Shown here: piece by piece, positions 1 to 22,581 of the stretch
Layout: each line of letters begins with the position of its first letter
Position numbering within the stretch: the first letter of the stretch is position 1
Virus record (IMG/VR): IMGVR_UViG_3300032116_001402
Span: 1 to 22,581 of that record
DNA from: a virus
Strand: one strand, 5' to 3'
DNA length: 22,581 bases
Notes under the pieces: generated by a model
Database searches by the model: none
Seen by the model: the letters and a program-made list of their open reading frames with translations, nothing else
Told to the model about the DNA's origin: nothing
Position numbers and translations under genes: made by a program

Positions 1-1
1 C

Positions 2-2233
2 GTTTCTGAGGCTTTGTCGGGTATGACGGCGTTGTTCCGTGGTGAGTATGACCCGATTGAGAAGTTCGGTGTTGCTATGAAGCAACAAGAAGTAAACACT
101 ATTTTGGCTTCTAGGGAGATGGGCAATCTTACTGGTCAAGCATTGTTGAACGCTCAACAGCAGGTTCGTCTTGAATTGTTGTATCAGAGAACTGCTAGGG
201 CGCAGGGTGCTTTTGCTAAGGGTGCAGGTACTTTGTTTGTTGAGCAGAAGAAACTTGAGAGTGCTTTTAAGGACTTTGAGGCTCAACTTGGTGGGAAACT
301 GACCCCTGTTATTACTGAGTTTATGATGGCTTTACAGCCGATGCTTGAGGGTGGTGCTGGCGCTGGTTTGAACTTCTTTCAGGGTCTCGCAGACACTATG
401 GATGCGTTGATGCCTCTGCTAAAACCTGTTGGTGACTTGTTCAACATCATTGTTGATGTTTTGGGTGATTTAATGATTGCCTTTGCACCACTGCTTGAGA
501 TTATCTCTATCAGTTTGGGTGATGCTTTGAACTTCTTGATGCCTGCGCTGGCTTTCATTGGCGAAACCTTTAGCATAATTGCCCGTGTAGTTAGTGCGGT
601 GCTATCGCCTGTGCTTGACATTCTTGCTATTACTTTCAAAATTATTTTGGGAGTTACTAGCACTTTTATGGGAATCTTCAAGCCACTTGTTGACCCGATT
701 ATGAGTTTTATTGGTTTTGTAGTAAACGGGCTTGAGGACTTTGCTAAGGGTTTCCGCAGTGTAACAAAGATGATTGTTGATGGCCCGGAGTTCCGTGCAA
801 AGAGTTCGATTCGTAGCATTGAAGGCCCTGACGCAATAATTCCTACAACTGGTGACGATGATGACGATAAGGGCAAAGATTACGTTGCCGATTTTTACAA
901 AAACATTAAAGACGAGATTAAGAAACAGAACGCCCGTCTAAAACTTGAAAATCTGGGTGCTTCTGAGGCTTTGATTAGCAGCATCCTTAGCGGTGAGGGT
1001 TGGGGAACTGTTTACGCCCGTATAGTCAAGGGTGGGGCTGCTGGTGTTGCCGCTTTGCAGGCACAGTTCAATAAGACTAAGGCTGGCATTGACGAGTTGG
1101 CTAAGGTTGCTGAGGAGTCTGCTAAGGCGTTTGAGGCTATGCAACAGGCGTTGGCTGATGTTGCTGAGGAGATTGTTTCTTTCGGTAATGGCATGATGAC
1201 TTTGCTGAAGTCGGTTTCGCCGTTGCCTGCTGTTACTCGTGCTTTGGGCGAGTTTGAGTCTGCGGTTGTTGAGGCTTTTGATGCTATCGCTGACAAACTT
1301 GCTAGTGCGGTTGATAACAAGTTGTTGTTCCAGTCTTCTGCTGATGATTTGATGGCTTATGCTCGTGCCACACAGACTACTTTGGCTGGTATTGCACAGC
1401 AGCGTGACGCTATCGCTCAACGCATTGCGGATGCTAATGATTTGATTGCTTCGACTAAGAACGCCGTGATGGGTTTTGCGAACATCACTTCGTTGTTGGA
1501 GTCGCAGTCTCAGACGATTGTTGAGACGACCACTTCGGTTGCTGACGGTATTCGGTTGACTTTGACTCGCACTCTTGATGTGCAGGGCATGGTTGGGGAT
1601 TTGACTGGCAATTTCCAGAAGGTTTTGGATAAGACTAAGAAGTTTGCGGCTGATTTGCGTGAGTTGCGCCGTCTTGGTTTGGATAAGAACTTGTTTAAGC
1701 AGATTGTTGATGCAGGTTTGGAGTCTGGTGGGGCTACGGCTGCTGCAATTATTTCTGGTGGTGCTGACACTGTTGCCGAGTTGAATAATGTGTTTGCTGA
1801 GTTGTCTGATGTTGGTTCTATCATTGCTGAGGAAACCGCTCAGGTAATGTTTGGTGCTGGTGTTGATGTTACTAATGGTTTGATTGAGGGGTTGTTGTCG
1901 CAGGATAACGCTTTGCGTCAGGCTGCTCAGACTTTGGCTGATGCGTTTACTGCCACGTTTAATTCTCGTATGGCTGAGTCTATGGGTATTGATGCTTACA
2001 ATTTGGCTGGTTTGAACCCGAACATGACTGGTGTTGAACAGCCTGCGACTGTTGGTGCTGGCGGTATTGGTGGCGGTTTGATGTTTACGGCTCAGTCTGC
2101 TGGCCCTGCAAAGATTTTCGAGGTGAACATCAACGCTGGCATGGTTACTGATAAGGCCGAACTTGGTCAGACCATTGTTGATACTATTTCTCGTTATGAG
2201 CGCACTAATGGCAGTGTTTGGGTGAGAGCCTAA
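2..2233 (+). CDS. Tape measure protein, C-terminal part (5' end outside window)
   Basis: The reading frame is open to the left edge, so this is the C-terminal 743 or so residues of a longer protein; the first internal TTG/ATG codons are not convincing starts. Tape measure proteins set siphophage tail length and help DNA passage through the envelope. Seen here: a helical, Ala/Leu/Gln-rich first part (FRGEYDPIEKFGVAMKQQEV is a typical tape-measure phrase), then roughly residues 100-260 of very hydrophobic stretches likely to be membrane-active, an acidic GDDDDDK linker near residue 285, and a helical, glycine-ended C-terminal third. It is followed without a gap by a minor tail protein, the usual siphophage order. 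Confidence 0.88.
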   Translation, partial: VSEALSGMTALFRGEYDPIEKFGVAMKQQEVNTILASREMGNLTGQALLNAQQQVRLELLYQRTARAQGAFAKGAGTLFVEQKKLESAFKDFEAQLGGKLTPVITEFMMALQPMLEGGAGAGLNFFQGLADTMDALMPLLKPVGDLFNIIVDVLGDLMIAFAPLLEIISISLGDALNFLMPALAFIGETFSIIARVVSAVLSPVLDILAITFKIILGVTSTFMGIFKPLVDPIMSFIGFVVNGLEDFAKGFRSVTKMIVDGPEFRAKSSIRSIEGPDAIIPTTGDDDDDKGKDYVADFYKNIKDEIKKQNARLKLENLGASEALISSILSGEGWGTVYARIVKGGAAGVAALQAQFNKTKAGIDELAKVAEESAKAFEAMQQALADVAEEIVSFGNGMMTLLKSVSPLPAVTRALGEFESAVVEAFDAIADKLASAVDNKLLFQSSADDLMAYARATQTTLAGIAQQRDAIAQRIADANDLIASTKNAVMGFANITSLLESQSQTIVETTTSVADGIRLTLTRTLDVQGMVGDLTGNFQKVLDKTKKFAADLRELRRLGLDKNLFKQIVDAGLESGGATAAAIISGGADTVAELNNVFAELSDVGSIIAEETAQVMFGAGVDVTNGLIEGLLSQDNALRQAAQTLADAFTATFNSRMAESMGIDAYNLAGLNPNMTGVEQPATVGAGGIGGGLMFTAQSAGPAKIFEVNINAGMVTDKAELGQTIVDTISRYERTNGSVWVRA

Positions 2234-3456
2234 TGCCGATGCCTACTCGCAAGGTCGAACTTGGTTTTGATGAGAATGGCCCGGGTGCTTGGTTCACTTT
2301 GGATGACGCTACTGCTGGTGTTTTAGACAACACAGGCTATACGCTTGCTGGCGCTGTTTATTATGACGTTACTCAGTATGTGAAAAGCGTGTCTATCAAC
2401 CGTGGTAAGAGCCGTGAACTTGACCGTTTCAATTCTGGTTCGTTGACGGTTCAGTTCAATAACCAAAACCGTTTCTTTGACCCGACTAATACTCTTAGCC
2501 CGTTTTTTGGTCAGATTGTGCCTCGCCGTGAGGTTCGTGTGACTGCTGGTACGGCTGTGCAGTTTTATGGGTTGGTTGATGACTGGGATTTGGATTACAA
2601 CATTTCTGGTTTGTCTGATGCGACTTTGGCTGCTTTTGATGGTATGTCTGCGTTGGCTGGTCAGACTTTGACTGCTGGAACGGCTACTGTGCAGTTGTCT
2701 GGCGCTCGTATTGATACTGTGTTGAGTGATGCTGGCGTGAACTGGCCTGCCACTGAGCGCAACATTGATGCTGGTGGTCAGACTTTGCAGGCTGATGTGA
2801 TTTCTGCTGGCACGAACGTGATGCAATACGTCAATGTTGTTGAACAGTCTGAGCCGGGTATTTTCTTCATTGATAAGACAGGTAAAGCCACTTATCGTGA
2901 CCGCAACAGGCTATATCCGAGTTCTTCGGCTGTTCTGTTGTCTGATGATGGTACTGGTATTCAGTATGGCGACATCAAGGTGAATTATGGGTCGGAGTTG
3001 CTTTACAATCAGGCTGAAGTTAGTCGCCTGAATGGTGGTTTGGCTGTTGCTGATGATTTGACTTCTCAACGGACTTACGGTGTCAGGACTTATGTTGCTG
3101 ATGGTTTGTTGATGAATACTGATGAGGCTTTGGGTCAGTTGGCTATTTATTTGGTCAATCAGTATGCCAACCCTGAGTACCGTTTTGAATCTGTGACTAT
3201 TCCGTTGAATAAGTTGTCAACGTCTCAGCAGAATGATGTTTTGGGTCTTGAGATTGGCTCTATTTGCCAAATCAAGTTTCAGCCCAATAAAGTTGGGGCG
3301 GTTATCAATAAGTATGCTCAGGTCATTGGTGTTCAGAACCAGATGACCATTAGCGACCATAAGGTTACTTTGGCGTTCCAAACCATTGACACGGCTTATT
3401 TTGTGTTGGATGACCCTGCGTTTGGTTTGCTAGACTATAACTCGTTAGGTTTTTAG
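2233..3456 (+). CDS. Minor tail protein (distal tail/baseplate type)
   Basis: 407 residues, starting at an ATG that overlaps the tape-measure stop (TAATG); an upstream in-frame TTG lies inside the tape-measure gene and is less likely. Position directly after the tape measure and features such as PGAWFTLDD, DVTQYVKSVSINRGKSRELD and RFFDPTN near the N-terminus match the actinophage minor tail proteins that form the tail tip after the tape measure. The middle (SGLSDATLAAFDGMSALAGQ) resembles the domain joining tip subunits; the C-terminus ends in a short acidic and hydrophobic tail. The protein presumably caps the tail tube and carries the receptor-binding proteins encoded just downstream. The family call is from pattern and order; the exact tail-tip role is inferred. 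Confidence 0.75.
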   Translation: MPMPTRKVELGFDENGPGAWFTLDDATAGVLDNTGYTLAGAVYYDVTQYVKSVSINRGKSRELDRFNSGSLTVQFNNQNRFFDPTNTLSPFFGQIVPRREVRVTAGTAVQFYGLVDDWDLDYNISGLSDATLAAFDGMSALAGQTLTAGTATVQLSGARIDTVLSDAGVNWPATERNIDAGGQTLQADVISAGTNVMQYVNVVEQSEPGIFFIDKTGKATYRDRNRLYPSSSAVLLSDDGTGIQYGDIKVNYGSELLYNQAEVSRLNGGLAVADDLTSQRTYGVRTYVADGLLMNTDEALGQLAIYLVNQYANPEYRFESVTIPLNKLSTSQQNDVLGLEIGSICQIKFQPNKVGAVINKYAQVIGVQNQMTISDHKVTLAFQTIDTAYFVLDDPAFGLLDYNSLGF

Positions 3457-3465
3457 GAGTATTTC

Positions 3466-3996
3466 ATGGCTGGTGCTGGTTGGCGCACATTTAGTGCGGG
3501 TGCGGTTCTTACTGCTGCTCAGGTACAAACTTATTTGCAAGACCAAGCGGTTCAGGTCTATGCGACTACGGCGGCTCGCACGACTGCGCTTGGTACTGCT
3601 GTTAGTGCAGGTATGATTTCGTACATCACCACTGGTCAGCAGTTGGAGTATTACAACGGTTCGGCTTGGACTGGGTTGAACTATACGACTGTTGCTGCTT
3701 CAACAGTTTCTGCTTACACGGTTACTTCAAACGACCACAACAAAACATTTTTGTCTTCTTCGGCTTCGGCTCAGACCATTGTTGTGCCTGATGTGTTTGA
3801 GATTGGTGAGCGTTTTGATGTTGTGCGTGACGGTGCTGGCACTGTAAGCATTTCGGCTGGTACTGGTGTGACTACTTGGGCTGGTGCTGGTACGGCTGGT
3901 ACTGCTAAGTCGTTTGCGATGGGTACACAGTATTCGGCGGCTTCGGTTATCAAGGTTGCGGCTAACTCGTACCGTGTTATTGGTGCGGTGGCCTAA
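3466..3996 (+). CDS. Tail fibre/adaptor-like structural protein
   Basis: 176 residues preceded by a clear AGGAG 6 nt before the ATG, nine bases after the minor tail gene. The N-terminal phrase AGWRTFSAGAVLTAAQVQTY followed by YLQDQAVQVYAT is a widespread start of actinophage minor tail or fibre proteins. Residues 45-70 (GMISYITTGQQLEYYNGSAW) form a repeated-in-phages cap that precedes a beta-rich C-terminal domain of Ser/Thr/Ala/Gly composition. No enzymatic motif is visible. It overlaps the next gene by one base, so it is translated together with the three beta-rich paralogues that follow; a role as an adaptor or fibre shaft is inferred. Confidence 0.65.
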   Translation: MAGAGWRTFSAGAVLTAAQVQTYLQDQAVQVYATTAARTTALGTAVSAGMISYITTGQQLEYYNGSAWTGLNYTTVAASTVSAYTVTSNDHNKTFLSSSASAQTIVVPDVFEIGERFDVVRDGAGTVSISAGTGVTTWAGAGTAGTAKSFAMGTQYSAASVIKVAANSYRVIGAVA

Positions 3997-4559
3997 TGTC
4001 ACTTCTTCCACTGGGCTTGCTCAGTCAAGGCGGTGGTGCTAGCGGTGCGATTGGTTTTCAACTTATTTCAACCAGCCTGATTTCAACAACAACAGCGTCA
4101 GTTACTTTTAGTGCAATTCCTTCTACTTTTAAGCATTTGCAGTTGCGTATTGTAGGTCGCAATACTGATGCCGCTACTTTTCGTAGTTTGACGCTGCGTT
4201 TGAATGGCGACACTGGCTCAAATTATGGGTATCAGTCAATGCGTGGTCAAAACACAACAATTTCATCGGCTGCGCCGGGCGCTTATCAAACTTCACTTTT
4301 GATTGGTGAAACACCCGGTGCTGGCTCTGCGGCTAATGGATTTGGCTCATTGTTTGTTGATTTGATTGACTATGCCAACACAACAAAAATCAAAACAACA
4401 AAAACTATGGGTGGTAACGCTGCAACAAATGATGTCATTGCTTTTAACGGAACATGGAATAGCACTGCTGCTATTACTTCAATTTTGGTCAGCGATGCCG
4501 TAACTTCAACATCGTTTGCTGCTGGCACTCGCATCTCACTTTATGGCAGGGGTAACTAA
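3996..4559 (+). CDS. Beta-rich tail protein, paralogue 1 of 3 (putative receptor-binding)
   Basis: 187 residues, ATG overlapping the previous stop by one base. After a short hydrophobic Gly-rich lead (SLLPLGLLSQGGGASG) comes a module shared with the next two genes: a strand block (STTTASVTFSAIPSTFKHLQ) and a C-terminal block (WNSTAAITSILVSDAVTSTS ... ISLYGRG). The module looks like an all-beta jelly-roll of about 160 residues. No catalytic residues are evident. Tail-tip position and triplication favour a receptor-binding or tail-tip decoration protein; that role is inferred, not shown. Confidence 0.6.
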   Translation: MSLLPLGLLSQGGGASGAIGFQLISTSLISTTTASVTFSAIPSTFKHLQLRIVGRNTDAATFRSLTLRLNGDTGSNYGYQSMRGQNTTISSAAPGAYQTSLLIGETPGAGSAANGFGSLFVDLIDYANTTKIKTTKTMGGNAATNDVIAFNGTWNSTAAITSILVSDAVTSTSFAAGTRISLYGRGN

Positions 4560-5050
4560 TGTCTTTTACCGCTTTGGGCAACATCACGCTTACTAGCGCA
4601 CAAACAACAATTACTCTTTCCAGCATCAGTCAGGCTTATCGTGACTTGTATTTGGTCGTGACTATTGCTGGGCTTGGGTCAGGTGGTTCACCGCTACTTA
4701 GAGCCAATAACGATGCAGGGCTAAACTACACAGGCACTGTTTTAAGGGCTAATGGTACAGTTGCAAATGGTGTAAACCTTACAACTTACAACTATGGTGC
4801 AACGTTAGGAATTTATGTCGCTAACAGTGGCAGCAACGACACTTTTTTTGATGTTTGGATGCCTGATTATGCAACTACTGATAAACATAAGAACATGATG
4901 ATTAGGGCTAATGGCGCAAGTTCGGGTGTTGAAATGCAAATAACTAAATGGAATAACACCAGCGCAGTTACTTCTTTGGTTCTCACTTTCGGTAGCGGTC
5001 AAACTTGGGGTATTGGCACAACTGTTGCGCTTTACGGGGTGACTGCATAA
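4559..5050 (+). CDS. Beta-rich tail protein, paralogue 2 of 3
   Basis: 163 residues, start codon overlapping the preceding stop (TAATG). Shares the module of its neighbours: LTSAQTTITLSSISQAYRDL near the N-terminus and WNNTSAVTSLVLTFGSGQTW...VALYGVTA at the C-terminus, while the centre (residues 45-120) is divergent, as expected for surface loops under selection. It lacks the Gly-rich lead of paralogue 1. Likely another tail-tip/receptor-binding subunit; the function is inferred from position and family resemblance within this window. Confidence 0.58.
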   Translation: MSFTALGNITLTSAQTTITLSSISQAYRDLYLVVTIAGLGSGGSPLLRANNDAGLNYTGTVLRANGTVANGVNLTTYNYGATLGIYVANSGSNDTFFDVWMPDYATTDKHKNMMIRANGASSGVEMQITKWNNTSAVTSLVLTFGSGQTWGIGTTVALYGVTA

Positions 5051-5571
5051 TGTATGGCACTTTGATTGCATCGACAACTGTTGGTGCTGGTGGCAGTTCG
5101 AGCATTGACTTTACTTCGATTCCGCAAACTTACACTGATTTGTTTGTTATTTTGTCTGCTCGCTTTTCTTCACAAGGTAACTCGAGGCTCAACCTAAATT
5201 CATCTGGCTCTGGCTTTTCTTCAAGGTCTGTTTACAGTTTTGCTACTAATGCGCCGCTTTCTTACACAGACACTGTTGGGCTTGGGCGCTCTACAAGCGA
5301 CTCAGGCGACCAGACTAACAACTTTGGCGCTAATCAGTTGCATTTGCCAAATTATCGTAGTGGCGTATCTAAGCCATTTTCCGCCGATGCTTTTGCGGCC
5401 AATTACAATGGCGGTTACATTGTTTTGACTGGTGGAGTTTGGGCGAACAATGCGGCGATTACCAGCCTGAGTTTGTTGCCGCCAACTAGCACTACTTTTC
5501 TTCAAAACACAACCGCATATCTTTACGGCGTATTGGTAGGCACTGGCGGCGCAACAGTCACTAGCGCATAA
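5050..5571 (+). CDS. Beta-rich tail protein, paralogue 3 of 3
   Basis: 173 residues from the ATG overlapping the previous stop; an in-frame TTG 45 bases upstream lies inside the previous gene and is not preferred. Has the same strand block (SSSIDFTSIPQTYTDLFVIL) and the same C-terminal block (WANNAAITSLSLLPPTSTTF...AYLYGVLVG), plus a short Gly/Thr extension at the end. The central third differs from the other two copies. Together the three genes look like serial duplication and divergence of a tail-tip module. Confidence 0.58.
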   Translation: MYGTLIASTTVGAGGSSSIDFTSIPQTYTDLFVILSARFSSQGNSRLNLNSSGSGFSSRSVYSFATNAPLSYTDTVGLGRSTSDSGDQTNNFGANQLHLPNYRSGVSKPFSADAFAANYNGGYIVLTGGVWANNAAITSLSLLPPTSTTFLQNTTAYLYGVLVGTGGATVTSA

Positions 5572-5591
5572 CATCTAGCAAAGGAATAAAA

Positions 5592-5822
5592 ATGGCTTTA
5601 ACTAAAATTGTTGTAAATTGCGAAACAGGCATTTCTGAAGTTATTGAATTGACGGCTGAAGAAATTGCCCAACTTGAGGCTGACAAGGTTCAGGCAGAAT
5701 TAGATGATGCTGCTCGTGAAGTTGAGGCTGCCCGTATTGCTGCGCTGAAGGATTCGGCTAAGGCAAAACTTGTTGCTGGTACTAAGTTGACGGCTGAAGA
5801 AGCAGCACTAATCATAGGATAA
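5592..5822 (+). CDS. Small coiled-coil phage protein
   Basis: 76 residues, with AAAGGAA shortly upstream of the ATG. The sequence starts MALTKIVVNCETG, continues with a charged helix rich in Ala/Glu (about residues 20-58, strong coiled-coil character) and ends LTAEEAALIIG. Small acidic proteins of this look often follow tail-fibre genes in actinophages; I do not recognise a defined function. It is the last gene before a weak terminator-like hairpin, so it probably ends the tail operon. Confidence 0.6.
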   Translation: MALTKIVVNCETGISEVIELTAEEIAQLEADKVQAELDDAAREVEAARIAALKDSAKAKLVAGTKLTAEEAALIIG

Positions 5823-5839
5823 ACTAGACCTGTAAACGT

Positions 5840-5861
5840 ACCGATTCTGCGCTCGGTTTTT
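5840..5861 (+). terminator. Possible weak intrinsic terminator after the tail genes
   Basis: ACCGA and TCGGT form a 5-bp stem around an 8-nt loop, followed directly by five T (shared with the stem end). The stem is short, so termination would be partial. It sits in the 55-bp gap between the tail genes and the lysis genes. Confidence 0.4.
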
Positions 5862-5877
5862 ATAGAAAGACCAAATT

Positions 5878-6084
5878 GTGGATTCAGGAAACGACAAGAT
5901 TCTTATTCAGTTAGTGCGTGACATTGCCGAGGTTAAGGCGATGGTTCAGAACTATGCGGACATTGAATTGCGTGTGCGTGAACTTGAGAAGGCTCGTTGG
6001 AAGTCTGCGTGGATTACTGGGTTGTTGTCTGCTGCTGTGTCTAGTTCTGCTGTTGCAATAATTATCCGATTGGTTGTGATGTGA
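5878..6084 (+). CDS. XhlA-like membrane protein (putative holin accessory)
   Basis: 68 residues from a GTG start. The first 40 residues are a charged amphipathic helix (LIQLVRDIAEVKAMVQNYAD), followed by one hydrophobic segment at about residues 45-67 (ITGLLSAAVSSSAVAIIIRL). This plan, N-terminal coiled coil and one C-terminal membrane span, matches the XhlA/hemolysin family found beside phage endolysins. It overlaps the endopeptidase start (TGATG), placing it in the lysis cassette. The holin-partner role is inferred from architecture and neighbours. Confidence 0.6.
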   Translation: MDSGNDKILIQLVRDIAEVKAMVQNYADIELRVRELEKARWKSAWITGLLSAAVSSSAVAIIIRLVVM

Positions 6085-6614
6085 TGTCGTGCGTTTATGA
6101 ACCGTTGCGTATGAAGACTCGTGAGCGCCGTGACGAGTTGGGTAAGGCAACCATTGGTGATACTGGTAAGCCTCGTAAACGCCCTCACCGTGGCAATGAC
6201 TGGGGCGACAGGACTGGTTCGGCTGGTAAGGACTTTTATGCTGTTCATGCTGGCAAGGTTGTTAAGGTTTTGAAGACTGGTGAACTTGGTCACAGCCTGA
6301 TTGTTGAGCGTATGGGTTGTGTGAACCCTAAGTGCAAAGGGCGTTTCGATGAGTACAACCACAGCAACCAGCCGACCAAGTTGAAGGTTGGCGACATGGT
6401 GACTCACAACACTGTGCTGAATCAGATGGGTGACATGGGGTCGCCGGGTGCAAACCACTTGCACATGAGTTCGGCTTTTGCCCCTGTGCCTCACGAATCG
6501 CCTGTTCCTAAACTTGTGGACTTGTTCAAAGACATTGATGCCGCTACTGCCGTTCGCCGTGCTGAGAAGGCTGCTGCCTCTGCACCACTTATTCAGAATC
6601 CAGAGGGTCAGTAA
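6084..6614 (+). CDS. M23 (LytM-type) metallopeptidase endolysin
   Basis: 176 residues from the ATG overlapping the previous stop; a GTG one codon earlier is possible. M23 enzymes are zinc peptidases that cut peptide cross-links of peptidoglycan. The zinc ligands of the family are visible: H35 and D39 in HRGND (HxxxD) and H125/H127 in NHLHMS (HxH), the latter preceded by the usual turn GDMVTHNTVLNQMGDMGSPG. Between the strands there is a CVNPKC pair (C79, C84) not typical of the family, which may form an extra metal or disulfide loop. There is no signal peptide, so release would rely on the flanking holin-like proteins. The C-terminal 40 residues are a charged helix with Ala/Glu. Confidence 0.8.
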   Translation: MSCVYEPLRMKTRERRDELGKATIGDTGKPRKRPHRGNDWGDRTGSAGKDFYAVHAGKVVKVLKTGELGHSLIVERMGCVNPKCKGRFDEYNHSNQPTKLKVGDMVTHNTVLNQMGDMGSPGANHLHMSSAFAPVPHESPVPKLVDLFKDIDAATAVRRAEKAAASAPLIQNPEGQ

Positions 6615-6904
6615 TGGCTAAGAGTATAAAAACCCGTGTAAAAGCCATCAGTGCCGTTGTGGGTGCTGTTGTGTGGCGTGGCTTTGGTCTGTTCCTGTTT
6701 ATTGCTGGTGGCGCTGCTGGTACTGGTGCGATTGTGACTGGTTCGTGGGTTGATGGTGTTGTGATTGCTTGGGCAACGTTAATGTTGGGTGTGATTGGGG
6801 CTATTGGTTATGCGATTGCTACTACTGGTGAGGCGACTCCCGATGTTGTTGCTAAAGCGTCTCAGGATGCGGTGCAGAAAGCGTCTGACAGGGCTTCTAA
6901 GTAG
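6614..6904 (+). CDS. Two-TM holin-like protein
   Basis: 96 residues, start overlapping the endopeptidase stop (TAATG). Basic N-terminus, then two membrane segments at about residues 21-43 (GFGLFLFIAGGAAGTGAIVT) and 47-70 (VVIAWATLMLGVIGAIGYAI), then a charged, Ala/Lys C-terminal tail. This fits class II holins that make inner-membrane lesions and time lysis. Convergent with the minus-strand WhiB gene 40 bp downstream. No sequence-specific family is claimed. Confidence 0.65.
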   Translation: MAKSIKTRVKAISAVVGAVVWRGFGLFLFIAGGAAGTGAIVTGSWVDGVVIAWATLMLGVIGAIGYAIATTGEATPDVVAKASQDAVQKASDRASK

Positions 6905-6944
6905 TTTTATTCGCCGTTTGTTGACGTTTCAGGCGTGGTTTTTG

Positions 6945-7223
6945 TTACGCTGATTTGTTGTTTTGGAAGAAGTCAATTCCGCCGTAGATGCCGTATTGGG
7001 CGTTGGATAGTATCCCAAATTCTCGGCATTGTTGTTTGAGTGGGCAGTCGTCACAGATGGCTTTGGCTACTTTGCGTGCCATGCGTTGCATTTCTTGTGA
7101 TTCGTAGTCTTCTGGGTAGAAAAGTTCTGGGTTTTCTTCACAGGGTGTGCCACCGTTATCAGATTGTAATTCTAATAGTCGAAATCTTGCGTTTTCTATT
7201 AGTTTTTGTCGGCGGTCTGTCAT
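6945..7223 (-). CDS. whiB: WhiB-family transcription factor
   Basis: 92 residues on the minus strand. Four cysteines in the WhiB arrangement, C28 ... C57-x2-C60-x5-C66 (ICDDCPLKQQC), would bind a 4Fe-4S cluster, followed by the turn GIYGG at 78-82, where most family members have Trp instead of Tyr. WhiB-like proteins bind region 4 of the primary sigma factor and redirect transcription; several phages use them to control host or phage promoters. The basic C-terminal DNA-binding tail is short here (FFQNNKSA), so it may act mainly through sigma. It lacks a Shine-Dalgarno and has a TAAGAT -10 six bases upstream of its ATG, suggesting a leaderless mRNA. Confidence 0.88.
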   Translation of the reverse strand: MTDRRQKLIENARFRLLELQSDNGGTPCEENPELFYPEDYESQEMQRMARKVAKAICDDCPLKQQCREFGILSNAQYGIYGGIDFFQNNKSA

Positions 7224-7235
7224 AGGGTTATCTTA
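7206..7235. promoter_or_regulatory. Candidate bidirectional promoter between whiB and the recombination operon
   Basis: Plus strand: TTGTCG (7206-7211), 17-bp spacer, TATCTT (7229-7234), leading to the YqaJ gene at 7256. Minus strand: the same bases read TAAGAT (7235-7230), placing transcription start at or next to the whiB ATG (7223). The -10 is thus shared and nearly symmetric. Inferred from sequence only. Confidence 0.42.
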
Positions 7236-7255
7236 CTTCGAGAAAGGGAGTTTGT

Positions 7256-8131
7256 ATGCCTAAATTGTTGGGTAATTTCGAGTCTGGTTCGGCTGAGTGG
7301 TTGGCGTTGCGTGAGGGTGATGCTGTCGTTACGGGTACTTTGGTTGGTCAGATTTGTGGTGTGAATCCGTGGGAGTCTGCGTTCACTGCGTGGGCTAAGG
7401 CGACTGGTCGTATTCCTAATGAGGTGAAACCGTCTTTGGCTATGCGTTTTGGTCAGGTGTTTGAGGCTGGTGTTCGTCAGGTTTGGTTGGAGCAGAACCC
7501 TGATTACAAGGTGCAGGATTCGGTTGGTACTTGGGCTGCTGATGTGCATGACTGGGCTAGGGCTAATCCTGATGGGTTGCTGACTTGGCCTGATGGTACG
7601 AAGGGGATTCTTGAGATTAAGACTTCTCGTTTTCCGTTTGATGAGTTGCCGTTGCATTACAAGTATCAGGTGCTTTGGTATTGCTATGTGATGGGTTTGA
7701 CTAAGGGCAAGGTTGTTGCGTTGTTTGCTGGCAGCGAGTTGAAAGAGTTTGATGTCGAGTTTGACCCTTACGAGTTCTCGGCGATGATGGTTGCTGTTAT
7801 GCGTTGGCGTGAGTGTGTGCTGAAGGACTCTAAGCCTGAGTGGGATGGGTCAGATTCGACTTATCAGACTGTGCGTGATTTGTCGCCTCGTGACGTGTTG
7901 GATGAGCCTGTTGAGTTGGGTGAGTTGGGTATTCATTTGCAGAACGCCCAGAATGATGCGGATAAGGCTTACGCTCATTTGCAGATGTTAAAGTCTATGG
8001 CTTTGGACAATCTTGGTTCGGCGGGTCGTGGAGTTGTAAATGTCGGTGGTGAGGAGTATGTTGTTTGTACCCGTTCCGTAAATAAGAATGGGGTTGTTTC
8101 GTTGACTGTTAAGAAAGGGAAAAATGTCTGA
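7256..8131 (+). CDS. YqaJ/lambda-exonuclease-like recombination nuclease
   Basis: 291 residues, ATG after GAGAAAGGGAG. Members are 5'-3' double-strand exonucleases of the restriction-endonuclease fold that generate single strands for annealing. Visible family elements: SAEWLALR with R19 near the N-terminus, E70 in RFGQVFEAG, D106 in NPDGLL and the ExK of GILEIKTS (E120, K122), giving the metal-binding set of the fold; HYKYQVLWYCYVMG follows, the helix usually conserved in YqaJ. The C-terminal 80 residues are helical. The annealing protein partner lies two genes downstream with overlapping or near-overlapping genes, forming a recombination operon. Confidence 0.85.
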   Translation: MPKLLGNFESGSAEWLALREGDAVVTGTLVGQICGVNPWESAFTAWAKATGRIPNEVKPSLAMRFGQVFEAGVRQVWLEQNPDYKVQDSVGTWAADVHDWARANPDGLLTWPDGTKGILEIKTSRFPFDELPLHYKYQVLWYCYVMGLTKGKVVALFAGSELKEFDVEFDPYEFSAMMVAVMRWRECVLKDSKPEWDGSDSTYQTVRDLSPRDVLDEPVELGELGIHLQNAQNDADKAYAHLQMLKSMALDNLGSAGRGVVNVGGEEYVVCTRSVNKNGVVSLTVKKGKNV

Positions 8132-8303
8132 AGAAAAGAAGCCGTCTGTGTTTGAGATGCAGATGGAGATTAACCAGTTGCTCAGTGACCGCTTGGATTT
8201 GATTGTGAAGTGGAACTCTGAGTTGAACACGATTGTGAAAACTTTGTCGGAGCGTTTGGTTGCTCTTGAGGGTGATTGCGCTTGCAAGAAGGGTGAGATG
8301 TAA
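8124..8303 (+). CDS. Small helical protein between the recombination genes
   Basis: 59 residues (MSEEKKPSVFEMQMEINQLL ... DCACKKGEM), ATG preceded by AAGAAAGGGA, overlapping the exonuclease end by 8 bases and sharing TAATG with the next gene. Heptad-like leucines through residues 15-50 suggest a coiled coil; a CAC pair lies at the end. Unrecognised; its tight coupling suggests it works with, or is translated with, the exonuclease and annealing protein. Confidence 0.65.
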   Translation: MSEEKKPSVFEMQMEINQLLSDRLDLIVKWNSELNTIVKTLSERLVALEGDCACKKGEM

Positions 8304-8827
8304 TGGCTCGTTTTGATTTGTCGAAGTATGCGACTGTTGCTGAGAGAATCCAGTTGCTTTATGCGGAGTATCCTGACGCTCGAATCATTACCGAGAACAA
8401 GACGACTTTGCAGGACAGGGCTGTTTCAACTTGGGTTGTCAAGGCTAGTTTGTATTTGTCGGGTGAAGACCAAGCAGAGGGTTTGGTGAAGGCGACAGGT
8501 CACGCTTTTGAGGTGGATGGTGGTTCTGGTGCAAACCAGACTAGCGCCCTCGAAAACGCCGAGAGTTCGGCGGTGGGCAGGTGTCTCGCTTTGGCTGGCT
8601 GGTCTGCAAACAAGGACAGCAATTCTTTGGCTTCGGCTGAGGAAATGCGTAAGGTTGAGCGTGGTGTGACCCCAGTTGGTCGTAATTGGTTGGGCGAGGC
8701 TGAGGCTTTGGGTCTTGCTTACAACGTGGATGGTTTGCTGGCGTTGTATCAGGATGCGGTGGCTGCTCGTGTGCCTGCCGATGTGTTGGCGCAGATTAAA
8801 GATTATGGCACTGCCGCCAGAGGATAA
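8303..8827 (+). CDS. Single-strand annealing protein-like (Erf/Sak type)
   Basis: 174 residues. The start overlaps the upstream stop. The opening (YATVAERIQLLYAEYPDARI) and the core signature ALENAESSAVGRCLALAGW correspond to the ..ENaETSAiGRaLa.aG.. motif of phage Erf/Rad52-like recombination proteins, and DRAVSTWVVKASLYL forms the expected preceding strand. Such proteins bind and anneal single-stranded DNA. Presence one gene after a YqaJ nuclease supports the pairing known from lambda Exo/Beta and RecE/RecT. The C-terminal 60 residues are less conserved. The exact family (Erf or another annealase) is not settled by eye. Confidence 0.68.
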   Translation: MARFDLSKYATVAERIQLLYAEYPDARIITENKTTLQDRAVSTWVVKASLYLSGEDQAEGLVKATGHAFEVDGGSGANQTSALENAESSAVGRCLALAGWSANKDSNSLASAEEMRKVERGVTPVGRNWLGEAEALGLAYNVDGLLALYQDAVAARVPADVLAQIKDYGTAARG

Positions 8828-9011
8828 ACGGATTCTTTTGGCTTCTGTGATTGAGTTGCAGGAGTGCATCAATGATGTTTATTCAAAATTTGGAACTAAC
8901 GAGTTGTTCATTAGTTTGGTTAATTTGATTGAGGAAAGGGTTGTGAAATTAAATGACGAAGATACTTACCCCAGACATGGTGATTCAGGAACTGCAACGC
9001 CTAATTGGTGA
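8805..9011 (+). CDS. Small hypothetical protein
   Basis: 68 residues from an ATG (8805) that overlaps the end of the annealing protein by 23 bases; begins MALPPEDKRILLASVIELQE. Helical first 50 residues, then a polar tail (DTYPRHGDSGTATPNW) that overlaps the next gene by 59 bases in another frame. The long overlap makes the end of this protein the uncertain part. No known function recognised. Confidence 0.5.
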   Translation: MALPPEDKRILLASVIELQECINDVYSKFGTNELFISLVNLIEERVVKLNDEDTYPRHGDSGTATPNW

Positions 9012-9297
9012 GTCGGCTAAAGCGCCTGCCGCTATTTATGATGCGGAGTGCAAGTTGGCTGATTGCGAGTATGAGTATGACCGCATCTACCACACGACTA
9101 TTTTGAACACTGAGGGTGCGATTGCGGTTCGTGAGGCTTATGCGAAGTTGGATGCTGCTGAGGCTCGGTTGGCTGCTGACTTGGCTAAGGCTGAGTTGAA
9201 CCGTATTCGCAATAAGACTAAGCAGTTGACGGATGCTGGTATGTTGACGGCGACTATGGCGAAACAGGTTGAACTAACCTATAAGCATGGCAATTAG
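8953..9297 (+). CDS. Helical hypothetical protein
   Basis: 114 residues, ATG 12 nt after AGGAAAGGG. Almost entirely helical and charged with Ala-rich heptads (AKLDAAEARLAADLAKAELN), therefore probably a coiled-coil dimer. It ends overlapping the next start by 11 bases. Many phage recombination/replication operons have such small coiled-coil proteins of unknown role; I do not assign one. Confidence 0.65.
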   Translation: MTKILTPDMVIQELQRLIGESAKAPAAIYDAECKLADCEYEYDRIYHTTILNTEGAIAVREAYAKLDAAEARLAADLAKAELNRIRNKTKQLTDAGMLTATMAKQVELTYKHGN

Positions 9298-9502
9298 CGA
9301 ATCTTGTTCTTGTGGGGCTTCTATCGAGTTGGATAGGGCTGATGAGTTGACGTTGCTTTATGAGTGGCGTAAAACGCACAGGTGTAAGGGTCAGGATTCT
9401 GCCGAGTTTTTTAGTTCGGCTGCTCCAAGTATTGAGACTGCCCCAGATTTCACTGACAAGAATTTGCACATTGGTTTTAGGGGTTCTGAGTTTGATGAAT
9501 AA
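9287..9502 (+). CDS. Small Cys-containing Zn-finger-like protein upstream of the Mom-like gene
   Basis: 71 residues. N-terminal CSCGASIELDRADELTLLYE followed by WRKTHRC gives C-x-C and H-x-C ligands for a possible zinc site; the C-terminal half is acidic (SAEFFSSAAPSIETAPDFTD). It lies immediately upstream of the Mom-like gene, separated by nine bases. In phage Mu, the small zinc protein Com precedes mom and activates its translation; the order here is similar, but sequence similarity to Com is not evident, so the parallel is inference. Confidence 0.6.
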   Translation: MAISESCSCGASIELDRADELTLLYEWRKTHRCKGQDSAEFFSSAAPSIETAPDFTDKNLHIGFRGSEFDE

Positions 9503-9511
9503 AGGGAAAAA

Positions 9512-10141
9512 ATGCTCGATGAGAAGTTCTACATAGAACGCATCACGAATCAAATGGCAATGGAAGTTGTTGTTGCTAATCACTATTTGCATCGCAGAGC
9601 GCCGTGTAGTTGGGCGTTTGGGATGTTTGACAAATCCAATCATCAGTTGGTTGGTGTTGTGGTTTATGGTGTTTCTGCGTCTTCGACTTTGTTGCGAGGT
9701 ATTTGTGGTGATGATGAGGCAAAGAATGTTTACGAGTTGACTCGTTTGTGGATTGACGATGATGTGCCTAAGAATGGCGAGTCTTGGCTGATTGCTAACA
9801 CGATGGGTAAGACGGACAGGGAAATCATTGTCAGTTATGCTGACAGTTCACAGAACCATGTGGGTGTGGTTTATCAGGCTGCGAACTTTATTTACACGGG
9901 TTTGTCGTCTAAGTTCAAAGACCCGAAGGTTCGTGGGTTAGAGCATCAGCATCACGCTACTTATGCAAATGGTATGACCAACAAAGAGGTTGTCGAGAAG
10001 TTTGGTGACCGTGTGTATTTTGTCGAAAGACCACGCAAGCACAGGTATGTTTATTTTGCAACTTCTAAGAGTCGGCGTAAGGTTTTGATGGGTAAGTTGC
10101 GTTATCCTGTTTTGCCGTATCCGAAAGCAGCAAGTGAATAA
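9512..10141 (+). CDS. Mom-like DNA adenine hypermodification protein (GNAT-type)
   Basis: 209 residues with the RBS AAAGGGAAAAA just before ATG. Mom proteins (phage Mu prototype) convert adenines to a bulky methylcarbamoyl derivative that blocks many restriction enzymes. Family hallmarks visible: HYLHRRAPCSWAFGMFD in the N-terminal third, the strand LVGVVVYG, YELTRLWIDDDVPKNGESWL, then SYADSSQNHVGVVYQAANF and IYTGLS, and RKHRYVYF towards the C-terminus. These correspond to the acetyltransferase-like core. The enzyme would act on phage DNA before packaging. A separate DNA methyltransferase is encoded at 16099-17292. Function of the homologue, and whether the added group is the same as in Mu, are inferred. 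Confidence 0.8.
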   Translation: MLDEKFYIERITNQMAMEVVVANHYLHRRAPCSWAFGMFDKSNHQLVGVVVYGVSASSTLLRGICGDDEAKNVYELTRLWIDDDVPKNGESWLIANTMGKTDREIIVSYADSSQNHVGVVYQAANFIYTGLSSKFKDPKVRGLEHQHHATYANGMTNKEVVEKFGDRVYFVERPRKHRYVYFATSKSRRKVLMGKLRYPVLPYPKAASE

Positions 10142-10466
10142 GAAACAGTTTCAGAAATTTCTTGACCGTGATAAGGGGTGTTGGCATTGTGGCACTACTG
10201 ATGAGACGCTTGTTCCTCAGCATCGCAGTAATCGGGGGATGGGTGGTGGTGGCTCTGATGACCCTAGCAATGTCATTGTTTTGTGTGCTGTTGCTAATGG
10301 TTTGTTGGAGTCGGATTCGGCTTTTGCGGCTGTGGGGCGTTCTAACGGGTGGAAGTTGAGTAGGTGGGGTGATTCCCTATCTGAGCCTGTGTTTGACGCT
10401 TACAGGGGCGTGTGGGCGTTTTTGGACAATAATTTTGGGCGTTGGGATACGCACAATCTGAAATAA
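10134..10466 (+). CDS. HNH-like zinc protein
   Basis: 110 residues, GTG start overlapping the Mom-like stop by 8 bases. Contains C-x2-C (GCWHCGTTDET), then QHRSNRGMGGGGSDDPSNVI and VLCAVANG. This is the layout of small phage HNH proteins (treble-clef zinc finger, H, N, N), although the final histidine-containing half appears altered (CAVANG instead of CxxCH), so nuclease activity is doubtful. The C-terminal 40 residues contain aromatic DAYRGVWAFLDNN. Likely DNA-binding; role in modification or replication unknown. Confidence 0.62.
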   Translation: MNKKQFQKFLDRDKGCWHCGTTDETLVPQHRSNRGMGGGGSDDPSNVIVLCAVANGLLESDSAFAAVGRSNGWKLSRWGDSLSEPVFDAYRGVWAFLDNNFGRWDTHNLK

Positions 10467-10486
10467 CTAGAAAGAAAAGGGAAATT

Positions 10487-11128
10487 ATGAGTATCGAAGC
10501 AATGAATTTGGTTCTAAATCACTCGAAAGCGACAGGCCGAGCAAAACTTGTTTTGTTGGGTATTGCGAACCATTTTGGTGATAACGGCGCTTGGCCTAGC
10601 ATCGAGACTTTGGCTCGTTACGCTAACGCATCCGAAAGGTCTGTGAAGCGTGACATTCAGGAACTTGTAGACCTCGGTGAACTGACTGTGGATGTGAACG
10701 CTGCCCCGATGAAGTCGCAATACAAGACGAATTTGTATTGGATAAATGTTGAGGCAGGGGTGACAACTCAGGTAAGCAGGGGTGACAGTTCAGGTAAATC
10801 AGGGGTGACACCTGTTGGCACGCAAACCATCATTAAGAACCATAAAGAATCAGATACTAGACCGACACGAATTTCTGAAGATTTTTCGGTTAGTCGTGAG
10901 ATGCGAAACTGGGCTGCTTTGAACCACCCAGATGTTGACATTGACAAGGCGACTTTGAACTTTGTGGATTATTGGTTGACAAAACCGAAGAACAACACGA
11001 AACTCGATTGGAACAGGACTTGGCAGACGTGGATTCGCAACACACGCCCAGAAATCAAAAAGGGCAACAGGGTTGCTGAGAACAAGTCGGTGCTAGATGA
11101 GTTTAGGAAGCGTTATGGAAGCAACTAA
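10487..11128 (+). CDS. Winged-helix replication initiator (lambda O-like plan)
   Basis: 213 residues from the ATG after GAAAAGGGAAATT; an in-frame upstream start inside the HNH gene lacks a ribosome site. Residues 1-70 form a helix-turn-helix/winged-helix domain (LVLLGIANHFGDNGAWPSIE ... SERSVKRDIQELVDLGEL), typical of phage replication proteins. Residues about 88-112 are a flexible linker whose DNA carries three iterons. The C-terminal domain (SREMRNWAALNHPDVDIDKA ... WNRTWQTWIRNT) matches the end domain of many phage replication initiators that contacts the helicase or its loader. No Walker or primase motifs are present. The next gene is a candidate helicase loader, so together they may bring the host helicase to the phage origin. 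Confidence 0.75.
   Translation: MSIEAMNLVLNHSKATGRAKLVLLGIANHFGDNGAWPSIETLARYANASERSVKRDIQELVDLGELTVDVNAAPMKSQYKTNLYWINVEAGVTTQVSRGDSSGKSGVTPVGTQTIIKNHKESDTRPTRISEDFSVSREMRNWAALNHPDVDIDKATLNFVDYWLTKPKNNTKLDWNRTWQTWIRNTRPEIKKGNRVAENKSVLDEFRKRYGSN
10755..10817 (+). repeat. Three direct repeats (iterons) inside the initiator gene: candidate origin
   Basis: The 11-mer CAGGGGTGACA occurs at 10755, 10777 and 10800, spaced 22 and 23 bp. Copies 1 and 2 extend to TCAGGTAA at the same offset. The spacing is about two helical turns and is not a multiple of three, so copy 2 is read in a different frame; the repetition is kept at the DNA level. AT-rich sequence follows (10820-10890). Confidence 0.72.
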
Positions 11129-11471
11129 CACGGCAAGCATTTTAGAGTTTCTGTCGTTGACTGATAACCGCAAAATCACTCAGGAAAACATTTTGGCTTG
11201 GCATCAACTCATCGGTCATCTGAACTTTGATGTGGCTCGTGAGGCCGCTCACTTGGCGAAGCAGGATGACAAGATTGACTGGGTTGAGCCTAAACACATT
11301 CTGGCTAAGGCAAGGGTTGTTGCTGACCGCTTAGACACTGAGGCTCGCAGGAAACAGTCGCTTGATAAGCCAGAGCCTTTTGTTGGTTCGCCTATACCGC
11401 TGTGCAGGCATGGGGAAAGAATTGTTTTTTGTCAGCCGTGTTGTGTTGAATTGGCAAAGAAAAAGCGTTAG
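11115..11471 (+). CDS. Helicase-loader-like protein with C-terminal Cys motif
   Basis: 118 residues from the ATG at 11115, which has AGGAAG four bases upstream and overlaps the initiator end by 14 bases; an ATG at 11097 lacks a ribosome site. Residues 5-75 are helical with ENILAWHQLIGHLNFDVARE and WVEPKHILAKARVVA, a pattern of small phage helicase loaders such as G39P (helix bundle, W/H/L positions), though similarity is weak. Residues 95-112 (LCRHGERIVFCQPCC) look like a zinc-binding tail. Position right after the initiator supports a loader or replisome-adaptor role; identification is provisional. Confidence 0.45.
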   Translation: MEATNTASILEFLSLTDNRKITQENILAWHQLIGHLNFDVAREAAHLAKQDDKIDWVEPKHILAKARVVADRLDTEARRKQSLDKPEPFVGSPIPLCRHGERIVFCQPCCVELAKKKR

Positions 11472-11474
11472 TGT

Positions 11475-11786
11475 GTGGTTGTGGATGAAAACCAAGTGCT
11501 TTGTTTCAGGTGCGGATTTGTTTGGGCTGTTGCCCCAAAGAAGCGCCGTGACAGGATGCTTTGTCAGTCGTGTCGGGCTAAACCTGCCACAACAATCCAG
11601 TATGGTAAAACTCGTTGTATTAGTTGGCATGGACTTTATGCGGCTGATGGTGTGACCCCGATGCTGGATGGTGAACCATTCATGCCGGGTGAACGCACTT
11701 GTGGCCACGCAGATTGTGTGGCTTCAGGTCATCAGGTAAACCGATTATCGGCGGCTACCGATAAAACTAAAAATGAAAGGGTCTGA
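11475..11786 (+). CDS. Zinc-ribbon protein with HNH-like C-terminus (paralogue A)
   Basis: 103 residues from GTG; the start could also be the GTG at 11481. N-terminal zinc ribbon: CFRCG and LCQSCR. C-terminal part: RCISWHGLYAADG, PGERTCGHADCVASGHQVNR, with a CxxxxC-x4-H arrangement like the H/N-region of HNH homing-type proteins (CxNPxHL). The same two-part architecture recurs in 15752-16102. The catalytic residues are not complete by eye, so DNA-binding may be the actual role. It precedes the SSB gene by two bases. Confidence 0.55.
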   Translation: MVVDENQVLCFRCGFVWAVAPKKRRDRMLCQSCRAKPATTIQYGKTRCISWHGLYAADGVTPMLDGEPFMPGERTCGHADCVASGHQVNRLSAATDKTKNERV

Positions 11787-11788
11787 AA

Positions 11789-12097
11789 ATGGCTAAAATT
11801 CTGTTGGAATCCGTGAAAGTTGATAAGGCTGGAAACGGTCACTTTACCGCTATCGAGGAATACACTCGCAACGATGGCTCGATTGGTAAAACCTTCTTTA
11901 AGGTTTGGTCAACTGCCGCTGTTGAGGTTGGCGACTTGGTGAAGGTCACTGGCATTATGTCTGCGAAACCTTCTGTTGATTTCTTGACTGGTTTGGAACG
12001 CAAGTGGACTGATAGGGCTGGCAAGGAACACACCTCGATTGAGGTTCATGTCAACGAGGCTCAGGCCACCAAGTTGTCGGGAAATGACCCGTTCTAA
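11789..12097 (+). CDS. ssb: Single-stranded DNA-binding protein (short SSB)
   Basis: 102 residues, ATG behind AAAGGG. Beta-rich OB-fold pattern (KILLESVKVDKAGNGHFTAI, TFFKVWSTAAVEVGDLVKVT) and a C-terminus ending GNDPF, the acidic-aromatic tip by which SSBs recruit partner proteins. It is shorter than cellular SSB (about 150-180) as in many phages, lacking a long disordered linker. The gene is in the replication block, next to the loader-like gene and the RusA gene. SSB assignment rests mainly on the tail plus OB pattern and position. Confidence 0.65.
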   Translation: MAKILLESVKVDKAGNGHFTAIEEYTRNDGSIGKTFFKVWSTAAVEVGDLVKVTGIMSAKPSVDFLTGLERKWTDRAGKEHTSIEVHVNEAQATKLSGNDPF

Positions 12098-12255
12098 TGG
12101 CTAAGGTTCTCGCTACTGTCATCCAGTTGTGGTCTTGCTACCTTTTTTGGTTGGTGGGCGAAACTGAGCAGTTCTCAGGTTTCGTTCGTGTGTCTGCGAT
12201 TATGTTGATGGTTCTGTTTGCTTTTGCAACGGTTAACGTGTGGGTAAAGAAATAA
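12097..12255 (+). CDS. Small membrane protein (two TM)
   Basis: 52 residues, ATG overlapping the SSB stop by one base. Two hydrophobic segments (VLATVIQLWSCYLFWLV and VRVSAIMLMVLFAFATVNVW) with a short GETEQ loop between them and a WVKK end. Too short for common gene-finding limits. It overlaps the RusA start by 16 bases. Function unknown; could be an accessory lysis/immunity or membrane-anchoring peptide. Confidence 0.55.
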   Translation: MAKVLATVIQLWSCYLFWLVGETEQFSGFVRVSAIMLMVLFAFATVNVWVKK

Positions 12256-12530
12256 CGCACGGCGAGGAACGCAAAAGCATCACGCTTTTCGTTGAGGGGC
12301 GACCTGCGCCACAAGGCTCTAAGAGTTATCGTGGCAATGGTCGTTTCTCTGAAGCGTCTAAGTATTTACCTGCTTGGCGTAGCGCAATCGTGTTGGCTGC
12401 TAAACAAGAGTTTTTGCGGTCAGAGTCGGTTGCGATGTTTGACTCACCAGTTAGAGTGAGCATTACTTTTTACATTCAGAAACCGCAGCGACCTAAGTGG
12501 GTGTATCCGGCCTCTGCACCGGATATTTGA
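12240..12530 (+). CDS. rusA: RusA-type Holliday-junction resolvase, N-terminal part (frame broken)
   Basis: 96 residues from a GTG, ending at a TGA at 12528-12530 in the middle of the RusA fold. Family elements: ITLFVEGRPAPQGSKSYRGN (substrate-strand), PAWRSAIVLAAKQ, FDSPVRVSITFYIQKPQRPK, and the catalytic-Asp motif ..PDI immediately before the stop. RusA dimers resolve four-way junctions with three essential Asp residues; D95 here is the first. The following base sequence continues the family in the +1 frame (see 12529-12687), so the gene appears as two frames. Either a sequencing/assembly indel, a real inactivating mutation, or a +1 programmed frameshift at ATT-TGA-C. Confidence 0.72.
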   Translation: MGKEITHGEERKSITLFVEGRPAPQGSKSYRGNGRFSEASKYLPAWRSAIVLAAKQEFLRSESVAMFDSPVRVSITFYIQKPQRPKWVYPASAPDI

Positions 12531-12687
12531 CAAGTTGACAAGGGCAGTTTTTGACTCATTGACTCAGGCTAAAGTTTGGGTTGATGACGCTTTGGTTGTT
12601 GAGTTGTTTGCCCGTGAGGTTTGGACTGGGGAAACAACCGACACCCGCCCTGTGAGTGGCGCAACCATCACCGTTGAGGCTTTGTAA
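12529..12687 (+). pseudogene. rusA: RusA resolvase, C-terminal part in +1 frame
   Basis: After the TGA at 12528-12530, the +1 frame reads DKLTRAVFDSLTQAKVWVDD and continues to TAA at 12685-12687 (52 codons). This is the second half of RusA: DKL after PDI gives the D-x-D pair, VDD carries the third catalytic Asp, then ALVVELFAREVWTGE. It has no own start or ribosome site, so it is not an independent gene; it is made only if the ribosome shifts, or if the sequence truly lacks one base. It ends before a 94-bp gap containing a promoter candidate. Confidence 0.7.
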
Positions 12688-12715
12688 CAGTTTGATAACG
12701 GGGCGTGTCGTAGCC

Positions 12716-12744
12716 TTGATTCTCACTCTCAAAACGAATAATCT
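12716..12744 (+). promoter_or_regulatory. Candidate promoter upstream of the small-gene cluster
   Basis: TTGATT (12716-12721), 17-bp spacer, TAATCT (12739-12744), then the gene at 12782 with GAAAGGGAATT. It lies in the gap after the RusA frames, so it could drive the 12782-15614 operon. Sequence inference only. Confidence 0.4.
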
Positions 12745-12781
12745 TTTGCTGTGACCGAGATACGGTTACGGAAAGGGAATT

Positions 12782-13060
12782 ATGGCTGTTGCAAGAAAAA
12801 CTGACCCAACAACCTCACACGAGGCTGCGGAGTCTGTCGTTGAAGTATCGGACACTCAATACAAGATTTGGTCGTTGTTGCGTAGACCGCTAACTGACGA
12901 GCAGTTGGTTGAGGCGTTCCGTGGCAAGGGATGGATGGGTACTGATTCAGGTATCCGCTCTCGCCGCAAAGATTTGGTTGATTTGGGTGTTGTGGTTGTG
13001 AAGTCTTACGCAACTACTCGTGCAGGTCGCAAGTGCATCGTTTGGGGTCGTGATGCGTAA
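12782..13060 (+). CDS. Winged-helix DNA-binding protein (phage small HTH)
   Basis: 92 residues. DPTTSHEAAESV at the N-terminus, then a helix-turn-helix (TQYKIWSLLRRPLTDEQLVE ... TDSGIRSRRKDLVDLGVVVV) and the hairpin TTRAGRKCIVWG. The phrase with SGIRSRRKDLV is frequent in actinophage and mycobacteriophage small HTH proteins. Probably binds DNA or modulates transcription. Begins an operon of mostly overlapping genes with the preceding RBS GAAAGGGAATT. Confidence 0.65.
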   Translation: MAVARKTDPTTSHEAAESVVEVSDTQYKIWSLLRRPLTDEQLVEAFRGKGWMGTDSGIRSRRKDLVDLGVVVVKSYATTRAGRKCIVWGRDA

Positions 13061-13331
13061 GTGCGAGATTGACGGTTGCACTAATCAGCACCGTGCCAGA
13101 GGGTTCTGCATTGTTCACTACAACAACTGGGTTCGTTATGAATCTGGTGCAGGCAAGTTTGAGACTAAGTTTCGTGCTGCCGAGCGTGAGCGCATCATTG
13201 GTTTGTTGGAGCAGGCTTTGGCGAACCACACTAAGGTTTTGGAGTTGCGACCTACACGCTCTGATGGCGATGTTCGTCACACGATTTGTCGCAGTTATCA
13301 AGAGGCGATTGATTTGGTCAGGAACAACTAA
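13053..13331 (+). CDS. Small zinc-motif protein with AERERI helix
   Basis: 92 residues, ATG at 13053 overlapping the previous gene by 8 bases. N-terminal KCEIDGCTNQHRARGFCIVH gives C-x4-C, C, H ligands, a small phage zinc finger; the C-terminal half is helical, with RAAERERIIGLLEQALAN and a final EAIDLVRNN. The AERxRI helix also appears in the proteins at 13331 and 13689. No defined function. Confidence 0.6.
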   Translation: MRKCEIDGCTNQHRARGFCIVHYNNWVRYESGAGKFETKFRAAERERIIGLLEQALANHTKVLELRPTRSDGDVRHTICRSYQEAIDLVRNN

Positions 13332-13525
13332 TGGCTAGTCCTTACACTTTGTTAATGACTGAAGACCAAGAGATTGCTTACGATGCTGGTTTGATTGATG
13401 GGCGTGATGCCGAGCGTAAACGCATAGTTGATTTGGTTGAGGGTCTGTTTGCTAAATCAGTTCTGCCGGGTTACCAAACTGCGGTTGCGGATGCTGTTGC
13501 TCTTATCAAGGGGGAGAAAAAGTGA
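13331..13525 (+). CDS. Small hypothetical protein with AERKRI helix
   Basis: 64 residues, start overlapping the previous stop (TAATG). Sequence ends EKK; contains DAGLIDGRDAERKRIVDLVE and VADAVALIKG. Helical, acidic centre. Related to its neighbours by the AERxRI-xxLVE helix. Function unknown. Confidence 0.6.
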   Translation: MASPYTLLMTEDQEIAYDAGLIDGRDAERKRIVDLVEGLFAKSVLPGYQTAVADAVALIKGEKK

Positions 13526-13698
13526 CTGACAGGACACCAATCTTCACAGGCATTTACGATGCCACCGCTGCTGCCCACAAGAACGGCAAAATGCTAGGCA
13601 AACTAGAAATGAAAAAAGAAATCCTAGACCTACTCAAAGACCGCAAACGCATTGATGAGGCGTTACTGAAAAAGATTGAGGAAATGAAATGCCACTAG
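13522..13698 (+). CDS. Small helical protein (58 residues)
   Basis: GTG start overlapping the previous stop by four bases, GGGGGAG just upstream. MTDRTPIFTGIYDATAAAHK followed by a basic helix (LEMKKEILDLLKDRKRIDEA). Codons here are A/C-ended, unlike the T/G-ended genes around it. Overlaps the next start by 10 bases. Unrecognised. Confidence 0.55.
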   Translation: MTDRTPIFTGIYDATAAAHKNGKMLGKLEMKKEILDLLKDRKRIDEALLKKIEEMKCH

Positions 13699-13904
13699 AC
13701 ATGGACAAAGAAGAACTGACTATCAGCATGGCTGAGTTCCTGAACCAGATGAACACGGCAGTAGATAACGGCAAAATCGTTGGCGGTATTGCCGAGCGTG
13801 AGAAGATTGCTAACTGGTTACAGGATGTTCTGCGCCACCCGAACAAGCCAACATCCAAATGGATTATTGACCGTATCCGGGCTGGCGTTGATGGCGAAGC
13901 ATAG
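13689..13904 (+). CDS. Small hypothetical protein with AEREKI helix
   Basis: 71 residues, ATG at 13689 with GAGGAAATG just upstream. Contains ELTISMAEFLNQMNTAVDN, GIAEREKIANWLQDVLRHPN and a terminal WIIDRIRAGVDGEA. Shares the AERxKI helix with 13053 and 13331. Function unknown. Confidence 0.58.
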   Translation: MPLDMDKEELTISMAEFLNQMNTAVDNGKIVGGIAEREKIANWLQDVLRHPNKPTSKWIIDRIRAGVDGEA

Positions 13905-14034
13905 GGGCGAACCAAGACGAGTGCCGTTCCGCTGGCGTTTAGCCTTAGCGAACAACTGGCTACTGTTTTTCAGCCCAAGACCTGTTTCAAAACGTTACAA
14001 AACACTTAGGAGTTTCATTGCCAGATTTCACTAA
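13891..14034 (+). CDS. Possible small basic protein (47 residues)
   Basis: ATG overlapping the previous gene by 14 bases; MAKHRGEPRRVPFRWRLALA, then NNWLLFFSPRPVSKRYKTLR and a short end. Arg-rich with one hydrophobic patch. Overlaps the following gene start by 17 bases. Coupled position suggests it may be real, but no strong ribosome site is visible. Confidence 0.4.
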   Translation: MAKHRGEPRRVPFRWRLALANNWLLFFSPRPVSKRYKTLRSFIARFH

Positions 14035-14212
14035 AAACTATAAACTGTTGTCTGAGGCAGCAAACCTGTTGTCTGACAAGAATCTGGTCTGGGATAAAGA
14101 CTTTGAGATTGTTAGGAAACCATTGGCTGTTTGGTTAGTGAACGAGGCACGTCAGGCTCATGTGGCAGACCCACAGGCTATTAGAATCGCTAAAGCACTT
14201 ACAAGGGAGTAG
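14018..14212 (+). CDS. Small hypothetical protein (TTG start)
   Basis: 64 residues. TTG start chosen because AGGAG (14009-14013) lies just before it. Helical: LLSEAANLLSDKNLVWDKDF and WLVNEARQAHVADPQAIRIA. Ends two bases before the next gene. Function unknown. Confidence 0.58.
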   Translation: MPDFTKNYKLLSEAANLLSDKNLVWDKDFEIVRKPLAVWLVNEARQAHVADPQAIRIAKALTRE

Positions 14213-14214
14213 AG

Positions 14215-14445
14215 ATGTTAGAAGGGTTGACACCACCTGTCAGACAGTTCAGTTGCAAAGCAAAAACTGTGCTGAACGGCTTGGATAGCAAAGACCAGAA
14301 GGTTTTGGAGCAGGCTCTTTTGTCGCCTGATGTTTGGGGCGCAAGGACACTCTCGACAGAACTGAAAAAGCGTGGGTTGTTGTTGTCTGACAACGCCATC
14401 TCAAATCACCGTAAAAAAACCTGCGCTTGCTTTAGAGTTAACTGA
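14215..14445 (+). CDS. Small HTH-like protein with Cys-rich end
   Basis: 76 residues. KTVLNGLDSKDQKVLEQALL, TLSTELKKRGLLLSDNAISN and HRKKTCACFRVN: the middle resembles a helix-turn-helix that recurs in actinophage small proteins (LS.EL..RG...SD.AI..HR...CAC). Sits directly before the phosphoesterase gene with stop-start overlap (TGATG). DNA-binding inferred. Confidence 0.55.
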   Translation: MLEGLTPPVRQFSCKAKTVLNGLDSKDQKVLEQALLSPDVWGARTLSTELKKRGLLLSDNAISNHRKKTCACFRVN

Positions 14446-15614
14446 TGCTAGAAGACTTGAAACCGACCACGAAGATTAAACCGCCAGTAGGTTTTGAACC
14501 TGCTCTTGAGTTTGACGGCACTAACGGTGAGGCCACACTACCTGCCCTGTCAGATGACGAGAAGCCCGACTTTGAACAGTTCCTTATCGAAGCAGGTTTC
14601 GACCCTGCCCAGTATGAGATTGTGGGCGTGCCACGCACAAGCCGTTGGCAGGTTGCCAGACCGTTCCCGTTAGACCCTCAGTGGTTGACTTCTTACAAGT
14701 TTCGGTTTCAGAAACGCCACGCAGCGCATCTGGACTTGCCTACGCTTTACGCTCAGGTCAAGAAAACAAAGAAACCTGTTCGCAAGCCTGTAACATCTGA
14801 CAAAGTGTTTGTCGCTTGCTTGGCTGACTTTCAGGTTGGTAAGACAGACCAGCGTGGGGGAACTCCTGAACTGATTGAACGCATCCACGCTTCTTATGCT
14901 TTGATTGAGCAGCATTTGAAGAAGAACAAGTATGAACGCATTTATGCGATTGACTTGGGCGACATCATCGAGGGGTTCGAGAACGCCGCCAATCTCCAAC
15001 AGTTGCAGGGCAACGACCTGAGCATCATGCAACAGGTTGATTTGGCTTGTGCGCTTATCTGGGATTTCTTGAAGATGGCAAGCAAGTATGCTCCTATCAC
15101 TTACGCATCTATCGGCTCTAATCACTGCCAGTGGCGTGTAAGCAAACAGGCTGTCGGCAAGCCGGGTGTGGATGACTGGGGCATTGTGATTCTGCAACAG
15201 GTTCGCCGTCTTGCTGTCGAGGTTGGGTTAGATGTTGATTTTCTTATCCCGCAACCGCAGGATGAGTCGTTGGCATTTGACGCTTTTGGTGACGGTTTCC
15301 ATGTTGTCGGTATTGCTCACGGTCACCAGTTCAACCGCCCTGAGAACGCTGTGACTTGGTGGCGTGGGTCAACATTTGGTCATCAGCCTGTTGCAGCAGC
15401 CTCACTGCTTTTGACTGGACATTTTCATCACCTGCGAGTGGTTGAGGTGGGTGAGTCTCACAACGGTGGCAGTCGCTACTGGGTTCAGGCCACAACATCA
15501 GACAGCGGGTCGTCTTGGTTTAGGCGTGTTTCGGGCGAAGACTCGAAGACTGGCATCACCTGTTTGGAACTCCAAAAGGGTGTTCATTTTGGTGGAACTG
15601 TAATAAGATTTTAG
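14445..15614 (+). CDS. Mre11-like calcineurin-type metallophosphoesterase
   Basis: 389 residues. Metallophosphoesterase motifs in order: ACLADFQVG (D128), IDLGDIIEG (D173), IGSNHCQW (N226, H227), AHGHQ (H292, H294) and TGHFHH (H326, H328), i.e. the dimetal site D-x..GD..NH..H..GH-x-H. Actinophage homologues are labelled Mre11-like nucleases. A 120-residue N-terminal segment (helical, with RWQVARPFPLDPQW) precedes the core. Likely acts on DNA ends or structures during replication and recombination; phosphodiesterase or nuclease specificity cannot be read from the sequence. Last gene of this operon. Confidence 0.82.
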   Translation: MLEDLKPTTKIKPPVGFEPALEFDGTNGEATLPALSDDEKPDFEQFLIEAGFDPAQYEIVGVPRTSRWQVARPFPLDPQWLTSYKFRFQKRHAAHLDLPTLYAQVKKTKKPVRKPVTSDKVFVACLADFQVGKTDQRGGTPELIERIHASYALIEQHLKKNKYERIYAIDLGDIIEGFENAANLQQLQGNDLSIMQQVDLACALIWDFLKMASKYAPITYASIGSNHCQWRVSKQAVGKPGVDDWGIVILQQVRRLAVEVGLDVDFLIPQPQDESLAFDAFGDGFHVVGIAHGHQFNRPENAVTWWRGSTFGHQPVAAASLLLTGHFHHLRVVEVGESHNGGSRYWVQATTSDSGSSWFRRVSGEDSKTGITCLELQKGVHFGGTVIRF

Positions 15615-15620
15615 AAGATT

Positions 15621-15647
15621 CCTTATCAGACTACGCATCTGGTAAGG
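15621..15647 (+). other. Strong hairpin after the phosphoesterase gene
   Basis: CCTTATCAGA (15621-15630) pairs with TCTGGTAAGG (15638-15647), 10 bp with one G-T, around the 7-nt loop CTACGCA. No T-run follows, so it is not a standard terminator. The loop resembles an anticodon loop (ACG), but no D arm or acceptor arm can be drawn around it. Its 3' end touches the tRNA-like element. Confidence 0.5.
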
Positions 15648-15731
15648 AGTTGGGGTAGGAATGGTGTTGATTAGTTTGTAGAACCTCAAGTGGGAACAAC
15701 TAAGACCAGAGTTCGATTCTCTGCTACTCCA
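15646..15731 (+). other. tRNA-like 3' module (degenerate tRNA or attachment-site core)
   Basis: A perfect 5-bp T-arm with loop TTCGATT (CAGAG/CTCTG, 15707-15723) and the 3' acceptor CTACTCC plus A end this element; GGAGTTG at 15646-15652 pairs with that acceptor in 6 of 7 positions, and AATGGTG resembles a D-loop. No 5-bp anticodon stem with a 7-nt loop can be formed in between. Suggests either a decayed phage tRNA or an attP core matching a host tRNA 3' end; no integrase is in the window. Confidence 0.3.
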
Positions 15732-15751
15732 CGATAAAAGAAAAGGGAAAG

Positions 15752-16102
15752 ATGTATTGCACAAGTTGTTTTAATCCGATTGATGCACAAACTTTGCGGA
15801 TGAGACGTGGCAAGGCTGCCGAGAGAACCGATTGCGGAGACTGCGCTACTGCGCTTCGCATCAAAACAAAGTATGGAGTGTGTTTCAGTCATGTGGGCGA
15901 ATACGATGAGAACGAGATTCCGATTGGTCGCACTGGTCAACCTATTCTTGCTGGTGTTCGTAAATGTGGTAACAGTGATTGCATTAATCCTGAGCATTGT
16001 GTTAGCGAACGTCTCTTAGAGCGTTTTGACATTAGTTATCGCACGGGCAAGAAACTGTCTGCTGCCGAGTTTTATCAGGTTTTAGAAAGGGAACGCCCAT
16101 GA
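15752..16102 (+). CDS. Zinc-ribbon protein with HNH-like C-terminus (paralogue B)
   Basis: 116 residues, ATG after AAAAGGGAAAG. Zinc ribbon: YCTSCF and DCGDC. C-terminal part: GVCFSHVGEYDENEIPIGRT, QPILAGVRKCGNSDCINPEH with the HNH-like CxNPEH motif. Same organisation as 11475-11786, and the only clear within-window relative. A 30-residue C-terminal extension (LERFDISYRTGKKLSAAEFY) is unique to this copy. It overlaps the methyltransferase start, so the two are likely co-expressed. DNA-binding or nuclease role inferred. Confidence 0.6.
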   Translation: MYCTSCFNPIDAQTLRMRRGKAAERTDCGDCATALRIKTKYGVCFSHVGEYDENEIPIGRTGQPILAGVRKCGNSDCINPEHCVSERLLERFDISYRTGKKLSAAEFYQVLERERP

Positions 16103-17292
16103 TTGAGTTGGCTAACGCAAAAGTATTTTTTGGTTCAAACCTTGATGTGTTGCCTACGCTGCCCGATAACTCGGTTGACAGCATTGTGACTGACCCACCT
16201 TATGAACTTGGGTTTATGGGCAAGAAGTGGGATAGCAGCGGTATTGCCTACTCGGTTAAGTTGTGGCAGGAGTGTTTAAGGGTTCTCAAGCCGGGTGGTC
16301 ATTTATTGTCTTTTGGTGGTACACGCACTTTTCACCGCATGGCTGTTGCGATTGAGGATGCTGGTTTTGAGGTGCGTGACAGCATTGCTTGGTTGTATGG
16401 GTCAGGTTTTCCTAAGTCGTTGGATGTGAGCAAGGCGATTGATAAGGCTGCTGGCGCAAAGCGAGAAGTTATTGGCCAGCGTTTCGATGGCATGAGCGAA
16501 ACTGCTATGAAACCTGATAAAGGCTGGAACGCTAATTCAATGGGTGCGACTGTGGACATTACTGCACCAGCCACAGATGAAGCAAAGAAGTGGGCTGGTT
16601 GGGGAACAGCGTTGAAACCTGCGTTTGAACCTGTTGTTGTTGCTCGTAAGCCGTTGGTGGGAACTGTAGCGGCGAATGTGTTGGAGTGGGGTGTTGGTGG
16701 GTTGAACATTGACGGCTCACGCATTGGCACGACAGATAAGTTTGGTGGCGGTGCTAAGGGCAAGTCTGGTTTTGCTGCTGGCTATGATGGCGATGGTTGG
16801 ACTGCTGGCAGTGAGCAGGGTCGTTGGCCTGCGAACATTATTCTTGATGAATACACGGCAGGGCTACTAGACGAACAAAGCGAAGATGCAAGCCGTTTTT
16901 TTTATGTATCTAAAGCCAACAAGAAAGACCGCAACGATGGACTAAGCCACCTAGAAATTAAACGCCCAGACACACGCACATCAACAGGCATGGGAACATT
17001 TGAAGAAAAAGGCGTTCAACCACAACGCAACTTCCACCCAACTGTAAAACCAACATCACTAATGGAATATTTGGTCAAACTTGTAACACCACCAAACGGC
17101 ACAGTCCTAGACCCGTTCACAGGCTCAGGCTCGACAGGTAAAGCAGCGTTGCTAAACGGCTACAAATTTATCGGCATAGAATTGACCGCAGAATACCTGC
17201 CTATCATTGAGGGAAGACTGAAACACGCAGCAGAAACCTATAAGCAGCGTTCGACAGAAGAAGAAGAAAAAGAAAAGGAAACATTGTTTTGA
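16099..17292 (+). CDS. DNA (adenine-type) methyltransferase
   Basis: 397 residues, ATG overlapping the previous stop. N-terminal catalytic motif TDPPYELGFM (D32-Y35) and C-terminal AdoMet-binding motif VLDPFTGSGSTGKAALLNGY with F/G motif about 338-347; order catalytic motif first, FxGxG motif last marks a beta-class N6-adenine or N4-cytosine enzyme, DPPY favouring adenine. Residues about 120-300 form a long insert with WGTALKPAFEPVVVARKP, a common phage insert that may be the target recognition domain. DNA marks would protect phage DNA from host restriction or affect regulation. Codon use changes abruptly near residue 255, and a run of eight T lies there. Confidence 0.87.
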   Translation: MIELANAKVFFGSNLDVLPTLPDNSVDSIVTDPPYELGFMGKKWDSSGIAYSVKLWQECLRVLKPGGHLLSFGGTRTFHRMAVAIEDAGFEVRDSIAWLYGSGFPKSLDVSKAIDKAAGAKREVIGQRFDGMSETAMKPDKGWNANSMGATVDITAPATDEAKKWAGWGTALKPAFEPVVVARKPLVGTVAANVLEWGVGGLNIDGSRIGTTDKFGGGAKGKSGFAAGYDGDGWTAGSEQGRWPANIILDEYTAGLLDEQSEDASRFFYVSKANKKDRNDGLSHLEIKRPDTRTSTGMGTFEEKGVQPQRNFHPTVKPTSLMEYLVKLVTPPNGTVLDPFTGSGSTGKAALLNGYKFIGIELTAEYLPIIEGRLKHAAETYKQRSTEEEEKEKETLF

Positions 17293-17405
17293 CGGCTAAA
17301 GAGTTGTTGGCTGCTTTGCAGGCTTACTATGTTGAGTTGTATCAGTTGGGTGCTGACCGTGAGGCTGTTGCTATTAAGCAGTTCATCGAGAAGTTGGACA
17401 AGTAG
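17289..17405 (+). CDS. Possible 38-residue small protein
   Basis: TTG start overlapping the methyltransferase stop; AAAAGGAAAC is just upstream. MTAKELLAALQAYYVELYQL then GADREAVAIKQFIEKLDK: a single amphipathic helix pair. Coupled translation is plausible. Not confirmed. Confidence 0.42.
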   Translation: MTAKELLAALQAYYVELYQLGADREAVAIKQFIEKLDK

Positions 17406-17407
17406 CC

Positions 17408-17587
17408 TTGCCTCTTTACGAGTATTTGTGTGAGCAAGGCCACAAGATGACTGAGGTTCGCTCTATTCATGCCCCTGACCCTGATGAGGTCAAGTGCCCT
17501 GAGTGTGAAACGCCTATGCGTCAGGTCGTTGGTTCGGTTGCTGTGTCGTTCAAGGGTTCTGGTTTTTACACGACTGATAAACGCTGA
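17408..17587 (+). CDS. FmdB-like zinc ribbon protein
   Basis: 59 residues, TTG start, two bases after the preceding stop. MPLYEYLCEQGHKMTEVRSI, DEVKCPECETPMRQVVGSVA and VSFKGSGFYTTDKR: the start (PLYEY.C), the CPxC pair and the end (F.GSGFY.TD) match the FmdB/CxxC_CXXC_SSSS-type regulatory zinc ribbons. The first pair is incomplete: C-E-Q-G-H where C-x2-C is usual, so H may replace the second Cys. Function of this family is largely unknown; phage copies often lie beside HNH genes. Confidence 0.75.
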   Translation: MPLYEYLCEQGHKMTEVRSIHAPDPDEVKCPECETPMRQVVGSVAVSFKGSGFYTTDKR

Positions 17588-17910
17588 TGGGTCGTTTCCG
17601 TAAACCGTGCCTTGACTGTGGCGAACTGACCGATGGCGGTAACAGGTGTGAGGTTCATCAGCGCCGTGTTGACGAGTTGGCTGAGATGCGTAGGGCTTTG
17701 ATAAAGAAAACTTTGAACACTTATGGTGGCGACTATAAGCGCCGTGCGAAGCAGGTTCGTGATACTGCTGTTGTGTGTCATTTGTGTGGTGAGGGCGCTC
17801 GTGTTGGTGACCCGTGGCAGGCTGACCATTTGGTTGCTGGCGATTCGAGTAGTCCGTTGGCTGCTGCTCATGGTTCGTGTAATCGTAGGCGTGGCAATAA
17901 GCCGTTGTAA
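17587..17910 (+). CDS. HNH endonuclease
   Basis: 107 residues, ATG overlapping the previous stop (TGATG). N-terminal zinc motif (PCLDCGELT and RCEVH), helical YGGDYKRRAKQVRDTAVVCH, then CHLCGEGAR, WQADHLVAGD and AAAHGSCNRRRGNKP: the typical HNH fold with H-D-H, N and C ligands. Small phage HNH proteins of this kind often assist terminase or cut DNA during packaging. It is the last gene of this block; the 262 bp downstream are non-coding repeats and control sequence. Confidence 0.82.
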   Translation: MGRFRKPCLDCGELTDGGNRCEVHQRRVDELAEMRRALIKKTLNTYGGDYKRRAKQVRDTAVVCHLCGEGARVGDPWQADHLVAGDSSSPLAAAHGSCNRRRGNKPL

Positions 17911-18014
17911 AAATTTGGTTCGGCGCATATATAGGCAAAATTTGGTTGAGGCCATATAAGCAAAATTTGGTCAGCGCCCTATAAAGCAAAAATCCAGTTG
18001 AACGCCTATATAGA
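17910..18014 (+). repeat. Four tandem 25-27 bp repeats, intergenic
   Basis: Copies start at 17910, 17937, 17962 and 17988 and share AAAATTTGGTT.. (copy 4 degenerate, AAAAATCCAGTT), a GC-rich middle (GGCGC, GAGGCC, GCGCC) and TATATA or TATAAG/TATAAA near the end. Periods are 27, 25 and 26 bp. Related copies occur at 20299-20376. Possible regulator site array, tandem promoters or replication iterons. Confidence 0.65.
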
Positions 18015-18041
18015 GATTTTGACGCTCTGGTTGGTCTTACC

Positions 18042-18157
18042 ATAACGCTGCCCGTTATTAGTTGCCCGTTATCAATTCGTTATGAAAAATGTTTGCGAAA
18101 TGCGTAATGTTTTTGCTTTTTCTGTGTTATCTTTTTGAGAGTGTCAAGAGTTGGCAC
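18042..18157 (+). promoter_or_regulatory. Early leader A: CGTTAT sites plus GAG-loop inverted repeat
   Basis: Contains CGTTAT copies at 18053, 18067 and 18078, plus one inverted (ATAACG 18042-18047). TGAGAGT follows at 18136-18142, and the inverted repeat GTGTCAA-GAG-TTGGCAC at 18141-18157 (one G-T pair). CCGTTATCAATTCGTTAT is shared with leader B. No canonical -35 at the position used in B and C. Upstream of the gene at 18173. Confidence 0.5.
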
Positions 18158-18172
18158 GATGAAAGGGAAAAA

Positions 18173-18550
18173 ATGGCAACAATCAAGGCAGACCTATCGC
18201 CTGAACTCAAAGAGAAATATGCTTACGCCCTAGCGCAAAAACTAGAAGACGGCGGCAAGTTGCTTATCAGTATTACTCATTGCTCAAAATCAAATATGTC
18301 TTACCGCTATAAAGTGAGCGTTGCTTATAGCGCAAACGGGCAAACAAAAATCGAAGACCTAAATTATTGGCTGGCAGCGTGCTGGGGCGAAACCTTATAT
18401 CAGGGCGCTTTTAATGAACTAAAAGGTCACGGCTTAGGGATTGACCGCTATTTTTGGGCAGCCTACAATATCGGGCTAACGCTCAAAGAATACGACCTTA
18501 TCGAAGACCCGTATGAAATCGCAAACCGCAGAACCTATCAGGAAATCTAA
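18173..18550 (+). CDS. Hypothetical protein, first gene of early unit A
   Basis: 125 residues from the ATG after GAAAGGGAAAAA; longer in-frame starts lie in the leader. Sequence shows MATIKADLSPELKEKYAYAL, SITHCSKSNMSYRYKVSVAY, DLNYWLAACWGETLYQGAF and DRYFWAAYNIGLTLKEYDLI; mixed alpha/beta, soluble. No family recognised. First of at least nine mostly adjacent genes under leader A. Confidence 0.7.
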   Translation: MATIKADLSPELKEKYAYALAQKLEDGGKLLISITHCSKSNMSYRYKVSVAYSANGQTKIEDLNYWLAACWGETLYQGAFNELKGHGLGIDRYFWAAYNIGLTLKEYDLIEDPYEIANRRTYQEI

Positions 18551-18564
18551 GAAAGAGAGAAAAA

Positions 18565-18735
18565 ATGACAAAATACACCATCGAAATAACCGCCCGCTAT
18601 GAAATCGAGAGCGATGACATTGACGAAGTGCGCCTAAATTACGACACGCCGACACTTGAATATTGCGAAAGCATAAAGGGCGAACCCGAATTTCTAGACG
18701 GCACTTTTTCTTTTGAAGAGGGTTGGGCTGACTAA
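18565..18735 (+). CDS. Small acidic hypothetical protein
   Basis: 56 residues, ATG after GAAAGAGAGAAAAA. MTKYTIEITARYEIESDDID then EVRLNYDTPTLEYCESIKGE and a Phe-rich acidic end (GTFSFEEGWAD). Strand-rich start, very acidic. Overlaps the next start by one base. Acidic small early proteins are candidates for DNA-mimic or inhibitor functions, but this is not shown. Confidence 0.62.
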   Translation: MTKYTIEITARYEIESDDIDEVRLNYDTPTLEYCESIKGEPEFLDGTFSFEEGWAD

Positions 18736-18956
18736 TGGCATTTACTGAAACTAAAACACTTACCGCCTTTCTTGGGCAAGGTGTAAGCGCAACATTCACT
18801 AACCGAATTAGCGCCCCATCGCACGGCTACTATCTGGAAATTATCTGGGCGAATGGTGAGAGTGCGCTTGATTATGGCATTGAGATTGATGCCGACAGCG
18901 CCCGCTCACTTATCGAAGCCCTGAAAATTGTTATCGCAGAAAGTGAGGAAAAATAA
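18735..18956 (+). CDS. Small hypothetical protein
   Basis: 73 residues, start overlapping the previous stop (TAATG). FLGQGVSATFTNRISAPSHG, YYLEIIWANGESALDYGIEI and SARSLIEALKIVIAESEEK; a beta-then-helix plan. Unrecognised. Confidence 0.62.
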   Translation: MAFTETKTLTAFLGQGVSATFTNRISAPSHGYYLEIIWANGESALDYGIEIDADSARSLIEALKIVIAESEEK

Positions 18957-18957
18957 A

Positions 18958-19221
18958 ATGGCAAAACAAGAAGTCCAAGCCCAGAAAACTTTTTGGGTTA
19001 GAGCAAACATTGAAGCGCAAACCGAAACCGAAGCGTTGGAACTTGTAGACGCTTTTGATATTGACTGGCAAGAAGTCCAAGATAGCGAGAGATTTACGGG
19101 CGCTTTTTGGACAGAAGAAACGGGGGTTTTATATGACCCCGTGAGCGAAGTGCCAAGACTAAGGGCGATTATTAAGCGCCTTAAAGATGAGTTTGATATC
19201 GAAGCAGATTGGGCGCACTAA
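18958..19221 (+). CDS. Small acidic hypothetical protein
   Basis: 87 residues from the ATG just after the previous stop. Contains KTFWVRANIEAQTETEALEL, DIDWQEVQDSERFTGAFWTE and a basic helix (RLRAIIKRLKDEFDI). The start resembles small phage proteins with F.V...v.A.t..eAl, an early strand-helix pattern. Function unknown. Confidence 0.62.
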   Translation: MAKQEVQAQKTFWVRANIEAQTETEALELVDAFDIDWQEVQDSERFTGAFWTEETGVLYDPVSEVPRLRAIIKRLKDEFDIEADWAH

Positions 19222-19574
19222 TGACATCTTGGAAATACACGCCAGAATTGGACATATCTTTTCAGCATTGCGAGCGACCTGCTCATTGGCAAGGCGAGGA
19301 AGTTGTTTGCTCAAAATGTCAACAAGTAATGCCTGAAAGCGTTTTCACTTGTGAGCATTGTGGCGACGGGCTGGCAACCGAAACCCTAGAAACAACGGGT
19401 GAAAAAGTCTGCCCTGATTGTGTCGAATTTTTAGACCCTGAACGATGGCGCTCTTGGGGTGAAATGGCAGACCTAACACACGTTAGCCAAGTCAGGATTT
19501 TTGGCTGGTGTGCTTGCGAGGATAGCAGCGCACCTTATGACGATTGCCCCAAAACAGAAAGTAAAGAAAAATGA
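19221..19574 (+). CDS. Multi-zinc-ribbon hypothetical protein
   Basis: 117 residues, ATG overlapping the previous stop. Three C-x2-C pairs: VCSKCQQ, TCEHCGDG and VCPDCVEF, plus an acidic Cys end (CACEDSSAPYDDCP). Mostly zinc ribbons with acid loops; a candidate nucleic-acid or protein-interaction module. No catalytic motif. It overlaps the next gene by four bases. Confidence 0.62.
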   Translation: MTSWKYTPELDISFQHCERPAHWQGEEVVCSKCQQVMPESVFTCEHCGDGLATETLETTGEKVCPDCVEFLDPERWRSWGEMADLTHVSQVRIFGWCACEDSSAPYDDCPKTESKEK

Positions 19575-19873
19575 AAACAGCATTTAAAAAAACAAGCGAA
19601 ATAGACGGAACTCATTTAGTCGGCTATGTCGAAACTACTTTTGACGAGTTGGTTAAGACATTCGGTGAACCGCATCACACCGAAAGCGATGACGGAAAGA
19701 TAACAGCGGAGTGGGGTTTGGAATTTCCAGACGGCACGATTGCCACAATTTACGACTGGAAAGAAGAAGAAACACCGCTAGGGAAATACGACTGGCACAT
19801 TGGCGGGCGCACTGATTATGCGGTTGTCTTTGTCAAACTTGCGCTACTAGAAAAGAAAGAAAAGGGAAAATGA
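19571..19873 (+). CDS. Widespread small phage domain of unknown function
   Basis: 100 residues, ATG overlapping the previous stop by four bases. Signature: YVETTFDELVKTFGEPHHTE, AEWGLEFPDGTIATIYDWKE and DWHIGGRTD. This phrase is familiar from many phage and metagenome proteins that share DELVxxFGEP...W.I..DG..ATIYDWK...WHIGG; I do not know an established function. Its frequency in phages makes it a candidate conserved takeover or inhibitor protein (inference). Confidence 0.65.
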   Translation: MKTAFKKTSEIDGTHLVGYVETTFDELVKTFGEPHHTESDDGKITAEWGLEFPDGTIATIYDWKEEETPLGKYDWHIGGRTDYAVVFVKLALLEKKEKGK

Positions 19874-20058
19874 AATTCACAGAAAAAATGCTTCAAATGG
19901 TTTTAGATTGTGAAACCGCTAACGAAAAAGACGAAACATTAGAGCATTTTATGATTGACGAACACGAATTCAACATTTCAAATGGTGATTTGTGCGATGT
20001 TTGCGGCCTTTGCGCTTGCGAACTTGGTCAGTCAACTAAGTGCGGTTTAGAGAAGTAG
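19870..20058 (+). CDS. Small Cys-rich hypothetical protein
   Basis: 62 residues, with AAAAGGGAAA upstream and a four-base overlap with the previous gene. Helical acidic start (EKMLQMVLDCETANEKDETL), then LCDVCGLCACELGQSTKCG with five cysteines, a possible zinc knuckle. Unrecognised. Confidence 0.58.
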   Translation: MKFTEKMLQMVLDCETANEKDETLEHFMIDEHEFNISNGDLCDVCGLCACELGQSTKCGLEK

Positions 20059-20074
20059 AAAAGGAAAAGGGAAA

Positions 20075-20296
20075 ATGTTAGAGACCTGCGAGAAAGAGAC
20101 CGCAATAATGAGCAAATGTTCTTGCGCTAATCAAAATGAGACAGCCGAAGAAGTCGCCGAATACATCGCACATATTTACTTTACAAAAAGCGACAAAATC
20201 TTTAATGACCTTATGGAATTTATCGCAGACGGAAAGTTTACGGGCAGTTATTCGAGATGCGCCGATTGTAGAGCGGCTAATAATGGCGGACATTAG
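20075..20296 (+). CDS. Small Cys-containing hypothetical protein
   Basis: 73 residues, ATG after AAAAGGGAAA; the second in-frame ATG (MSKCSCANQN) is an alternative start. Motifs: SKCSCANQN and YSRCADCRAANNGG around an acidic helix (EEVAEYIAHIYFTKSDKIF). Possible zinc site from four Cys. It overlaps the next gene by 14 bases. Confidence 0.56.
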   Translation: MLETCEKETAIMSKCSCANQNETAEEVAEYIAHIYFTKSDKIFNDLMEFIADGKFTGSYSRCADCRAANNGGH

Positions 20297-20522
20297 TGAA
20301 AATTCGGTTAGCCCCGTTAAACCGCAAAATTCGGTTCGAGACATTAGGGCGCAAAATCTGGTCAGGCCGATAAAGCGACCCGCTACCCGACACCCGATTT
20401 ACGACAGCCCGAAACCGACCCCGCCTAATGCGCTGATAATAATTCTGGGCATCGTGTTTTGGCCTATCGCTCTTGCCTTTCTCATCGGGTCAAAAACTCT
20501 CGGTGATACACGCAAAGGCTAA
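20283..20522 (+). CDS. Repeat-bearing single-TM protein
   Basis: 79 residues from the ATG overlapping the preceding gene. N-terminus has three nine-residue repeats, ENSVSPVKP, QNSVRDIRA and QNLVRPIKR, encoded by DNA repeats of about 27 bp that also occur between genes at 17910-18014. Then a basic Pro-rich stretch and one membrane span (ALIIILGIVFWPIALAFLIG), a short GDTRKG end. Membrane tethering of a basic repeat arm is suggested; no function known. Confidence 0.52.
   Translation: MADISENSVSPVKPQNSVRDIRAQNLVRPIKRPATRHPIYDSPKPTPPNALIIILGIVFWPIALAFLIGSKTLGDTRKG
20299..20376 (+). repeat. Second cluster of the 27-bp repeat, inside a coding region
   Basis: Copies at 20299, 20326 and 20353 share AAAATTCGGTT or AAAATCTGGTC; the third matches 17962-17987 closely (CAAAAT.TGGTCAG..C....TAAAGC). 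Periods are 27 bp, in frame, giving the nine-residue protein repeats of the gene at 20283. Confidence 0.62.
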
Positions 20523-20617
20523 GGGGGTGTCGGTGTGATTTGTCAAGCGTTTTCTGTTGTGGGTTTTCACAAAATGTTTTTCGGTTTTCACTATTGACAG
20601 AAAGCGTCAAAAATGGT

Positions 20618-20645
20618 AAGCCCTGCTAGAAATGGCGGGGCTTTT
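20618..20645 (+). terminator. Intrinsic terminator, end of early unit A
   Basis: AAGCCCTGC (20618-20626) pairs with GCGGGGCTT (20635-20643), 9 bp with one G-T, loop of 8 nt, then TT and C. Located after the early unit at 18173-20522, about 100 bp downstream. Confidence 0.7.
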
Positions 20646-20646
20646 C

Positions 20647-20740
20647 CGTTATCAATTCGTTATCAAAAATGTTTGCCTAAGACTTGACACGGCTCTAACA
20701 ATTTGAGAGACTAAGGGGGTGAAGTTGGCAGAGTGCCAAC
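20647..20740 (+). promoter_or_regulatory. Early promoter B with CGTTATC repeats and GAG-loop operator
   Basis: CGTTATC at 20647 and 20658 (11-bp period), TTGACA at 20684-20689, 17-bp spacer, GAGACT at 20707-20712, then the perfect inverted repeat GTTGGCA-GAG-TGCCAAC (20724-20740). The element from CGTTATC to -35 and -10 keeps the same spacing as in leader C. Upstream of 20754. Confidence 0.7.
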
Positions 20741-20753
20741 GGATAGGGAAAAA

Positions 20754-21317
20754 ATGACAACAACAGAACTACTAACAGAGCCAGAACTAACGCCGATTTT
20801 GTCAGCGTATTTTGAGACAAAACAGGCCTATGAAACCGCCGTTGATGCTTGTGGCTGGTCTATGACCTTAGAGAGTTATTACCGAAGCCCACGCACCGAA
20901 ACTGATTTTGCCGAGCGCATCGCAACTAACGCCGCACGCCTAACTGAGAGAGCCGACCAAATCGCCCTAGCGGTAGAACTTGGTCAGCGTTTCGCCGATT
21001 TTGTCGCACTAGGCATTGAGCACGAAGCAACCACTTTTGAAATTGCCTTGTACCGCTACCAAGAGCAGCAGCGATACATCGCAGACGCACCCCGCAGGGC
21101 TTGGGCTATGGGCTATAACGCACGCTTGGCCGAGATTGACAAGCAGATAAAGGGCGCAAAAATCCGCAAAGGTCGCACTTGGTCTAAGTGGCGCAAGAAT
21201 GAAGCGACCTATCAAGAAGTCCTTATGCTCGTCTCGGTTATTGACGCCGAGATTGCCGAGATTGAGAAGCGCCGAGAGATTGCCGCCGCCGAGAAGTTCG
21301 AGAGCGTGGTCGCATAA
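20754..21317 (+). CDS. Large helical hypothetical protein, first gene of early unit B
   Basis: 187 residues from the ATG after GATAGGGAAAAA; a GTG further upstream lies in the operator and is rejected. Nearly all helical: AYFETKQAYETAVDACGWSM, TNAARLTERADQIALAVELG and RKGRTWSKWRKNEATYQEVL with VIDAEIAEIEKRREIAAAEK at the C-terminus, strong coiled-coil character. Basic patch KQIKGAKIRKGR near residue 130. No function recognised; overlaps the next gene by one base. Confidence 0.7.
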   Translation: MTTTELLTEPELTPILSAYFETKQAYETAVDACGWSMTLESYYRSPRTETDFAERIATNAARLTERADQIALAVELGQRFADFVALGIEHEATTFEIALYRYQEQQRYIADAPRRAWAMGYNARLAEIDKQIKGAKIRKGRTWSKWRKNEATYQEVLMLVSVIDAEIAEIEKRREIAAAEKFESVVA

Positions 21318-21481
21318 TGAGCGCCGTGAAATATCTGGCACAGGTCTTGGCTATGGCTCTCGGGCTTCTGGTCGTGTTGTTTGCGATTGACTGGGTCTCT
21401 CGCTCAATCATCGCCGATATCTTGGCGTGGGTTGCCCTTCTGGTCAGCCCGATTGTCGCTCTTAGGTGGGCGCTCAAATAG
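21317..21481 (+). CDS. Small membrane protein (two TM)
   Basis: 54 residues, ATG overlapping the previous stop (TAATG). Two hydrophobic segments: AQVLAMALGLLVVLFAI and IIADILAWVALLVSPIVAL, charged loops (DWVSRS) and end RWALK. Likely an early membrane peptide of unknown role. Ends just before a hairpin and a terminator. Confidence 0.58.
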   Translation: MSAVKYLAQVLAMALGLLVVLFAIDWVSRSIIADILAWVALLVSPIVALRWALK

Positions 21482-21482
21482 G

Positions 21483-21509
21483 TTTGCGCTTTCCCCCTAT
21501 CAGCGCAAA
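21483..21509. repeat. Inverted repeat before terminator
   Basis: TTTGCGCT (21483-21490) and AGCGCAAA (21502-21509) are perfect 8-bp arms around 11 nt (TTCCCCCTATC). Could be an operator or an RNA hairpin next to the terminator. Confidence 0.6.
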
Positions 21510-21515
21510 GCGATT

Positions 21516-21545
21516 AACCCCTTGCCGATTGGCAGGGGGTTTCTT
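21516..21545 (+). terminator. Intrinsic terminator, end of early unit B
   Basis: AACCCCTTGCC (21516-21526), loop GATT, GGCAGGGGGTT (21531-21541): 11-bp stem with one G-T, followed by TCTT. About 35 bp after the unit B stop. Confidence 0.82.
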
Positions 21546-21556
21546 GCTAGGGTCTC

Positions 21557-21616
21557 AAAATCGTTAGGACACGAACGACTTTCTGCCGCAAGAAAATCAT
21601 TAGGACACGAACGATT
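21557..21616. promoter_or_regulatory. Two 24-bp operator-like direct repeats
   Basis: Copies at 21557-21580 and 21593-21616, 36 bp apart, share AAAATC.TTAGGACACGAACGA.T (two differences). Each contains inverted arms (TCGTT / AACGA, and a variant). Likely protein-binding sites; no cognate regulator is identifiable. Confidence 0.6.
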
Positions 21617-21623
21617 ACAAATT

Positions 21624-21637
21624 AGAACAAATGTTCG
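21624..21637. promoter_or_regulatory. LexA-type SOS box (imperfect)
   Basis: AGAACAAATGTTCG: 13 of 14 bases of the CGAAC-N4-GTTCG consensus. Confidence 0.7.
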
Positions 21638-21666
21638 AAAGTGTTAGAAATGTTAGCGCTCACTTA

Positions 21667-21682
21667 TCGAACAAATGTTCGA
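21667..21682. promoter_or_regulatory. LexA-type SOS box (perfect)
   Basis: TCGAACAAATGTTCGA is a perfect 16-bp palindrome matching the actinobacterial/Gram-positive LexA box. Centre is 44 bp from the first box. Confidence 0.85.
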
Positions 21683-21821
21683 CCCCAGATTGCGCTCTAA
21701 CGGGCGTTCGCAGGGCTCTCCTTATGAGAGTGTCGTTTAGGGGGGTCAGGCCGTTAGAGAGCCTCACAGGGCGTTTTAGGGCTATGCCCAAATCTCAAAA
21801 CGGGGCAAAACAGGGCTAATC

Positions 21822-21914
21822 CGTTATCGTTTCGTTATCAAAAAAGAAAGAAAAAGACTTGACAACGGGCTAACAAAATGAGAGACTAGACAGGTCTAGG
21901 CAGAGTGCCAAGAC
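21822..21914 (+). promoter_or_regulatory. Early promoter C with CGTTATC repeats and GAG-loop operator
   Basis: CGTTATC at 21822 and 21833, TTGACA at 21859-21864, 17-bp spacer, GAGACT at 21882-21887, then GTCTAGGCA-GAG-TGCCAAGAC (21894-21914, 8 of 9 pairs). Spacing of all parts matches promoter B up to the -10; the operator follows directly. Upstream of 21931. Confidence 0.7.
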
Positions 21915-21930
21915 AGACAGGGAGCAACAA

Positions 21931-22230
21931 ATGGCAACACCACAGACAAACGAACAGCGTCTCGATGCGGCTGAGAAAATACTCTTGGCAGTTATCAAAG
22001 ATGTTCGCAACAACCTGAGCAAGTACAACCGAAGCGACTATTGGGCGCTCAATGAAGCATTTGTTAAGTTAAATGCGATAACGCTCACGGACAAGACCGA
22101 AACCCTGAGCCGCAACTTCACCGAACTAATGCCCGAACTTTTAGGCGAGAAGGCAGGCATCGTGTCTATCCCAGATAGTTTCTGGAAGCCTTATGACGAC
22201 TACAAGGAAGAGCAGGCGAAGCAAGCCTAG
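21931..22230 (+). CDS. Hypothetical protein, gene of early unit C
   Basis: 99 residues, ATG 6 nt after AGGGAG. Helical: NEQRLDAAEKILLAVIKDVR, ALNEAFVKLNAITLTDKTET and a C-terminal part (SIPDSFWKPYDDYKEEQAKQ). Soluble and charged. Flanked by a promoter/operator module and a terminator, it forms its own single-gene unit; function unknown. Confidence 0.72.
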   Translation: MATPQTNEQRLDAAEKILLAVIKDVRNNLSKYNRSDYWALNEAFVKLNAITLTDKTETLSRNFTELMPELLGEKAGIVSIPDSFWKPYDDYKEEQAKQA

Positions 22231-22246
22231 ACCGCAGACCAAAGAC

Positions 22247-22278
22247 AAGCCCCCGAGATAATCGGGGGTTTTCTTTTT
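22247..22278 (+). terminator. Intrinsic terminator after early unit C
   Basis: CCCCCGA (22250-22256), loop GATAA, TCGGGGG (22262-22268), then TTTTCTTTTT. Strong and close to consensus, 16 bp after the stop codon. Confidence 0.9.
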
Positions 22279-22581
22279 GCCCTGAAATAATCGTTAGCCC
22301 CCTAATGATTTACAATCGGCGAGAGAACAAAGACACGCCCCCGAGATGCTGGCACGGATAGACACGGCAACGGATAGGCAGACACCTAGCAGCCAGACAC
22401 ACACGCCAAGACCAACAAACAAGCCCAAGCCCCAGACGGCTCTCTAACGGGTCGAAAACTTAACCCGCTATGGCACAGCAACCCCAAAACTAACCCCGTC
22501 AAAACGGCGCACAGGGCTGGCAGGGGGTCGTACGGGTAGCGGGGGGTGGGGCAATTTCTCACGGCTGGCTGTCAAGGACAC
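22279..22581. other. Non-coding end region (303 bp), no gene seen
   Basis: C/A-rich on the plus strand with the inverted repeat at 22289-22310, short CACGGATAG-like repeats (22353-22378) and GC-rich G runs near 22540-22553. A 33-residue frame at 22346-22447 is Pro/Thr-rich without a ribosome site. May approach a genome end or a control region; cannot be told from the sequence. Confidence 0.5.
22289..22310. repeat. Operator-like inverted repeat
   Basis: AATCGTTAG (22289-22297) and CTAATGATT (22302-22310) pair in 8 of 9 positions around CCCC. The half-site AATC.TTAG is shared with the repeats at 21557 and 21593. Confidence 0.55.

Follow-up and report, generated by a model that had tools for sequence, protein, structure and literature searches.

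What is the function of a short sequence that occurs three times inside the replication initiator gene of a virus? The stretch of DNA analysed here, a virus record of IMG/VR, is 22,581 bp long (the window), and its initial annotation proposed that these in-gene repeats, followed by AT-rich bases and a loader-like gene, are the iterons of a candidate lambda-type phage origin. The initiator protein consists of an N-terminal HTH_36 winged helix, a disordered linker and a helical C-terminal domain. It matches Pfam HTH_36 (PF13730; 7e-11, 42.2 bits, cut-off 25), this family is matched by 29 of 29 aligned sequences, and the best PHROG matches of the initiator are replication initiation families (5e-24). 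An AlphaFold2 model built on the 29-sequence alignment shows a confident winged helix at residues 1–88, with a predicted recognition helix at residues 50–63, and predicts disorder at residues 92–120, which is the segment encoded by the repeat array. A PDB fold search with the model gives weak matches, the first being 4pql ("N-Terminal domain of DNA binding protein", E 0.03) and the tenth the Rep–DNA complex 5kbj (E 0.07). The coordinates of the features are collected in Table 1.

Table 1. Features of the initiator locus, in positions of the window
Feature	Position	Strand	Basis
Replication initiator gene, 213 aa, ATG start	10487..11128	+	Pfam, PHROG, AlphaFold2 model
Predicted recognition helix ERSVKRDIQELVDL, codons 50–63	10634..10675	+	AlphaFold2 model; Ser52/Arg55 covariation
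Iteron 1, CAGGGGTGACA	10755..10765	+	Exact repeat
Iteron 2, CAGGGGTGACA, out of frame, encodes RGDS	10777..10787	+	Exact repeat
Iteron 3, CAGGGGTGACA	10800..10810	+	Exact repeat
Invariant flank of the last iteron, CCTGTTGGCACGCAAACC	10811..10830	+	Between-clade identity, low synonymous diversity
AT-rich, A-skewed stretch, candidate unwinding element	10820..10880	+	GC content
C-terminal helical domain type A (FVDYW...KLDW..TWIRN)	10895..11116	+	Model; other types in relatives
Loader-like gene, 124 aa; start at 11115 suggested by relatives	11097..11471	+	Shared PHROGs, alignment

The three copies are exact, and no further exact copy is found in the rest of the 22,581-bp window. Copies 1 and 2 have a longer 22-nt unit, GCAGGGGTGACAnnTCAGGTAA, in common. 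The three copies succeed one another at steps of 22 and then 23 bp, and the computed frames are 2/0/2, in agreement with the annotated spacing and with the statement that copy 2 is shifted out of the frame common to copies 1 and 3; the translations are GVTT, RGDS and GVTP in order. When codons were shuffled synonymously with the protein kept, none of 1000 shuffles gave an array as good as that of the window. The AT-richness next to the array is modest in the window, with a GC content of 37% at 10820–10879; the 50 bp after the array have 40% GC, which is the 18th percentile among the 50-bp segments of the gene. An AT-rich stretch lies downstream of the array in nearly all relatives, in which the 50 bp after the array have 24–42% GC and mostly fall in the lowest decile of the gene. 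Folding of the array into hairpin structure is not in excess (z 0.68), and promoter and terminator signals are not above chance.

A protein search of viral contigs with search peptides free of the repeats gave 69 relatives, three of which have no intact linker (L068 and L069 are cut at contig ends, and L070 is frameshifted before the array). At least three copies of AGGGGTGAC (3–4 copies) are present in 66 of the 66 relatives with an intact linker, and one copy is always out of frame. One clade has three copies with steps of 22 and 23 bp and frames 2,0,2, and the other has four copies with steps of 21, 22 and 23 bp and frames 2,2,0,2; L062 and L067 carry variants of this scheme. A second search gave 19 more relatives, and at least three exact copies are present in 18 of these; in the weakest, L096, two copies are exact and a third has a single mismatch. 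Two further scans of viral contigs mostly gave contigs already in the set and hardly increased the power, and a scan of genome contigs for the window family gave no match.

The linker alignment of the relatives shows that the residues between the copies vary while the repeat cores stay constant. The synonymous pairwise difference in core codons is 0.00, as against 0.46 outside them in clade A (n = 6, permutation p 5e-5) and 0.32 in clade B (n = 40, permutation p <1e-5), and the low synonymous diversity extends beyond the last copy to about codon 120. The Gly codons of the in-frame copies are all GGG, a codon that makes up about 10% of Gly codons elsewhere. A search of about 388 kb of flanks gave no 10-mer core beyond the initiator gene; four copies that seemed to lie elsewhere belong to the frameshifted initiator of L070. 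Since the cores are invariant at synonymous sites, the linker residues vary and no copies lie outside the gene, the repeats are conserved as DNA, as had been argued from the shifted copy in the window alone; the check on homologues that had been proposed with that argument found no relative with an intact linker but without repeats. The initiator of L070 (4001–4290) is frameshifted ahead of an intact four-copy array, reflecting either a sequencing error or a broken gene, and the initiator gene of L062 (3661–4251) contains an opposite-orientation copy, TCACCCCTA, between the first two iterons, besides four direct copies.

Covariation between protein residues and repeat bases was analysed in 57 arrays, leaving out 24 weak and 9 few-copy arrays. 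GGGGTG.C served as the anchor for aligning the cores, its variable base being masked, and the scan covered all columns of the winged helix. Residues 55 and 52, both of which belong to the initial part of the predicted recognition helix and are Arg and Ser, respectively, in the window, are the top two covarying columns of the domain by mutual information (z 7.8 and 7.4; the next column reaches 4.6). Base x of GGGGTGxC is A with Arg55 in 27 arrays and with Lys55 in none, and T with Arg55 in 7 and with Lys55 in 15 (Fisher 1e-7); thus, Lys55 occurs only with GTGTC (15 to 0) and Arg55 mostly with GTGAC (27 to 7), and Ser or Thr at residue 52 goes with base A (25 to 1). As a control for shared descent, independent pairs differing in the base were taken from a maximum-likelihood tree for which the helix columns had been removed from the alignment. 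Residue 52 changes in the same way in 5.8 of 9 such pairs and never in the opposite way (median p 0.03 in a small test), and residue 55 does so in 4.3 of 7 pairs, again never in the opposite way (median p 0.125 in an underpowered test). Sister pairs illustrate the change: L185 (NVQK, GTGTC) vs L393 (SVQR, GTGAC), L177 (NVQK, GTGTC) vs L210 (TVQR, GTGAC), and L173 (NVQK, GTGTC) vs L195 (NVQR, GTGGC). This covariation is the strongest non-assay evidence available for the notion that the winged helix may read the repeats of its own gene. The four relatives L158–L161, with initiators at 2501, have near-identical domains outside the helix, yet no two of them agree in the helix or in the repeat core, which we read as a probable case of rapid re-specification of the origin.

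When the two main clades are compared at the DNA level, their identity is 0.6–0.8 over the winged helix, rises to 0.93–1.00 at 10787–10826, with 1.00 at 10807–10826, and is 0.3–0.4 from 10867 on. Because of this fall in identity, the C-terminal domains of the two clades are regarded as unrelated; the flank CCTGTTGGCACGCAAACC is identical or nearly so between the clades with these unrelated domains. A module junction is therefore located just behind the array and the AT-rich stretch, at the end of the latter. The type of C-terminal domain is linked to the next gene. Type A, found in the window, is followed by a loader-like gene coding for 121–148 aa, type B by a gene for a 409-aa DnaB (PF03796, 3e-73), and a third type (L102–L107) by another DnaB gene. 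DnaB is present in 7 of 7 records of type B or C and in 0 of 12 type-A or fused records (ten type A and two fused forms), an absence that is not proof since these records are fragments or of uncertain completeness. Such a joint change of the C-terminal type and the next gene is expected if the C-terminal domain recruits the helicase, either via a loader or directly. The annotated order of an initiator with in-gene iterons, AT-rich DNA and a putative helicase-recruitment gene holds across the family.

The product of the putative loader gene has a C-terminal CxH...CxxCC motif. Its description as loader-like is backed by synteny, by PHROGs shared with the annotated helicase loader of Microbacterium phage Lesiram and by the absence of DnaB noted above, but not by fold or Pfam matches: the protein has no Pfam match, and since its PDB fold search gave no significant match, no kinship with G39P, DnaI or lambda P is claimed. 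In L067 (4001–4807) and L098 (3001–3726), the initiator itself ends in the CxHG...CxxC tail of the loader (CEHG...CxKC), and no separate loader gene is next to it; these initiators are possibly initiator–loader fusions or remnants.

The array and the AT-rich stretch very probably constitute an in-gene iteron origin that follows the plan of lambda O and RepA_N on an HTH_36 domain. The iterons would be the binding sites of the winged-helix N-terminal domain of the initiator encoded around them, and initiator molecules bound to the array would sit about two helical turns apart. The adjoining AT-rich DNA would then open, and the C-terminal domain, on its flexible array-encoded linker, would recruit the helicase. 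In the window, host DnaB may be recruited through the small downstream loader-like protein, and in relatives with other C-terminal types the phage-encoded DnaB may be recruited. What the computations show is conservation at the DNA level, the geometry of the array, the residue–base covariation and the linkage of the C-terminal type to the next gene; that the initiator binds the array, opens the strands and recruits the helicase, and that the array acts as an origin, is inferred.

Other explanations of the repeats have to be set against these data. If the repeats were operators, through which the initiator or another regulator represses the initiator gene while replication starts elsewhere, covariation between helix and site would look alike, and in-gene sites can indeed also regulate. 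However, the sites are about 270 bp into the gene and away from its start, no copies exist elsewhere in the window or in the flanks searched, the winged helix, the array and the AT-rich flank travel together, and a putative helicase-recruitment gene is what changes along with the C-terminal domain; moreover, proven systems of the same plan use their arrays as origins (PMC7466680, PMC5703833). Operators are thus improbable, and a joint for recombination is still less probable. According to the latter explanation, the conserved block serves C-terminal module swaps, and its low diversity results from recent exchange rather than protein binding. The block does end exactly at the point where the clades diverge, and over its final 30 bp or so it is just as invariant as the iterons, but a joint does not explain the periodic copies and their number, the frame rotation in distant phages or why the repeat base covaries with the recognition helix. 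A joint and binding sites may nevertheless coexist in the block.

Selection on a repeated linker peptide has the least to recommend it and is rejected because of the out-of-frame copy and the frozen synonymous sites. GVT does recur in copies 1 and 3 and likewise in the additional copy of clade B, as a peptide repeat would demand, yet the out-of-frame copy encoding RGDS is kept equally exactly, GGG is a rare Gly codon elsewhere, the linker is predicted to be disordered, and the copies in phages of the Galaxy and Andrew type rotate through all three frames.

In-gene arrays with an established origin function are known from lambdoid phages and RepA_N plasmids (PMC7466680, PMC5703833). Lambdoid phages have iterons and an AT-rich tract in the middle of O, and in Stx phages extra iterons add 13 residues to O (PMC7466680). 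A RepA_N Rep protein with the origin-encoded linker deleted still functions in trans, and the chimera pPR9, in which the N-terminal domain is HTH_36 and the origin region has been replaced, is capable of autonomous replication (PMC5703833). The oriL of SPP1 is inside gene 38 and has direct repeats and an AT-rich element, the loader being gp39 and the helicase gp40 (PMC6316719). As controls, the array method recovers the lambda iterons at their annotated steps of 20, 24 and 23 bp and four staphylococcal RepA_N Rep boxes with 23-bp steps and frames 1,0,2,1.

The window shares with lambda O/P the iterons in mid-gene between the DNA-binding and C-terminal parts and the AT-rich DNA next to them, and its next gene may serve helicase loading as P does; the lambda steps are close to the 22 and 23 bp of the window. 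Unlike lambda, the window has an HTH_36 initiator with the core AGGGGTGACA, the next gene is not Phage_lambda_P, and relatives have DnaB itself. Homology to lambda O was considered and rejected: neither the initiator nor its aligned relatives match PF04492 (Phage_rep_O), which lambda O itself matches as a control, and hhalign gives E 0.25 over 26 columns. The term lambda-type thus stands for the plan, at least three near-identical in-gene repeats conserved as DNA with an AT-rich neighbour, modest in the window, but not for the protein family. RepA_N systems of the pSK41 type resemble the window in that an N-terminal winged helix is combined with a swappable C-terminal domain and the origin repeats lie within the linker-coding part of the gene, and differ in the box sequence and the RepA C-terminal domain, which the window initiator lacks; RepA_N (PF06970) is matched by neither the initiator nor its relatives. 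SPP1, by its description, resembles the window plan in its in-gene repeats, AT-rich element and phage loader with DnaB-type helicase, but it carries loader and helicase together, whereas the window family appears to have one or the other. The Rep of pUSA03 (L407:101–1060) matches RepA_N (PF06970, 2.5e-32), and pUSA03 was used as a RepA_N control because the Rep in the record examined carries this domain, although a review cites this plasmid as a pPR9-like HTH_36 hybrid.

Arrays above the null are also present in other phages. The Arthrobacter phages Marchesin, Galaxy and Andrew have 4–5 copies of GGGGTGMAC at 22-bp steps, which rotate through all three frames, and arrays above the null occur in Microcystis phage Mvi-Yong1342-1, Pseudanabaena phage Pam5, Klebsiella phage RAH1 and phage C72C1 as well; KellEzio and a Vibrio phage are borderline, and Decurro, Swenson, Kels and Lesiram have no array above the null. 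The initiators of Decurro-type Arthrobacter phages and actinobacterial prophages, annotated as replication initiation O-like, belong to the same winged-helix family (54–57% domain identity). Like the window, most members of this wider family, from IMG/VR and from actinobacterial genomes (Microbacterium, Curtobacterium, Labedella and others), carry arrays in the linker, but with a 19/24/23-bp spacing and a lineage-dependent core and recognition helix. Some have only two recognisable copies, and the array of Decurro itself is degenerate. The steps of lambda O (L406:435–519) nearly equal the Decurro-type steps, the initiators having no detectable sequence homology.

An in-gene iteron origin is a known kind of origin; what is new is its HTH_36 version, the swappable helicase-recruitment half and an apparent recognition code. 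No papers on in-gene iteron arrays in HTH_36 initiators of actinobacterial phages, on a residue–base code or on an in-gene iteron origin for actinobacterial phages were found in the open-access literature. Few origins seem to have been mapped in actinobacterial phages; for mycobacterial prophages, RepA-dependent and RNA-based origins have been reported (PMC7157519). If the present assignment is true, the origin of many actinobacterial phages and prophages could be located to within about 130 bp from the linker of one gene.

We lean slightly towards a further generalization, in which the HTH_36 winged helix and the linker iterons form a portable origin-specificity cassette. Such a cassette would be recoded via two helix residues and matching changes in every repeat, with the geometry kept, and would be plugged into interchangeable C-terminal domains that recruit the host helicase via a loader or the phage's own DnaB. 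Ser/Thr52 with Arg55 would specify GTGAC, Asn52 with Lys55 GTGTC, and Asn52 with Arg55 perhaps GTGGC. The specificity between initiator and origin would then be predictable from two residues, and origin specificity and incompatibility would be predictable by sequence across many actinobacterial phages and prophages. Since the binding site would lie inside the protein's own gene, one could follow directly in the sequence how a DNA-binding protein and its site change together, making the initiator and its site an unusually clean system for this question. The swap between a loader-type and a helicase-type partner would likewise be a natural experiment on helicase recruitment by initiators.

The surroundings of the initiator gene contain further genes of interest. 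A small gene with CxxC pairs (VDENQVLCFRCG...), which has no family match, follows the loader gene in type-A phages (11475–11786 in the window) and lies directly after the fused initiators in relatives. A Mom-like DNA modification gene (PF25680, 8e-44) is two genes upstream of the initiator at 9512–10141, and a DNA methyltransferase gene is found at 16099–17292.

Follow-up and report, generated by a model that had tools for sequence, protein, structure and literature searches.

Phages of aquatic actinobacteria probably borrow, for promoters of their own, an activator site that their hosts use at sugar-uptake promoters. This reading was the best explanation as a whole for a direct repeat, CGTTATC-N4-CGTTATC with an 11-bp period (the box), that stands 19 nt upstream of -35 hexamers in viral contigs and also precedes sugar-uptake genes in host chromosomes. 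Two exact copies, at 20647-20664 and 21822-21839, were found in IMG/VR record IMGVR_UViG_3300032116_001402 (positions 1 to 22,581, one strand; this whole stretch of 22,581 nucleotides is referred to as the window), with 1.7e-4 exact copies expected by chance. When up to three mismatches were allowed, the window contained eight matches against 1.2 expected, a number that was reached by none of 100 shuffles. The layout originally predicted for promoters B and C, a CGTTATC repeat followed by 19 nt, TTGACA, 17 nt and GAGACT, was recovered in full, and the distance from box to -35, as measured in the sequence, was indeed 19 nt in both.

20647..20664, plus strand: box B, CGTTATC-AATT-CGTTATC (CGTTATCAATTCGTTATC), proposed activator site, 11-bp direct repeat (exact match)
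20684..20689, plus strand: -35 TTGACA of promoter B, 19 nt past box B (sequence; same 19-nt gap in 27 of 30 viral loci)
20707..20712, plus strand: putative -10 GAGACT of promoter B, weak, with TGa before it, 17 nt past the -35 (sequence)
20754..21317, plus strand: first gene downstream of promoter B, no known family (ORF)
21822..21839, plus strand: box C, CGTTATC-GTTT-CGTTATC (CGTTATCGTTTCGTTATC; exact match)
21859..21864, plus strand: -35 TTGACA of promoter C, 19 nt past box C (sequence)
21882..21887, plus strand: putative -10 GAGACT of promoter C, 17 nt past the -35 (sequence)
21931..22230, plus strand: gene downstream of promoter C, no known family (ORF)

The bases between box and -35, previously described as not conserved, turned out to be identical in B and C at 12 of 19 positions, with AAAAA and AAGAC at the two ends, and both 17-nt spacers contained CTAACAA..TGA. 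Because the 19-nt and 17-nt spacers both partly agree, B and C were regarded as duplicated promoters and not as independent cases. Position alone suggested that these promoters are early. Neither downstream gene had a Pfam match or a relative in the viral_contigs collection, and that of promoter B had no PHROG match either. About 150-200 bp upstream of box C, GAACAAATGTTCGA (21625-21638) and TCGAACAAATGTTCGA (21667-21682) resembled the actinobacterial LexA (SOS) box; a direct repeat, TTAGGACACGAACGA, occurred near these SOS-like boxes at 21564-21578 and 21600-21614, 36 bp apart.

A motif search of phage and host genomes, which the original prediction had proposed, detected the box in both. When 2.9 million viral contigs were first scanned for a pair of CGTTATC words with TTGACA 10-30 nt behind it, the gap was 19 nt in 27 of the 30 loci listed, 20 nt in two and 18 nt in one, some of these loci being near-identical to one another. 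A second scan, in which no -35 was demanded, yielded at least 120 viral contigs with the box, and the carriers were aquatic phage fragments. Counts from these collection scans stand for the matches listed. A non-redundant set with flank identity below 70% comprised 82 sites. In this set, TTGAC peaked at 19 nt and formed a second group at 8-9 nt, one turn nearer, in seven of the 82 sites; an opposite-side control gave at most one occurrence per offset and no peak. Extra half-sites were located at -22 (three), -11 (eight), +22 (eight) and +33 (four) relative to the first half-site.

Since part of the 82 sites came from the scan that selected for a -35, the 46 unselected non-redundant sites provided the fair test of spacing. 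Among these, offset 19 was the best position for TTGACA, with a mean of 2.35 matches against a 99th percentile of 2.15 for shuffles. The 8-9 offset was unremarkable in the mean; eight sites matched five or six of the six bases there. Boxes avoid coding frames and sit in non-coding DNA: five of the 46 lay inside a stop-free frame of at least 150 aa, as compared to 57% of random positions. The earlier suggestion of an activator on one helical face was supported by the recurrence of the 19-nt gap in unrelated promoters, the occurrence of TTGAC at 8-9 nt, the in-phase half-sites and the kept orientation. Direct half-sites with a period of 11, extended in phase, matched the tandem sites of the OmpR family, and a site upstream of the -35 on a fixed face, with offsets of 19 and 8-9, matched a class I activated promoter.

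Many boxes (L042, L048, L062 and others) had TCCACAAAGTCRTACACA at 19 nt in place of TTGACA, which may represent a second promoter type. Just upstream of the boxes of L030, L010 and L020, in-phase 11-bp units (GTTCACCTAAT or TCAGGTAAT) showed likeness to PhoP/RegX3-type half-sites. An in-phase unit GTTCACCTAATGTTCACCTAAC lay just upstream of the L030 box, and pairs of TCAGGTAAT were present in other loci.

Single phages carried several copies of the box: seven in G338 and four each in G328 and G339, the last of which is a relative of the window. Within each of these phages all copies were on one strand (7/7, 4/4 and 4/4) and every box was closely upstream of an ORF. All four boxes of G328 were located 19 nt before a TTG-type hexamer, which in three cases was TTGACA. 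In the 25 records searched, a reversed-pattern control gave four matches versus more than 50 real boxes.

The carriers of the box are actinophages. Of 40 box-bearing records, 18, the window among them, encoded WhiB.

6945..7223, minus strand: WhiB-family gene, domain at 6972-7139, actinophage marker (PF02467, E 4.3e-13; actinophage homologues)

This gene lies on the minus strand amid plus-strand genes and is divergent from the RecE gene. Homologues of the RecE and WhiB proteins of the window were mostly or only from actinophages, and WhiB, together with weak protein similarity, suggested an actinobacterial host range for the window phage. A DNA similarity search with the window matched no known phage. 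Other proteins encoded in the window belonged to Mom-like DNA modification protein (9512-10141), exonuclease (14445-15614) and DNA methyltransferase (16099-17292) families. When cultured phages were searched by short-query BLAST, the non-coding matches among those listed were only in actinophages, with non-significant E-values. These were Gordonia Runhaar/Burley and M. abscessus prophages, groups in which the box occurred without a clear -35 at 19 nt. In Gordonia phage Runhaar (L159, 4001-4018) and a Mycobacterium abscessus phage (L315, 3002-3019) the box was in non-coding DNA, and in the latter phage it was near the immunity repressor gene. Isolated Nanopelagicales phages are described as carrying WhiB and a sigma factor, with no description of promoters in the text consulted (PMC10202952). 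An OmpR-type DNA-binding domain was encoded in none of the 40 box-bearing records, some of which are short fragments, and a phage-encoded OmpR-type activator was therefore rejected.

In cellular genomes, the full pattern was matched seven times. The three matches with a gap of 19-20 nt were all actinobacterial, and the four others, at different distances, look like chance. In two freshwater MAGs the box lay 20 nt before the TTGACA of a sugar-binding-protein gene, and in a Propionibacteriaceae MAG an apparent araA had the box 249 bp upstream, with TTGACA following after 19 nt. The element is thus not 'phage-specific', as had been suggested, since it also occurs in host chromosomes at sugar-uptake genes.

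For a test of a host regulon, upstream regions were scored in up to 60 further genomes from the family of a freshwater actinobacterial MAG. Because the scoring matrix was built from phage sites, host scores express likeness to phage boxes. The same site was found at host promoters of coherent function: it was present in 12 of 23 upstream regions of Peripla_BP_4 (sugar-binding-protein) genes, 11 times in the forward (phage) orientation and once in reverse, versus 0 of 29 amtB upstream regions of the same family. Comparison of 11/23 with 0/29 gave a Fisher p of 2e-5 for genes that, being related, share history. Since Peripla_BP_4 was picked after earlier hits and G003 itself was among the 23, this result represents a strong lead and not a blind test; a broader control set would be preferable, because amtB carries boxes of another regulator.

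In most of the host stretches examined (7-20 kb), the highest-scoring box preceded a sugar-transport gene by 28-170 bp, and several boxes had a TTGA-type hexamer 19-20 nt on. Nearly all high-scoring host boxes preceded sugar-transport genes, and one weaker site preceded a gene reading as xylose isomerase. No regulator gene was found beside the box in 14 such stretches. Exact boxes were enriched in Propionibacteriaceae (14 versus one reversed-control match), where they were found near araA and sugar ABC genes, in several cases near solute-binding proteins and in two near alpha-lytic-type proteases. In the family of the MAG there was no excess of exact boxes (six versus six reversed-control matches), and the streamlined 1.2-Mb host genome G004 had only one convincing box, before a sugar-binding-protein gene. 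A host regulon must therefore rest on degenerate sites. A search of G004 for GTTAY-N6-GTTAY yielded five matches, two of them intergenic, which is a small number. Because the box precedes host sugar-uptake genes and never amtB, the phage element is most likely a copy of the activator site at host sugar-uptake promoters. No earlier description of the box in an actinophage, or of a sugar-uptake regulon of this kind, was found in the literature searched.

In the proposed mechanism, the repeats would be the binding site of a host-encoded activator that acts upstream of the -35 in a class I or class I-like manner. Two subunits, sometimes three or four, would bind head to tail, one per 11-bp turn, and, given the usual spacing of -35 and -10, the box would be located at about -72 to -55. 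The 19-nt gap would ensure that the activator always occupies the same face of the helix and thereby enable contact with RNA polymerase. Hosts would drive their sugar-uptake operons from this box as well, which there has mostly the phage orientation and a comparable distance, and a near-ideal box before several phage operons would make these fire with the nutrient-uptake programme of the host, with no phage-made activator involved. A wider reading, to which we would give slightly less than an even chance, is that many separate lineages of aquatic actinophages tied operons to one host sugar-uptake regulator, so that phage transcription follows the cell's carbon status, and that the box marks a sugar-uptake regulon of freshwater actinobacteria and Propionibacteriaceae that lacks a description in the literature searched. 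Freshwater actinobacteria are among the most abundant lake bacteria, and very little is known about how their phages are controlled. The 18-bp word could serve as a marker for phages of these bacteria and points to candidate promoters in phages that have not been cultured. It also offers a testable link from host carbon uptake to infection and opens a way to a sugar-uptake regulon, for which even the small genome of G004 encodes four candidate regulators.

OmpR-family regulators bind 11-bp tandem arrays, and the array in the box suggests that the proposed activator is a response regulator of this family. Four OmpR-type response regulators were encoded in G004: MtrA, a RegX3-like and a PhoP-like protein, and GlnR. 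MtrA passed the curated NCBIfam cut-off in G004 and exceeded it in 36 of 41 candidate host genomes, and the recognition helix of the host protein was almost identical to that of M. tuberculosis MtrA. In C. glutamicum, the MtrA consensus is (A/G)TAACAATttn(A/G)TAACAAT (RTAACAATTTNRTAACAAT), which is located upstream of the -35 when MtrA activates (PMC3353115). The phage box GATAACGATTTGATAACG agreed with this consensus at 14 of 16 compared positions: both are 11-bp direct repeats of the form RTAAC-N6-RTAAC with ATTT between, but the phage box has G, instead of A, after each RTAAC. The Corynebacterium consensus, the position upstream of the -35 and the near-identical recognition helix favour MtrA, which is the best-fitting candidate. 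Its identification is nevertheless the least certain part of the reading and is proposed tentatively, at rather less than even odds. If MtrA is the activator, the phages lean on a core actinobacterial regulator. The C. glutamicum targets differ in being cell-wall and osmotic genes; MtrA targets also include developmental genes, and TCA-cycle genes in Streptomyces are the nearest link to carbon (PMC12323332). No role of MtrA in sugar uptake was found in the literature searched. Among the few known target genes examined, no box was present at the nlpC-like genes of G004 or in any of five mtrA upstream regions of the same host family. Autoregulation of mtrA through the box was rejected; in the loci examined, mtrA directly follows an apparent ahcY.

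A RegX3-like or PhoP-like regulator, possibly acting on a mixed array with TCA-type units, is an unlikely activator. Both proteins are encoded in G004 and a mixed array is hinted at by the TCA-type in-phase units that precede many phage boxes, but the RegX3 and PhoP half-sites of Streptomyces and Mycobacterium, GTTCACC and TCACAGC, differ from CGTTATC. Somewhat less likely still is a phage-encoded activator, either the phage WhiB or an unrecognised small DNA-binding protein, that binds the repeats and turns on the operons. WhiB was the only protein family common to all 10 larger box-bearing records, and WhiB proteins act at promoters together with sigma region 4. However, the same box occurs before host sugar-uptake genes, where there is no phage factor. 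Moreover, WhiB is frequent in actinophages generally, including phiPsal1, in which the box was not found, and an 11-bp tandem array is, to our knowledge, not a WhiB site.

Action of the nitrogen regulator GlnR of the host on CGTTATCAAATCGTTATC appears improbable. GlnR is encoded in G004, its boxes are likewise 11-bp tandem half-sites of an OmpR-type regulator (GTnAC-n6-GTnAC and the like), and its targets include a sugar-binding protein gene (review, PMC10704036). However, amtB of the same host family has GTAAC-n6-GTAAC and GTCAC-n6-GAAAC on the coding strand, where the phage box has GTTAT, and none of the 29 amtB upstream regions scored as a phage box. These GTAAC and GAAAC half-sites are visibly different and distinguishable from the phage box, and therefore disfavour GlnR. 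Marginally lower is the chance that the repeats serve as the operator of a repressor or as a signal for replication or packaging. Operators can take the form of direct repeats close to promoters, and some boxes are near DnaA-like words (L078), but the position of the box, upstream of the -35, is not the usual one for an operator, and its distance and orientation are fixed in the multiple copies that a phage carries, every one of them preceding an operon. A recent duplication of B and C with inherited spacing, although correct for the two window copies with their shared spacer positions and identical -10, has next to no chance as the whole account, which is contradicted by the same layout in the 82 surveyed sites. 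An UP-like element, also raised in the original prediction, did not fit the exact CGTTATC words 19 nt from the -35, with a stretch of 55% AT adjoining that hexamer, because the AT-rich DNA contacted by alpha-CTD does not take the form of an exact 7-base word repeated every 11 bp. A DnaA box was rejected as well: CGTTATC has the TTATC of TTATCCACA, and the CCACA half is missing.

Borrowing of a host activator site has its closest parallel in cyanophages S-PM2d and P-SSM2, in which the host PhoBR system acts through Pho boxes, with gel shifts demonstrating the binding (PMC10976474). There, as would apply to the box if it is bound as proposed, a host OmpR-type site in phage promoters makes phage genes follow a nutrient programme of the host. 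The cyanophage targets respond to phosphate stress, whereas in the window phage an exact consensus precedes several operons of no known gene families, the host targets concern sugar uptake and the host is probably actinobacterial. Actinophages would be using an equivalent device, but through a different host regulator, for a different class of nutrient and in many phage lineages. Phage lambda CII promoters are similar in having a direct-repeat activator site, if the box is one. However, CII is phage-encoded and its repeats flank the -35, whereas the box is 19 nt upstream of the -35 and common to the host.

Promoter A of the window carries a variant of the same layout.

18067..18084, plus strand: box A, CGTTATC-AATT-CGTTATG (CGTTATCAATTCGTTATG), one mismatch (sequence match)
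18104..18109, plus strand: -35 position of promoter A, GTAATG, non-consensus, 19 nt past box A (sequence; GTAATA in L178)
18128..18133, plus strand: putative -10 TATCTT of promoter A, 18 nt past the -35 position (sequence; GTGTTATCTTTTTGAGAG identical in L178)
18173..18550, plus strand: first gene downstream of promoter A, no known family (relatives at 71% and 56% identity)

Of the CGTTAT repeats that had been assigned to leader A at 18053-18084, the pair at 18067-18084 is in the 11-bp register, whereas CGTTATT at 18053-18059 is 14 bp off and out of register. The leader had correctly been described as lacking a good -35, with GTAATG standing at the 19-nt position. Its TATCTT is closer to the actinobacterial -10 TANNNT than GAGACT is. 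As no relatives of the genes downstream of B and C were found in viral_contigs, the repeats could be compared for the gene after A only, and here the absence from relatives that would have spoken against the original prediction was not observed. The relative at 71% identity kept the box in the same place, and the relative at 56% identity had a box with two mismatches upstream of its operon. In the relative L178, CGTTATCAATTCGTTATA stood at the position matching box A. AAAATTYGGTT repeats were observed at 17910-17991 and 20299-20336, upstream of leaders A and B, and similar copies were present upstream of leader A in L178.
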